A stretch of DNA of 64,000 bases from Spirochaetota bacterium (GTDB taxonomy: Bacteria; Spirochaetota; Brachyspiria; Brachyspirales; JACRPF01), in assembly GCA_016214035.1 (NCBI GenBank), contig JACRPF010000006.1, positions 145,458 to 209,457 on the forward strand, in the 5' to 3' direction. The first letter of the stretch is position 1. Each line of letters opens with the position of its first letter. This document shows, in pieces, positions 1 to 64,000 of this stretch. The notes under the pieces were generated by a model that had not been told where the DNA came from, did not search any database, and worked only from the letters and a program-made list of their open reading frames with translations. A program made the position numbers and the translations under genes.

Positions 1-326
1 ACCGCCACACCGCCGAGCGTGAGCAGATACACCATCGTAATGATATCCGCATGACCCGCGAGGATATTGACGCGTGAGCCCAGCGGCAGAAACGCGATGA
101 CACTCAGAATGGACGCGAACGCGAGCATGGGCGCTATGGTGAACGCGAGGCCGCCGCTTTTCATGTTGTCCTTGCCGAGCAGCTTCAACAGATCGCGGTA
201 CGGCTGAATTACCGGAGGCCCCTGACGGGACTGCACCCGGGCTATGATCTTTCTGATAAGTCCCTCGAAGAGGGGTGCAAGCGCGAGAAACAGAAGTACG
301 TTGATGATGCTGAATACGATATCCAT
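1..326 (-). CDS. Group 4 hydrogenase membrane subunit, HycD/EchB/NuoH-like (3' end runs off window)
   Basis: Translation from ATG at 326: MDIVFSIINVLLFLALAPLFEGLIRKIIARVQSRQGPPVIQPYRDLLKLLGKDN..., typical of complex I subunit 1/HycD (GLIRK, RxGPP..QPYxDLxKL). Confidence 0.85.
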   Translation of the reverse strand, partial: MDIVFSIINVLLFLALAPLFEGLIRKIIARVQSRQGPPVIQPYRDLLKLLGKDNMKSGGLAFTIAPMLAFASILSVIAFLPLGSRVNILAGHADIITMVYLLTLGGVA

Positions 327-330
327 CGTG

Positions 331-2019
331 TTATTTCCTCGCCGTGGCGGTCAGCGCAAGCGCTTCAAGTTCGGCACCGGTCATACGCACCACATCACCT
401 GAACGCACATCGATACGTGCGAGACGGTCCGTACATGAGAAACACGGGTCGATGCTGCCGATGATGATGGGAAGATCGGCGAACTGTTCGTCCATGAGCA
501 TGAGCGGCACGCCCTGGAGATTCGGGTACGTGGGGGCGCGCACACGCCAGCGCTCGGGCCGGTTATTCTCGCCGGTGATGAGATAATGCACCGATTCGCC
601 GCGCGGGGCTTCAACCGCCATGACCGCGTGGTTACCGGGTTTCAGTTCTTCGGCATATTCGGTCATGAGCGCGCCGTCGGGCATGTCGGCCAGCGACTGG
701 CGTATTATCTTGATAGCCTCGAACGTTTCGAGTATGCGCACCACAAGCGTTCCCCACACGTCGCAGCTGTCGACAACGGGTACATCGAATTTCACCGCAT
801 CGTACGCCGCATACGGGACGTCACGACGGACATCGATATCCACACCGCGGGCGCGCGCCACCGGTCCCACAAGACCGTATTTGATCGCCTGTTCTTTGGT
901 GATGGTGCCCACACCTTTCGTGCGCCGGTGTATCAGCGAATCGTTGGCAACCGCTTTATGTATGGTGACAAGCTCGGTCTCTATCTTCTTGATGACGGTA
1001 AGCAGTTCTTCCCTGAGATCCGGGGTTACATCGCGCCTGACACCGCCCACGACAATCATCCCGTAGGTTTTGCGGTTACCGGTGAGTTTTTCACCGAACC
1101 ACATGAGCGCCTCACGAACGCGCCACGCCTGCATGAACACGGTGTCGAAACCGATGAGATGACCGGCGATGCCGAGCCAGAGCAGATGCGAATGCACCCG
1201 TTCTATCTCAAGCATGATGGTGCGTATATATTCCGCGCGCCGCGATATCCTGAGCCCTGAGGCGAGTTCCACCGCCTGCGAATACGCGGCCGCGTGCACC
1301 GATCCGCAGATGCCGCAGATGCGTTCGGCGATAAACGGTATTTCGTTGTATGAAACCTGTGTCTGACAAAGCTTTTCAATGCCGCGATGCACCATGAATC
1401 CGCGGTACTCGCAGCCCTTGATGGTCTCGCCGTCTACATACACGGCGAAGTGTTCGGGTTCGTGAAGTGTTGGATGGAACGGCCCCACCGGAACCACCGT
1501 AGTGCCCGCGGGCGCCTCATCGAGCTGAAAAGCGACCTTGTCTGCCGGCGGCGGCATGAGATTCCACGGAACTTCTTTCCGCATGGGATATATGCCTTCG
1601 GGCCAGTCATCCGATAAAATAAGACGTTTGGGATTCGGATGTCCTGTGAATGTCATCCCGAGCAGGTCGAAGCATTCACGCTCAGACCAGTCGGCACCGG
1701 GGATGTCGGGGGTTATCGATTCGAACGAAGGATCGTGCTCCGGGGCGCTCGTGCGCAATGCGACAAAAACGCCGGGCTTGTCGAAACAGAACGAATGGAT
1801 GAGCGACAGCGTTTTGTTCTCGGCGAGCGTGTCATAGCCGATACCCACCTGATAGCGCGCGCCGAGCTCGATGAGCGTGCGGGCGGCCTGGCGAAGCACG
1901 GTCCGGTTCACGTCAACATAGATGCGGCGCGTATCGCGCGTGACACCGACGACGCCGCCGGGTATCGCCGCTTTGAGTTTTTCTTCTATTGATTCAATCG
2001 ATTCGATGGTCATTATCAT
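331..2019 (-). CDS. Group 4 [NiFe]-hydrogenase large subunit, HycE-like (fused NuoC+NuoD-like)
   Basis: N-terminal NuoC-like domain; both Ni-ligand motifs present: RICGICGSVH and DPCFSCTDR. Confidence 0.92.
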   Translation of the reverse strand: MIMTIESIESIEEKLKAAIPGGVVGVTRDTRRIYVDVNRTVLRQAARTLIELGARYQVGIGYDTLAENKTLSLIHSFCFDKPGVFVALRTSAPEHDPSFESITPDIPGADWSERECFDLLGMTFTGHPNPKRLILSDDWPEGIYPMRKEVPWNLMPPPADKVAFQLDEAPAGTTVVPVGPFHPTLHEPEHFAVYVDGETIKGCEYRGFMVHRGIEKLCQTQVSYNEIPFIAERICGICGSVHAAAYSQAVELASGLRISRRAEYIRTIMLEIERVHSHLLWLGIAGHLIGFDTVFMQAWRVREALMWFGEKLTGNRKTYGMIVVGGVRRDVTPDLREELLTVIKKIETELVTIHKAVANDSLIHRRTKGVGTITKEQAIKYGLVGPVARARGVDIDVRRDVPYAAYDAVKFDVPVVDSCDVWGTLVVRILETFEAIKIIRQSLADMPDGALMTEYAEELKPGNHAVMAVEAPRGESVHYLITGENNRPERWRVRAPTYPNLQGVPLMLMDEQFADLPIIIGSIDPCFSCTDRLARIDVRSGDVVRMTGAELEALALTATARK

Positions 2020-2029
2020 AGTCCTCGGT

Positions 2030-3889
2030 TCATTGCTTCACGTTGCCGCCGGTCCACCAGAGCAGCTTCTTCAGTGCGGAGAACATATGCGTGCTCGTAT
2101 ACCGGTTCGAATTTTTATGGTCCTGATAACCGCACAGCCACGGTTCGGTTTTCTGTTCCTTCGCGCCGCCCGAACGCTTCAGCAGTGCCGCGAGAATGAA
2201 CGCACCCGCGATGACCGCAAGTATCATGAGCGGCAGCGCCGTTGCGACGATGTTCGCTCCGATGCCGGGAATCATCAGCGAAACACCGGTTTTCCTGTTC
2301 ACGATCTGTTCACCGAACGCGGACGCCGCGAACAGCGATTCGAGCGACGAAGATTCCGATGCGCGGAACACCGCGGCGATAAGTTTATAAAATGCTATAG
2401 GGAAAAGGCCCTGCACGATGCAGACCAGCGCCAGCAGCAGTTTCGGCAGGAGCATCGAGAACGGGACTTCCTTCACCGGATGGGGCACGTTCCACTGAAC
2501 ACCGGATGCGGCGAACGTCATGCCGAAGAGTTTCACATAACAGGCAAGCGTAAGCGCGCTCGTGAACAGCGCCACGATACCGAAGAGCGCGAGCCACGGC
2601 ACCGTGCTTCCCGCGAGAAGCGATGACGCGACGATGGTCCATTTGCTCGCAAATCCCGAAAGCGGCGGCACTCCCGATATCGCGAGCGATGCGACCGCGG
2701 CAAGCGTTGCGGTAACCGGCATGAGCGCCATAAGCCCGCCAAGCTTGTTAAGGTCTTTCGTACCGGTGGCATAGAGCACGCTGCCGCTTGAAAGAAACAG
2801 AAGCCCCTTGAACACCGCGTGATTGATGACATGATAGAGCGCGCCGATGATGGATATAAGCGCAAGCGCTTTGACGAACGGCGAACTGCTGTACATCATA
2901 AAGAGTGCGCTGCCTACGGCGAGAATGATATATCCCACCTGCCCGATGGAGCTGTACGCGAGCAGACGCTTCGAATCGTTCTGCTTCATCGCCTGCGCGG
3001 TACCCACGAACAGCGTTACCGCTCCGGCTGAAGCGATGATAACACCCCATATGGTGCCGTTGAAACCCTCTGGTGTCATCCAGAAAAACGTCCGCAGAAT
3101 ACCGTAGACGCCGGTCTTGATCATGACACCCGAAAGCATGGCGCTCACCGGTGACGGAGCGATGGAGTGCGCGTCGGGCAGCCACAGCTGACCGAACGGG
3201 AATACCCCGGCCTTGAAGCTGAAACCCACCAGGATGAACCCGAACACGGCGAAGAGCGCCGCGGGTTTCATCGCCGCCATCTTCATCGTGATGTCATGGA
3301 GCGTATCACCGATGGCGATGCCGTTGACGAAGAGCGTCCCGGTGATGATGAGCACCCACGCAAGTTCCATGAGTATGAGATATTTGTTCGCGTTACGGAC
3401 ATTGCCGGGAACGCGATGCTCGAACCGGATGAGCGCATAGGAAGCCACCGTCATGAGCTGCCAGGAGATACTGAACCCCATCGACAGATCGTCAACGGTG
3501 AGTATACCCATCATGCCGAGCACGAAGAGCGGGAAGGCAATATAGTACCCGGCAAGTTTGTAGTCCTTGAAATGATCCATGTAGCGTATCGAATAGAGCG
3601 CGCTCATCACCGACATACCGGCGACCAGCGCAAGAAAAAGCGCCGAAAGCCCGTCGATGAGGAAGACGTATCTGACACCGAAGAGATGATATTCGTATGG
3701 CGCTATCGGCCCGGTAAATACCGCCTGGTAGCAGAGCGTGAGCACCACCGCTGCCGCGGCAGTCGTCAAAATCAGATTAATAATCCCCGCGGTCTTACGT
3801 GCACGGGATATGAGCGGCGATAGCACCGCGGATGCGATAAGCAGACAGACCGCCGTGACCGGATGTATGAGCTGAACAAGAACATTCAT
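2030..3889 (-). CDS. Proton-conducting membrane transporter, HycC/HyfB/NuoL-like antiporter subunit
   Basis: 619 aa multi-TM; motifs KAGVFPFGQLWLPDAHSIAPSPVSAMLSGVMIKTGVYGILR and LLAYSSIGQVGYI. Confidence 0.92.
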   Translation of the reverse strand: MNVLVQLIHPVTAVCLLIASAVLSPLISRARKTAGIINLILTTAAAAVVLTLCYQAVFTGPIAPYEYHLFGVRYVFLIDGLSALFLALVAGMSVMSALYSIRYMDHFKDYKLAGYYIAFPLFVLGMMGILTVDDLSMGFSISWQLMTVASYALIRFEHRVPGNVRNANKYLILMELAWVLIITGTLFVNGIAIGDTLHDITMKMAAMKPAALFAVFGFILVGFSFKAGVFPFGQLWLPDAHSIAPSPVSAMLSGVMIKTGVYGILRTFFWMTPEGFNGTIWGVIIASAGAVTLFVGTAQAMKQNDSKRLLAYSSIGQVGYIILAVGSALFMMYSSSPFVKALALISIIGALYHVINHAVFKGLLFLSSGSVLYATGTKDLNKLGGLMALMPVTATLAAVASLAISGVPPLSGFASKWTIVASSLLAGSTVPWLALFGIVALFTSALTLACYVKLFGMTFAASGVQWNVPHPVKEVPFSMLLPKLLLALVCIVQGLFPIAFYKLIAAVFRASESSSLESLFAASAFGEQIVNRKTGVSLMIPGIGANIVATALPLMILAVIAGAFILAALLKRSGGAKEQKTEPWLCGYQDHKNSNRYTSTHMFSALKKLLWWTGGNVKQ

Positions 3890-4380
3890 TGCACAATCTC
3901 CTCAACTGACGCGGTGCTCGGTGCATGCCGCATAAACAATGCCACCGCGGCATCGGCACTCTGCCGTACCTCGGGCGATATCCCCGCGCCGAAACCGGTA
4001 TCCTTCGCTTCGATGCCGAAGAGCCACACCTTTTTTCCGGACTTCTCGAATATCGATGACGATAGTGACAGCGCGGCTTTATGCGTTGTTGCGCCGGCAT
4101 GCTCGATGAACGACGCCATCGGACCGAAGACAACGGATCCAGGTACGCCGCCGGTGGTTACCGCATCGACGATGATCACATTCGGTTCTGTCCGTTCGGC
4201 GATACGAAACACATAATTCTCAAGTACATCCTCAACGTTCAGCACCGCAAGCCCCGGCGCCTTGTTGACGAGCGTATCGGCGATGTACGGCCCCGCGGCG
4301 TCGTCGTGCCGCAGATAATTACCCACGCCCACGACGCATGCGCCTTCGGCAAGACACTTCGCTACCCCGAGAGCAGGCAT
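3886..4380 (-). CDS. Hydrogenase maturation protease (HycI-like)
   Basis: Internal start MPALGVAKCLAEGACVVGVGNYLRHDDAAGPYIADTL; VGxGNxLxxDDxxGP is typical of hydrogenase endopeptidases; overlaps its neighbours in the operon. Confidence 0.85.
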   Translation of the reverse strand: MPALGVAKCLAEGACVVGVGNYLRHDDAAGPYIADTLVNKAPGLAVLNVEDVLENYVFRIAERTEPNVIIVDAVTTGGVPGSVVFGPMASFIEHAGATTHKAALSLSSSIFEKSGKKVWLFGIEAKDTGFGAGISPEVRQSADAAVALFMRHAPSTASVEEIVQ

Positions 4381-5213
4381 TATATCTGCTCCCCGAGCGT
4401 CTTGATCTGATGATAGGTATACACCGGCCCGTCGGTGCACACGAGCGTGCGTCCGATGGAGCAGTGCTGACATTTTCCGATGCCGCATTTCATATGCCTT
4501 TCGAGCGTGGAGATGATATTGTTCTCATCGAGTCCGCGTTCAACAAGCTCCTGAATGACGGCATTAAACATGACCGGAGGTCCGCAGACAAAGGCAACTG
4601 TATCTTTGAGCGGTATATCCGTTTTTTTTATGAGCGTATGCACGAAGCCCGTGCTGCCGTCCCATCCCGGAACCGGATTGTCCACGGTGACGAACGTTTC
4701 GAAACCGGGCGCCGTTTTCCATTCCTTGAGGTTCTGCTGATACATCAGTTCGCGCGGTGTCCGTGATCCGTAGAACAGAAGTATACGCCCGAACTGCTGA
4801 TTGTTCTGCATCACATGCATGATGGACGAGCGCAGCGGGATGAGCCCGATGCCGCCGGCCACATAGATGACGTTCTTGCCTTTGATATCCTCGAACGGGA
4901 ATCCGTTGCCGAACGGTCCGCGCACGCCGATCTTGTCGCCCACTTTGAGATCATGGAGGGCATTAGTCACTTTGCCGATTTTGCGGAGCGTTATATGAAA
5001 ACGGTCGTTTGTGGGACACGCGGGAAGTGATACGGCGAATTCGCCCGCGCCGAACACCGTGCACATGATGAACTGACCGGATTTGAACGCGAACGGTTTT
5101 TTATCCGGCCGCTGATCGAACGTTAGGTAGAAGGTCTTTACGTCGACTATCTCGTCGCGTATCTCGTCGATCGTGGCGATCTCCGGTATTGTGGTGTTTT
5201 CGATGTCAGCCAT
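4380..5213 (-). CDS. FAD/NAD(P)-binding oxidoreductase, sulfhydrogenase gamma (HydG)/AsrB-like
   Basis: Ferredoxin reductase-like fold with C-terminal [2Fe-2S] motif CGIGKCQHCSIGRTLVCTDGPVY. Confidence 0.85.
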   Translation of the reverse strand: MADIENTTIPEIATIDEIRDEIVDVKTFYLTFDQRPDKKPFAFKSGQFIMCTVFGAGEFAVSLPACPTNDRFHITLRKIGKVTNALHDLKVGDKIGVRGPFGNGFPFEDIKGKNVIYVAGGIGLIPLRSSIMHVMQNNQQFGRILLFYGSRTPRELMYQQNLKEWKTAPGFETFVTVDNPVPGWDGSTGFVHTLIKKTDIPLKDTVAFVCGPPVMFNAVIQELVERGLDENNIISTLERHMKCGIGKCQHCSIGRTLVCTDGPVYTYHQIKTLGEQI

Positions 5214-6282
5214 TCCGGTTTGCCTCTTCGTTGATGATCTCGCGCCGGATATAGGTTACGACATTCGGCATGCCGATGTCGCCGGGGCATACCCAGGCGC
5301 AGCGTCCGCAGCCCACACAGCCGGGACGCAGATATTTCTTCGATTGCGAATATGACAATTTGCAGAAGAACCGTTTACTGCGCCGGTCCTCGACGGGCTT
5401 GCGCGGATTGTGTCCGCCGGCCATGCGCGAGTAACCTTCAAAAGCGCACGAATCCCAGGTGCGGTTTCGGTCCGCAGCGCCGGATCCGGTGACCGCGTCG
5501 GCCACATTGAAACACGAGCAGCTCGGACAGACGAAGGTGCAGGCGCCGCACTCGAGGCACTGGTCGCCGATGTAGGTCCAGACATGGTCGTTGATGAGGC
5601 CCGTGGTGATGCGGTTGACCACGCGTGACATCCACGCCTTGTTCTCCTGCGCCACCGTGTCGAACAGCGAGAGCGATGTATCTATCGCCGCCGATTTTTT
5701 CTGCGTGAACGATGCATCGGCTTTTTTCAGCCGCATCGATTCAGCCAATGCCGTGCCGCGCTCGCTTCCGGTCTCAATGAGATACACATCGCCGAGTTCA
5801 GTGAGATTGAGATCATATCCTTCGCGCGCCGAGGGGCCGCTGTCCGTGCATGAGCAGAAACATTCGCGGAACGGCGACACACAGGTATTGGCTACGATGA
5901 ACGTCCGTTTGCGGAAGCTCCGGTACATCTCATCGATGTAATCCTGTCCAAGAAAAAATCGGTCAAGACACTGAAGTCCGGTAAGATCGCAGGAACGAAG
6001 ACCGAACAGCGCTTTCGATGTTTCATCGAAGAGCGGTGTGATATCCACTTTCTGCGCGGTCCTGTCATACTTGTACCTCATGATTGTTTTATAATGAGGA
6101 AACATGACGTGCTTTGCGGGTATCGCCGGCAATGCGGCAGTAAGACTGATGCGTTCAACATCCTCGGTGCGCGAGAACATCACCTGCAGTGAATCCTTTT
6201 CAAGGACGGGCCCGTAGACCTGATAGGTCTTCTTGAGCTCCCGCGCGATATCCATCACCCTGCTTTTTTCTATTATGTACAT
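5206..6282 (-). CDS. 4Fe-4S dicluster protein, sulfhydrogenase beta (HydB)/AsrA-like
   Basis: Two FeS motifs: CLECGACTFVCPSCSC and CVGCGRCAWVCPGDIGMP; adjacent HydG-like gene. Confidence 0.85.
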   Translation of the reverse strand: MYIIEKSRVMDIARELKKTYQVYGPVLEKDSLQVMFSRTEDVERISLTAALPAIPAKHVMFPHYKTIMRYKYDRTAQKVDITPLFDETSKALFGLRSCDLTGLQCLDRFFLGQDYIDEMYRSFRKRTFIVANTCVSPFRECFCSCTDSGPSAREGYDLNLTELGDVYLIETGSERGTALAESMRLKKADASFTQKKSAAIDTSLSLFDTVAQENKAWMSRVVNRITTGLINDHVWTYIGDQCLECGACTFVCPSCSCFNVADAVTGSGAADRNRTWDSCAFEGYSRMAGGHNPRKPVEDRRSKRFFCKLSYSQSKKYLRPGCVGCGRCAWVCPGDIGMPNVVTYIRREIINEEANRNG

Positions 6283-6284
6283 CG

Positions 6285-8300
6285 TTATACCTTCACTATC
6301 CGTACCGGGATGGCGGCATCCTGGCCGAGCTTCATGATACTCCGGTGCGCGAGGAAGAAATTGGTTACCATGTCATCCACAAAATAGGCGACGTATGCGG
6401 TGCGCGGCTTCACCTTGTCGGTGATCTGAACCATCGCCTCCATGGCGCCGTACGGTGAAACAAACTTTGCCACGCCGCGGTCGCGTATGCCGAGTGCTTT
6501 CGCATCCTCCGGGGATACCGCCACATAGCCGCGCGGATACAGAAGCAGCGTTGCGTTGTATTCACGCAGCGGTATGTTCGTCTTCTTCATGAGATTATTC
6601 TGATGCCAGTAATGCTGCGCCTCGCCGACGACCATGAGCACCGGATATTCCTCGCTTGCGGCGGGAACGCTGAAATTCCATTCCGTCGGAACGAAGTTCA
6701 TCTTCCGCGGCGAGTTTTCAATGCTGAAACGCGCCGTGCCTTTGGGATTTTCCGCCGTACACGGCCACTGTATGCCGAAGCTCTGTTCGAGCGCATCATA
6801 GCGATAGCCGGAATATACCGGTGTCAGCTGCGCAATCTCATCCATGACATCCGATGCCGAGGTGTACGTCCACGAACAGCCGGCCTTTGCCGCGATGGCC
6901 GTATACAACTGCCAGCCGGGCATTACATCGTCCTGCGGCGGACGCTTCTGTTTGAAAAGCTGCACGCGCCGTTCGGTATTGGTGAATGTCCCGTCGCTTT
7001 CGATGTACGGAGCTATCGGCAGCACCACGTGCGCATAATCGGTGAAACCATTCCTGAATGAACCGACATATGCGATGAAATCCACCGATTTCAGTTCCGC
7101 GCTGTGATGAATGACTGTATTGTCATGATCAACGACCACGAGTGCGCGAAGTGAACGGTTCGTGTTGGTGAGCAGGTCCTCAACCGTGCGGCCCGGACGC
7201 GCGCTCAGACGAACGCCCCATGCCTTATTGAACTTGTCGCGCACCGACGCGTCGCTCACCGGCTGATATCCGGTAAGGAGGTCAGGCGCTATCCCCATGT
7301 CGTAGGCGCCCTGCAGATTGGAAATGCCGGTAACCGGATTGACCCCGCATCCCTCTTTGCCGATCTTGCCTGACGCAAGAAAAAGATTATACAGATAACC
7401 TATAGTATCGCTGTCAAAGCCCGAGATGCCCGACGAGAAGAACGCCATCGCCGACGGGGCGCGGCAAATTTCACGTGCGGTCTCCTTAAGGAGGCTCAGA
7501 TCGATTCCCACATCCGCTTCGACATCGGCCACTTTGAGGAACGACAGACAGCCGAGGAACGCTTCATAGCCCTCAGTCTGCCGCTTGATATAATCGCTGT
7601 CGACGAGGTTTTCCTCGATAAGCACTTTCGCCATATAGGCAAGCGCCATCTTGAACGTGCCGGGACGTATCTGCAGAAAGCGGTTCGATAATTTCGCGAT
7701 CTGCGTATGACGGCTGTCCATAGTGACGACCGTGGCGCCGTTACGCGCGGCCATATGTATCTCGCTGCCGATGATGGGATTCTGTTTGGTGATATCGGCG
7801 CCGATGACGAATATATATTTGGATGATCTGATCTCTTCCAGCGATCCGAGCATGCCCGCCATGCCGGTGCCGCGATGCATGACATCGATGCTGTTACGGT
7901 GTCCGGGGTCTGAGTCGAGACACACATTGTGCGTGGAGAACGCCGTACGGGCCAGCTTCATGAACGTGTAATTTTCTTCATTTGACGAACGCGGTGAGCC
8001 GAGGAACCCGATGGCGTCCTGCCCTTCGTTGCGAAGCCTTGAGACGTTCTCTACGAAGAAACGTATCGCCTCATCGTAACTCACCTCAACGAGCTTGCCG
8101 TCTTTTCTGATCTGCGGTTTCGTGATGCGTTCATTCGTATTGAGAAGCTCATGCACGTGCCAGCCGCGCACACAGAGGCGGCCCTTGCTTACCGGATGGC
8201 TTTTTAGTGGAAACACCCCGCGAACATTCCCGTCACGCACATCGAGCAGGTGACCGCAACCGGTCCCGCAGAACGTGCATATGCCTGTTCTATAACTCAT
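6285..8300 (-). CDS. Molybdopterin oxidoreductase, formate dehydrogenase H (FdhF)-like but lacking the Sec/Cys Mo ligand
   Basis: N-terminal [4Fe-4S] CTFCGTGCGHLLDV...GRLCVRGW; strong collinearity with FdhF (GCGVNPVTGISNLQGAYDMGIAPDLLTGYQPV); residue 133 is Gly (GGA). Confidence 0.9.
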   Translation of the reverse strand: MSYRTGICTFCGTGCGHLLDVRDGNVRGVFPLKSHPVSKGRLCVRGWHVHELLNTNERITKPQIRKDGKLVEVSYDEAIRFFVENVSRLRNEGQDAIGFLGSPRSSNEENYTFMKLARTAFSTHNVCLDSDPGHRNSIDVMHRGTGMAGMLGSLEEIRSSKYIFVIGADITKQNPIIGSEIHMAARNGATVVTMDSRHTQIAKLSNRFLQIRPGTFKMALAYMAKVLIEENLVDSDYIKRQTEGYEAFLGCLSFLKVADVEADVGIDLSLLKETAREICRAPSAMAFFSSGISGFDSDTIGYLYNLFLASGKIGKEGCGVNPVTGISNLQGAYDMGIAPDLLTGYQPVSDASVRDKFNKAWGVRLSARPGRTVEDLLTNTNRSLRALVVVDHDNTVIHHSAELKSVDFIAYVGSFRNGFTDYAHVVLPIAPYIESDGTFTNTERRVQLFKQKRPPQDDVMPGWQLYTAIAAKAGCSWTYTSASDVMDEIAQLTPVYSGYRYDALEQSFGIQWPCTAENPKGTARFSIENSPRKMNFVPTEWNFSVPAASEEYPVLMVVGEAQHYWHQNNLMKKTNIPLREYNATLLLYPRGYVAVSPEDAKALGIRDRGVAKFVSPYGAMEAMVQITDKVKPRTAYVAYFVDDMVTNFFLAHRSIMKLGQDAAIPVRIVKV

Positions 8301-8533
8301 GATCCCGGCCTTCTCAGAGTTGATACAAAACTATTCCCATAGGGAAAAGAATTTCGTATAAGATAAACCAAATGAAGGATTTGTCAAGTAAAATGCTATG
8401 GAAAAATGGGAGAAAACGGGATTATCCAACCGCCATGGCACTATTATCACCCCCGGGGGACTTGACGGAAACCGTGAACGAGATATGCTATAGGCAACAG
8501 CGTGAAAATAAGTTCGCGCGATAAGGATGAAAC

Positions 8534-8845
8534 ATGGAAAAAAACGAACTTGCGAAACGCCTCGCACTGGGCCGTAACGAGAAATGCCACTGCGGATCGG
8601 GTAAAAAATACAAGCATTGCCATATGCCCGCCGACGAAACAGCAATGCAGGCGATACGGCAGAAAGAAGAGGCGGCAAAGGCCGCTGAAGCCGCGGCAGA
8701 CGCCGGAAAAGAGGAAAAGACCGCCGAAACGCATGACAAGCATACATACAAACGCCAGGACTATGTTGTAAAAAATCGTCCGACGGCGCCGGCCCATGCG
8801 GGGGCATCGCAGGTCAGTCTGCCCAGAAAATCCGGCGGGGGCTGA
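8534..8845 (+). CDS. SEC-C metal-binding motif protein
   Basis: LGRNEKCHCGSGKKYKHCH is the SEC-C motif; Ala/Glu-rich tail. Confidence 0.85.
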   Translation: MEKNELAKRLALGRNEKCHCGSGKKYKHCHMPADETAMQAIRQKEEAAKAAEAAADAGKEEKTAETHDKHTYKRQDYVVKNRPTAPAHAGASQVSLPRKSGGG

Positions 8846-8881
8846 TCGTCCCATTTTTTCAGCTGCGATAGCCTAACCGCG

Positions 8882-9679
8882 ATGATGATACAAGCCGCCG
8901 GACTGAATAAAAATAAAACCACCTATTTCACCGCCGCCAAAGGGCGTGTGATGTATTATCATTCGGCGATTTATCTCATCAAGGGTGAAGGCTTCTTCGA
9001 GGACGAAACTACTCCATACACGCGCATCACGCCGGGCACCGCGTTCTATCTGTATCCAGATATCTGGCATCACTTCGACCCGAAGCCGGGCACGAAGTGG
9101 AACGAATATTGGGTAACGTTCGACGGCACCATAGCAAAAACAAAGTTCGGCGATCTGATACCTCCGCCGCGAAAACCGGTATTTTATATCGGCATGGACG
9201 ACAGGATAATCGAGGCGTATGAAGCGCTCTACAACGCCTGGTATTTCAAGACGCCGGGGCACGAGGTGCAGAGCGTTTTTCTTCTGCATGAGATACTCGC
9301 GCGCATGCACATGAAGATCAACCGCATCCCGATGACGCGGACGAAAAGCCCCGTTGAACGCGTGAAGACCTATATGCGCGAGAACATCAATGCGCTCCGT
9401 ATCGATTATGACGCACTTGCCGCACAGGAAGAGATGAACTATGAACAGCTTCGCAAATCGTTCCGCGCCGAGACCGGCATACCGCTGACCACCTATTTCC
9501 TCATGTTGAAACTCAATCGTGCGAAGGAGCTTCTGCTCAATTCAGACGCCACCGTCGGCGATGTGGCCAAACGCTGCGGGTTCGCCGGGCAGTATTATTT
9601 CTCCCGTTTTTTCAAGGAAAAGGAAGGCGTTTCGCCGCAGCAGTTCCGCAAGAACAACTTCATACTCCGCGCGCGCTGA
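8882..9679 (+). CDS. AraC family transcriptional regulator
   Basis: Cupin-like N-terminus; C-terminal HTH LNRAKELLLNSDATVGDVAKRCGFAGQYYFSRFFKEKEGVSPQQFRK. Confidence 0.9.
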   Translation: MMIQAAGLNKNKTTYFTAAKGRVMYYHSAIYLIKGEGFFEDETTPYTRITPGTAFYLYPDIWHHFDPKPGTKWNEYWVTFDGTIAKTKFGDLIPPPRKPVFYIGMDDRIIEAYEALYNAWYFKTPGHEVQSVFLLHEILARMHMKINRIPMTRTKSPVERVKTYMRENINALRIDYDALAAQEEMNYEQLRKSFRAETGIPLTTYFLMLKLNRAKELLLNSDATVGDVAKRCGFAGQYYFSRFFKEKEGVSPQQFRKNNFILRAR

Positions 9680-9692
9680 CAGCTTCCCGCCG

Positions 9693-12389
9693 CTACTCCA
9701 CTCCGATGAACATGTCGTCGAAGAATATTTCGCCGTCCGCCTGCGAGTTCGCCGTGATACCCGCCCATGTAACCGACTTGAAATGAGCGTGCACGAACGG
9801 CAGCGACTTTTTTATCTCAGTGCCGTCATACTTCAGCAAAAGATCATACGCCGCATTGTCGCCGTTGATCACAAACGTAATCGCAGCGACCACCCAGGTA
9901 CCGGGTCTGATATCCGCTATTTTGTTTTTCCCCGCCATGACCGTGCCGTCGGGATTGAAATCGATCTGCGGCCCCGTCTCATCGACAAAACCTTTGCCGC
10001 GTACCTCGACGCGGAAGTTCACCGGCTGTGAAGCGCTGATCATCGCGGCGAACGACATGCGGAATCTGCCGCTCTCAATGTTCTTGAACTGGGCGAATGC
10101 ATGCGGGTTGTATGATTTTGAGATATCCTTCCGATCGGTGCATTTCAGCGATCGTTTCCCGCTGAACGCAGCGTCCTCGGTTACCGCGAACGTCGCATCT
10201 TTTTCCTTACGGATAGTGAACTCATTGGGCTCGGTGCCTACGGCCATCGATTCGAAATCAAGATCCACACGCGACAGTTTCGACAGATCAAATCCGTTAT
10301 CCACCGGAATGCGCGGCCGCACCGCAAATTTTTTCGGCAGCGACCTCCACTCATCGTCACCGTACAATCCCGCCTTTTTTATCTCATCGTCGAACGGGAC
10401 AAAACCGGCCTTTGTCACAGCCGGTGACGATGGATCAACGGTGAAATCAAAACGGTTTGGATCGCGGAACAGCGGGTCTTCGATTATCGAATCGCGGTCG
10501 TAACCGAGCTTCTGATAATCATCGAATGACAGGTTCATGAACGTCATGTCGCGGTCGCCGGCGGTGTTCCAGTAACAATTGCGGGAGATTTCCGGAGGCA
10601 TGCTGCCGCTCTCCATTTTTCTGCCGATGGCAATCCTGTTCGAGCCGATGTAGATATTGTTCGATGCGGCGAAATGATTGCGCCCCGTTTTACCAAGACC
10701 GCCGCGGGTGATGAACCCGTCACGGGCGAACGCGCCGATGTTGTTGCGGAAGGTATTGTTCGAACCCCAGTTCTGGAAATACGCCGACCAGTCCACGTTA
10801 TACGCGAGATTGTTCTCCACGAGCGCGCCGCGCGACATCTCGTCGAGATAATAGCCCGCGAAACCGGCATGTATGAACGGATATGCAACGGTATCGCACG
10901 TAATATTGTGATGCACGTGTGTGTCAAGCGGACCGAACTGATAATAACCGGCGGCGTCGCCCTGGTATCCAAGCCCGAGATAATGCAGATAATTATATGC
11001 GACCTCATGCCCGCCGGAATAATCCTCCCCGTTATATGTCCAGCGCGCGTCGGATGATATCGGGTCCCAATGCACATCGAAAATATCGTTATGCGTGATG
11101 CGCGTGTATGAACAGAACCGGTTGATGATGCCGTAGCAGCCGTGCCAGATAGTCCCGAGCCGGTGCAGTATATTGTTGTCAATGGTATTATGCAGCACGC
11201 GTATCTGTTCTTTCGGCGCAGTTTTCTCCAGCGTTTGAAGCGTTTTCAGATCGGTGATGCCTATCTGTATGCCGCCTGACCCCATGTCCCAGATGTGACA
11301 ATGCACGACGGTATTGCTCTGACACCCCGTGTCGAGTTCCATCGCATACTCGCCCAGATGCGCTATCTCGCAGTTGGAAAACATCGACTGACGCATGTTC
11401 TTCGCATAGATGCCCGCGCTCAGATACATATGACCCTGGCGGTAGACGCCGTTGTGTTTATCAAGATCGCCGTCAACATGCGCAAAGGTGATATCGCGGA
11501 ACTCAAGATACTGCGCCGGCGTTCCGTAATCTGCCGATACGATTTCCATTATGCGCGTCATGAGCACCGGCGCGATGACATCCGCGCGTGACATATCCTC
11601 GCCGGGCTCGGGATAGTAATAGAGCGTTCCGGTGACGCGGTCGAGATACCACTCGCCGGGATAATCCAATGCCTCAAAGACATTGGCGACGTAATACCTG
11701 AAGTTCTTTTCCCAGAAGTCAACCGGACGGCCGTGTGTGCTCTCGAATTTAACCACGCGTTTCGCCGCATCGGCGGCGGTTATGCGGTGCATCGTCGGCG
11801 TCCATGAATTAATCTGAATGATGTCGATATCCGTCAGGTTCTTCCACTGCGGATCTATATCGCCGGAAAAATACACGAACGCCTTATTCGACTGCTCGCC
11901 CTGCGCGCGGCCCTTGGCCCGCATCATTTTCTCGTTCTCGTTGGGTTTTCGTGCCCGTGTTTTGCTCACACTATTCACATAGAGCGAATTGAAAAACCAC
12001 CGTTTGGACAGCACATCAGGAACGTTCAGCTCATAGAAATTCTTCCCCGCTGTTTTCTTCCATGTACCGGTTATCTTTCTGCCGCCGCTGATTATCGCAC
12101 GTGCATCCGGAAGTGCGCGATACACTGTCGGCGCGCCGGACGCCCCGGAGTCTTCCGCGGACATGCTCAGCTTTTCGGCGAGGTGATACATCCCTCCGGC
12201 AAGCCATACCGTAACAGTATCGCCAGGGGACCGTTTTCTTTCAGCGCGTGCCGCCGTCTGCGCTCTGGTGATACTCGCAAACGGCTTGTCTTTTGTACCG
12301 CTGTTGCCGTCATCACCGCCCGGTGCAACATGGATATCAGCCGCGACAAGAAAAGCGGCGAGCAGTACGAATGGCAGGAAAATGCGCAT
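9693..12389 (-). CDS. Secreted right-handed parallel beta-helix protein (GH141/polysaccharide lyase-like)
   Basis: Signal peptide; DIHVAPGGDDGNSGTKDKPFASITRAQTAAR followed by beta-helix-type repeats; C-terminal jelly-roll-like region. Confidence 0.75.
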   Translation of the reverse strand: MRIFLPFVLLAAFLVAADIHVAPGGDDGNSGTKDKPFASITRAQTAARAERKRSPGDTVTVWLAGGMYHLAEKLSMSAEDSGASGAPTVYRALPDARAIISGGRKITGTWKKTAGKNFYELNVPDVLSKRWFFNSLYVNSVSKTRARKPNENEKMMRAKGRAQGEQSNKAFVYFSGDIDPQWKNLTDIDIIQINSWTPTMHRITAADAAKRVVKFESTHGRPVDFWEKNFRYYVANVFEALDYPGEWYLDRVTGTLYYYPEPGEDMSRADVIAPVLMTRIMEIVSADYGTPAQYLEFRDITFAHVDGDLDKHNGVYRQGHMYLSAGIYAKNMRQSMFSNCEIAHLGEYAMELDTGCQSNTVVHCHIWDMGSGGIQIGITDLKTLQTLEKTAPKEQIRVLHNTIDNNILHRLGTIWHGCYGIINRFCSYTRITHNDIFDVHWDPISSDARWTYNGEDYSGGHEVAYNYLHYLGLGYQGDAAGYYQFGPLDTHVHHNITCDTVAYPFIHAGFAGYYLDEMSRGALVENNLAYNVDWSAYFQNWGSNNTFRNNIGAFARDGFITRGGLGKTGRNHFAASNNIYIGSNRIAIGRKMESGSMPPEISRNCYWNTAGDRDMTFMNLSFDDYQKLGYDRDSIIEDPLFRDPNRFDFTVDPSSPAVTKAGFVPFDDEIKKAGLYGDDEWRSLPKKFAVRPRIPVDNGFDLSKLSRVDLDFESMAVGTEPNEFTIRKEKDATFAVTEDAAFSGKRSLKCTDRKDISKSYNPHAFAQFKNIESGRFRMSFAAMISASQPVNFRVEVRGKGFVDETGPQIDFNPDGTVMAGKNKIADIRPGTWVVAAITFVINGDNAAYDLLLKYDGTEIKKSLPFVHAHFKSVTWAGITANSQADGEIFFDDMFIGVE

Positions 12390-12418
12390 GGGTATATCCT
12401 GTTTAAAAAGCTTAATTC

Positions 12419-12447
12419 AGTATAGGACAACCGGAGATTTCTGTCTA
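12419..12447 (-). promoter_or_regulatory. Sigma70-like promoter for the beta-helix gene
   Basis: On minus strand: TAGACA, 17-bp spacer, TATACT, upstream of ATG at 12389. Confidence 0.5.
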
Positions 12448-12478
12448 CAAAAATTCCATGTCGTACATGCGTAAAAAA

Positions 12479-13732
12479 TCACGGTTGCCGCTTGCGCCAC
12501 GCCTGCGCGCTGATGCCGTATTCCTTTTTGAAACAGTAATTGAAACTGTGGTGACTCTTAAAACCTGTCCGAGAGTAGATGTCAATTATGGGAATATCCG
12601 ATTCACGGAGCAGCGCGGCCGCTTGTAATAGACGCCAGCGATTCGCCGCCGCGGTGAAGTTCACGCCGAACACATGTTTGTATTTCGCAAGAAAGTACGC
12701 CCGGTCGAGATCGAGCGCATGGGCGATTCTCGCGGAAAAAGCGCTGTTTGAAATACCGAAATCGGTCTGCGCGGCGATGAGACGCTCGACCGCATGCCGG
12801 AATGCATCGGCGGAATCATCGGCATGCCGCTGTGTCGAAGCGCGGACCATGAGCGTGCCGGGAAGAAGTATCCGCGCGCTTCCCCCCCGCGGTGGTGATG
12901 ATTGCAGGAGCCGCATCCCGGTCCTTCCCATCTCAAGGTAGTCGATGCGGACCGTTGTCAGAAACTCAACGGATGCCGGATCGGTAATATTCTGAATATC
13001 GTCAATACCGGCAACAGCGATATCCCCGGGAATGCGTATACCGTGCGAACGGGCGTATGCGATGAAATTATACGCGATGAGATCGGTATCGAATATCACG
13101 GCATCGGGCCGTTCTTTCGCAGCCAGAAACTGTTCGAAGTGTTTATAAAATACCGGCGGGTGATTCTTATAGGTCGACCGGGCAAGATCGCGCGACGCGA
13201 ACGGCGGAGTAAAAACGCCGCGGGCAAAGTCATAGCCGTGCACCCACTGCTGCTTCGGTGCAATGCCGCGATCTTTCATGCAGGAAAGATATGCGTAGAG
13301 CCGGCGCGACACATACCGGAAATTCCGGTAAGCAAAAAAGCCGATACGCGAGAACCCGGAAGCTGCCAGATGATCCACCAGAAGCTTCACCGCCTGAACG
13401 TCATCGGCACCGGTGAACGAATCGCCGTCAGATGCATCGTTCATCAGAAACACCGTACGCATGCGGTCCGTAAGCGCCGAAAGTGCCGGATCACGGATAT
13501 CGTCGAAATGCATGACTAAAAGCCCGTCGTACTGCCGGTATTTTTTTTCACGCATGAACCGTCCGAGATCGAGCGTACGGTCGCATGCGGTGATGGATGC
13601 GTTACGCCGGCGCGCTTCATCATAGATGCCGCGATACAGATCGTAATATTTCGGGAAATTGAGCGGTGTTGAAAAGTCGCTGCCGTTGGTATCGTACTTC
13701 CGGTTGAGCAGGATGTATCGTCCGCCCGTCAT
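12479..13732 (-). CDS. XylR-like regulator (LacI-type sensor domain plus AraC HTH)
   Basis: GDIAVAGIDDIQNITDPASVEFLTTVRIDYLEMGRTGMRLL (PBP1-like) followed by AraC-type C-terminus FKSHHSFNYCFKKEYGISAQAWRKR. Confidence 0.85.
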   Translation of the reverse strand: MTGGRYILLNRKYDTNGSDFSTPLNFPKYYDLYRGIYDEARRRNASITACDRTLDLGRFMREKKYRQYDGLLVMHFDDIRDPALSALTDRMRTVFLMNDASDGDSFTGADDVQAVKLLVDHLAASGFSRIGFFAYRNFRYVSRRLYAYLSCMKDRGIAPKQQWVHGYDFARGVFTPPFASRDLARSTYKNHPPVFYKHFEQFLAAKERPDAVIFDTDLIAYNFIAYARSHGIRIPGDIAVAGIDDIQNITDPASVEFLTTVRIDYLEMGRTGMRLLQSSPPRGGSARILLPGTLMVRASTQRHADDSADAFRHAVERLIAAQTDFGISNSAFSARIAHALDLDRAYFLAKYKHVFGVNFTAAANRWRLLQAAALLRESDIPIIDIYSRTGFKSHHSFNYCFKKEYGISAQAWRKRQP

Positions 13733-13740
13733 GCTGCTGT

Positions 13741-14541
13741 TCAGCCTATCGTTACGGCAGTACCGCCGGCTATCGCCACCGGTGCGCCTTTTGCCAGAAT
13801 CCATACCGTCGTCGCAGACGGATTATGTACCATGGTGCAGTCTGCCGAGAAACGCAGCGCGCGCTGGGCGTTCACATAATCGACGATCTCGATGTTCGTT
13901 GCATACCAGATATCGCTTCGTTTTCCGATGCGTTCACCGAAACGCTCTATGACATCCCAGTTCCTGTCATTATCGAACTCATAGCTGTGGCCCCAGAAAT
14001 AGAAAAGCATCATGCGGTCGCGCGGGTCTTCCGCGATGAAGCGGTCGGCAAGCGCCATAACGTCCGCTTTATGATGACACGTCGGATGCCATGCGAGAAA
14101 ATTCTCCGGCATGTGAAAGTTCTGATGCGACGCCGTTGTCCGGGCGTACTCGATACCGAGGCTCGGAAGCACTGCGATAACGCGGCTGTCATACGTTCCG
14201 AACGGATACGACATGCCGCGAATGGGAAATCCCATCACGGCTTCCAGCGCCGTCCTGTCGTCGGTGATCTCTTTCACGATCTGCGCCATCGGCGACCAGA
14301 TGAGATGCGGATGCGTTGCCGTATGCACTGACACCTCGTGATTCTTGAACAGCGACGGCAGTTCTTCCTTTGTGATATGTGTCGCATCGCCGAGGAACGC
14401 CGAGTTCAGGTGGAACGCACCGCGAAGACCGTAACGGTCCATGATCTCAACTAACTTTCGGTCAGCAATCTTCCCGTCATCATAGCTCAACGTAAGCGCT
14501 TTCCGTTTTCCTTCGGGGAAAAGATTCGTATATACGCGCAT
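13741..14541 (-). CDS. Polysaccharide deacetylase family protein
   Basis: LTLSYDDGKIADRKLVEIMDRYGLRGAFHLNS and HTATHPHL motifs of NodB-type deacetylases. Confidence 0.85.
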   Translation of the reverse strand: MRVYTNLFPEGKRKALTLSYDDGKIADRKLVEIMDRYGLRGAFHLNSAFLGDATHITKEELPSLFKNHEVSVHTATHPHLIWSPMAQIVKEITDDRTALEAVMGFPIRGMSYPFGTYDSRVIAVLPSLGIEYARTTASHQNFHMPENFLAWHPTCHHKADVMALADRFIAEDPRDRMMLFYFWGHSYEFDNDRNWDVIERFGERIGKRSDIWYATNIEIVDYVNAQRALRFSADCTMVHNPSATTVWILAKGAPVAIAGGTAVTIG

Positions 14542-14556
14542 CGATATCTCCTCGGA

Positions 14557-14874
14557 TTATTTCTTTGCAACCGTACCGCGATCTTCGGGTGACGCCGGCG
14601 GGTCGTCACGCCATTTGACATTGGTGATGAGCAGGAACATACAGATAATAAAATCAAGAACGATGATGGTAAACGGCAGCCCGACGATAAGCGCCTGCCC
14701 GCCGATCTCCCGTTTGGTGAGCATGGCGGCGGTATTGATCACAAAGAATGCTATGGCGGAAAATGACAGAAAAATGGTGATAAACAATATCGCGCACATG
14801 ATGACGACAAAGACGTTATACAAATTCGTATTCTGGTTTATCTTTCTCGGAAAGATACGTTCAAACAGTTTCAT
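14557..14874 (-). CDS. Small membrane protein of unknown function
   Basis: 105 aa ORF with two to three hydrophobic segments; co-directional with deacetylase gene. Confidence 0.5.
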   Translation of the reverse strand: MKLFERIFPRKINQNTNLYNVFVVIMCAILFITIFLSFSAIAFFVINTAAMLTKREIGGQALIVGLPFTIIVLDFIICMFLLITNVKWRDDPPASPEDRGTVAKK

Positions 14875-14985
14875 AATGACTCCTCGCGCTAGTATACCGC
14901 AGGCGGACGGGAATGCAAATCAAGGACTTGAGATTGACAGACCGATAGTACCGTATCACTGAAAAGCCTTGATTTCCTTTGATTA

Positions 14986-15033
14986 TTGACAGAAAACGGG
15001 AAATGTAGTAAAGTATAGTAAATCGTTTTACTA
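14986..15033 (+). promoter_or_regulatory. Promoter plus palindromic operator upstream of the GH gene at 15058
   Basis: TTGACA (14986-14991), 17-bp spacer, TAAAGT (15009-15014), then TAGTAAA-TCGT-TTTACTA inverted repeat (15016-15033). Confidence 0.55.
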
Positions 15034-15057
15034 ATATCGAATGAAACGGAGCGGATT

Positions 15058-18000
15058 ATGGCAAAAAACAACCACCTCGCAGCTGCAATTGCCGCCATGG
15101 TGCTGTCGGGGTCAGCCGGCATCGCACAACATGTGGCGTATGATAAAAACGGACGTCTGCAGATAGACAGCGGCGGAATGATGCTCATCGACGGCGAGTC
15201 GCTCCTGCTTATGGACGCAAACTGGAAATCGGTGTCATCACCTACGAGCGCAAAGCCCGCGCTGAGCACAAGCCCGACGGGAGTATCGCTTGCCGAGTGG
15301 AGCGACAAGGGCGGCACGCTCACGCGTCAGGTCTCGCAGGCCAAAGACGGTACGCTCACCGTCAGATATGAATTCGAATTCAAGAAAGGCCTCAACGGAA
15401 AATATATCGAGCTTACGCTGAACATTCCGCGGTCCGCCTTCGACTCACTGAAACCCGCGGGCAAGGGTGCCGATGTGGTGCAGTTCGGACCCGCCGGTTC
15501 GGTTGACAGCATCGCCGGCACGGTACGCATCGATCCCGCAGGATCATCCGCCGTCTGGCATCTGCAGGATATGCGCGAGGTGTCGTGGAACGGACAATTC
15601 CGCATGATGTTATCAATGGCCTATGATGCAGAAAACGGGACCAAGGCTGTCGGTGCACTCGCCATATCAATCACCCCGCGCATCCATCCGGCGTTCGTCC
15701 CTGTCACGTTATCAACCGCTGCCGCACGTCCGTTCATCGACAGGAACGGTGACGGCTGGACCGGGCAGGGCTCAGGCAACGATCTGCGTATCCTTCCGTC
15801 AGGCCTCATGACGCTTTCCGGAATACCATTCGATATCACCGGACGCGCGGTGCTCCTCAAAGGCGAACACACCGCTGGATTTCCCGTGACCACGGGCACC
15901 ATGCAGCTTACGGCACCTGCCGCCTGCGATGCGCTCTATATGCTGCAGGCAACCGCATGGAGCGCCGAATATGACAAACCGGTTGCAACGTATAAACTTA
16001 TGTATGCGGACGGCACCTCGGCAAGTATTCCGGTGAAATACGGACGCGATATCAACGACTGGTGGATGGCACGTCCGCCGACAGACGCAAAGCTTGCATG
16101 GACCGGCGCCAACGGCAGCGCCGAAGTGGGACTTTCTGTAATGAAAGTCACCAATCCGCGTCCCGACAAACAGATATCCGGCATTGAATTCGTTTCAGCG
16201 CAGACGGCTGCGACACCAATACTCATCGCGGCAACGGTACTGAAATCGGGAGTGCTCACCGCCGCTGAAACAGAGGCTGTGTCCAACACGTACACAAAGC
16301 GTGACCAGGCAGCGATTGATATGTCAGACTGGTATGAATGTCCCATTGCATGGCGCGGTACCATTCAGCCGGGATCAGCCCTCGACTTCAGCGGGCTCAA
16401 TCACAAACCCGCCGGTAAATTCGGTTTCGTGAAAAGCAGGAACGGTGTTTTTGAATTCGAGAAAGAACCCGGCAAACCCGTTCGTTTCTGGGGGATCAAT
16501 TTCGCCATTGCGGGTCCGTTCCCCGACAAAGAGCTTGCCGCAGGCATTGCGCAATGCGCCGCCGCACAGGGCGTGAATCTGGTGAGACTGCATCTCTATG
16601 CTTCAAGTTACACGTTACTTGTGGGAGATAACGGCGAGATCAATAAGGAAATGCTCGACAAAATGGAATTCCTTGTCGCCGAACTTGAAAAAAACGGCAT
16701 CTACATCTTCATGGACCTCAATGACGGTCTTCCGTATGAAGCGATGAACGGCATGACCAATGTGCCGTTCAAGAATCTGAAACTCGCCAGCATCTTCGAC
16801 CCCGAACTCAGAAAGGCGACAAAACGTCTCGCAACGGAACTCTTCACCCACGTAAACCCCTACAACGGCAAACCGCTCGCGTCCGACCCCGGTGTTGCCA
16901 TGTTCGAGATCATCAACGAGTGCAGCATGTTCATCGACTGGGGAACGCTGCAGAAAAGTGTGCCGGAGCCGTATTTGGGAAAGCTGAAAGTGATCTGGTC
17001 TGAATGGCTTGCGAAGAACGGCATCGCTGACCGTCCGCTGCCGGATTCTTTTAAAGTGGACAACACTACACGCAAATTCGCCGAAGAGCTTCAGCTTCAG
17101 TATCTGCAGGAAATGGGAAGTCATCTGCGGTCGCTCGGTATCAGAGCACCGATAAGCGGTGATAATATCACCTTCGCACTCGGTGAGCTCAGAGCGTCCG
17201 TGAACGCGAAGATGGATTACATCGGCGAGCATTCATATTTCGATCACCCCAACGTATCAAGCAGGCCCATGACATATAACGACAATAAGGCGATAACGCG
17301 CCCCGTCTCGCAGCTGCCGCTCATCTCCGACCTCGCGAAAGGCGCGCTGAACGGATATCCGCTCGTCAACGGTGAATGGAATTTCTGCTTCCCTAATGAT
17401 TACCGCTGCGAGGGTATTCCGTACGCCGCGGCTTACGCCGGTTATCAGGATTGGGGCGGCATGGTATTCTACTGTGCCACAGGCTCATTCGACGGCGGCA
17501 GATGGAGCCGCTTCACCAACAATCCGGGAATACTGATACACTCGCAGCAGACCGACCCCGCAACCTGGGGATTATCGCATGTGGGCGCTGCATTGTACCG
17601 CCGCGGAGACGTTGCTCCCGCGAAACGCGACCTAGAAGCGATACTCCCCGACTCCGCCATCGACGACAATATCCTGCCGATACGCAAGATGCCGTTCCTG
17701 CCCGCACTCGGCAGATACCGCATGACATTCTCCGGACCTGACGGAAAATCGAACTGGCTCGGCGATCTATCCCGTTCCGATCTCGCCCCCGCCGATGCGT
17801 ACCGGAAAGTGCTTGAAAAGATCGGCGACACGGAATCGGGCGGAGAATATATCGTCAGCGACACGAAGCAGATACGGCGCTATGCCGCGATGGGATTGCT
17901 GTTCATCGACACGCCGAAAACGCAGAGCGTAAACGGCAGACTGTGCGATATTCCCAAATCCGGCGACGGACTTTCCGGAATGAAGGTAGAGTCAGCGATG

Positions 18001-18336
18001 ACATGGGCGTCGGTGAACGTGACCTCCATCGACGGTAAAGACATTTCATCATCCGGGCGGCTTCTGGTAACGGCAGTGGGAAATGCACGCAATAAAACCA
18101 CTAAGATAGATGCCGCAGGCGGACTGATATTCAACATGGGGGCCGCTCCGGTTATCGCAGAACCGGTAAACGCAAAGATATCAATTAAAAATGCGGCCGG
18201 AACGAAGGTGTTCGTCATCAATCCGCTCACCGGAGAACGGGTGAAAACAATCCCTTCGGTGCGTTCGGGAGATACACTCACATTCTCAATCGACAATGGA
18301 TGCAAGAGCATCTATTTCGAGGTGGCGGCGAACTGA
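15058..18336 (+). CDS. Secreted glycoside hydrolase with cellulase-like (GH5-type) catalytic domain
   Basis: 1092 aa, signal peptide; PVRFWGINFAI...NLVRLHLY, MFEIINECSMF, INGEWNFC-type clan A features. Confidence 0.75.
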   Translation: MAKNNHLAAAIAAMVLSGSAGIAQHVAYDKNGRLQIDSGGMMLIDGESLLLMDANWKSVSSPTSAKPALSTSPTGVSLAEWSDKGGTLTRQVSQAKDGTLTVRYEFEFKKGLNGKYIELTLNIPRSAFDSLKPAGKGADVVQFGPAGSVDSIAGTVRIDPAGSSAVWHLQDMREVSWNGQFRMMLSMAYDAENGTKAVGALAISITPRIHPAFVPVTLSTAAARPFIDRNGDGWTGQGSGNDLRILPSGLMTLSGIPFDITGRAVLLKGEHTAGFPVTTGTMQLTAPAACDALYMLQATAWSAEYDKPVATYKLMYADGTSASIPVKYGRDINDWWMARPPTDAKLAWTGANGSAEVGLSVMKVTNPRPDKQISGIEFVSAQTAATPILIAATVLKSGVLTAAETEAVSNTYTKRDQAAIDMSDWYECPIAWRGTIQPGSALDFSGLNHKPAGKFGFVKSRNGVFEFEKEPGKPVRFWGINFAIAGPFPDKELAAGIAQCAAAQGVNLVRLHLYASSYTLLVGDNGEINKEMLDKMEFLVAELEKNGIYIFMDLNDGLPYEAMNGMTNVPFKNLKLASIFDPELRKATKRLATELFTHVNPYNGKPLASDPGVAMFEIINECSMFIDWGTLQKSVPEPYLGKLKVIWSEWLAKNGIADRPLPDSFKVDNTTRKFAEELQLQYLQEMGSHLRSLGIRAPISGDNITFALGELRASVNAKMDYIGEHSYFDHPNVSSRPMTYNDNKAITRPVSQLPLISDLAKGALNGYPLVNGEWNFCFPNDYRCEGIPYAAAYAGYQDWGGMVFYCATGSFDGGRWSRFTNNPGILIHSQQTDPATWGLSHVGAALYRRGDVAPAKRDLEAILPDSAIDDNILPIRKMPFLPALGRYRMTFSGPDGKSNWLGDLSRSDLAPADAYRKVLEKIGDTESGGEYIVSDTKQIRRYAAMGLLFIDTPKTQSVNGRLCDIPKSGDGLSGMKVESAMTWASVNVTSIDGKDISSSGRLLVTAVGNARNKTTKIDAAGGLIFNMGAAPVIAEPVNAKISIKNAAGTKVFVINPLTGERVKTIPSVRSGDTLTFSIDNGCKSIYFEVAAN

Positions 18337-18418
18337 ACGCGCGGACTTCGTAATACTTGCATTACAACCTTCCTTCATGATATACTGCCGCATCACGTAA
18401 TCATGAGGAGCACGCAGC

Positions 18419-19492
18419 ATGTCACAAAAAGCCGACGGAATGAATTATGCCCCGCAGGGAAAGCCGAAGCCGGTGGTAAAACCCGGTGAATTCAAATTCG
18501 CGGCTATGAACCTCGACCACGGCCATATCTACGGCCAGTGTAACGGCCTCATCGAGGCGGGCGCGGAACTGGCGGCGGTGTACGACCCGGACCCCGCAAA
18601 AGTAGAGGCCTTCGTCAAGAAATTCCCGCAGGCGGAACCAGCAGCGAAGGCAGAGGCGATACTCGAGGACAAAGATATAAAACTCGTCGCCGCGGCTGCC
18701 ATACCCAACGAACGCGGACCGCTCGGCTGCCGCGTGATGAAGCACGGCAAGGATTACTTCACCGACAAAACGCCGTTCACCACACTCGCGCAGCTTGCCG
18801 AGGCGAAAAAGGTTGTTGCCGAAACGAAACGTAAATACATGGTCTATTTCTCGGAGCGCCTCCACGTTGAATCGGCGGTATACGCAGGCGAACTGGTGAA
18901 ACAGGGCGCCATCGGCCGTGTGGTGCAGGTCATCGGGCTTGGGCCCCACCGGCTCACCGCCCCGTCGCGTCCGGCATGGTTCTTCAACAAGGAACAGTAC
19001 GGCGGCATACTCACCGACATCGGCAGCCATCAGCTTGAACAGTTCCTCTTCTTCACGGGCAATGAGAACGCGAAGATACTTGCGGCCAAGGTCAGCAATT
19101 ACAACAGCCCCGCATATCCCGAGCTTGAGGATTTCGGCGACGTGACGCTTGTGGGCGACAACGGCGCCACCGGTTATCACCGCGTGGACTGGCTCACGCC
19201 CGACGGTCTCTGTTCATGGGGCGACGGCAGACTGTTCCTGCTCGGCACCGAGGGCTTCATCGAACTGAGGAAATATCTGAATCTCGCCGCGTCGAAAACG
19301 GGCGACCATGTGTTCTGGGCTGATAAAAAAGGCGAGCATCACGAAGAGGTAGCCGGTAAAGTGGGTTATCCGTTCTTCGGAGAGCTCATCCTCGACTGCA
19401 TCAACAGAACGGAAAAAGCGATGACGCAGGAACACGCGTTCAAAGCGGCCGAGCTCTGCATGCAGGCGCAGGCGGCGGCGGTTCGCGTTTAA
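18419..19492 (+). CDS. Gfo/Idh/MocA family oxidoreductase
   Basis: AELAAVYDPDPAKVEAFVKKFP; GRVVQVIGLGPHRL; GGILTDIGSHQLEQFLFF. Confidence 0.85.
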   Translation: MSQKADGMNYAPQGKPKPVVKPGEFKFAAMNLDHGHIYGQCNGLIEAGAELAAVYDPDPAKVEAFVKKFPQAEPAAKAEAILEDKDIKLVAAAAIPNERGPLGCRVMKHGKDYFTDKTPFTTLAQLAEAKKVVAETKRKYMVYFSERLHVESAVYAGELVKQGAIGRVVQVIGLGPHRLTAPSRPAWFFNKEQYGGILTDIGSHQLEQFLFFTGNENAKILAAKVSNYNSPAYPELEDFGDVTLVGDNGATGYHRVDWLTPDGLCSWGDGRLFLLGTEGFIELRKYLNLAASKTGDHVFWADKKGEHHEEVAGKVGYPFFGELILDCINRTEKAMTQEHAFKAAELCMQAQAAAVRV

Positions 19493-20463
19493 CGTTTCGA
19501 TGCCTTGTTATCGTTAAAGCCGTAACGGTCACGGACGATATAAAGCGGTCTGGCTTTCACCTCGCGGTAAATACGTCCGACATACGCACCGATGATGCCG
19601 AGCGATATGAGCTGAACACCGCCGAAAAAAAGAATGACGGCTACCGTGGACGACCAGCCGCGCACGCTTCCCGCAGGATGTATGAATTTATCAACGACTA
19701 TCCACACAAGATAGAGAAAAGCGACAGCGGTGACGAACACGCCGGCGTAACTCGCGAACATGAGCGGCTTTTCCGAAAACCCGGTGATGCCGTTGAGCGC
19801 GAAGCGTATCATCTTGCTCAGCGTATATTTTGTTTTTCCGGCGTAGCGGCTGTCGCGGTCATACGCGAGCGCGCAGTGACGGTACCCCACCCATGACACG
19901 AGCCCGCGCACATACCGGTTCTCCTCGCGGAGCTGCCCGAGCGCGTCGACCACGGCGCGGTCCATGAGTCTGAAATCTCCCGTATCGAGCGGCAGGTTCA
20001 CGTCACTGAGCGAATTGATGAAGCGGTAGAACAGTTTCGCGGTAGCCAGCTTGAAGGCGTTCTCGCCCTTACGCTCTTTGCGCTGGGCATACACGACCTC
20101 ATAACCTTCGCGCCATTTCTCGACCATCGCGGCAACAAGCTCCGGCGGGTCCTGCAGGTCTCCGTCGATAACGACGACAGCATCGCCCCTGGCAGCGTCG
20201 ATGCCGGCGGTTATCGCAAGTTGATGGCCGAAGTTCCTGGAAAAATCAATTATCTTCACGTTCGTATCGCGCGCCGATAACGCGAGCAGAAGCGGCAATG
20301 ACTTGTCCGTACTGCCGTCGTTCACAAATAGCATCTCGTAACGTGTACCGGGAATGGCCGACAATGCCGCACGGGCGCGGCGATAGAACTCGTCGATGAT
20401 GCCCTCTTCAAAATAAACCGGAACGACGAGTGATATCAGCGCGTTTTTTTTATTCGTTTTCAT
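19489..20463 (-). CDS. Glycosyltransferase family 2 (polyprenyl-phosphate glycosyltransferase, GtrB-like)
   Basis: ISLVVPVYFEEGIIDEF, VVIDGDLQDPPELV, two C-terminal TM segments. Confidence 0.9.
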   Translation of the reverse strand: MKTNKKNALISLVVPVYFEEGIIDEFYRRARAALSAIPGTRYEMLFVNDGSTDKSLPLLLALSARDTNVKIIDFSRNFGHQLAITAGIDAARGDAVVVIDGDLQDPPELVAAMVEKWREGYEVVYAQRKERKGENAFKLATAKLFYRFINSLSDVNLPLDTGDFRLMDRAVVDALGQLREENRYVRGLVSWVGYRHCALAYDRDSRYAGKTKYTLSKMIRFALNGITGFSEKPLMFASYAGVFVTAVAFLYLVWIVVDKFIHPAGSVRGWSSTVAVILFFGGVQLISLGIIGAYVGRIYREVKARPLYIVRDRYGFNDNKASKR

Positions 20464-20503
20464 AGCGCTATTTCATCATACCCGGACGTATTTCGCAACA
20501 ATA

Positions 20504-21112
20504 CTATTTGAGCCGCATCCTTGGGAGCCCCAGTTTCAATTCCATCGCCACCAGACGGACGGCCATGATGACCGCAATAGTCCCGGCGAATGTTATGGTG
20601 TCGGGCAGGCCGAATGAACGGAGCATAAAAAACACGATGCCGCCGATGATGCAGGCGAGCGCGTATATCTCTTTTGAAAAGATGAGCGGCACGTCGTTGC
20701 AGAAAACATCGCGCAGCACGCCGCCCATGACGCCGGTGACAAGCCCCATCACCACGGCGAATACGGGAGCGATGCCTATCGACAGCGCTTTCTGTATGCC
20801 GATGACGGTGAATACCGCGAGCCCCACCGCGTCAAAGATGAGTATGACATTCCGTATGCGGAGTATATAGGTCGCGAATATGAAAGCGATTATAGATGCC
20901 GCAATGATGACGATGAGGTAACGTATATCGGAGATCCAGAACACCGGCACAGCGCCGATGAGCACATCGCGCGTGGTGCCGCCGCCAACCGCGTTGATGA
21001 ACGCGATAAAGAACGCACCGAAAAGGTCCATGCGCTTTTTACCGGCGGCAAGCGTCCCGGTTATCGCGGAGACGAAGACGGCGAAGAGGTCGAGGATGTA
21101 AAGGACTTCCAT
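20504..21112 (-). CDS. TRIC/YicG (UPF0126) family membrane protein
   Basis: DLFAVFVSAITGTLAAGKKRMDLFGAFFIAFINAVGGGTTRDVLIG; GGVLRDVF repeat half. Confidence 0.88.
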   Translation of the reverse strand: MEVLYILDLFAVFVSAITGTLAAGKKRMDLFGAFFIAFINAVGGGTTRDVLIGAVPVFWISDIRYLIVIIAASIIAFIFATYILRIRNVILIFDAVGLAVFTVIGIQKALSIGIAPVFAVVMGLVTGVMGGVLRDVFCNDVPLIFSKEIYALACIIGGIVFFMLRSFGLPDTITFAGTIAVIMAVRLVAMELKLGLPRMRLK

Positions 21113-21248
21113 GGTCCGGAAAGTTTATCCGAGTGTTTAAAAAATGCAAATTACTGCATCGCTTGGTAAACAATGTTACCGAACGATGCGGCATATTGCA
21201 ATAATCACACGATACACTTACGATGATCGTTCCTGCAAGGAGGAACAC

Positions 21249-22169
21249 ATGCCCCAAGTGCTGATCGCCGGATCAACCGGATATCTCGGTTACTATATGA
21301 CTGAAGCGTTCAGCCGCGGGGGATTTCAGGTCACCGCAATAGCCAAGGACCGGAGTGAGGAACGAGCGGTACAGACATTATGCGCGATGGGCGCTCAATG
21401 TGTGTATGTTGATGCGTCCCGTCGTGAATCGTTCAGCACTGCGCTTACCGGCATAGATGTCGTCATCTCCTGCATGGCAGCGCCGGGAGGCGGAAACGAT
21501 GCCCAGGGTGATTTCTGGGCTATCGATCGTGACGCGAACATCCGTCTCGCAGAGGAAGCGGCGGATGCCGGCGTGAAGCACTTCATCCTGATGGCCACGT
21601 TCGAAGGTCCCCACTCGCGCCGTCAGACCGCGTTCAGCGACGCAAAAGAGACTGCGGTAGATGCAATCACCGCACGTGCATCGGCGTGCGGCATGATGCT
21701 CACCGTACTGCGCCCCAACGCGTACTTCAAAGACCTCACCAACAGGGCTTTCACCTCCGTACGAGAGAAGAATACATACACGATATTCGGTGACGGGACT
21801 GTCCGCATCAATCCGATACACGGCGCCGATGTCGCGGCGATCGCGCTTGCGTGCGCACAGGGGACTATGGCCGGCGGAAGGCAGTATCCTCTCGGAGGTC
21901 CGGACACATTCACCTTCAGGGAACTCGGCGAACTTGCCGCTTCAGTACTCGGCACAAAAGATACGCTCAAAATAAAAGCACGGTCGATCGCGCCGTTCAG
22001 GATCATCGCGTTCATCGTGGGCATGGGTGCGCTATTTTCACGTTCGCTGCGCCGGCGCCATGCGCTCATCACCTGGATGCTGTATGCCCTCACCCATGAC
22101 GCCATTGCTCCGTCATATGGGACACACCGGCTCGCAGACGAATTCCGACGGAAGGCAGCCGTGCCTTAG
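21249..22169 (+). CDS. NAD(P)H-binding/NmrA-like SDR family protein
   Basis: MPQVLIAGSTGYLGYYMTEAF Rossmann motif; AAGGAGG SD upstream of ATG 21249. Confidence 0.85.
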   Translation: MPQVLIAGSTGYLGYYMTEAFSRGGFQVTAIAKDRSEERAVQTLCAMGAQCVYVDASRRESFSTALTGIDVVISCMAAPGGGNDAQGDFWAIDRDANIRLAEEAADAGVKHFILMATFEGPHSRRQTAFSDAKETAVDAITARASACGMMLTVLRPNAYFKDLTNRAFTSVREKNTYTIFGDGTVRINPIHGADVAAIALACAQGTMAGGRQYPLGGPDTFTFRELGELAASVLGTKDTLKIKARSIAPFRIIAFIVGMGALFSRSLRRRHALITWMLYALTHDAIAPSYGTHRLADEFRRKAAVP

Positions 22170-22415
22170 GCATCATTCTGCCAATCAGATATAAATCCAC
22201 GCCGGCGGGAAAACTCCGGCCGGACCAGGTAAAACTAGACTCCTACCGCGTGGTGTCCGACACCGGCGAACTCGACTTGGACTTGACGAAAAAACAGCGC
22301 GGCGTTGTCACGATTATGGGTTATGTGAAGAACACCTATGCGGGATGGATCGTCGAGGGTGATAGAGATCGGCCCGCGCTACAAAACGCTCTGGTACGAG
22401 ATTACCGCACGCTGA
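22166..22415 (+). pseudogene. Degenerate 3' fragment of an unidentified gene (frameshifted)
   Basis: Reads LGIILPIRYKSTPAGKLRPDQVKLDSYRVVSDTGELDLDLTKKQRGVVTIMGYVKNTYAGWIVE, then after an apparent frameshift VIEIGPRYKTLWYEITAR-stop; the last 57 bp recur at 25201-25257. Confidence 0.5.
22359..22415 (+). repeat. Direct repeat copy 1 (57 bp, 50/57 identical to copy 2)
   Basis: gtgatagagatcggcccgcgctacaaaacgctctggtacgagattaccgcacgctga. Confidence 0.85.
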
Positions 22416-22452
22416 AAGAGCACAGCTGAAGGCGGCAGAAGCACCCGCGGGA

Positions 22453-23649
22453 TCATTCCTGCGTATCGCAGAGCGCCTTGAGTACCGCCTGATAGATTGC
22501 TCGCGGCTGGAACTGCTCATCAAACAAGCGGACCTTCTGCCCGACCAGCCAATGCCGGTTGACCGCCTCTGAAAGCCCCCAGATATCGATGCGGTTCACT
22601 CCGGCTTCCCGGGCCGCCTTCACAATGCCGTAGTAGCGCTCAGCCTGAAGCTTTTCATAATCCGCCGGGAACGGATTTCCTTTTTTCCACCCCGTCCCCA
22701 TACTCACGTCCAATTCGGTTATGTAGACCTCCATGCCCAGGTCTTTGAAGCGCCGGATATTTTTTTTGATGCTGTCCCAATCGTAGGTCCGGTTGACCTG
22801 GAGATGACCCTGAAAGCCCACCGCATCAACGCGGACACCGCTGTTGAGCAGGTGTTTGATTAATTGATAGAGGGCGTCGCTCTTGCGGTTGATCTCTTCC
22901 ACTTCGCAATCACGGATCTCCAGCTTTCCGACGGCCATGGAGGCATACTGCAGCGCCTTCCGGAAAACAACGGGATGCTTCTCATTGACTTTGGCATCGC
23001 CGTTCAAGCCGGACTGGTCGGCTTCGAATCCCATGCGCAACCACACACAGTCCTGCGGGCCGGTTCCGTCCTTTTTATATTCTCCGCCCGCAGCTTTATA
23101 GACGAACATCTCATTGAAAATATTCCAGCCGTCCATCTTGCGCATGTTGTCATTCGCGGTCATGAGTGCAATTATGTACCGCTGCAGAAGCTTATCCAGC
23201 TCCTCTGATGTGTATTGGTTTTTCCAGAACCACTGGGGAAAATATGTGTTCGGACCGACCATGAGGTGCTGCAGGATTTTCTGCCGGTGTTCGAGACCCC
23301 AGTTCACGAGGGCATTCAGCCCGTCGGTCCTGAAGACCATCTTCTCAATTGTGGCGGGAGCCGCATCGGGCCACGACCCCTGATAGGACGGATAGACCTG
23401 CACCTGAAGTCCTGTGCAATTCCTCAGCTGCAGTTCGGCGCACTGCTCCGCAAACTCCCCCGCGATAACGGAATCACTCCTCCCGGTTGCACTCGACTTC
23501 GAGCCGATAATGGTCTTCCCCGCATAATCCTTAAGCGCCCTGGAGGGATCAAAGAGCGGCCTGTCATTACCGATCGCCATCAGCGGTGAGACAAAGGCGA
23601 TCTGACCCACGCCCAGTACATGCAGAAATGTTCTCAGGTATTGATTCAC
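22453..23649 (-). CDS. GH10 endo-1,4-beta-xylanase-like protein
   Basis: Acid/base region DGWNIFNEMF, GFQGHLQVNR, nucleophile region YITELDVS. Confidence 0.85.
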   Translation of the reverse strand: MNQYLRTFLHVLGVGQIAFVSPLMAIGNDRPLFDPSRALKDYAGKTIIGSKSSATGRSDSVIAGEFAEQCAELQLRNCTGLQVQVYPSYQGSWPDAAPATIEKMVFRTDGLNALVNWGLEHRQKILQHLMVGPNTYFPQWFWKNQYTSEELDKLLQRYIIALMTANDNMRKMDGWNIFNEMFVYKAAGGEYKKDGTGPQDCVWLRMGFEADQSGLNGDAKVNEKHPVVFRKALQYASMAVGKLEIRDCEVEEINRKSDALYQLIKHLLNSGVRVDAVGFQGHLQVNRTYDWDSIKKNIRRFKDLGMEVYITELDVSMGTGWKKGNPFPADYEKLQAERYYGIVKAAREAGVNRIDIWGLSEAVNRHWLVGQKVRLFDEQFQPRAIYQAVLKALCDTQE

Positions 23650-25079
23650 TTTTCACCTTCCGTTTCCACTCCGTATATACGTTCGTACAGTTTTTTGTGT
23701 ATCCCGGCGTAGCGCTGCACCGTGCGCACATATGGCCGGCCATCCTGCTGCACCAATCCCTGTTTCAGCACGTTACCTTGCGGCATAGCAACGGGCAGGT
23801 CGATATATTCGCAGCGATGAATGCCCACCATGTTCGGCTGCGCAAAGGCGTCATCCAAGTAGTGCGCCCAGAGATCCGCCGCCGCGTCTTCGGTGGGCCA
23901 CGATCCCCACATCCCCGACGGGAATTGCGGCGTGGCAAAGTTCACCGCGAAATCGCAGATTAATATCGGCTTGCCGGTGAGCTCAGCAATACGGTCAAAC
24001 GCCGCCTTGTCAAAACGGGCAGCCATTCCCTTTATTGGAATCGGCTGAATCGCCACGCCGTCGATATAGGGAACCGCCTCTTTGATGACATCTTCCAGCC
24101 CCAGATCAACCGACGCATAACGATCACCGAAGATCAAATGTTGCGGATCGAGTTTTCGGATCTCGTCATGACAGAACTTGTAATACTCCCGGACCAGAAC
24201 TGCAACGAACGCTCTGTCGTCATCCATGACTGACTGATCGTCCGGCCGCAGATTTGCCCATGCCCGTTCCGCCAGGAGACCGGCACGGTCCGCCACAATT
24301 GTCCCGTACGCTTCATTGACAGCAGCCACCGTCTTCCGCCGTTCCAGAAGAAAATCAACATATCGTATTTTACCCGGCGCACCGGCCGCCAATCTGCGAT
24401 AGGCGAACGGCCAGTCGTTTCCCTTCCGCCGCAATTCAAGGTTCCACCATTGCGGCAGGTCCACATACATATATCCGATGAGGTTTTTCAATCCTTTCAC
24501 GGGCTCGACGTACTCTGCTATACTCCGGGCGAGATCGCGGCGCACAGTTCCATCGAACAGATCAATGCGTTCGGGATTTTTTGAATACCGTGAGATTTCG
24601 AGCAGTTCCAATGAAACCACCGCCGGCATCTCATTGAGCATCGCCTGCCGGTTCTGCTTATTGACCCCGCCATAACCAGCCGAATTGAACCCCCAGCGGC
24701 GCAGATTTTCGGCAGCATCCCTTGTGAATGCAGTGAAATCACGATGATATGCCGCATCAAACAACGGAAGTGCACACGCCGCCAGGATGTGTGTCACACC
24801 CAGCGAAATCATGCTGTTGCCGTCCGGCGTTACCAGCCACCAGCGGTCTTTTATCTGCTGCAGTGAAAACCACCCGGTCGCCCGGCCTTTGATACTCCTC
24901 GAACCGCCGTACGAATCCAGATCGAGACGCGCCTTGACGTCCGCCACTTCAACCTGCCTGGCGGTTGTGATGTCATAGGCGCCGAGATTGGTTCCGGCGG
25001 CGCACAGAACAGCCGACGGCGTGATGGCGATGATGCCTGCACCGAGAACGTGCGGCAGTATGCGCAGATATTTGCACAT
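23646..25079 (-). CDS. Secreted clan-A glycoside hydrolase (beta-agarase/GH42-like)
   Basis: Start chosen at MCKYLRILPHVLGAGIIA; GWFSLQQIKDRWWLVTPDGNSMISLGV; LIGYMYVDLPQWWN. The track ORF extends to 25226 and overlaps a repeat on the other strand. Confidence 0.75.
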   Translation of the reverse strand: MCKYLRILPHVLGAGIIAITPSAVLCAAGTNLGAYDITTARQVEVADVKARLDLDSYGGSRSIKGRATGWFSLQQIKDRWWLVTPDGNSMISLGVTHILAACALPLFDAAYHRDFTAFTRDAAENLRRWGFNSAGYGGVNKQNRQAMLNEMPAVVSLELLEISRYSKNPERIDLFDGTVRRDLARSIAEYVEPVKGLKNLIGYMYVDLPQWWNLELRRKGNDWPFAYRRLAAGAPGKIRYVDFLLERRKTVAAVNEAYGTIVADRAGLLAERAWANLRPDDQSVMDDDRAFVAVLVREYYKFCHDEIRKLDPQHLIFGDRYASVDLGLEDVIKEAVPYIDGVAIQPIPIKGMAARFDKAAFDRIAELTGKPILICDFAVNFATPQFPSGMWGSWPTEDAAADLWAHYLDDAFAQPNMVGIHRCEYIDLPVAMPQGNVLKQGLVQQDGRPYVRTVQRYAGIHKKLYERIYGVETEGEK

Positions 25080-25200
25080 GATTCTTACGATCAATGGCGG
25101 TATAAAAGCGGAAAGGTGTTTGCGGCTTTCATTGCGGCTATCTCGCATGATATCAATATACTCCGGTGAACCGTCATTGTCAATGCCGCCTGTCGGAGTC

Positions 25201-25257
25201 GTCGTAGATATCGGTACGCGCTGCAAAACGCTCTGGTACGAGATTACCGCGCGCTGA
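25201..25257 (+). repeat. Direct repeat copy 2 (57 bp)
   Basis: gtcgtagatatcggtacgcgctgcaaaacgctctggtacgagattaccgcgcgctga; encodes VVDIGTRCKTLWYEITAR-stop. Confidence 0.85.
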
Positions 25258-25264
25258 CCGTCGC

Positions 25265-25293
25265 TTGAAAATCATTTCCACGCGTGATATAGT
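25265..25293 (+). promoter_or_regulatory. Sigma70-like promoter for gene at 25303
   Basis: TTGAAA, 17-bp spacer, TATAGT; leaves little 5' UTR, so the true start may be downstream of the track start. Confidence 0.4.
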
Positions 25294-25302
25294 GTCATTA
25301 TT

Positions 25303-26832
25303 ATGGCCATATCGCAGAAAGTATATAAAGCACTCCGCACTACTCTTCAGGCAGCTGTCACTTTATTCGCATGTTCTTCCATTATATTCAGCGCGCCGGC
25401 GCGTCAGGCGGATTCGTTCATGGACTCCATCGGCGTCTGCGTGCATATGTTCATGAACGGGCTTTACACGAACAATTACAGTTTTGTAAAATCAAAACTC
25501 CTTGCGGCAAACATCAGGCACGTTCGCGACGACCTTGCTGTTGACCGGCCTATCGGGACGGCGGCATGGAAGGATATGGCGGCAAGCGGCATCAAGATCG
25601 GATTTATACTGAATCAGGCATGGGCGACTGTCGATACCTATCGTTCATATTTAAAGACGAACGGACTCATAAGCGCTGCCGACTATTTTGAAGGACCGAA
25701 CGAATTTGACGGTGCGCAGTCAAATTGGGTCAGCGTATTATCGAATTATCAGGCGGACATCTATACGAAGATGAAGGGCGATCCGGAAACGGCGTCAATT
25801 CCCGTGATAGCTCCGTCGTTCATCATCAATCACGCGTCGTACCGGTCGAATCTGGGGAATATCAGCGCCATCGCCGATTACGGCAATTGTCATCCGTATC
25901 CGGGCGGGGCGATGCCGTCGACAAGTCAGACAACGAATGAGATCGCAGCATGCGCCATCACCACCGGAACGAATCCGGTGTTCATAACGGAGATCGGTTA
26001 TCAGAACGCGACCAATACCACAAACGGTCATCACCCCGCATCCGAACTGGCCGCGGGCATTTATCTCCCGCGCATATATTTCGACATGTTCTCACGCGGC
26101 ATCGTCAGGACCTATTACTATCAATTCCTGGATCACATCACCGACGGCGGAGCGCTGACGAACGTAGAAGCGTACTTCGGTCTCATACGTTATGACCTGA
26201 GCGATAAGCCGGCGTATACCGCGCTCAAAAACATGACCGCGCTGGTGAAAGACCCCGGGCCATCATTCACGCCAGCCGGTCTTGTGTTTACCGTGAGCGG
26301 TACGCCGGTGAAAACCGTGCTGCTGCAGAAACGGGACGGAAGCTTTTATCTCGCACTCTGGCGCGAAGTATCGGTGTGGAATAACTCGTCACGCACGAAT
26401 ATCATACCGCCGGCATCGAATGTGACGGTAACACTGCCGGGCGCATATACGGTTGCGGTCTACAGTCCCACGGACTCGTCAAATGCCCTGCAGAATTTCA
26501 CCAATGTAAGCAGCATGACGCTAAGTCTCCAGGGTGAAGTGAAGGTCCTGAAGATCGAATCAATTACAAGCAGCACCAACCGCATCATCACCGCACTCAG
26601 CGGCGTCCATTACAAGAAGGACGGTGTATCCATCGTTTTCATCGATATTCCGGATAGTACTGAGGGTTCGGTATACTCGCTGACGGGACGGATGATCGCA
26701 ACGCTCACGAAGGATGCCCGCGGACTTGTGTGGAACGTATCGGGAAACGCCCGAACGATCCCCGGTGTGTATCTCTGCAGACTTCGTACGTTGACGGAAA
26801 CGAAGATCGTTAAGGTAATCATGAAGCCGTAA
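25303..26832 (+). CDS. Secreted glycosidase-like protein with C-terminal sorting/FlgD-Ig-like tail
   Basis: FEGPNEFDGAQSNWV and PVFITEIGYQNA resemble clan-A acid/base and nucleophile strands; tail GSVYSLTGRMIATLTKDARGLVWNVSGNARTIPGVYLCRLRTLTETKIVKVIMKP. Confidence 0.7.
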   Translation: MAISQKVYKALRTTLQAAVTLFACSSIIFSAPARQADSFMDSIGVCVHMFMNGLYTNNYSFVKSKLLAANIRHVRDDLAVDRPIGTAAWKDMAASGIKIGFILNQAWATVDTYRSYLKTNGLISAADYFEGPNEFDGAQSNWVSVLSNYQADIYTKMKGDPETASIPVIAPSFIINHASYRSNLGNISAIADYGNCHPYPGGAMPSTSQTTNEIAACAITTGTNPVFITEIGYQNATNTTNGHHPASELAAGIYLPRIYFDMFSRGIVRTYYYQFLDHITDGGALTNVEAYFGLIRYDLSDKPAYTALKNMTALVKDPGPSFTPAGLVFTVSGTPVKTVLLQKRDGSFYLALWREVSVWNNSSRTNIIPPASNVTVTLPGAYTVAVYSPTDSSNALQNFTNVSSMTLSLQGEVKVLKIESITSSTNRIITALSGVHYKKDGVSIVFIDIPDSTEGSVYSLTGRMIATLTKDARGLVWNVSGNARTIPGVYLCRLRTLTETKIVKVIMKP

Positions 26833-26949
26833 CGGTGGAACACGGATCATAGTTTCAACTCATAGACAAAAACAGCGCCTTCATGCCGCTATCGCCGTAT
26901 GGAAAAGTGATCAACGCCGCTGCGGCACGCCGCGAGAACGCATGACCCG

Positions 26950-27002
26950 TTATGCAAAAGTTGCATAAATTTGTTGACAGTTGCATATAAATTGCTTATA
27001 CT
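26950..27002 (+). promoter_or_regulatory. Palindromic operator plus consensus promoter for the M14 peptidase gene
   Basis: TTATGCAA-AAG-TTGCATAA (26950-26968), TTGACA (26974-26979), 17-bp spacer, TATACT (26997-27002). Confidence 0.75.
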
Positions 27003-27021
27003 GTATTCACGAGGTACCACT

Positions 27022-29811
27022 ATGAAAAACATATCATTTCGAAGATTGCTCATACGTATGGCGGCAATCGCAGCAGCGTCATGCAGCGTATTCGCAGGAA
27101 CTTTGACCGTCGCGGATTTTTCATTTAACGGCGAGTATGGTTCAAAGGGAGCAGTTATCTCGTATGTCAGCGAGAATCGATTCAAGGTGGTCCTCGGGGC
27201 GGCACCGGGACACGACAACTGGCCTAACATGCTGCAGTTCATCATCTCGAGCAATGCACTCGGCAAATCGATAAGAATTGACACCTTGTTCAATTCTGCT
27301 GCAGAGTGGGATTACCATTATAACCATTACTTTTCTTCATACTCATATGACAGAGTGACCTGGTATCCGCTTACGTATCAAAACACAAACTACTCATGGG
27401 AACCGCGTGATGACTGGATCATATTACCGGTTATGCAGCAGGATAAGGTTTACTTCGGGCATATGATCCCGATGAGTTATGAAGAAACAATACGGATTGC
27501 AGATAAATACAAAAATAATCCCTGCGTTTTTATTACAAATATCGGACAATCCGCGGAAGGCAGAAACATATACCGTTTTGTGATCACGGATCCAAACAGC
27601 CCGGTACCCCGGACAAACCGATGGGGTATGTATTTCTCTCAAGTGCATCCGGGTGAATGTAATGCCGCATGGCGTAATGTCGGGATGATGGAATGGCTGC
27701 TTGGCGATACCGAAGCGGCAGCCGATGCGCGCAGACGGACCATCTGCCACTTCGTTCTTCTTGCCAGTCCCGATTCTGCTAAATACGGATTCTATCGGGT
27801 AAATACGCTTGGTGTTGATATGAATCAATCATACAGATCTGCCGGTTCATCTGCAGCAGCGCAGACCCCCGAAGCTTATGTCATGCAGCGAGATCTTGAG
27901 CGCATCATGGCAACCTCGGAAAAGATCACGATAAATTGGAATAATCACAATTCAGAATTGAGGGTGTATAATCACCCGGTAAAAATCGGATCGGAAATAA
28001 GCATCCTTGGCGGAACGAATCTTCTGGCGGCATACTTCAGACAGAGTGACCTATTGAACACTATCTATGATCCGATGGATAACTCAAAAAGCCTCATCGG
28101 GTCGTCATGGGCGGGCGGGCCTTGTGTGCAATTCGGTATTTCCGGATTTCTATGCGAAGGCGGCGGCAGGTTCCGCACCATGTATACAAATAAAACAGCC
28201 GGAGAAGCAACAATTCGGGGCTTGACCGCTTTTTATAAAAACACGAAATCCGGGGAACCTGTTGTGCCGATTATTACGGGTGTGCTGCCGAGTCTGACGA
28301 CGAACAAAGCGTTTACCATCACACTTGATGTGACTGCCGATTATGGCTATTGGTCAACGAACGGCGGTTCATACCGGCAGTTCACCACAAGCGGCGTGAG
28401 CATCCCTATCGCGGCCACAACAACGCTATCGTATTATGGACGCAATGCGGGCGGATATTCCAGCGTAACAAATACAAGAACCTACACGATTGATATGGAT
28501 GCACCTACAGTGAGCGGCGTACCTGAAAGCTGTACCACGAACAGGCCTTTTGCTATTACTTTGGATGTAAACGAAAACCACGGTTATTGGTCAATCAATG
28601 GCGGTGCATATCAGCAAATTACAACCAACGGTGCAGCACTCTATATCGACCGCACGACAACGCTTCGTTATTACGGCATGGATGCTTTTGGAAATGCAAG
28701 CGCAACAAACACGAAATCGTATGCATTCTCTGTTGCCGGCTGTGTCTATGAAGGGGAAATCGCGACGCTCTACAGGGCAGGCATTGCTGCAAATCAAAGC
28801 GGTTACACCGGTACCGGATTCATCGACTTTTTCAATGAGATCGGCAGTTCTGCCGCATGGAACATCACTGCGGGTGCGGCAAAATCATATACAGCGATAT
28901 TCCGATACGCGAACGGCATCACACCGGCAAGACCATGCGCCGTCTCTGTCAACGGCATCGATAGCGGCACGGTCATGTTTGAACCTACCGGCAGCTGGGC
29001 TTCCTGGCGCTATGGTGTCGTTGAGACGGCTCTCGCCGCCGGTGCATATGCAGTGAAACTGATGTCTGCTGTTTCGAACGGCGGACCGAATGTTGATTCT
29101 CTGATGTTTGGATATGATTACGAGGGCGAAGAGGCGGCGATAATATACCGGGGTGTTGTTGCAACGAATTGGACAGGATTCTGCGGTAAAGGATTTCTTG
29201 ATCTTGAGTCGGCGGCGGGAAGTTATGCTGAATGGAATGTTGTTTCCAGCACCGCACAGACGGTGACGATATTAGTCCGATATGCTAACGGTCTTGCAGC
29301 CGATCGGCCATGCGACATCGTGGTGAACGGCACTGCTGTTGGCCGAAACACGTTTGTGTCAACAGGTAATTGGACTGATTGGAAATATGCACACATTGCC
29401 GTACCGTTTACTGCCGGGGTGAATTCTATCCGATTTGCCGCAGCAAGCGCGCTTGGCGCGGCGAATATTGATAAGTTCACGGTTGTCTACGGAATTGAAA
29501 TGGGTGCTGTTGCAAAATCCGCTGCTGATGAAAATACGATGATAACACCACAGGCAGATACGGTCAGCGTGCAGAACATCCCATTTCGCGGTGTTGGAAA
29601 TATCACGTTCTTAAATGTACCGCAAGGCGCATCGGCGCGTATATATTCCCTTTCCGGCATGCTGATTGCTGAAGTTCAAAGCTCCTCGTCACATGAGCTC
29701 TCATGGAATGGCAGAGCATCTGACGGGAGTACGGTGAAACCCGGTGTGTATTTCTGCCAACTGAGTTCATCACAGGGCATAAAGATCGTTAAGATAATGG
29801 TGAAGAAATAG
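27022..29811 (+). CDS. Secreted M14 family zinc carboxypeptidase with two chitobiase-like modules, two CBM6/35-like modules and a C-terminal tail
   Basis: SQVHPGECNAAWRNVGMMEWLLGD (HxxE zinc motif), NWNNHNSE; internal duplications; tail ARIYSLSGMLIAEV...PGVYFCQLSSSQGIKIVKIMVKK. Confidence 0.8.
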   Translation: MKNISFRRLLIRMAAIAAASCSVFAGTLTVADFSFNGEYGSKGAVISYVSENRFKVVLGAAPGHDNWPNMLQFIISSNALGKSIRIDTLFNSAAEWDYHYNHYFSSYSYDRVTWYPLTYQNTNYSWEPRDDWIILPVMQQDKVYFGHMIPMSYEETIRIADKYKNNPCVFITNIGQSAEGRNIYRFVITDPNSPVPRTNRWGMYFSQVHPGECNAAWRNVGMMEWLLGDTEAAADARRRTICHFVLLASPDSAKYGFYRVNTLGVDMNQSYRSAGSSAAAQTPEAYVMQRDLERIMATSEKITINWNNHNSELRVYNHPVKIGSEISILGGTNLLAAYFRQSDLLNTIYDPMDNSKSLIGSSWAGGPCVQFGISGFLCEGGGRFRTMYTNKTAGEATIRGLTAFYKNTKSGEPVVPIITGVLPSLTTNKAFTITLDVTADYGYWSTNGGSYRQFTTSGVSIPIAATTTLSYYGRNAGGYSSVTNTRTYTIDMDAPTVSGVPESCTTNRPFAITLDVNENHGYWSINGGAYQQITTNGAALYIDRTTTLRYYGMDAFGNASATNTKSYAFSVAGCVYEGEIATLYRAGIAANQSGYTGTGFIDFFNEIGSSAAWNITAGAAKSYTAIFRYANGITPARPCAVSVNGIDSGTVMFEPTGSWASWRYGVVETALAAGAYAVKLMSAVSNGGPNVDSLMFGYDYEGEEAAIIYRGVVATNWTGFCGKGFLDLESAAGSYAEWNVVSSTAQTVTILVRYANGLAADRPCDIVVNGTAVGRNTFVSTGNWTDWKYAHIAVPFTAGVNSIRFAAASALGAANIDKFTVVYGIEMGAVAKSAADENTMITPQADTVSVQNIPFRGVGNITFLNVPQGASARIYSLSGMLIAEVQSSSSHELSWNGRASDGSTVKPGVYFCQLSSSQGIKIVKIMVKK

Positions 29812-29924
29812 AATAATCGGCTGCTTCGATTTTGTTTCTTAAAATCATCCGATTTTTTCACAAGATTTACCAAGATTTTTTCCGCATTCCGGTGTAAACT
29901 GATAGAAAAATCAGGAGTCCCGAC

Positions 29925-31478
29925 ATGAACAAACTGTGTGCGCTGTTGATAATGGCCGCCGTGAGTTTCGGTGCCGGTGTTACCGACATCCCGCGGCTGC
30001 AGCCTATCCCGAATACGCCGGATATCAGCAAGTCATCATGGACACCCGCTGGCGGCTGTTCCACGACGAACACCGTGGATGGCAGGATCGTTCTCACGAC
30101 CGAAGTCCCCGCCGAGCAGGCAAAGGGTCATCACTGGTTTGAGACAACGCTCGATCTGAAACCATATCGCGGAAAAACGGTGACGTTCTTCGTCCGCTAC
30201 CGCACGCTGAACGTTTCCAAACCGCCGCAGGATTACAACGGCGTGAAGTTCATGCTCACGTATAAGAACGGCGAGAAAGGCACGCAGCAGTATCCCGCCG
30301 CTAAAGCGCCCTTCGGCACGAGCGACGGCTGGCAGGATACCGCATTCAACGTTACGTTCGGCAGTGAGGTGACCACCGGCATTCTGTCGCTGGGACTGCA
30401 GGAAAGTTCGGGGAAGATCGAATTTATCCTCGACAGTCTCCAGACCGGATACGTCTTCAGTCCGGAGGGGCGGATCAATCTCGAATATAAGATCACGTAT
30501 CCTGACAACATTCTGAACCACAAACGGCAGCGGGGATTCATGTCGCCGCGTACCATCACGACGAACGATGTGGACACGCTCCGTTCATGGAACGTGAATC
30601 TCATGCGCTGGCAGATTACACGCAACTGGGGAAAGATCGGCACCGAGACCGACCTTGACGAATACGACACCTGGCTCAAGGGCAAACTCGATGACCTCGA
30701 CAAGGCAATTTCATTGCTGAAACCGGCCGGCATCAAGGTGGTCATCGACCTGCATTCGCCTCCGGGCGGAAAAGTGTCGGCACACAATATGCGCATGTTC
30801 TTCGATAAAAAGTACGCCGATCATTTCATCAAGGTATGGCAGACCATCGCCAAACGTTACAAGGGCAATCCCGGCGTCTACGCGTACGACCTTGTGAACG
30901 AACCTGTGCAGACAATGCCCGCACCGTTCGACTACTGGAATCTGCAGCGCATGGCCGCCGAAGCGATACGCGAGATCGATCCGGACACGCCGATAATGCT
31001 CGAGTCCAATGAGTCCGACCGGCCGCAGACCTACGCGTATATGTCTGCGCTGCGCATGAACAACATCATCTATAAAGTGCACATGTACTTTCCGCTCTCG
31101 TACACGCATCAGGGCGTTTTTTCCACGGGCGCATTCACGAAGATGCCATACCCGGGACTCCTTGAGGGCGAACAGTGGGACAAAGAGAAAATACGGAAGA
31201 CACTGCAGCCGGTGCGCGACTTTCAGCTCAGGCATACTGCGAAAATATACGTCGGCGAGTTCTCGGCCATCGCCTATGCCCCCGGCGCTGAAAAATATAT
31301 CAATGACTGCATCGAAATATTCGAGGAATACGGCTGGGACTGGACCTTCCACGCATTCCGCGAATTCGCCGGCTGGAGCGTTGAACACGACGGGCCGGAT
31401 GTGCAGCATCTGGCGCCTGCACCCGACACGCTCCGCAAACAGGTGCTCTTGAAGTATTTCAAACTCAACGAGAAGTAA
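29925..31478 (+). CDS. GH5-like cellulase family protein with N-terminal CBM-like domain
   Basis: Signal peptide; IKVVIDLHSPPGG, YAYDLVNEPVQ, KIYVGEFSAIA. Confidence 0.85.
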   Translation: MNKLCALLIMAAVSFGAGVTDIPRLQPIPNTPDISKSSWTPAGGCSTTNTVDGRIVLTTEVPAEQAKGHHWFETTLDLKPYRGKTVTFFVRYRTLNVSKPPQDYNGVKFMLTYKNGEKGTQQYPAAKAPFGTSDGWQDTAFNVTFGSEVTTGILSLGLQESSGKIEFILDSLQTGYVFSPEGRINLEYKITYPDNILNHKRQRGFMSPRTITTNDVDTLRSWNVNLMRWQITRNWGKIGTETDLDEYDTWLKGKLDDLDKAISLLKPAGIKVVIDLHSPPGGKVSAHNMRMFFDKKYADHFIKVWQTIAKRYKGNPGVYAYDLVNEPVQTMPAPFDYWNLQRMAAEAIREIDPDTPIMLESNESDRPQTYAYMSALRMNNIIYKVHMYFPLSYTHQGVFSTGAFTKMPYPGLLEGEQWDKEKIRKTLQPVRDFQLRHTAKIYVGEFSAIAYAPGAEKYINDCIEIFEEYGWDWTFHAFREFAGWSVEHDGPDVQHLAPAPDTLRKQVLLKYFKLNEK

Positions 31479-31531
31479 TAATCTTCCATAGCTATTTGCT
31501 TTTTAATTGATAATTAGCTATTGTAGACGTT

Positions 31532-32449
31532 ATGACCGATGATGCATCGAAACCTCGAGCCAGGGCTACGCTTACCAGCGTCCACATACTGCTTACCTAT
31601 GCGTGTAATTTCTCCTGCGACCACTGCTTTCTGTTCTCCGGCCCCGAGGCGAGAGGCACGTTCACCGTCACTATGCTCATAAGCATGCTCGATGATATCA
31701 AAAAGTCAGGCATTGCGAACGTATGTTTCGAAGGCGGCGAAGCTTTTTTGTATTACCCGCTCCTTGTCGAAGGAATACGGTACGCACACGAACTCGGACT
31801 GAAGACAAGCGTGGTCACCAATGCGTACTGGGCACGGTCCATTGCGGATGCCGAGCTCTGGCTGAAACCATTGGCCAGTCTCAGTGTTGGTAAAATAAGC
31901 GTGAGCGCCGACGCGTTTCATTTCGGCGACGAAGTGGAGAATTCTGCGAAACGCGCGCTCGCGGCGGCAAAAGCACTCGGAATTCCGACGAGTACGCTCC
32001 GCACCGAAAAGCCAGCGATACAGTCCGTAGACGGAAAACGAACGGTCGGCGGCACTACGCTTTTCAAGGGACGGGCGGTCGAGAAGTTCATCGACGGACT
32101 GCCCCGGCGGCCGTGGGAAGAACTCGTAACCTGCCCGCACGAGAAACTGGCAGAACCGTCACGTGTGCATCTTGACGCGTACGGCAACGTCCATCTCTGC
32201 CAGGGCGTGTGCATGGGCAATGCGCTGAAAACGCCGTTATCAGCATTGATCGATAATTATCACGCTGAGGACGATCCGATCTGCGGACTTTTGCTTGACG
32301 GCGGACCGGCGGCGCTTGCTCGTAAATATAACCTGCCGCACGAAGCGTCATATGTGGATGAATGCCATTTCTGTTATATGCTTCGCCGCGCATTGATAGA
32401 AACCTATCCCGATATTCTGGCGCCGCGGCAGGTGTACGGGATTACGTAA
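31532..32449 (+). CDS. Radical SAM protein
   Basis: LTYACNFSCDHC (CxxxCxxC) and FEGGEAFLYY; C-terminal Cys-rich auxiliary cluster-like region (CPH...CQGVC...CHFCY). Confidence 0.88.
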   Translation: MTDDASKPRARATLTSVHILLTYACNFSCDHCFLFSGPEARGTFTVTMLISMLDDIKKSGIANVCFEGGEAFLYYPLLVEGIRYAHELGLKTSVVTNAYWARSIADAELWLKPLASLSVGKISVSADAFHFGDEVENSAKRALAAAKALGIPTSTLRTEKPAIQSVDGKRTVGGTTLFKGRAVEKFIDGLPRRPWEELVTCPHEKLAEPSRVHLDAYGNVHLCQGVCMGNALKTPLSALIDNYHAEDDPICGLLLDGGPAALARKYNLPHEASYVDECHFCYMLRRALIETYPDILAPRQVYGIT

Positions 32450-32450
32450 C

Positions 32451-32927
32451 ATGATGAGTAAAAACCTGGAGCGGATGATAAAGCTTGCCGATGAGGCCTT
32501 TGCCGCACGCAAGGACCCCGACCAGATATCGGTCACTTCGAAAGACAGAAAAAAACTTGAACGCATACACCCGGCGACGATGTCGCAGCAGGAGAACGCA
32601 GACGGGCCTGTCGCGTGGATGCTGATAATCCCCACCACGCACGACATCATGAATGAATTTATCAGCGGGCATATAAATGAAAAAGAGCTCCTGAAGCGAA
32701 CACCGTTGAAGGCGAACTATGAAACCGCCTATCTGTGCTCGGCGCTCGTGCTTCCGGAGATGCGCGGACAGGGCATCGCCAAGGATGTCGCAAAAAAAGC
32801 ACTTACGTCCATGATGCAGGACCATCCGATACGGGAATTGTTCTACTGGTCGTTCAGCGCCGAGGGTGACAAACTTGCGTATTCACTCGCCCGGCACTTC
32901 AAACTGCCGCTGAAAAAAAGAGTATAG
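32451..32927 (+). CDS. GNAT-like acetyltransferase
   Basis: AYLCSALVLPEMRGQGIAKDVAKKALTSMM resembles GNAT motif A; starts 2 bp after the radical SAM stop codon. Confidence 0.6.
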   Translation: MMSKNLERMIKLADEAFAARKDPDQISVTSKDRKKLERIHPATMSQQENADGPVAWMLIIPTTHDIMNEFISGHINEKELLKRTPLKANYETAYLCSALVLPEMRGQGIAKDVAKKALTSMMQDHPIRELFYWSFSAEGDKLAYSLARHFKLPLKKRV

Positions 32928-32970
32928 CCGGAATCGGGAACAATAATTATCGAATAATGATGACGTAATG

Positions 32971-34596
32971 CTACGGCAGTGTGCACAATGTCTTAATGAA
33001 AAGATATCGCACCAATCTGTTATACGCGTCGCGTTCCATGGTGTTGGTGACCCGTGTAGAGACGTTCTGATATACCTGCTGAATGTCTTCCCGCGACTGG
33101 CGGTTGCTCTTCTTCACCGAGTTCATGCTCTTCTGTATGGCAGCGATAAGCGTATCGCGCTCGCTCGCACGCAGTTTGGAAAGCTCGTACCAGTCATTCT
33201 GGGCACCGGCGATATATTCTTCAAGCTGCGCCGCGGTCTTCGGTATGCTGTCCTTGAGTCCCACGGCGCGGCACACGCGGTCGATAGGTACGCCGGCCTC
33301 GACGAACGCCGTTGCTGTTGCCGGAGCTTGCGTCTGCGTCCGTGCGGAGGGTGCAAGCCGCATACCCAGCGGCTCCGGCCGTGCCGTTTTTATCTTTTCT
33401 TTCCGCTCATAGGCAAACCGCTCGAGCGAATCGTTCTGATACCGGTTAAGGTTCTTCCGTGAAAAAACAAGCATAATGGTCGACGATAACGCATTATCGA
33501 CGCCTGACGATGTGCGCGCTGCTGATATACGGGCGAGATATTGTTTGAACACGAAACTACTCAGCATGCCGCCGCTTCTTTTTTTGAGCTCTTTGGCTAT
33601 CTGCTCGGGCGTTATTTTGAACAATTCGGCATAATTAAACTGCACTACACCAGCTTTATCCGTCCGCATGAACGAGATAAGCTCAAGCGTCTTTTTCAGG
33701 AACGTGTCCGTCAGCATGAAGGCGTGTTCCCGTTTTTCATCGGCAATGGGGAGTGGAAACGCATTGGTGCGCATCTCGGCGACCGACGGATATTGTGCGG
33801 CGTACGTACAGAGATAGCGCAGATACTGCACCGCAAGCGTGTCTACTTTTGATTCCGGCACCACGACGGCGGGCAGCGTTTTAGCACCGCTGCGCAGCGC
33901 TTCGTCGGAGAGCAGTTCGAACAGGCGGGAGCGTTCGCTCTCATAGATGCGCTCGAAAAACGTATACGGGAGCGCACAGCGAAGCGCGAATCCAGCGGGG
34001 TTTCCGTCGCGATTCTTCATCGGGAGCAGCACCGGCAGCGATTCCGCAGGTGTAACAAGCGAATTGAACGCCGGTGTGAATATCGTGGAATCTATCTCCC
34101 TGACGGCGGAATGCTCAAGGCAATCCTCACGGGTGATGAGCGTTGACGGCGCAGAAAGCGCAATGCGTATGATGAGTTCCCTGCAGCGGCTGATGAGCGT
34201 TACGCTGTCATCAACCGTTTCTTCAGGCTCGGCATCGTGCGACGGAGCGCTTTCATGAAAATATACCGTGATAGCGCCGTTATCATCATCCTTATGCACG
34301 GTCGCATACCCTTTCACCTTGAGCAGAACGAACAATTCCATCAGATTCCGTATCCGCTGATCACTTGAGAAAAGCGTTGTATCCTCACGGGAACTGACGA
34401 CGGCATTGCGCTTTTTCACGACATACTTAAGCACATCCACAAGCACGCCGTAGAGCGGAATCGCCTCATATTTTCTGGTGTCCCCGAGGAACACATCGCG
34501 AAGGAATTCTTTATATCGTTCCTTGTCGGTAAGATATACCGGTATCGGCGCCGTTGTCGGTATCGGTGAATTGTCGTTATCTGAAGATTGTTTCAT
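32971..34596 (-). CDS. Conserved-length protein of unknown function (541 aa)
   Basis: Long ORF; no family recognised. Confidence 0.6.
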   Translation of the reverse strand: MKQSSDNDNSPIPTTAPIPVYLTDKERYKEFLRDVFLGDTRKYEAIPLYGVLVDVLKYVVKKRNAVVSSREDTTLFSSDQRIRNLMELFVLLKVKGYATVHKDDDNGAITVYFHESAPSHDAEPEETVDDSVTLISRCRELIIRIALSAPSTLITREDCLEHSAVREIDSTIFTPAFNSLVTPAESLPVLLPMKNRDGNPAGFALRCALPYTFFERIYESERSRLFELLSDEALRSGAKTLPAVVVPESKVDTLAVQYLRYLCTYAAQYPSVAEMRTNAFPLPIADEKREHAFMLTDTFLKKTLELISFMRTDKAGVVQFNYAELFKITPEQIAKELKKRSGGMLSSFVFKQYLARISAARTSSGVDNALSSTIMLVFSRKNLNRYQNDSLERFAYERKEKIKTARPEPLGMRLAPSARTQTQAPATATAFVEAGVPIDRVCRAVGLKDSIPKTAAQLEEYIAGAQNDWYELSKLRASERDTLIAAIQKSMNSVKKSNRQSREDIQQVYQNVSTRVTNTMERDAYNRLVRYLFIKTLCTLP

Positions 34597-34769
34597 AGTT
34601 CCTGTTCACTTATGTACATAGTATACCGGATTCATGACGCCGCGTCAACACCGCACCACAGCAGCACACTCGCTGTTCCATATAAAGAAAACAGGATTTT
34701 ATACAAATACAATTCCCGTGAAATGACGTATACTGCCGGTATAACGAACGTTCGTATCAGGAGCATTCA

Positions 34770-36758
34770 ATGAAAAAACAGCTCACGATCATAGTACTGC
34801 TTATATGCGCATTATCCCTCGTCGCGGCTGAGGGTTTTATCAACAACGGCGATTTCGAATCCGGCACGGCAAATCCGCCGGACGGCTGGGTCATGTGGGG
34901 GCCCGACCAATTCAAAAAAGCGGAAAACTACACCGCTGACACGGCACACGCGCATAGCGGCAAAGCGTCGTTTCGCATCCATCATCCGGCAAATACGCGT
35001 GGCTACATTATCACCTCGCCGTTCGACAATGCGCTCAAGCCGGAAAAAGGCCAGGCGTATACGATTAGTTTCTGGGTAAAAGCCGACAAGCCCGGCGATG
35101 CGCGGTTCTGGACCGGCGCGTATCTTTCCACCAATCCGCTCAAGGACGGACGCTCACTCGGAAGCTACACGATACCGGTAACCGCGGAATGGAAACAGAT
35201 CACCTATACCTTTACCGAAGGCCTCGACTTCACCGTTGAAGGCTCGCCGCTCGTATATTTCTGCTTTTCTGCTGCGGTGAAACAAGAAGATGAACGGACG
35301 ATTTGGGTTGACGACATCGTCATCACCGCGAAGAAATCGGCGCTGAGCTTCACACTCATCGATGAGAGCACGGTTGCCTACCGGAAACCGCAAAGCAGCC
35401 TCAAACCCGGAAGTACACTCACGATAAGCATCGACCCGTCGAAAACAGTGCGGAAAGCGAACAGGCTCGTCGGCGGCATTTCGTTTCATAAAGTAGCCGG
35501 ATGGGCCGGAAAACCGTATTCCCGCGACGGCAAGTATACGCTCTCGGACGATATGGAAGGCGCCATCAAAGATCTCAAACTGCCGCTCACGCGCATCTAC
35601 GCCATGGGCGACGAACAATTCTCGCTCGAAGAGTCCATCGATAAAGCCGCGGCGCTGCTCGACAAGATCGGTGTGCCCCAGGAAACCGTGGTACTCGAGT
35701 TTGAGAACCAGGGCGCAAAAACGAAACTCGCTCCCGATGTGTGGGTACGCGGCGTGAAATATTCGATGAGCAAAGGGTATAAATTCCGCTACTGGGAGAT
35801 CAGCAACGAGCCGTATCTGAACAGCCCGATTTTCAAGGAACCATCCGATTACGTTGAGCATTACAAAGCGGTAAACGCGGCCATCAAGGCGGTACAGCCG
35901 GAAGCGAAGACCGTCATGTCCACAAAAGGCGATGATTTCAAATGGGGTAATTATCTCCTCGCGGCGCTTGCCGGTCATTACGACCTCGTAGCCCCGCACT
36001 GGTACAGCTGGGCGAAGGGCTTTGATTTCGAGGATACAATGCTCGGTGAGAATTATGACATCGCCTGCCGTATTGCCAAATGGACCGAACTGATAAAGAA
36101 ATATAATCCCGGACGCGACGCCGCGCAGTACGACACCGAGTGGGGTCTTTACACGCCCACGAAGAATGACGAGCCCGGCGAGAAAAACCCGCAGAACGCC
36201 AACATCATGGGTGCTGTATTCCGCGCGGCACGGCTCGTGTATTACACCGGCGACGATATCATACGCGGGGCAACCGCATGGGAAATGTTCGTCAGAAAGC
36301 CCGGTTACGGTTTCTGCACCTTCGAGGCCGGTACCGAGGAAAAGCGCACGTTCCTCTACTGGCTCTACTATTACTACAACCGTTCCGTCGGCGACAATGT
36401 GCTTGCGCTTGACGGCACCGCTCCGTTTTACACGATCAAAAAAGCGCGAACGAAAACCGAAGGCACGGATATCACCGCAACACCCGCGATCATCACCGCA
36501 ACCGCCGACGGCAAACGCATCTACGCGATGCTCGTCAACGGCATGTGGGCAAAGGAATACCCCGCGTCGATAACCGTGAACAACTTTGCACTGAAGACAG
36601 CCACCGGCATACTACTCACGCATGACGACACGAACGCGCTGCCGATACTCGACAGAAAAGAGGATTTTGTGAAACCCTTCGCCCCTGCCGTCTCGGGAAA
36701 CAGCCTCACTTTCACGCTCCCGGCGCACGCGATAGTGTTCCTCAAACTCGAGCAATAA
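34770..36758 (+). CDS. Secreted clan-A glycosidase (arabinofuranosidase/GH39-like) with N-terminal CBM4/9-like domain
   Basis: GFINNGDFESGTANPPDGWVMWG...SGKASFRIHHPA (CBM4_9-like); FRYWEISNEPYLN acid/base motif. Confidence 0.75.
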   Translation: MKKQLTIIVLLICALSLVAAEGFINNGDFESGTANPPDGWVMWGPDQFKKAENYTADTAHAHSGKASFRIHHPANTRGYIITSPFDNALKPEKGQAYTISFWVKADKPGDARFWTGAYLSTNPLKDGRSLGSYTIPVTAEWKQITYTFTEGLDFTVEGSPLVYFCFSAAVKQEDERTIWVDDIVITAKKSALSFTLIDESTVAYRKPQSSLKPGSTLTISIDPSKTVRKANRLVGGISFHKVAGWAGKPYSRDGKYTLSDDMEGAIKDLKLPLTRIYAMGDEQFSLEESIDKAAALLDKIGVPQETVVLEFENQGAKTKLAPDVWVRGVKYSMSKGYKFRYWEISNEPYLNSPIFKEPSDYVEHYKAVNAAIKAVQPEAKTVMSTKGDDFKWGNYLLAALAGHYDLVAPHWYSWAKGFDFEDTMLGENYDIACRIAKWTELIKKYNPGRDAAQYDTEWGLYTPTKNDEPGEKNPQNANIMGAVFRAARLVYYTGDDIIRGATAWEMFVRKPGYGFCTFEAGTEEKRTFLYWLYYYYNRSVGDNVLALDGTAPFYTIKKARTKTEGTDITATPAIITATADGKRIYAMLVNGMWAKEYPASITVNNFALKTATGILLTHDDTNALPILDRKEDFVKPFAPAVSGNSLTFTLPAHAIVFLKLEQ

Positions 36759-36763
36759 TATAC

Positions 36764-36791
36764 TTGACAATATCGTACGGTACTTTATCCT
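36764..36791 (+). promoter_or_regulatory. Sigma70-like promoter upstream of alpha-galactosidase gene
   Basis: TTGACA, 16-bp spacer containing TATCGTACGGTA, TATCCT. Confidence 0.4.
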
Positions 36792-36864
36792 CACCCCATG
36801 AGCGCATCGATGTCGCACACGTATAGCTGCACCCCGGACATGCGCATCAAAGGAAGATGAGTAT

Positions 36865-38811
36865 ATGAAACAGAAACAGATCAAAACCCGCGGCGGACTT
36901 TCCTTTAACACACAACGCGGATGTTTCAGCATCACCGCCGGCGGCCTTACGCTCAAGGACTATACTGTCGCCATCGCGAGCGGCGAAAGTACCATACGCG
37001 GCACCGATATCCGCTGGCACTCATCCGTAAGCGGTGAAACTCAAACCATAACCGGCACGGGCAAAGGCGTTACCGTAACGCTCACGATATCATCTTTCAA
37101 GGACAACGAAAGTCATCGAATCGTCATCGGCGGCGAAATACGCTTTACCAAAGCGATGTCCTGCGAACGCATCGACATTCTGCATCCCGTTTCCTCCGGC
37201 ACTGTTTCGGTACTATCCATGCTCACGCACGGACACGTCATGGGCGGCTGCAATCTCTTCACGTTTCCGGGCACGAAGGCGCAGAAAAAGCCCTTCGAAA
37301 GCTGGCACTTTGCGGCATTCAAAACGGCGAATGATTTTTCGCTTGCGAGTTTCGACCTCAAAGAAACGTATCCATGCATATTCACCGGTATGCGTACGAT
37401 GAAAAATGTTCAGGCATTCACCGCTTCCATGCGCACCGAGGCGGATGTAAAAAAAGGCGACATCATCCGGCTTCAACCGCTCACTATAACATCCGGCAGC
37501 AACGGCCATGCGATGCTTGAACGTTACGGCGAACGTCAGTCTTCATCGAAAAAGGACTTCTCCAAACGGCCGATTATGTGGAACAGCTGGGATTATTACC
37601 GCTGGTGCATCAGCGAGGCCGAGGTTATGGAGAACGTGGAGTTCATCGCGAACGATCCGGTGTTATCAAAGCACGTGGAGTATATCGTGGTGGACGACGG
37701 CTGGCAGTACGCGTACGGCGACTGGGAGGTCAATTACAAATTCCCGTCCGGCATGGACGGCCTTGCAAGGAAGATACAAGCAAAGGGGATGAAGGCGGGC
37801 CTCTGGTTCGCTCCGTTTATCGTTGAAGAGCACAGTACCATCGCCGACTGGCATCCCGATATGCTCGTGACCGGCGACAAAAGACTGCCGGGGCTCGCAT
37901 TCTCCTGCATGAAGCGCATGGGGTTTATCCTTGACGCCGCATCAAGAAATGGCGGAAAATTCCTCGCCGACATCTTCGCGCGATACCGTTCCATGGGATA
38001 CGATTATTTCAAACTCGATTTCCTCCGCTATCTGCAGAACGGCGTTTACTATAACAACGGCGAACGGCCGGCAAAAGGAAAGCTCATGCGCGATGCGCTT
38101 CAGAACATCCGTAATGCCGCCGGAAATGACGCACACATACTCGGCTGCAATTTCCCGTTTGAGGCGGGCGACGGCATCGTTGACAGCACGCGCGTATCAT
38201 CCGATGTCGCACCGCGCTGGGAGAACGTGAAGATAAACGTAAAATCCATGGCTGCCCGCTACTGGATGAACCGCGTGCTCTGGTGGAGCGATCCGGACTT
38301 CGCCGTCTGCCGGGGCGACGACACCAGCGACGATACAGACCTCCGCCGCATGAATCCGCTCAATGTATTCCTCGACATGAAGAATCAGAACACCGGAATG
38401 AAAGAGCGATGGGACAACTTTGTCACCTACGACGAGGCGCGTGTGCTCATGTCGCTTGCCGTGGTCAACGGCGGCGTCATCGCACTTTCGGACAAGCTTA
38501 CACGGCTCAACGAACGCGGGCTCGATCTTGTACGTAAAACCGTGGCGGCGGATGATCGCGGACGCGGCGTACCCATCGACCTCTTCGAACACGAATACCC
38601 CGAGCGATGGGTACAGATGAATGACAAGGGCAGACGATATCTTTTCGTCAATTACGCCGACAACGCTAAAAGGCTCACTATCAAGAGCACGGATATAGAT
38701 ACGACGCTTCAGTATCGTGATTTCTGGACCGGTGAGCCGGTAATGTTAACCAAAGACTCGTTCACCGTGACAATATCCAAACACTCGTGCCTGTTTCTCG
38801 AATCGATATAG
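36865..38811 (+). CDS. Alpha-galactosidase-like (GH36)
   Basis: RPIMWNSWDYYRWCISEAEVMENVEFI; YIVVDDGWQ; YDYFKLDFLRY nucleophile; DDTSDDTDLRRMN region. Confidence 0.85.
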   Translation: MKQKQIKTRGGLSFNTQRGCFSITAGGLTLKDYTVAIASGESTIRGTDIRWHSSVSGETQTITGTGKGVTVTLTISSFKDNESHRIVIGGEIRFTKAMSCERIDILHPVSSGTVSVLSMLTHGHVMGGCNLFTFPGTKAQKKPFESWHFAAFKTANDFSLASFDLKETYPCIFTGMRTMKNVQAFTASMRTEADVKKGDIIRLQPLTITSGSNGHAMLERYGERQSSSKKDFSKRPIMWNSWDYYRWCISEAEVMENVEFIANDPVLSKHVEYIVVDDGWQYAYGDWEVNYKFPSGMDGLARKIQAKGMKAGLWFAPFIVEEHSTIADWHPDMLVTGDKRLPGLAFSCMKRMGFILDAASRNGGKFLADIFARYRSMGYDYFKLDFLRYLQNGVYYNNGERPAKGKLMRDALQNIRNAAGNDAHILGCNFPFEAGDGIVDSTRVSSDVAPRWENVKINVKSMAARYWMNRVLWWSDPDFAVCRGDDTSDDTDLRRMNPLNVFLDMKNQNTGMKERWDNFVTYDEARVLMSLAVVNGGVIALSDKLTRLNERGLDLVRKTVAADDRGRGVPIDLFEHEYPERWVQMNDKGRRYLFVNYADNAKRLTIKSTDIDTTLQYRDFWTGEPVMLTKDSFTVTISKHSCLFLESI

Positions 38812-38817
38812 GCAACG

Positions 38818-40221
38818 TCAGTCATCTTTCTTTTCATGATGTCGCGGCGCATTTAACCGCCGGAAGATGAGCGCGGGCAGCGCCACCATGCGTGACGGCC
38901 AGTCTTCTATGATAGCGGCAATCACATCGCGCGGATGGGCGCTTTCCGGTTCTTTTATGCGCAGCGCAAGCGGGATACAGAGTATGCGGAGCACCGTGCT
39001 CAACAGGAACAGATACTGATAATTATTCCACGTATGTCCGAAGAGCCCGATATCATGCCCTTCCCAGAGCTGAAGCAGTACGCCGCCGACGATAGCCGAT
39101 AATCCACCGGCGAGACCCGGTAGCGATGCGATTGCCGCTGCGAACATGCCGCGGTTCTCGCGCGGAGCCATGCGGAGCATGAACCCGTTCGTCGAAAGCT
39201 GCTGGCCGACGTTGAGCATATTGTCCGCGATGAAAAATATCGACAGGCCCCAGAAGGCGGTCTCTTTTGTTATGAAAAAAAAGATGAGCGGAGCAAGCGG
39301 CTTGAGCGCTGTGCAGAGCACCAGTACCGGACGGCTCCCGTAGCGGTCGATGAGTTTTCCCAACGGTTTGGCGCCTAACGCGCTACCGATGCCGGGTGTC
39401 CACCAGATTATCATCACCTGCCAGAGCGGAAGTCCCAGCACCTTGAGTACATAGAGGAGCATGAATACCGCGGCGATCATCGCGGATGCCGCATACGCAC
39501 AGTTCCAGATCATGTAGCTTCTGAACTGCGGCTGACGCATCGGCTCGAGTATCGTTTCGAGGATGGGACGCACATGCACCGGCGCGGGTTCGGGCTCATG
39601 TATCCACAGAAAAAGGATGATATCCACAACACCGGCGAGAACACCGCAGATGACGACGATGGTGAACGCCTCAGGCAGTGTTAATCCCAGCGAAGCATAT
39701 TTGAAGCCGAACACCGTGAGCGGGATATATGCGATGAGCCACACGATCTGCTGCCAGCGCACACGCCCGCCCCAGTAACGACTGATGATGCGCCGCGGGA
39801 TAAGGTCCCCCATCCATGAGAACCATATCGGCGGACCTATGTTCTGCAGAAGATTGGAAAGCGCGAGCATCACGAGCATGAGCGCGATGCGTGTTGACAC
39901 CGCAAGTCCCGGAATGAGCGGCGTGAGCACTACACCGAGCCACATGATGCGCCCCGATATTATCAGCCACATGAAAACCGCACGCCGGGAGCGTAGCCGG
40001 TTGCTCCATAACGCTCCCAGGAACTGGAAACTGACCATTATCATGGGAATGCCGCTGAGTATGCCGAAATGGACTTCGGTAAAACCGAGCTTGCGGAAAT
40101 AGTCGGTGGCCATCGGGCTGCCGACAGCGGCGCCGTAGAGCATCGCAAGACAGCCGGCAACGGTAACCAGCGCAAGCGAACGCTGCAGTATTGAGGGAAG
40201 TTTCACGGATGGTTTGTTCAT
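38818..40221 (-). CDS. MFS transporter
   Basis: Twelve-TM-like hydrophobic protein; ends next to GH36 gene. Confidence 0.8.
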   Translation of the reverse strand: MNKPSVKLPSILQRSLALVTVAGCLAMLYGAAVGSPMATDYFRKLGFTEVHFGILSGIPMIMVSFQFLGALWSNRLRSRRAVFMWLIISGRIMWLGVVLTPLIPGLAVSTRIALMLVMLALSNLLQNIGPPIWFSWMGDLIPRRIISRYWGGRVRWQQIVWLIAYIPLTVFGFKYASLGLTLPEAFTIVVICGVLAGVVDIILFLWIHEPEPAPVHVRPILETILEPMRQPQFRSYMIWNCAYAASAMIAAVFMLLYVLKVLGLPLWQVMIIWWTPGIGSALGAKPLGKLIDRYGSRPVLVLCTALKPLAPLIFFFITKETAFWGLSIFFIADNMLNVGQQLSTNGFMLRMAPRENRGMFAAAIASLPGLAGGLSAIVGGVLLQLWEGHDIGLFGHTWNNYQYLFLLSTVLRILCIPLALRIKEPESAHPRDVIAAIIEDWPSRMVALPALIFRRLNAPRHHEKKDD

Positions 40222-40361
40222 ACGAGGTGCCTTCGCGATAAGTATACATCCTCTGCCCTATTTCATCAAATCACGTCTGCGCTGTTACACAGAGTGGCCG
40301 GATATCATTGCAATATTCGGTGATACCGGTAAAATATGCATCAGCAGCCTGCGGAGTGCGC

Positions 40362-40691
40362 ATGAACATACAGACCGAGATACAAAACAACATGCTGATA
40401 TTCACCCTGAACGGCGAGGTGGATATGTATCAGACCGCCGAGATCAGAAACCAGCTTGATGAACTGTTATCCACAAACTCCGGTATCGAACATATCCTAT
40501 TCGATTGCACCGCGGTAAAATATATGGATTCTAGCGGCGTGGGTCTTTTCGTCACCGTACGCAACAGGATGAAAAAACAGGGCATACGATTTTCGCTTTG
40601 CGGCCTGCGCGATCAGGTGAAAAAGCTCTTTGAACTTTCCGCCATCAGCAGTCTTTTCACGGTATTCCCGAAACGAAGCGACGTCGTCTGA
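40362..40691 (+). CDS. STAS domain anti-sigma factor antagonist
   Basis: HILFDCTAVKYMDSSGVGLFVTVRNRMKKQG. Confidence 0.9.
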   Translation: MNIQTEIQNNMLIFTLNGEVDMYQTAEIRNQLDELLSTNSGIEHILFDCTAVKYMDSSGVGLFVTVRNRMKKQGIRFSLCGLRDQVKKLFELSAISSLFTVFPKRSDVV

Positions 40692-40699
40692 CGCGTCGC

Positions 40700-41473
40700 C
40701 TATGTCTGTTGTGAACTGAAGGTGACGTTTGATACCGGGCGGGTTACGCCGTCCGGGAACGTTATCATGAGCGCTCCGGTCTCCGTTATTTCCTTGATCA
40801 CACCCGTCATCTCTTTTCCCTCATGCACAAAGCGCCTCTTCGTGCCGTAGAGCCGGTGATACGGACGCATGAGTTCGATAAAAAGCGCCGTCTCACCTGA
40901 CAGATACGCCTGATATCTGAAGAACATTTTTATAAAGCCGTTTATCAGTTCGTTCACATCGCCGTTGTATCCGTGCGCCGCAAGCGACGTGGCCGCAAAT
41001 CCGCTGTCTGGGGCTATCGCGTCGCCTGAAACGTTGATACCGATGCCGATGACCATGCGCTCGATAGCACCCGCTGCCGAATACAGCGACTCGATGAGTA
41101 TTCCCGCAAGCTTCGCGTCGCCGATATAGATATCGTTCGGATATTTTATTGAAACCCCGGCCGATACATACTGCTCTATCGCCTTGACGAGACAATAGCC
41201 CGTATAGAGCGACAGAAGCGTGTCCCCGCGAAGCGCCGGTGCAGGCAGCGCAAGCGTCATCATGATATCGCCCCGCGCTGAGCGCCACGGTCTTTTAAAC
41301 CGTCCGTAGCCGCCGGTCTGTTCATACGCGAGCACCAGCGCGGCTTTCGCAAGCGGCATGGTCTTCGCGTACGTGTTCGTCGAATCGACCGAATCGACTA
41401 CGACGACGTCCACCGGTGTGCCGGCGGTCAATGTTTCCGAATGGTACGTGAACATGACGACATTATAGTACAA
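40700..41473 (-). CDS. birA: Biotin--[acetyl-CoA-carboxylase] ligase
   Basis: VVVDSVDSTNTYAKTMPLAKAALVLAYEQTGGYGRFKRPWRSARGDIMMTLAL; KYPNDIYIGDAKLAGIL. Confidence 0.88.
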   Translation of the reverse strand: MYYNVVMFTYHSETLTAGTPVDVVVVDSVDSTNTYAKTMPLAKAALVLAYEQTGGYGRFKRPWRSARGDIMMTLALPAPALRGDTLLSLYTGYCLVKAIEQYVSAGVSIKYPNDIYIGDAKLAGILIESLYSAAGAIERMVIGIGINVSGDAIAPDSGFAATSLAAHGYNGDVNELINGFIKMFFRYQAYLSGETALFIELMRPYHRLYGTKRRFVHEGKEMTGVIKEITETGALMITFPDGVTRPVSNVTFSSQQT

Positions 41474-41497
41474 TCTGCGGCGTTGACAAGCGGTATA

Positions 41498-41782
41498 TCA
41501 GACTTCATCAAAGACACGGTGTATGCGCTCATACACCGTGTCACCGGCGTCATCGGCCACGGTAACACTCCGCACATCGACGAGCTTTTTTATCTGTTTG
41601 ACGATTTGCGTAAGTCTTCCGTCATGTGCCACGAGTATATACATCCTGCTGAGTGTCTCATCGATGGGGGCGCAGGCGATGGCCTCCATGTTGTACGCAC
41701 GTCGTGAAAAAAGTCCCGTCACATGCGACATGACCCCCGGATGATTCCTGACATCTATTTTAAGCAGTGCGCGGTTATTCAT
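41498..41782 (-). CDS. ilvN: Acetolactate synthase small subunit (short, ACT domain only)
   Basis: VRNHPGVMSHVTGLFSRRAYNMEAIACAPID; overlaps ilvB stop by 4 nt. Confidence 0.9.
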   Translation of the reverse strand: MNNRALLKIDVRNHPGVMSHVTGLFSRRAYNMEAIACAPIDETLSRMYILVAHDGRLTQIVKQIKKLVDVRSVTVADDAGDTVYERIHRVFDEV

Positions 41783-43428
41783 AGTTCAGCTCCTATCATC
41801 TCATGATTCGCTTTACCCGGCGGCACGATCGGGTACACGTTCGCATCGGCGGGTATCGCCACGTCGATGAAGAGTGGCGCTTTCCCCGCGCTGTTCGACC
41901 GCAGCACATCGGCTATCGTTTCAGGCGTTGCACGCATCGCCGTTATGCCGAAACCGCGCGCGATGGTGACGAAATCGGGGTTCTTCTGAAACCGTGACGC
42001 AATATACCGCTTGCCGAAAAACAGTTCCTGCTGCTGACGCACCAGTCCCAGATGACCGTTGTTGAAAAGTATTATCGTCACCGGCAGATTGAGTTCCGCA
42101 AGCGTTGCAAGCTCCTGTATGTTCATGAGTATCGATCCGTCGCCGCTCATGCAGCAGACAGGTGTATCGGGATTGACAAGCGATGCGCCTATCGCCGCGG
42201 GCAGACCGAAGCCCATGGTTCCGAGGCCGCCCGACGTGAGCAGTTGCCGGGGACGCACGCAGTTCCACGTCTGCGCCGTCCACATCTGATGCTGCCCCAC
42301 GTCGGTGGTGACAATAACATTGTCGCCGAAATAGGACTGTGCCGCGGCGACCACATGCGCCGGATGCGTGTCGCTCACGGTGAGCGGCGGATGCATCGAT
42401 TTCAGTTCGGCGATACGCGCGCGCCAGGCGCTTCGTTTATTTTCCGTAATATGCGGCAGAAGAAGTTTCAGCGTCTGTGAAACATCGGCCACGATATGCA
42501 TATCCGTGGCCCGTATCTTCCCTATCTCCGCGTCGTCGATATCCACATGTATCACGGACGCATCGGGACAGAATGCGTCGCTGCGCCCTGTCGCCCGGTC
42601 ATCAAAACGGGCACCGAGCACGATGAGAAGATCAGTCTCTTTTGACAGATGATTCGTGGCGCTTTTGCCATGCATGCCGAGCATACCGAGATCGAGCGCG
42701 TCACCTGAAGGAAAAACACCGGCACCCATGAGCGTATGCACCGCCGGTATGCCGTTGCGATGCGCAAGCTCCCGGATGAGCTCCGACGCGCCGTTGTGTA
42801 TGCATCCTCCGCCGATGTACAGCAGCGGACGTTTCGCCGCAGTAATCATGGATGCGATGGTACGCAGTGACTGTTCATCGGGAGCCGGTTTCGCATCAAT
42901 GGCCGAACGCTCCGGAAAAGCGTCAACGCTCACCGGCGACAGCTGCACGTCCTTGGGGATATCCACGAGCACCGGCCCCTGCCTCCCCGATGCCGCAATA
43001 CGAAACGCCTCGGGAATAACCTCAAGCAGTTCCGACGCCGAACGCACCAGAAAATTATGCTTGGTTATCGGTATCGTCATGCCGTAGATGTCTATCTCCT
43101 GAAACGCATCGGTGCCGATCAGTGCTGTCGACACCTGTCCTGTTATCGCCACAATGGGCACCGAATCCATCTTCGCGTCTGCCAATGCGGTGATGAGATT
43201 CGTCGCGCCCGGACCCGATGTTGCAAAGCACACCGCCGTTTTCCCCGTTGAGCGGGACATCCCCTGTGCGAGAAAGCCCGCTGCCTGTTCATGCCGGACG
43301 AGTATATGGCGTATGCTGCTTGCATATAACGCGTCGTAGAGCGGCAGATTGGTGCCGCCGGGAATACCGGCAATGACCGATATTCCCTCCCGTTCGAGTA
43401 ATCTGATGGTGAGTTCCGCTCCGTTCAT
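41779..43428 (-). CDS. ilvB: Acetolactate synthase large subunit
   Basis: GIPGGTNLPLYDAL, TSGPGATNLITALADAKMDSVPIVAITGQV, GDGSILMNIQELATLAELNLPV; start at 43428 chosen because of the AGGAG SD (track start 43467). Confidence 0.93.
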   Translation of the reverse strand: MNGAELTIRLLEREGISVIAGIPGGTNLPLYDALYASSIRHILVRHEQAAGFLAQGMSRSTGKTAVCFATSGPGATNLITALADAKMDSVPIVAITGQVSTALIGTDAFQEIDIYGMTIPITKHNFLVRSASELLEVIPEAFRIAASGRQGPVLVDIPKDVQLSPVSVDAFPERSAIDAKPAPDEQSLRTIASMITAAKRPLLYIGGGCIHNGASELIRELAHRNGIPAVHTLMGAGVFPSGDALDLGMLGMHGKSATNHLSKETDLLIVLGARFDDRATGRSDAFCPDASVIHVDIDDAEIGKIRATDMHIVADVSQTLKLLLPHITENKRSAWRARIAELKSMHPPLTVSDTHPAHVVAAAQSYFGDNVIVTTDVGQHQMWTAQTWNCVRPRQLLTSGGLGTMGFGLPAAIGASLVNPDTPVCCMSGDGSILMNIQELATLAELNLPVTIILFNNGHLGLVRQQQELFFGKRYIASRFQKNPDFVTIARGFGITAMRATPETIADVLRSNSAGKAPLFIDVAIPADANVYPIVPPGKANHEMIGAEL

Positions 43429-43625
43429 TGATGGCTCCTGTGCATAAATATTTGGTTCTTCTTTCATACATCGTATTTTCTAAATATACTGTCGCTCCCG
43501 CAGTGCATCCAGCACTGCTTGCGCTAGCGTTGCGCGGGTGTCCAAATATAATTCGCACCTCCTGTGCGTGTTCTTCTGTGAATGCAGTTTTTTCATGATT
43601 TTTGTTCATATTCAAAGCCCCGCGC

Positions 43626-43663
43626 AATAAAAAACGCCCTGCCAGTTGTTACCGGCAGAGCGT
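43626..43663 (-). terminator. Intrinsic terminator/attenuator upstream of ilvB
   Basis: RNA ACGCUCUGCCGGU-AACA-ACUGGCAGGGCGU then UUUUUAUU; 13 contiguous pairs (two G-U), 4-nt loop. Confidence 0.88.
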
Positions 43664-43687
43664 TATTATCGCTTGAAAGACCGGCGC

Positions 43688-43759
43688 CTAGACCACCACT
43701 ACTGCTACCTTTACTACGGAAACGGTTTCCGCGATGTGTGTGGTTGTCTGGCGCATCAT
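43688..43759 (-). CDS. ilvB leader peptide, valine-rich (23 aa: MMRQTTTHIAETVSVVKVAVVVV)
   Basis: AAAGGA SD-like sequence just upstream; ATG ATG...GTA GTA AAG GTA GCA GTA GTG GTG GTC TAG; stop is 24 nt before the terminator hairpin. Confidence 0.85.
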   Translation of the reverse strand: MMRQTTTHIAETVSVVKVAVVVV

Positions 43760-43775
43760 TGATTCCTTTAGCAGT

Positions 43776-43803
43776 ATATTACGTAAATATATTGAAAAGT
43801 CAA
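43776..43803 (-). promoter_or_regulatory. Putative ilv leader promoter
   Basis: Minus strand TTGACT, 16-bp spacer, TAATAT (alternative TATACT at 19 bp). Confidence 0.45.
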
Positions 43804-43819
43804 ATAGCCTTTACTCCAC

Positions 43820-43863
43820 CCGGCACTGAAGGCGCGGTCTCGAGACCGCGCCTTCAGTGCCGG
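43820..43863. repeat. Perfect 44-nt palindrome (copy 1 of GGCGCGGT family)
   Basis: CCGGCACTGAAGGCGCGGTCTC|GAGACCGCGCCTTCAGTGCCGG. Confidence 0.95.
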
Positions 43864-43874
43864 ATTTTATTGAA

Positions 43875-44091
43875 AGACTGACATTCATACTCCTGAGATT
43901 GAAAATCACTCTCCATAGAATGATTTTTACCTTACAGAGACAGGAATTCACTCTCCCAAGATTGATTTCTATCTTCCTGAAAGTGAAAATCACGTAACGG
44001 AGAGTAAATTTCAGTCACCCTAGATTGGAATTCACTCTCCGGAGACTGAATTTCACCTTCCTGAAATTGAATTTCAATCTCCGAAGATTCC
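43875..44091. repeat. Tandem array of ten contiguous 21-bp degenerate units plus a partial unit
   Basis: Units such as agattggaattcactctccgg, agactgaatttcaccttcctg, aaattgaatttcaatctccga; exact 21-nt register kept throughout. Confidence 0.88.
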
Positions 44092-44101
44092 ATTGCCAAT
44101 A

Positions 44102-44143
44102 AAAAACCGAAGGCGCGGTCACGTGACCGCGCCTTCGGTTTTT
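44102..44143 (-). terminator. Perfect 42-nt palindrome with A/T flanks (copy 2 of GGCGCGGT family), likely terminator for the gene ending at 44161
   Basis: AAAAACCGAAGGCGCGGTCAC|GTGACCGCGCCTTCGGTTTTT; stem plus T-tract in both orientations. Confidence 0.8.
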
Positions 44144-44160
44144 CATTTAGCGTCGTATAT

Positions 44161-44736
44161 CTATTTCATAGCCGCTTTCTTCTTCGACTTCTTGAAATAT
44201 ACCGCCATATCATCGGCAATGGTGCTCAAACCCGATACCTTGTCCTTATGCTGACGAACCGCCGCATACACATCCAATGCCGCAGCCATCGCGTCGCTTT
44301 TGACGGCAACGTGCGTTGACTGAAGCCCTTCCGCAAGCTCATTCGCCATAGCGACGATATCGGCCATATCCTTTGAAAGCTGATAATCCTTTTTGAACTC
44401 CGCAACGTTGAACACGCCCGGCAATATCTCCGGATGTGCCTCAACGGCCTGATGCGCCTTGTCGAGGAACGGTTCAAGCTCCTTTCCGGCCTTGAACAGC
44501 GAGTGCACTTCCGATGCGTCGAGTGAGAGAAGAAACCCGAGCTGACTTTTGATGCCCGAAAGTTTCTGCGTGATCTCCGCCTTGGTTTCAGGCGCGAGCG
44601 TTGCCGATACGAGATTCTGCGTAGCCATTTTCCTGTCCTCCGAAATTATATTATTACTAACGGCAGGCTTTGCAGCCTCCGCTGGTAATTCTGTAGGTGA
44701 TGAAGAAGTTTTTTCTGGTTGCTTGGAATCACTCAT
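44161..44736 (-). CDS. Hypothetical protein (191 aa, helical)
   Basis: Complete ORF; possible shorter start at MATQNLVSATL; no family recognised. Confidence 0.55.
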   Translation of the reverse strand: MSDSKQPEKTSSSPTELPAEAAKPAVSNNIISEDRKMATQNLVSATLAPETKAEITQKLSGIKSQLGFLLSLDASEVHSLFKAGKELEPFLDKAHQAVEAHPEILPGVFNVAEFKKDYQLSKDMADIVAMANELAEGLQSTHVAVKSDAMAAALDVYAAVRQHKDKVSGLSTIADDMAVYFKKSKKKAAMK

Positions 44737-44756
44737 TGTATATATCCTTTAGAATA

Positions 44757-45281
44757 TTATGCTATATTTTTGTTTGCATGTTTTAAAATGTTTTCAATAG
44801 TTAATTTACCGTTTTCATATAATTCCACAAAAGATTCATCGAATGATCTTCCAAGAACGATAAAAAAGCCATATTGATATGAAAAATGCTCTCCACTCGT
44901 TAATATCTTTAATTTCTCCCGGTCTACCATGCGTGCATCTTCACGTACTGGCTTATTTTTTTTAACCTCAAAACAAGCAAGGTCATCCGCTTTTTCCTTT
45001 GAGCGCTTGGTGATAACTATATCAATATAATTCCCTTTGGGATTATTCACCTTTTTTATTGCATCATACCCAATCAAATGGGTTTTATTATATTCGCAAT
45101 CAATGTAATATCCATAAAAACAAATACATTCCAAATACACTGCAATCCTGTGTGTCATGCAGCGCTCGCTCAATGAATATTCAATTAGCAACGAGTCTTT
45201 GTCGTAAAAATATTTTAACGCATTTGTAACATGCAAAATAATATCATTGCGATTCATATTCGTTGTAGCCTTTGTTACCAT
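44757..45281 (-). CDS. Hypothetical protein with PD-(D/E)XK-nuclease-like motif
   Basis: GNYIDIVITKRSKEKADDLACFEVKKNK resembles D-x(n)-E-x-K. Confidence 0.55.
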   Translation of the reverse strand: MVTKATTNMNRNDIILHVTNALKYFYDKDSLLIEYSLSERCMTHRIAVYLECICFYGYYIDCEYNKTHLIGYDAIKKVNNPKGNYIDIVITKRSKEKADDLACFEVKKNKPVREDARMVDREKLKILTSGEHFSYQYGFFIVLGRSFDESFVELYENGKLTIENILKHANKNIA

Positions 45282-46039
45282 ACTTGTATATCATCAATAT
45301 TGCCATTGCCACTCCACTCTACAACATGTCTTCCAGACCCAGTGATAGAAAATGTATTTGACAACCAATCGCCATAGCCGTAGCCGCCTTCCCTGTACAT
45401 ACATGCAACGCCATCGACTTTGAAACTTACAGACAATGAACTACTTCCAAATACATATGAATAAAATGATATGTTCGCTGGCCCAACAAGAGTAATCCTT
45501 ACGATAGCGTGATTAAGGTATATTGAATAATTCCCGCTGTAATGTTGTAGCCCATCAATGCGTGCCTGATATTCAGTACTATATCCTTCCATCTTCACTA
45601 ACTCAATTTCTACAGGAACCAACGCGTCATCAAATTTATATCCATTGGTATTACTTTGTACAATAACACAATTGCTTCGAGTAATTTTATTCACAGTCCC
45701 ATAGATATCTCTCACGTACATTGATAAGCTTTTTGTTCCAATCGCGCTAAAACCGGCTTCCGCATATTTATTTGTTGAATAAGCGACATCAATTACGCCA
45801 TTAAAATCTGTATCCCAGGCATAATCAAATACATCTTCGTTTACATTCTGTTCGTCCTGCACAAATACCTTTTGAACAATCTTAATGCCAATTGTCGAAA
45901 CCTGTGGATTAAATGACTTAACCGCATAAGCATCTTTGGGGTCATTTGCAGCATCAAATGGATTCAGCCTTTCTTTTTTTGCTGGTATACATCCAAGAAA
46001 AATGCTAAATACGAACAATATGACATAGTTGGCTTTCAT
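45275..46039 (-). CDS. Putative lipoprotein
   Basis: MKANYVILFVFSIFLGCIPAKKERLNPFD: lipobox FLGC. Confidence 0.6.
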   Translation of the reverse strand: MKANYVILFVFSIFLGCIPAKKERLNPFDAANDPKDAYAVKSFNPQVSTIGIKIVQKVFVQDEQNVNEDVFDYAWDTDFNGVIDVAYSTNKYAEAGFSAIGTKSLSMYVRDIYGTVNKITRSNCVIVQSNTNGYKFDDALVPVEIELVKMEGYSTEYQARIDGLQHYSGNYSIYLNHAIVRITLVGPANISFYSYVFGSSSLSVSFKVDGVACMYREGGYGYGDWLSNTFSITGSGRHVVEWSGNGNIDDIQVW

Positions 46040-46049
46040 CTAATGCTCT

Positions 46050-46973
46050 CTAAAATTTATATGTATAAGTGAAATGAATTGAGTCTACCGCTATACGCGC
46101 ATTGATGTTTTCAAGCGGGCTAAACATCCGCGCATACAACACCTTATCCGGCATAAAAAACCAGACTACGAAACCCGCAGTACTGATGGCATATAAACTA
46201 TATGCAGAGATGTATAAGAACGTGCTTAAATCTATTTGAAACGAATAATTCGTATAATAACCAGCTATTGTGGTGGGCAAGGCCCTTTGCATATAGTTCG
46301 AGTTATAATATTTTTCAGCACCATCAGCAACAGAATACCCCAAGTAATTCAGCCCTATCGCTGCGGCAAGCCCGCCCAATGAACTCCAAAACACAATAGG
46401 TTTTGCCTTATTGTCCACCATAAAGCTTGTTGATTTATACGATGCCGTCCAAAGACTGCTTGCCGCATCACTTTTGGGCGATAAAGTATTCTTCTCTATC
46501 CCGGTAAAAACCGTTATCATTTTCATGAGCGCATCATCCGCCGTCTCCAGCGAGCTGATTTTTTCCTTCGCTGTTTTTACTATTTCACCGGTTTCTATTT
46601 TCACTTGCGCAATATAAATGACAAATACGCCGCCTAATTTCATAACACTCCCATAAAACATGTGTTCCATGTTCAGCAGCTTCCCGATTTTCACAGCGCA
46701 TGTGTTCTCTGTGCATCCGGTCATTTGAAAAGACTGTTCTTTTAGAATGGACTCCATATTATTACGTTCCAATATTGAATATTTTCCGCTCGCCACCAGT
46801 TCATTGCGAAAAATATCAGTTATTCCTGATGCCTCTTGTTTTGAAATGCCTTTCGCCTCAAAATCAATGACCCCTGCCTGTATTTTTATTCCATACGAAA
46901 GTGACGAAATAAAAAACATGAAAATAAATAAAAGTTTGAATACAGCACGAATTCTTAGCATTGTAACCCTCAT
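46050..46973 (-). CDS. CsgG/LpoB-like secreted protein
   Basis: Signal peptide; IQAGVIDFEAKGISKQEASGITDIFRNELVASGKYSILERNNMESILKEQSFQMTGC resembles CsgG-family N-termini. Confidence 0.65.
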   Translation of the reverse strand: MRVTMLRIRAVFKLLFIFMFFISSLSYGIKIQAGVIDFEAKGISKQEASGITDIFRNELVASGKYSILERNNMESILKEQSFQMTGCTENTCAVKIGKLLNMEHMFYGSVMKLGGVFVIYIAQVKIETGEIVKTAKEKISSLETADDALMKMITVFTGIEKNTLSPKSDAASSLWTASYKSTSFMVDNKAKPIVFWSSLGGLAAAIGLNYLGYSVADGAEKYYNSNYMQRALPTTIAGYYTNYSFQIDLSTFLYISAYSLYAISTAGFVVWFFMPDKVLYARMFSPLENINARIAVDSIHFTYTYKF

Positions 46974-47097
46974 TTTGTAGATGGAATATATTATTTGATA
47001 GAATCTTCGTTCCAGAGGACAATGGCTCATGAGCCCTTGCCCTTCGAGTATGGCGGTCGGAAGAAGAGCTTGTTGCTCGACTGTAAGAATTATTTGC

Positions 47098-47125
47098 GGA
47101 AGGAAGGAAGGAAGGAAGGAAGGAA
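47098..47125. repeat. (GGAA)7 tetranucleotide microsatellite
   Basis: ggaaggaaggaaggaaggaaggaaggaa read directly, in a divergent intergenic region. Confidence 0.95.
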
Positions 47126-47315
47126 GCCTTGTCTGTCATCAAATACGCCACAATTTTTCTCCAGCGGGAGTCAAACCATTGATTGAAATATATCACTTGA
47201 AAGCAGAATTGCAAGCTTTGCATCATGTCACTGAAAGTTGCATATCTTCCGCATCGTGATTACTATTAAAGCATACGCGCTTTGACCTATTATCAGAAGT
47301 ATGCGGGAGCGTCCG

Positions 47316-48929
47316 ATGACAACGACCGAACTCGGGTCATTCTTCAACAACATCAATGACATGTTGATCGTCTGCACTGCCGCGGGAGACATCGTCTTTG
47401 TCAACGATGCTGCGGTGCGTGTTCTCGGTTATCCCTTCGCCGAACTCATCAGGAAGAACATCTATGACCTGCCGCCAAAAGACGAACACGACGAAGCGTC
47501 TGCTGTTCTGCACGCGATGTTCACCGGGGAGCGGAACAACTGCTCATTGGAATTTGCAGGCAGGGATGAACGGCGCATACCGGTTTCGATGCGGATGTGG
47601 CCCGACAGATGGAACGACATGGACTGCGTCTTCTGCCTGTCAAGGGACGTCAGCGGCGAACATGAATCGCTTGAGCTATTCACTAGATTCTTCGACGCGA
47701 ACCCCGCATTGATGGCAGTCATGAGTTTTCCGGAAGGCATCTTCACGGATGTCAACGCGTCATTCCTTGCGAAACTCGGTTACACGAAGGACGAGATTAT
47801 CGGTAAACGACCCGACGATATCGGTCTTTTTCCCGATGCGGCTCAGCGGATAACCGATACACTCGCGGCAACGGGACATATCAGTGACAGTACCCTGACA
47901 ATTCGCACTCGCGATGACACCGTACTCCACGTACGCTTCTCGGGTGATGTGCTCGGCAGCGGGGGCAAAAAATATATCCTCATGACCATGACGGATATCA
48001 CCGGACAGATGCTGTTGTCGCAAAAGGCCGATGAACTGGAACAGCGCATAAATGAAATCGTCACCGGGGCACAGATAGGCACCTGGAACTGGAACGTAGA
48101 GACCGGGGCGATGACGGTAAACGAACGCTGGGCAGAAATCTTCGGCAGCGCGCTCGCGGAACTGCCGCCCGTGACCAATGAGATATGCCGACGGCTGATG
48201 CATCCGGACGACCTGAAGGAATCCGACGGCCTCCTCGAGCAGCACTTCAGCAGAAAGTCTGAATATTATGACTGTGAAATCAGGCTGAGACACAGAAACG
48301 GCGACTGGGTCTGGGTGCGTGACCGCGGCAGAGTCATCGAACGGGATGCGGAGGGACGGCCGCTTCGGATGTTCGGCACACGGACCGATATCACCGAACG
48401 AAAGAAGCTGGAAGCTCAAATATCCGAGCACTCTATCCGGGACGCGCTTACAAACATCTATAACCGCCGGCATGTTTTTGAACGGCTCGATGCGCTGGCC
48501 GATGAATTCCGTCGCGATAAAAAAAGTTTTGCCGTCATCATCATCGATATCGATCATTTCAAAAAGATTAACGACGCACACGGCCATCAGACGGGCGATT
48601 ATATCCTTCAGGAGATGGCGCTCATCATCGGAGAATACATCCGCCCCTACGACATCTTCGGCCGTTACGGCGGTGAGGAATTCATCATCGTGTATTCCGG
48701 CACACGTGAAGAGGCGGCATCATCGATGAAGCGCATACACAACGCCGTCGGGGAGCATACGTTCATGTTCCGCGAAGCACGGATACACGCCACGTTCAGC
48801 TGCGGGATAGCGGACTGCAGAGAACGCGTGAACGGCGGTAATCCGGTTGCCGCCATCCTTGAGAAAGCGGAGACGAGACTTATTGCTGCAAAACGATCGG
48901 GCAGGAACAGAATCGTGGTCTCCGATTAA
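47316..48929 (+). CDS. PAS-domain diguanylate cyclase (GGDEF family)
   Basis: PAS repeats; DIFGRYGGEEFIIVYSGT active-site motif; GGGAG SD before ATG 47316 (track start 47301). Confidence 0.9.
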   Translation: MTTTELGSFFNNINDMLIVCTAAGDIVFVNDAAVRVLGYPFAELIRKNIYDLPPKDEHDEASAVLHAMFTGERNNCSLEFAGRDERRIPVSMRMWPDRWNDMDCVFCLSRDVSGEHESLELFTRFFDANPALMAVMSFPEGIFTDVNASFLAKLGYTKDEIIGKRPDDIGLFPDAAQRITDTLAATGHISDSTLTIRTRDDTVLHVRFSGDVLGSGGKKYILMTMTDITGQMLLSQKADELEQRINEIVTGAQIGTWNWNVETGAMTVNERWAEIFGSALAELPPVTNEICRRLMHPDDLKESDGLLEQHFSRKSEYYDCEIRLRHRNGDWVWVRDRGRVIERDAEGRPLRMFGTRTDITERKKLEAQISEHSIRDALTNIYNRRHVFERLDALADEFRRDKKSFAVIIIDIDHFKKINDAHGHQTGDYILQEMALIIGEYIRPYDIFGRYGGEEFIIVYSGTREEAASSMKRIHNAVGEHTFMFREARIHATFSCGIADCRERVNGGNPVAAILEKAETRLIAAKRSGRNRIVVSD

Positions 48930-48947
48930 ACTGATCGCTCCCGGACA

Positions 48948-50153
48948 TTACAGCTTCAGGTCGGGATTGCCCGCGCCGAAATGTTTGAGCATCACAATCG
49001 GATCCGTTTCCGACGGATTATATATCTCCACACCGTCGCGCGCAGCCGATTCGCTCACGAAAAACTCGTCACTCGTCAGCTGACCGAAGCGTATCATCGA
49101 CGGTGTTTCGATGTTCCACACGCCCATCGTCCCGTGACCCTGCATCATGATAAGCCCGTACGCGGCCGCGTCCTTGATAACGACACGCTGCCCCGGCATG
49201 ACGGTCAATTCCTTCGCGCTGAACGCGTCGGAACGGTAGCATATCCACTGCTCGCTGTATCCCCGGCTTTCCATCTCTACCGGCACGGGTTTCATGAAAT
49301 GCTTCTGCGCGAACGCCGGATCGACGTTCTTCTCCCAGTCGATGACCGACATGAGATAGTCGATATTTCCAGCGCGGTCCTTCGGGGTATCCTTCCAAAG
49401 GAGCTCCTGCGGCACCACCTGGCGATTGTCGATTACCGACTGATACATGGCGAACACATCGGACGCTTTCTGCGGCTCATAGGTGCAGAGACTTCCCGGC
49501 GCATGCAGCACGCCCGGCGGTACGTCCCAACCGGTACCCGGCATGAGGCGAAAAGCCTGCGATATCGCCGTTATCCGGTTGTCGCCCTTGGTGAACGACG
49601 CGAGACAGGCGCGCACTTCGTCTTTGGTGATATGCGGCTGAAAACCGAAAAACGTATACGGAAAATCGCCGCCGTGATTGTTCACCTGCGGCGGAAAATA
49701 ATACGCCTCTGGTTTCCCGTTCTGTCCCACGAGTTTCGCGTGTTCGTCACGGTGATGGATGTGATGGGGCAGCGCCATCTGATTGTCGAAAAACTTGGAA
49801 TACATCGGCCACGCCTTATACGTATCCCACAGGCGTTTACCGATGATAGCATCCTTGAGGTCCGCCACCGCGTCGCGAAGCGTCACCTGTTCCACGCGGC
49901 TGCCGTCTTTCATGACGATAAAACTCAAGCCCTCGTTTTTCCCCGTGAGCGGCCCGTTGTCCGCCGGTGTGGTTGATGCGAACCAGCGTTCGTCGATGCC
50001 CCCGCGTTCGCCACCGAGTGCGTAATAATCATCCGGGTGAAGTTTTATTCTGCGTCCCGGTATGCAGAATGAGCGCGGCACCCAGTTCGGTGCGAGCCGT
50101 ACAATACCTTTTCCCTGTTCAAGTGCGTTCTGTGCGATTGATTTTGTCCCCAT
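48948..50153 (-). CDS. Cupin/mannose-6-phosphate isomerase-like protein
   Basis: MALPHHIHHRDEHAKLVG...PEAYYFPPQ; GWDVPPGVLHAPGSLCTYEPQ. Confidence 0.6.
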   Translation of the reverse strand: MGTKSIAQNALEQGKGIVRLAPNWVPRSFCIPGRRIKLHPDDYYALGGERGGIDERWFASTTPADNGPLTGKNEGLSFIVMKDGSRVEQVTLRDAVADLKDAIIGKRLWDTYKAWPMYSKFFDNQMALPHHIHHRDEHAKLVGQNGKPEAYYFPPQVNNHGGDFPYTFFGFQPHITKDEVRACLASFTKGDNRITAISQAFRLMPGTGWDVPPGVLHAPGSLCTYEPQKASDVFAMYQSVIDNRQVVPQELLWKDTPKDRAGNIDYLMSVIDWEKNVDPAFAQKHFMKPVPVEMESRGYSEQWICYRSDAFSAKELTVMPGQRVVIKDAAAYGLIMMQGHGTMGVWNIETPSMIRFGQLTSDEFFVSESAARDGVEIYNPSETDPIVMLKHFGAGNPDLKL

Positions 50154-50156
50154 GGT

Positions 50157-52175
50157 TCACTCCACTATTATCATTTCTATCGTTTCAAGTCGCGGAATCG
50201 TCAATGTAATGCCGCCGTTGTCGAATGTGACCGGAAGCTTTGCGCCATCCGAAACGCGCGTACAGCTTTTGGGTTTTCTGCCGTCCGGGAGCTTGATGGT
50301 CACGCTGATATCATGCACCGGAACATTCGGCTGTTCACTCTGATAATTCACAAAGCCGATGAGATACGAGTTCTCGACGGTGCTTTTGTTCACGGTTATT
50401 TCAACGCATGCGGGCGCGTTCGTTTTCATCACAATGTCCGACGGCGCATGTTCGCGAAACAGCCACGCGCCGAATTCCTGCTGCGCGTCCTGTTTGAGCG
50501 AGAGCATCGGCGATGCGAGGTAAATGCATTTCCCCTTGCCGAACTTATTGACCGTAAGTCCGGCATACCCGGTTATGACACCGGGAGGATTGCTGTGAAT
50601 GGAGGCATATTCCTTCGCGTCGGGATCGAACGCCGGTTCGACAATGCGGGCGATTACCGTTGCGGTGTCCGCCGTCACGAACGGCGCGCGTGCATGTGAC
50701 GAAACAAGCCAGCGTTTGTCGTTAAAGGAGATGTAGTGAAACTTCTTTGCATATGATTTCGCGTATGATACGCCGAACACATCGGCCAGCGCAAAATTAC
50801 CGGTGGTGTTCCCGTCAAGATCATGCAGCGACGTGTTCCCGGTGGCGATGAGCGTACCGCCGTTCTTCACGAACGCCCGTATCTTTGCGTTCTCTTCATC
50901 CGACATATACGCGATGTTGTTCATGACAATCGTCGAGAGCCCTTCATAATCCTTCGACGCCGCCGTAACGGCGCGAAACGGGATGTGATTGCGCGTGAGT
51001 ATTATCGAGGTGCCGAACAGTTCGTCCGCCGCGGGTTTATTGCCGTTCGGCGTCATGATATCGGAACTTGCATTGTCGTCGATATACGCGGCGGATGAAT
51101 AGTAAAGCGCCGTGTCACCGGTTATCACCGGTTTTAGCCGTTTCACCGTCTGCATGTACGGATCAAGCGTTTTGGCAACCGCACCGAGGCGTTCATAAAC
51201 GCTTTCCTCAAGCGTACCGTCGGGGTTGATGGCATCGATAAAAAAATACGCGCCTGAGTTCGCGAGCGTGGTTGCCGCTTCGACGGTAAGTTCCGCCTCG
51301 GACTTCATCGACGTGTGGTCGCGGAGATTTACGCAGCGGCTTGTCATGAACTCGTACGGCATATTCTTCGTCGCCGCCGCAAGCACCTTGGTTCCGATGA
51401 CATGCTGATATTTTCCGCCGTAAAAATCACCCGATGTGTAATCGCACGCATCGGCGATGCCGAGTGAATATCCGTTCATCCATCCGTGCATTATCGTCGA
51501 TGTCTGATGCGTGACCGTCATATCCTTCTTCGATTTGATGAATGCCGATATCTCCTGCGTGAACGACGCCATCGAGCGTTCACGAAAACGCTGAAACGAC
51601 ACCCACTCCTTATCCTTCCAGTCGATTTTCTCAGGAATCTCTTTTCCGGTTTCCTTCAGATACTTGGCGCGGCAGCTCGGGCACACGCAGATGCCGGGCC
51701 AGAATGTCATGTCATTGAAAATGCCGTCAACATCATATGCGATGACCTCGCCTATCTGCGCACGCGTGAATGCGCGGTACTCGTCGTTGTTCGGGCAGCT
51801 CCACCAGTACCGGCCGCCGTGCTGCTTGCCGTTCGCATGCGTCACACGCCACGCGGGGTTCGTCTTCGCCGAATGGTTATGGTAGATGCTCGTGTAATAC
51901 GCCACGGGAACGATGCCGGCTTTCCGCATGAGGTTCACCGTCTCGCCGAAGATATCGCGACCCTTGAGGTTTTTGTGCATATGCCCCACTTTGGTGGGAT
52001 AGTACGCGTTGCCGTTATGACAGAGCGCGTATATCATCGCCGAGTCCACACCGGCCTTTTTCGCCATGGCGACATAGTTCACCGGATTGAACTTTGTCAT
52101 GAACGACGGGTCATCCTCAGTGATGTGGTTGTCGATCAGGAGACGTGCGTAGCTGTTTTTGTACCAGTCGTTCAT
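50157..52175 (-). CDS. Glycoside hydrolase with beta-galactosidase-trimerisation-like domain (GH42/GH151-like)
   Basis: VDGIFNDMTFWPGICVCPSCRAKYLKETGKEIP; YEGLSTIVMNNIAYMSDEENAKIRAFVKNGGTLIATG; GGAGG SD before ATG 52175. Confidence 0.7.
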   Translation of the reverse strand: MNDWYKNSYARLLIDNHITEDDPSFMTKFNPVNYVAMAKKAGVDSAMIYALCHNGNAYYPTKVGHMHKNLKGRDIFGETVNLMRKAGIVPVAYYTSIYHNHSAKTNPAWRVTHANGKQHGGRYWWSCPNNDEYRAFTRAQIGEVIAYDVDGIFNDMTFWPGICVCPSCRAKYLKETGKEIPEKIDWKDKEWVSFQRFRERSMASFTQEISAFIKSKKDMTVTHQTSTIMHGWMNGYSLGIADACDYTSGDFYGGKYQHVIGTKVLAAATKNMPYEFMTSRCVNLRDHTSMKSEAELTVEAATTLANSGAYFFIDAINPDGTLEESVYERLGAVAKTLDPYMQTVKRLKPVITGDTALYYSSAAYIDDNASSDIMTPNGNKPAADELFGTSIILTRNHIPFRAVTAASKDYEGLSTIVMNNIAYMSDEENAKIRAFVKNGGTLIATGNTSLHDLDGNTTGNFALADVFGVSYAKSYAKKFHYISFNDKRWLVSSHARAPFVTADTATVIARIVEPAFDPDAKEYASIHSNPPGVITGYAGLTVNKFGKGKCIYLASPMLSLKQDAQQEFGAWLFREHAPSDIVMKTNAPACVEITVNKSTVENSYLIGFVNYQSEQPNVPVHDISVTIKLPDGRKPKSCTRVSDGAKLPVTFDNGGITLTIPRLETIEMIIVE

Positions 52176-52232
52176 GATAGCCTCCATGGCGCTCATTCAA
52201 TTGCATACATAGTAAGCCGATAGCGTATAAAA

Positions 52233-53033
52233 GTGAATAGACAAAAGATTTTCCGGATGGACAAAGTTGCGATAATGCCATACACTATCTGCATGAATAA
52301 CGTCATCGCTATAGGCAAATCCAGCAATATTACCTCATATCCGGCGCATACGCACGGCGTATGGGAAGTGGTACTATATTGCAAGGGAACGGGGACCGCC
52401 TGGAGCGGTGACCGCGAGATATCCTTCGAAGCGGGTACGTTCATCGTCAATCCGCCGGGTATACCGCACCGCGAATTCGCGCCCGACGGCTACGTCAATA
52501 TCGCCATGCTCGTCAACGAATGTCCGTTCCCGCCGGAAGCCGCCGTTGTCGTGAAAGACCCCGAACACGCGCCGATGAACACGCTCATGGAGCTCATCAA
52601 CCGGGAGTATCACCTGAAGCGCGACCGCTGGCAGACCACCTGTGATGAACTGTTCGGAACGCTCATGCACTACATACGCGGCGAGATGAACCGCGAAACC
52701 GATGACCCTGTCGTTGAAAAGATCAAAAACATGCTCGTGGACAATATTCATAATCCGCAATTCACGGTGAAACACGCGCTTACGGATATCCCCCTCTCGC
52801 GTTTCCATGCGATGACGCTCTTCAGAAAAAAGACCGGACGTTCGCCGATGCAGTATCTCATCGACCTCCGCATGCGGCTTGCGGTGCAGCTCCTGCGTAC
52901 CACCACCCTGTCGGTGCAGGAAATCAGCAGTCAAACAGGATTCGAGGACCCGTACTATTTTTCTCGGCTGTTCGCGAAAAAGAACGGAAGTTCACCTGCT
53001 ATTTACCGGAAAAAGATCGCGACAAAGCGGTAA
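52233..53033 (+). CDS. AraC family transcriptional regulator
   Basis: Cupin N-terminus; LSVQEISSQTGFEDPYYFSRLFAKKNGSSPAIYRKK. Confidence 0.9.
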   Translation: MNRQKIFRMDKVAIMPYTICMNNVIAIGKSSNITSYPAHTHGVWEVVLYCKGTGTAWSGDREISFEAGTFIVNPPGIPHREFAPDGYVNIAMLVNECPFPPEAAVVVKDPEHAPMNTLMELINREYHLKRDRWQTTCDELFGTLMHYIRGEMNRETDDPVVEKIKNMLVDNIHNPQFTVKHALTDIPLSRFHAMTLFRKKTGRSPMQYLIDLRMRLAVQLLRTTTLSVQEISSQTGFEDPYYFSRLFAKKNGSSPAIYRKKIATKR

Positions 53034-53097
53034 GCCCCGAGTTGCCTGTCGTTATTAGACTATGGCAATGCTGAAACGAATGTGATATTGCCCCTTC

Positions 53098-54273
53098 TCA
53101 AAACGGCCCCTTTCTCCCCGGCGTATATTTCTTGAGCGTGGCAACGACGGTTATCGTATAATCCTTGAGTTTGAACGCCGGGATGACCGCCTTCACCGGA
53201 AAAAAGCCGTACTGTTTCGCCAGATATATCGTAATACCGGTCTTCACATCCTTCGCGGTAATCGCATCCACGCGCTTGAATTTCCCCTTCATGGCAACAT
53301 CCACATAGCCTTCGTCATGAAAAACGATATTAAGTTCCCGCTGTTCACCCCGGTCGGCCACCCAGTTGAGTATGAACGGTTTCGTTTTGTCGACCACGCG
53401 CAGCAGATAGAGAAGCGTGATGATGTCATAGGAGTTGTACGACGCCATCTCGTACCGCCTGCCGTCCGGCGAGTTCTTATTGTAGTAGATGCCGTAGCCC
53501 TTGTCGGAATAATAGATATTGGTGACGTAGTCGAAGTACTGTCCCTCACGCACCTTTTTCTCTATCTTGTATGTCTGAAACGTCTGTGCGTCGAACCACG
53601 AGTAAAAGACGTCATGCAGCGTGTAGAGATCGGAAATCGCCTCAAGCGAACTGGTCTCCGCCTGCGCCACGAACACGCGCCTGCCGTTAATCGACGCAAT
53701 GTCGGTAAGCTCAATGCTCACCATGCCCACGACGCCGCGCACCGCCGGAAGTTCATCGATGACCACCTCCACCTCGTAGACAATCGTCTCGCCGATGTCG
53801 AAGGGAATGACATACCGGTTGGTATTGCTGACATTGGACACCGCATTAGTGCCGGCCATGCCGGTGATGTCTGAAATATTCGTTTCATTCGTCGCGGCGG
53901 GGATTGCCGCAACGGCATTGGTCTGAACGGGAGGAGCGGGTTTCTGAAACAGGAGCGATTCGTCGATCGCGCTCACCGTGAATTTCTCAACGATGAGTTC
54001 TCCGGCCGCGTTCGTGCTCTCGTTGCTGTCGGCAGCATCGGTCTTCTTTTTTCTATGTCCGCCGAGTATGGACACGATGATGCGGTTCTCACCGATGCGG
54101 TCAAGCCCCGTGTCGGGCGGTCCGAACATCACGCGATCCGCCGAACGGAATACGATGAAATGGATGATGATAGAAAGTACGATATAAAAGACGATGCTTC
54201 CGGTAAGCGCCTTGAGTATGCGTTTCACATGCGGCAGCATGGAATGAAGTACTTCATGGACACGCCGCAGCAC
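53098..54273 (-). CDS. DUF3108-like protein
   Basis: PFDIGETIVYEVEVVIDELPAVRGVVGMVSIELTDI ... VAQAETSS; N-terminal TM. Confidence 0.6.
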   Translation of the reverse strand: MLRRVHEVLHSMLPHVKRILKALTGSIVFYIVLSIIIHFIVFRSADRVMFGPPDTGLDRIGENRIIVSILGGHRKKKTDAADSNESTNAAGELIVEKFTVSAIDESLLFQKPAPPVQTNAVAAIPAATNETNISDITGMAGTNAVSNVSNTNRYVIPFDIGETIVYEVEVVIDELPAVRGVVGMVSIELTDIASINGRRVFVAQAETSSLEAISDLYTLHDVFYSWFDAQTFQTYKIEKKVREGQYFDYVTNIYYSDKGYGIYYNKNSPDGRRYEMASYNSYDIITLLYLLRVVDKTKPFILNWVADRGEQRELNIVFHDEGYVDVAMKGKFKRVDAITAKDVKTGITIYLAKQYGFFPVKAVIPAFKLKDYTITVVATLKKYTPGRKGPF

Positions 54274-54291
54274 CGGTTCGTCCGTATGCGA

Positions 54292-54624
54292 TCAGTTCGG
54301 ACTGCCGGGTTCTATCTCTTTGACACCGGCCTTCTTCGCGCTCTCGATAAGCCATTTGCCGATGGAGTACGCTATATCGGGTCTGAGTTCCATACCCACC
54401 TGCACCTCGCGTATGGTGCGTTCGCCGCTGCGGCTCACCTCGATGACGGTACCCGGCGACACCTGCAGTTTCACCGATTCGGGTATGTCTTTTTTCTCCA
54501 CATAACAGTCGACAACAAGATTTCCCGCGGCGTTCAGTCCGCCCCACACGCCGGTAATCGGCACCATGCGGTAATCCTTCGACTTCGTAAAGTGAATGAC
54601 GATCTCGTTTATTTTATCATCCAT
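54292..54624 (-). CDS. Hypothetical protein (110 aa)
   Basis: Complete ORF in operon-like arrangement. Confidence 0.55.
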   Translation of the reverse strand: MDDKINEIVIHFTKSKDYRMVPITGVWGGLNAAGNLVVDCYVEKKDIPESVKLQVSPGTVIEVSRSGERTIREVQVGMELRPDIAYSIGKWLIESAKKAGVKEIEPGSPN

Positions 54625-54648
54625 ACTGCGCCCCTCCCGGTGCGTGTT

Positions 54649-55320
54649 TCATTTTCCGCCGGCACCATTCCATGAAAACCCGATGGCGTCCAGGAACGCG
54701 GTAGCCAGCACCATGGAACCGATATGATTCGGATGTATCCTGTCCCATGCGATATTCGCCGAATGCATATGCGCCAGAACGCGGTTGAACGCGGCCTGCG
54801 TGTCCACCGCGATGGCGTCATATTTTTGAGCCGTTTTTTTCACGATGGCGCCGTATTCGTCCATGCGTTTTCGCATCGCGTCGGCGGTATTGGCTTCCAT
54901 GTAATACGGCGTCATAAGCACAAGCCCGTTGAGCATCGGGCGCGTGTCCCGCACGAGACGTTCTAGTGTCGCGCCGTATTCGTCGGGGAGCACATGACGC
55001 TCGGTCTGGCGGAAACTGTCGAACTGCCGCCACACATCATTGACGCCTATCATCACGGAAAGCCAGTCGGGCTTGAGATCGATGACATCCGTCTGCCAGC
55101 GCGCGGCGAGGTCGCGTACGGTATTACCCGAAGTCCCTCGATTGGTCACGCGTATCGCATGCGCCGGATAATGAGTCATGAGAAGCGCGTCCACCTGCGC
55201 CACATAGCCGCCCCAGCCGCGACCAATGCCTTCATGCTGGCCTTCGCCTGCGGGCGTGCGTCCATGATCGGTGACCGAATCTCCGATCATCACCAGCCGA
55301 GAATGAGGTTTTATCAGCAT
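54649..55320 (-). CDS. SGNH/GDSL hydrolase family protein
   Basis: RLVMIGDSVTDHGR; NRGTSGNTVRDL; VMIGVNDVW; WDRIHPNHIG. Confidence 0.88.
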   Translation of the reverse strand: MLIKPHSRLVMIGDSVTDHGRTPAGEGQHEGIGRGWGGYVAQVDALLMTHYPAHAIRVTNRGTSGNTVRDLAARWQTDVIDLKPDWLSVMIGVNDVWRQFDSFRQTERHVLPDEYGATLERLVRDTRPMLNGLVLMTPYYMEANTADAMRKRMDEYGAIVKKTAQKYDAIAVDTQAAFNRVLAHMHSANIAWDRIHPNHIGSMVLATAFLDAIGFSWNGAGGK

Positions 55321-55333
55321 GCAACTTTCCGGC

Positions 55334-56995
55334 TTACAACGGGAATACCGCGCCCTTGTCGGCGGATGAAACCATCTTCGCGTAGCGTGCCATGTAACCT
55401 TCTTTTATCTTCGGTTCACGCGGCTTGATATTCGCCAGACGATTCTTTATCTCATCATCGGAGACTTCAAGCGTTATCTTCTTCGCGGGTATGTCGATAG
55501 ATATCATGTCACCTTCATTAACCGCGGCGATGGGGCCGCCGAGCGCCGCTTCCGGCGAGACGTGTCCGATGGACGATCCGCGCGTTGCGCCCGAGAAGCG
55601 CCCGTCGGTGATGAGCGCAACATGTTCGCCGAGACCAACACCGGCGATGTTCGCCGTGGGAGAGAGCATCTCGCGCATGCCGGGGCCGCCGGCGGGACCT
55701 TCATAGCGAATGACGATGACGTCGCCCTTGACTATCTTGCCGCCGAGTATCGCTTTACATGCGGATTCCTCACTTTCAAATACGCGCGCGGGACCGCGGT
55801 GTTTCAGCATCGATTCGGCAACCGCGGCCTGCTTGACCACCGAGCCCTTCGGTGCGAGATTTCCGAACAGCACCGCAAGTCCGCCGTCCTTGTGCACCGG
55901 CTTATCTATGGGGCGTATCACCGCGGTATTACGGTTCCTGAAATGCTTGAGATTGGCGCCGAGCGATTTGCCGGTCACGGTGAGCGCATTTGTCTTCAGC
56001 AGTTTTTTCTTGATAAGCTCGCTCATCACGCCGTATACGCCGCCTGCCTGATAGAGATCTTCCATATGATGCATTCCCGCCGGAGCGAGCGAGCACAGAT
56101 GCGGCGTCCGTTCGCTGACCTTGTTGAACAAATCAAGCGTTATGGGCACGCGTGCATAATGCGCGATGGCAGGGATATGCAGCGCCGTGTTCGACGATCC
56201 GCCGATGGCCATATCAACCGTTATCGCGTTGAGGATAGCGTCTTTCGTAAGTATCTGCGACGGGCGTATGTTCTTTTTGACGAGTTCCATGATCTGCATG
56301 CCTGTGTGCTTCGCGAGCCGTATGCGTTCCGAATACACCGCGGGCACCGTGCCGTTGAACGGGAGCGATATACCGAGCGCTTCGGAGAGACAGTTCATCG
56401 AGTTCGCGGTGAAAAGTCCCGAGCATGAACCCGCGGACGGACACGCGCACATCTCAAGCTCCTCAAGATCTTCCACCTTCATCTTGCCGGAAGCCACTTT
56501 GCCGACAGCCTCGAACATCTTGTCGAGACCGAGCGCCTCGCCGTTCGACTGACCCGCGAGCATCGGTCCGCCGGAAACGAGTATGGACGGTATATCCAGA
56601 CGCGCCATCGCGATTATCATGCCCGGCACCACTTTATCGCAGTTGGGGATGAATACTAAGCCGTCGAACGGATGACCCTTCGCGACTATCTCGCAGCTGT
56701 CGGCGATGAGTTCACGGCTGCCGAGCGAATATTTCATGCCGTCATGATTCATGGCAAGCCCATCGCACACGCCGATGGTGGAGAACTCAAGCGGAGTTCC
56801 GCCCGCCATGCGTATCCCGGCCTTTACGGCCTCAACAAGCTTGTCAAGGTGAATGTGCCCGGGGATTATCTCATTTGCCGAATTGGCGATGCCGATGATA
56901 GGCCGGCTTATTTCTTCTTTGGTAAGACCGAGTGAATATAACAATGACCGGTGCGGGGCTTTTTCAACGCCTTTTTTCATCATGTCGCTGCGCAT
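55334..56995 (-). CDS. ilvD: Dihydroxy-acid dehydratase
   Basis: [63 protein letters not shown]. Confidence 0.95.
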
Positions 56996-57066
56996 ACAAT
57001 TCTCCTGAAAAATGATTGTAAAAGTATATTCATTTTACTGTAAAAGTAAAGTTCTACTGCAGGAAA

Positions 57067-58413
<1,347 letters not shown>

Positions 58414-58944
58414 TTATTTGGTTTCAATATAAACTGCATCAACGCCGTCGGTCTCGTCAAGCTTCACATTGACGATATCGCCGGGATTCACGGCCGGTCT
58501 CATGCCCACATAATCGGGGCTGAGCGGAAGCTCATGATTGTCGCGGTCGAGAAGCACAAGAAGCCGTATCAGCGCGGGTCTCCCGTACGCGAAAAGCGCA
58601 TCCATCGCCGCACGCACCGTGCGTCCGGTATAAAAAACATCGTCGATGAGCATGATGCGCTTGTCGGTAATGTCGAATGCGATATCCGTCTGCTTCACTT
58701 CGGGGAGTTCCGCACGGCGGCTCAGGTCGTCGCGATAGAACGTGATGTCAAGGGCGCCCATGGGTATCTCGATATCCGCCGACTGCGCGATGATCGCGGC
58801 GAGCCGCTTCATGATGATATCACCGCGCGAACGTATGCCTACGAACACGAAGTCCTTCAGCCGGTTCTCTTTTTCGATGAGCTGAAGCGCGAGACGTTTG
58901 AGCGTCACATCCATCTGCGACGCGTTCATGATCTCCTTTCTCAT
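58414..58944 (-). CDS. pyrR: PyrR bifunctional regulator/uracil phosphoribosyltransferase
   Basis: FVFVGIRSRGDIIMKRLA; MLIDDVFYTGRTVRAAMDAL. Confidence 0.92.
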   Translation of the reverse strand: MRKEIMNASQMDVTLKRLALQLIEKENRLKDFVFVGIRSRGDIIMKRLAAIIAQSADIEIPMGALDITFYRDDLSRRAELPEVKQTDIAFDITDKRIMLIDDVFYTGRTVRAAMDALFAYGRPALIRLLVLLDRDNHELPLSPDYVGMRPAVNPGDIVNVKLDETDGVDAVYIETK

Positions 58945-59960
58945 TCGATGAAACCGTCACCCTTGCCGCGCACCACCGACCCGATGATGCGCGGTGCAAG
59001 CCGGAATGTCTTCAGGGTGCGTGTAATGGCGGCAACATTCTTCTTTGAAGCGATAAGCACCATACCGATGCCGTTATTGAACGTCTCAGTCATACCCATA
59101 TCGCTGATGCAGCCCTGTTCCTGAATAAAACGGAATATCCCTTTCGGCGACACTTCGCTTTTCATGAATGCGAGGCCCACATTATCAGGTATGACGCGCG
59201 TGGCGTTGCCGAGAAGCCCGCCGCCCGTGATATGCGCCGCTGCCTTGATGAGTTTTCTGCCGGTGAGCGCGAGGAGCGCCTTCACATAAATCGTTGTCGG
59301 CTCAATGAGCATGGCGCCGAGTGAACGCTTGAAACCGTAGTTCTTTTTCAAGTCGAGTTTCGCCGTCTCGATGACTTTGCGTATGAGCGAATAACCGTTC
59401 GAATGAAAACCGCTCGACGGAATACCGATGAGCACGTCGCCCTGAACGATATCCTTGCGCGGCAGTATCTCTTTTTTCTCGGCGACACCCACGGCGAATC
59501 CTGCGAGATCGTACTCGCCTTTTTTATACATATCGGGGAGTTCCGCTGTTTCGCCGCCCACGAGTGCGCATCCGGCCAGTTTACAGCCGTCGACGATGCC
59601 TTTGATGACAGTTTCATACGGTATCGACGAAAGGGAACCCATCGCGATGTAATCGAGAAAGAACAGCGGCCGTCCGCCGGTAGTGACCACGTCATTCACG
59701 CACATGGCCACGAGGTCGATGCCCACCGTATCGTGTTTCCCGATCATTGAGGCGAGCAGGAGTTTTGTTCCCACGCCGTCGGTGCCTGACACCATCACCG
59801 GATCCTTGTACTTCCGGTCGAAACCCACGAGCGATGCGAAGCCGCCGATGGGCGTGAGCACCTGCTTCGTATATGTCGACTTGACGTTCTTTTTTATCCG
59901 TTCGATAAGTTCGTCCGCGTATTCGATGTCGACGCCGGCTTTTTTGTAGGAGAGGCTCAT
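58941..59960 (-). CDS. purM: Phosphoribosylformylglycinamidine cyclo-ligase
   Basis: MSLSYKKAGVDIEYADELIERIK; VSGTDGVGTKLLLA; AHITGGGLLGNATRVIP. Confidence 0.95.
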   Translation of the reverse strand: MSLSYKKAGVDIEYADELIERIKKNVKSTYTKQVLTPIGGFASLVGFDRKYKDPVMVSGTDGVGTKLLLASMIGKHDTVGIDLVAMCVNDVVTTGGRPLFFLDYIAMGSLSSIPYETVIKGIVDGCKLAGCALVGGETAELPDMYKKGEYDLAGFAVGVAEKKEILPRKDIVQGDVLIGIPSSGFHSNGYSLIRKVIETAKLDLKKNYGFKRSLGAMLIEPTTIYVKALLALTGRKLIKAAAHITGGGLLGNATRVIPDNVGLAFMKSEVSPKGIFRFIQEQGCISDMGMTETFNNGIGMVLIASKKNVAAITRTLKTFRLAPRIIGSVVRGKGDGFIE

Positions 59961-60058
59961 GTGTATCCTTCTTTGCCGTATTGTATTTCGCAACGGCACA
60001 CATGATTATATCAGTTGAGGTGAAAAAATCAAATTATGGTTGTTTTTATAACTAACAC

Positions 60059-60086
60059 GCAGGCGCGGTTATATAACCGCGCCTGC
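60059..60086. repeat. Perfect 28-nt palindrome (copy 3 of GGCGCGGT family)
   Basis: GCAGGCGCGGTTAT|ATAACCGCGCCTGC, about 10 bp beyond the stop of the decarboxylase gene. Confidence 0.92.
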
Positions 60087-60095
60087 TGAGAATCT

Positions 60096-61697
60096 TCAGG
60101 AAACGATCTCTTCATACTTCTCGCGGTGCTTCATCATCACCACGCTGCCGTCACGCAGTATCAGGACGCGTGCCGGACGTGCATGGAGATTGGTGTTCGA
60201 CGCATAAAACTGCGCGCTGTAGGCACCGGTGTCGTGCGTGAGAAGGACGTCGCCGCGTTTGGGCTTTCGTATCAGCGCCACTTTGTACCGCGCCGGAAGA
60301 TCGGTGGAGTAGCATTGATTGCCGGCGATGAATGTTTCAAACGGGAAAACATCCTTTTTCCCGAGGTCATTCGCGACAGCCCACTTGTTCACCGGTACGT
60401 TCGAGAACAATCCGCCGAACGAGGTGACCCCGGCGTCGATGGTTACGAGGTTGTAGAGTTCATTCATTCTGCGCACCTGCACAACGCGGGTGAGCGTTAT
60501 ACCGCTCTTTTCAACGAGACTGCGCCCGGGTTCTATCACGAACGTGGGCTCGCCTATTTCCTTGAGCGCCTCGATGGTGGTGACACGCCTGCCCTTCACG
60601 GTTATCGTCCCAGACAATATCGCGCGGAGCATTTTTTCACGCGGATACGATGTGTAGTTCTCTTTGCCGGTCCACACGACAGGATTCTCGGCGTCCTTGA
60701 TGATGCGAAACCCGCCGTTATCACCGCCCCAGACCCAGTACTTTGTGGTATCGCCTTTCAGCGCACGCTCATGCCCGTAGCGTATCTTTTCCTTGATGTC
60801 AGACCACTCGCGTTCTTCCAGATAGTTTACCGGAAATCCGCCGCCGATATTGATATGCGTGCACGGAAAACCCGCCTTCTGCGCATCGATGGTAAGTTCG
60901 ATGAGTTTGCCGGTCACATGGAGATACGGCTCAAGGTCAATCACCTGCGATCCAACGTGTGTATGGAAACCGATGAAACGCATATGCGGATGCGCCGCAA
61001 GCAATTTAAAGAACGGCTTTACCGATGAAATCGAGCAGCCGAATTTCGTCCACCAGCCGGATGTGGTGAAAAGCACGTCCTTGCTCGTACCCATGGCAAA
61101 ACCGCAGATACGGAGCATGACACGGGGCGTTGCGTTCATCTCGCGGGCAATCTGCGATATGATAAGGAATTCCTCGGTATCATTGCAGATTAGTATCATA
61201 TCTTTCGATATCGCAAGCCGTATCAGCGCATCCGATTTCGCATTCCCGTTCACTTCGATGTTCTTCGGTAAAACACCGCCGTCGAGCGCGCTCTGCGCCT
61301 CATTGTCGGAGGTGACATCGGCACCGATGCCCTCCTGCGCCATGACCTTCAATACAGCTATCTGCGGATTAGACTTCGCCGCGAAGCGTATCTCCCCTTT
61401 CGGGTACAATTCCTGAAAAACAGTTTTATATGCCGTTATCGCCGCAACAATCGGCGACGAATGATACACGTGCAGCGGAAGATCATAGTGCTTTTCCAGC
61501 CACGAGACCGGATAGCCGCCGATCATCGCTTCCGGACCGCTCAGGTCGATGAACTTTTCACCGGAAACGCCGGACGGTTTGAACGCGGTCTCGTCACGAC
61601 GGATGTTGTCCGTCTCTTTATCACGCTGATTACCGGCCAGTAAGCCCGCTGCTACCGTACCGGATATCGATGAGAATAAAAAGCGACGCCTGTCCAT
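60096..61697 (-). CDS. Fold-III PLP-dependent decarboxylase (DAP/ornithine decarboxylase family) with Tat-like signal
   Basis: MDRRRFLFSSISGTVAAGLLAG; RFAAKSNPQ; GADVTSDNE; HTHVGSQV; INIGGGFPVNY; EPGRSLVE; GNQCYSTD. Confidence 0.85.
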   Translation of the reverse strand: MDRRRFLFSSISGTVAAGLLAGNQRDKETDNIRRDETAFKPSGVSGEKFIDLSGPEAMIGGYPVSWLEKHYDLPLHVYHSSPIVAAITAYKTVFQELYPKGEIRFAAKSNPQIAVLKVMAQEGIGADVTSDNEAQSALDGGVLPKNIEVNGNAKSDALIRLAISKDMILICNDTEEFLIISQIAREMNATPRVMLRICGFAMGTSKDVLFTTSGWWTKFGCSISSVKPFFKLLAAHPHMRFIGFHTHVGSQVIDLEPYLHVTGKLIELTIDAQKAGFPCTHINIGGGFPVNYLEEREWSDIKEKIRYGHERALKGDTTKYWVWGGDNGGFRIIKDAENPVVWTGKENYTSYPREKMLRAILSGTITVKGRRVTTIEALKEIGEPTFVIEPGRSLVEKSGITLTRVVQVRRMNELYNLVTIDAGVTSFGGLFSNVPVNKWAVANDLGKKDVFPFETFIAGNQCYSTDLPARYKVALIRKPKRGDVLLTHDTGAYSAQFYASNTNLHARPARVLILRDGSVVMMKHREKYEEIVS

Positions 61698-61855
61698 AGT
61701 GGTCCTTGCTTAAATACATCCACGAATGGCTCGTGCTTCGCAGAGTTTATTGCGGTCTATGAGCATGCTGGTAGTATATGTATCATCGGTGTTCCGTCAA
61801 GCCCCTCACGAATCCGTGGTTCAGATTGCAATCGACACATCACCGTCACTGAGGT

Positions 61856-63151
61856 TCAGTACACCGGCGTGAATACCTGGATACGATTATTATATGAATC
61901 GGCAACATATACGCGCCCGGCACTGTCGACAGCAATACCCAGGGGGCCGCCGAGTTCACCGAGGTTCGTACCCGATGCACCCCAGGTCGCGATAAACCCT
62001 CCCGATGAGGTGAACTTTTGTATTCTATTGTTGTTCGCGTCGCAGACATAGATACTCCCGCCTGTATCCATGCCGATGCCGAATGGGATATTGAAATTAC
62101 CTTTGTTCGTACCGAATGTCCCCCACTTCGTGATAAAGTTTCCCGTATCGGTGAATTTCTGGATACGATGATTATTGTAATCCGAAATATAGACATTGCC
62201 GTTATTGTCAGCAAACGGATATATCATGTAATTGAAAAGCCCATTGGCGCTTCCCGATCCGCCCCAACTGGTGACAAACACGCCATTATTGCTGAACTTC
62301 TGCAGACGATTCAATGCCGTATCGGACACATACACACATTCATATTTATCTACGGCAATACCGACAGCAGTCATGAAAAAACCGGAAGCGGTACCGGCAC
62401 CTCCCCAGTTAGTGATGAAAATTCCATTACTGGTGAACTTCTGTACCCGGCAATTCCCGTAATCGGCGACATAGACATCATTATTGCTGCCGATAGCCAG
62501 ACCATGCACATAAGCGAACTGCCCCGCCGAGGGTCCGTTGCTTCCCCACGTGGCGATGAATGTCCCGTTACTGGTGAATTTCTGTACCCGACAGTTCGTG
62601 TAATCGCCGACATATACGTTACCCTCACTGTCGATTGCCACGCCGCGTACACCGCTGAACTGTCCGTTCCCGTTTCCATATGAACCCCAGGCATATGCCG
62701 CCGTATAGTTGGTCGATACCGGTACATTTGTCACGGTAATCGCTACGCTGTTCGTCACCTGAATGCCGTTAGCGTCCACTGCAACAGCTTTGATCGTAAA
62801 TGCTCCGGCTGATACGTTAGTCCATGAAAAACCATAAGGAGCATGGGCGTCATTCGTTAGTAACACCACGCCATTATAAAATGCAACATTCGTTACCGTG
62901 CCGCTGCCCGGTGTTACACTTGCCGCGATGCTGATTGAAGCGGGTGCCGCAAACAGGCTGCCGTCTGCAGGCGACGTGATCGCTACCGTAGGTGCCTGAC
63001 GTCTCGTAGCGCCAATCGCATTCGAAGTAAGCGCTTTCGAACCGCCGGGCTCATTCCAGAGCGTATCACGTTTCCCGCGGAATAGATCATACGACAGTAC
63101 GGCGGTGATACAATAAGTCGATACAATTACAAGCAATATCGCTTTTTTCAT
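61856..63151 (-). CDS. Secreted NHL-repeat beta-propeller protein with Ig-like N-terminal domain
   Basis: Six repeats of the type GNVYVGDYTNCRVQKFTSNGTFIATWGSNG; signal peptide. Confidence 0.88.
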   Translation of the reverse strand: MKKAILLVIVSTYCITAVLSYDLFRGKRDTLWNEPGGSKALTSNAIGATRRQAPTVAITSPADGSLFAAPASISIAASVTPGSGTVTNVAFYNGVVLLTNDAHAPYGFSWTNVSAGAFTIKAVAVDANGIQVTNSVAITVTNVPVSTNYTAAYAWGSYGNGNGQFSGVRGVAIDSEGNVYVGDYTNCRVQKFTSNGTFIATWGSNGPSAGQFAYVHGLAIGSNNDVYVADYGNCRVQKFTSNGIFITNWGGAGTASGFFMTAVGIAVDKYECVYVSDTALNRLQKFSNNGVFVTSWGGSGSANGLFNYMIYPFADNNGNVYISDYNNHRIQKFTDTGNFITKWGTFGTNKGNFNIPFGIGMDTGGSIYVCDANNNRIQKFTSSGGFIATWGASGTNLGELGGPLGIAVDSAGRVYVADSYNNRIQVFTPVY

Positions 63152-63173
63152 CCCCTACACTCCTGCCCCTCGG

Positions 63174-63785
63174 CTAAAACCTTATTCGATATCCGACCCC
63201 GATCTGAGGGATAAAATTCACGCGTTTCGAAAATATAATGCTCCCCGAACCCATCAGATAAATATTATACGCGCCGATCAATATCTCGGGGGTAACCTCA
63301 AGCCCACCCGATGGAACCGCACTGTCCCCCGCCACGTACAGATAATTATAACCGAACCGCAGGCGCCCATCAAGGATAAAAACGCTTTCACCGAGAAGAT
63401 GTATGATGCCGAACGCGCTCCCGCTGATGAATATGAGCGCGTAATCATTTTCCGCTATTTTCTCCTGTGAATAATCAAAGCCCGCTGCTATGCCGGCACC
63501 CAGAATACCCCAGCGCAGTTCTCCGTTTATTCCGGCAATTGCGCCGTTTCCAGCTTCAAATGATACCGCCCAGGACTTCTGTGCATTGGTGCTGGTTTCA
63601 TGCTCATTTCTGCTTTCATCGGCGACTGATGCTTCGCGAATGGAATTCGTTACCCGGCGTTGCGTATCCTGGGCAACAATAGCAGGACTTTCCTGTGCCG
63701 AAAGAAATGTGATGGAAAAGAATATGCCTATGAAGAAAAAAGCGCACCAAAAAAAAATACTATTATCATCAACCAAATGAACCAT
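63174..63785 (-). CDS. Putative outer-membrane/exported protein of unknown function
   Basis: N-terminal hydrophobic segment ending FLSAQES; ends with aromatic-terminated strand IPQIGVGYRIRF typical of OM beta barrels. Confidence 0.55.
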   Translation of the reverse strand: MVHLVDDNSIFFWCAFFFIGIFFSITFLSAQESPAIVAQDTQRRVTNSIREASVADESRNEHETSTNAQKSWAVSFEAGNGAIAGINGELRWGILGAGIAAGFDYSQEKIAENDYALIFISGSAFGIIHLLGESVFILDGRLRFGYNYLYVAGDSAVPSGGLEVTPEILIGAYNIYLMGSGSIIFSKRVNFIPQIGVGYRIRF

Positions 63786-63948
63786 GAAACAACTCCTGCG
63801 CGAATCACCCGTTATATTCTGAATATACCGCATTCCAGTGGAAAATCAAGCGAAGAACAGCCCTGGAAAATTCCCACTTAAAATGCCTATTTTATTGAAT
63901 TCGGTTTCATGATATCCTCATCCAATATTAATGCTTGGGAGGCATCGT

Positions 63949-64000
63949 ATGGAACAATCTTTTCGCGATTGGATAAATCACAAACTTGATAACAAGTGGC
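63949..64000 (+). CDS. Start of a CDS running off the window (MEQSFRDWINHKLDNKW...)
   Basis: GGGAGG SD followed by ATG at 63949; open to the end of the window. Confidence 0.5.
   Translation, partial: MEQSFRDWINHKLDNKW

Follow-up and report, generated by a model that had tools for sequence, protein, structure and literature searches.

A formate dehydrogenase-like protein with glycine at the metal-ligand position is probably a molybdenum-free subunit of a group-4 [NiFe] hydrogenase

Main

Relatives of formate dehydrogenase (FDH) occur in several described redox complexes. In the Escherichia coli formate hydrogenlyase FHL-1 (HycB–G plus FdhF), FdhF is the soluble partner of a group-4 [NiFe] hydrogenase. 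In complex I, NuoG is a former molybdoenzyme of the MopB family that lacks the catalytic Mo site, and its change from enzyme to wire or scaffold is old and hard to test. The StnC/NfnC subunits of electron-bifurcating transhydrogenases contain an FDH/NuoG-like domain that serves electron transfer, and Stn, although annotated as an FDH, did not display oxidation of formate (PMC7483475). In Dehalococcoides, the FDH-like OmeA forms a complex with a [NiFe] hydrogenase and a further redox module; the role of its molybdopterin motif is not understood and its cofactor is unconfirmed (PMC6005880). Finally, a region of Saganbacteria RX5A that has been called enigmatic combines a group-4 hydrogenase, asrA and asrB with an unclassifiable molybdopterin oxidoreductase (PMC6349859). 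That report is the nearest that we found to the family described here, which no publication named in a search that most subscription journals lay outside.

Here we analyse a 64,000-nucleotide stretch of a Spirochaetota genome (the window), in which an FdhF homologue with glycine at the metal-ligand position heads a hydrogenase operon. The features of interest are as follows.

6285..8300, minus strand: FdhF-like MopB-family subunit, 671 aa (profile searches and alignment)
7902..7904, minus strand: GGA codon of Gly133, the Mo/W-ligand position (alignment)
5206..6282, minus strand: AsrA/sulfhydrogenase-beta-like iron–sulfur subunit, 358 aa (Pfam Fer4_22)
4380..5213, minus strand: AsrB/sulfhydrogenase-gamma-like FAD, NAD(P) and iron–sulfur subunit, 277 aa (profiles and motifs)
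3886..4488, minus strand: HycI-type hydrogenase maturation protease (PF01750, TIGR00072)
2030..3889, minus strand: HyfB/NuoL-like antiporter-type membrane subunit, 619 aa (PF00361, PF00662; best NCBIfam model hydrogenase 4 subunit B)
331..2019, minus strand: HycE-like large subunit of a group-4 [NiFe] hydrogenase, 562 aa (both Ni–Fe ligand motifs, CGIC and DPCFSC, intact)
1..326, minus strand: HyfC/NuoH-like membrane subunit, truncated at the end of the window (operon reading)

The locus resembles each of the known systems in part. Like FHL-1, it has a group-4 [NiFe] hydrogenase (the best solved match of its HycE is subunit 5 of E. coli FHL, 7z0s_E), HyfH-, HyfI-, HycE-, HyfB- and HyfC-type subunits and an FdhF homologue as the soluble partner; unlike FHL-1, it has a dead FdhF-like site, no HycB-type ferredoxin, an AsrA/AsrB-type NAD(P)H module and a single antiporter-type subunit. 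As with NuoG, a MopB-family protein that lacks the catalytic Mo site but keeps an N7-type [4Fe-4S] site adjoins NuoC/D-, B-, I-, H- and L-type subunits. Unlike NuoG, the window protein falls below the cut-off of the NuoG model (127.7 bits against 470), and an N-terminal 2Fe-2S domain was not found in it by Pfam. StnC/NfnC differ in being soluble, fused to a GltD-like NADPH domain and without a [NiFe] hydrogenase, and OmeA differs in belonging to an outward-facing organohalide respiration complex, at about 106 kDa and related to Fdh-N/O. The RX5A region also carries cooF and Mrp subunits, and its ligand residue is not given in that report; because the full-length Omnitrophota relatives in our analysis are of the Cys/Sec type, it may represent the intact relative.

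Loss of the formate site

The FdhF-like frame has no internal stop and contains the Pfam domains Molybdop_Fe4S4, Molybdopterin and Molydop_binding. Among NCBIfam models it scores best against formate dehydrogenase alpha (TIGR01591), with 450.1 bits where the equivalog cut-off is 666.25. We mapped residues against E. coli FdhF (b4079, from MG1655). The original prediction, made by eye, had placed Gly133 at the selenocysteine position of FdhF and kept the catalytic His141 as His134, and both assignments held: Sec140 aligns with Gly133, encoded by GGA, so that neither Cys nor Sec occupies the Mo-ligand position, and the ligand region is ungapped in HMM alignments to solved FDHs. The same prediction had replaced the active-site arginine with glycine. 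The arginine is indeed lost, but Arg333, which sits in PVRGQNNVQG, corresponds to Thr324 (T/A/V across the family), whereas the glycine in question, Gly301 within SDTIGYLY, matches Arg310. Gln335 corresponds to Ile326 (Ile/Leu across the family) and Lys44 to Arg45. Of the features expected under TIGR01591, the protein therefore retains His141 and the N-terminal [4Fe-4S] cysteine set and lacks the Sec/Cys ligand, Arg333 and Gln335. The [4Fe-4S] motif remains as predicted, with all four ligands (Cys8/11/15/43) kept and invariant among its relatives.

An AlphaFold2 model (pLDDT 78.7, pTM 0.82, from a 21-sequence alignment) matches the FDH fold, with a TM score of 0.83 to FdhF (1fdi). Confidence is low in the [4Fe-4S] domain and in the former cofactor loops 433–454 and 560–589, as the alignment is shallow.

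A family with invariant glycine

Glycine is invariant at the ligand column in around 50 relatives from Spirochaetota, delta-proteobacterial MAGs and Chitinibacteraceae, as checked in a 21-sequence alignment (A1), in 30 loci (27 by motif and the remaining three by alignment) and in a set of 29. By contrast, the same column holds Cys in 38, Sec in 14 and Gly in none of 52 comparison Sec/Cys FDHs from Spirochaetota, Omnitrophota and E. coli. Full or nearly full members, with at least 49% identity, occur in 30 of 394 sampled Spirochaetota genomes, and a sharp gap separates them from the next FDHs in that sample, at 35% or less. Among 399 sampled Pseudomonadota genomes, only the one that served as the centre of the sample carries the family, and the Chitinibacteraceae copies therefore look acquired. 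Cultured carriers of the operon include Chitinibacter, Chitiniphilus, Chitinilyticum and Deefgea. Full-length Omnitrophota matches are of the Cys/Sec type, and we rejected the idea of glycine forms in that phylum; the one exception (L026) is a 62% fragment on a 2.5-kb contig that lacks the ligand region and may be contamination.

The changes extend well beyond the ligand. The glycine family retains 31 of the columns that are invariant in FDHs, among them the four cluster cysteines (Cys8/11/15/42 in FdhF numbering) and His141. In FdhF numbering, Lys44 to Arg, Sec/Cys140 to Gly, Asn176 to Asp, His181 to Asn and Gln301 to Gly are fixed in the family, which also lacks, among others, Arg333, Gln335, Gln428, Asp478, Thr579, Arg581 and His585, often with another fixed residue in their place. 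The segment with Asp404 and Thr408 is deleted, and Arg138 is replaced by Asp or Glu. The Gly, Asn, Gln and Gly of the RGQNN region are kept. By the roles ascribed to individual FdhF residues, several of the replaced positions line the bis-MGD site. The claim that MGD-type regions remain is thus borne out for the fold and the glycines and fails for most of the side chains expected to contact the cofactor.

A fixed operon with a putative NAD(P)H module

The operon runs in the order FdhF-like, AsrA-like, AsrB-like, HycI, HyfB, HycE, HyfC, HyfH, HyfI and response regulator, with HyfH, HyfI and the response regulator lying past the window edge (L003:5379-7784). This order recurs in 18 of the 24 loci from one genome scan, namely those with uncut clusters (in one of these, L024, the fdhF-like gene is itself cut by the contig end), and in L083, L084 and L107. 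In two delta-proteobacterial MAGs, a hyfC-like gene precedes the fdhF-like gene (L010:42-994 and L012:166-1059), and no hyfB match was found on these contigs. The last gene of the operon codes for a response-regulator-like protein with a receiver domain and about 133 aa (L003:5379-5780), and it is conserved across phyla in complete operons. The longest HycI open reading frame overlaps asrB by 109 bases, and the true start is probably an internal ATG at around 4383. Upstream of the operon, a small divergent gene at 8534-8845 on the plus strand has an N terminus, NEKCHCGSGKKYKHC, that by eye resembles a SEC-C type metal-binding motif.

The AsrA-like subunit has two Cys-rich 4Fe-4S motifs, and its nearest solved chain is the beta subunit of sulfhydrogenase 1 (9nez_B). 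Both Asr-like subunits give full-length matches that stay below the equivalog cut-offs of the HydB/ShyB/AsrA and HydG/ShyC/AsrB NCBIfam models (170 bits against 690 and 198 against 600, for example), and by these profiles they are relatives, not equivalogs, of sulfhydrogenase beta and gamma. In 23 of 23 cases, the large subunit has both of its Ni–Fe CxxC pairs, HyfI its cluster motif, the AsrB-like subunit its cysteines and CGPP, and the AsrA-like subunit both cysteine motifs; every module of the operon except the FDH therefore looks active. By its two CxxC pairs, its NuoH-, NuoL-, NuoI- and NuoB-like partners and its maturation protease, the hydrogenase belongs with the FHL-like group-4 [NiFe] enzymes; the operon does not qualify as a formate hydrogenlyase, given the dead FdhF-like site and the missing HycB ferredoxin, for which no gene was found among the ten of the operon.

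Carriers without a molybdenum cofactor pathway

We searched carrier genomes, one gene family at a time, for genes that make and sulfurate the Mo cofactor; each search was positive in the control genomes as well as in most of the other carriers. In two drafts, the genome of the window (G000, 98.2% complete) and the one same-family genome found to carry the FdhF-like gene (G169, 97%), MoaA, MoaC, MoaE, MoeA and FdhD were not found. Both genomes contain HypD, indicating that hydrogenase maturation is kept, and their FdhF-like frames are full length, with 71% mutual identity. The only other PF00384 (Molybdopterin-family) match in G000 is NuoG; this short NuoG-like protein of 500 aa lies on contig 14 (L004:7594-9096), and other complex I genes are absent from the stretch read. 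The bacterium of the window thus appears unable to make molybdenum cofactor. No other single argument speaks as strongly for a cofactor-free function as the retention of a full-length FdhF-like frame in genomes without these genes.

The majority of other carriers have MoaA, MoaC and MoeA, and usually FdhD too, so that cofactor occupancy stays compatible with their genome content. G144 lacks MoaA, MoaE, MoeA and FdhD and gives a partial MoaC match, which makes this genome ambiguous, and MoaA and MoeA were found without FdhD in two Chitinibacteraceae genomes (G013 and G015).

Probable origin from an FDH–AsrAB module

In a phylogenetic tree, the window protein falls within the glycine clade beside Sec/Cys FDHs. 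The clade is monophyletic (SH-aLRT 100) on a long stem of 1.5–1.6 changes per site, and its placement among the Sec/Cys FDHs is to be read with these long branches in mind. A Cys-type FDH (L085) appeared as its sister at first, with SH-aLRT 80, and this grouping dissolved once Omnitrophota were added. Because tree and gene order both place the subunit with FDH, it looks independent of NuoG.

A related gene arrangement is a Cys-type fdhA-asrA-asrB triplet, which probably encodes an NAD(P)-linked formate dehydrogenase with sulfhydrogenase-type beta and gamma subunits. Such triplets occur in the Spirochaetota genome G069 (L106:4462-8443) and in seven of the nine Omnitrophota loci (L141, L143–L145 and L147–L149), in each case without the hydrogenase operon of the glycine family; an eighth Omnitrophota locus (L146) has all three genes in a different order. 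The L143 triplet is followed by genes for, among others, a MobA-like transferase, FdhD, a solute-binding protein, MoeA and MoaA, and upstream of the L145 triplet are hydrogenase maturation genes and HyfH-like and antiporter subunits. The triplets share with the window family three genes in the same order and an equally sized FDH subunit that lacks a long N-terminal extension; they differ in having Cys and the full FDH signature. At 16 diagnostic sites, the best triplet FDH reads KRCHADHMQRQQDRHH and the window protein RDGHRDNSGTIVGEYF. FDH–AsrAB modules thus exist in working form, and the window family reads as such a module that was attached to a group-4 hydrogenase and whose formate site was abolished. 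Probably the joining to the hydrogenase came first, and the FDH subunit ceased to be catalytic afterwards.

Proposed function and alternatives

That the protein is not a normal formate dehydrogenase, as originally proposed, is supported by the loss of the active site across the family. Of the two roles then suggested for it, an electron-transfer or structural subunit like NuoG gains support from this loss, from the invariant operon with its hydrogenase and NAD(P)H modules and from the missing cofactor genes, and we consider it likely, on sequence grounds, that the FdhF-like protein is a Mo-free electron-transfer or scaffold subunit of the group-4 [NiFe] hydrogenase. The operon would then probably encode an NAD(P)H-linked membrane hydrogenase. 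Electrons would be exchanged between NAD(P)H and the FAD and Fe–S centre of the AsrB-like subunit, between this centre and the AsrA-like clusters, and from these through HyfH and HyfI with the Ni–Fe site of HycE. The single [4Fe-4S] cluster of the FdhF-like subunit may lie in the chain with the AsrA-like clusters or, as with N7 of NuoG, to one side of it. HyfB and HyfC would couple electron flow to ion movement, and the complex could either release H2 by drawing on ion-motive force or take up H2 to feed it.

The glycine family appears to be a second instance, separate from NuoG, of an enzyme turned wire or scaffold, here next to a complex-I-related hydrogenase; the intact Cys-type module survives in other bacteria, and some carriers have no cofactor pathway. 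The predicted activity can be tested in cultured Chitinibacter, Chitiniphilus, Chitinilyticum and Deefgea. Automatic annotation would label carriers as positive for formate dehydrogenase or formate hydrogenlyase, which is probably wrong.

Within this reading, it is plausible, if somewhat short of an even call, that the subunit is purely structural, its cluster lying off the path while the AsrA-like subunit passes electrons straight to HyfH. The single cluster sits in an N7-type Molybdop_Fe4S4 domain, the AsrA clusters could already bridge to HyfH, and in the FDH–AsrAB triplet the FDH is an entry point, not a bridge. The invariance of the cluster cysteines and the adjacent position 45 weighs against this, but is compatible with either role.

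We would regard it as unlikely that the vacated pocket, with its own fixed residues (Arg45, Asp169, Asn174, Gly133-His-Arg135, His392-Asp393, and the QHYWHQNN and REYN stretches), has been refitted to bind another ligand that gates or senses NAD(P)H–H2 electron flow, and that the MopB fold has thereby gained a new kind of site, whether active or regulatory.

Arsenite oxidase is a bis-MGD enzyme without a protein ligand. An active Mo/W enzyme of this sort that used some substrate besides formate and passed electrons to the hydrogenase would account for the retained fold, Fe–S site and His134, and many carriers encode Mo-cofactor synthesis. The cofactor-contact positions have, however, been altered together, and the operon is retained in genomes without the five cofactor and insertion genes. 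We rate this slightly lower again. Oxidation of another substrate, the second role suggested at the outset, is disfavoured because it would require Mo cofactor, the pathway for which is missing from the genome of the window and its relative.

A decaying, functionless FDH relic would fit the lost active site and the one copy that is split between two frames by a frameshift or assembly error (L022:10001-11922, UBA5368). Nearly all members are full length, with 40–71% identity across phyla, 103 invariant columns among 21 sequences and a constant operon position, and this conservation rules out a pseudogene, leaving decay very improbable.

As GGA is one base from the Sec codon TGA, we lastly considered an error in sequencing or assembly that masks Sec or Cys, and we dismiss it as next to impossible: every member checked, in independent genomes, has glycine, encoded by all four codons (GGC 26, GGG 14, GGA 8 and GGT 5), and the closeness of the two codons, to which the original prediction had drawn attention, therefore means nothing.
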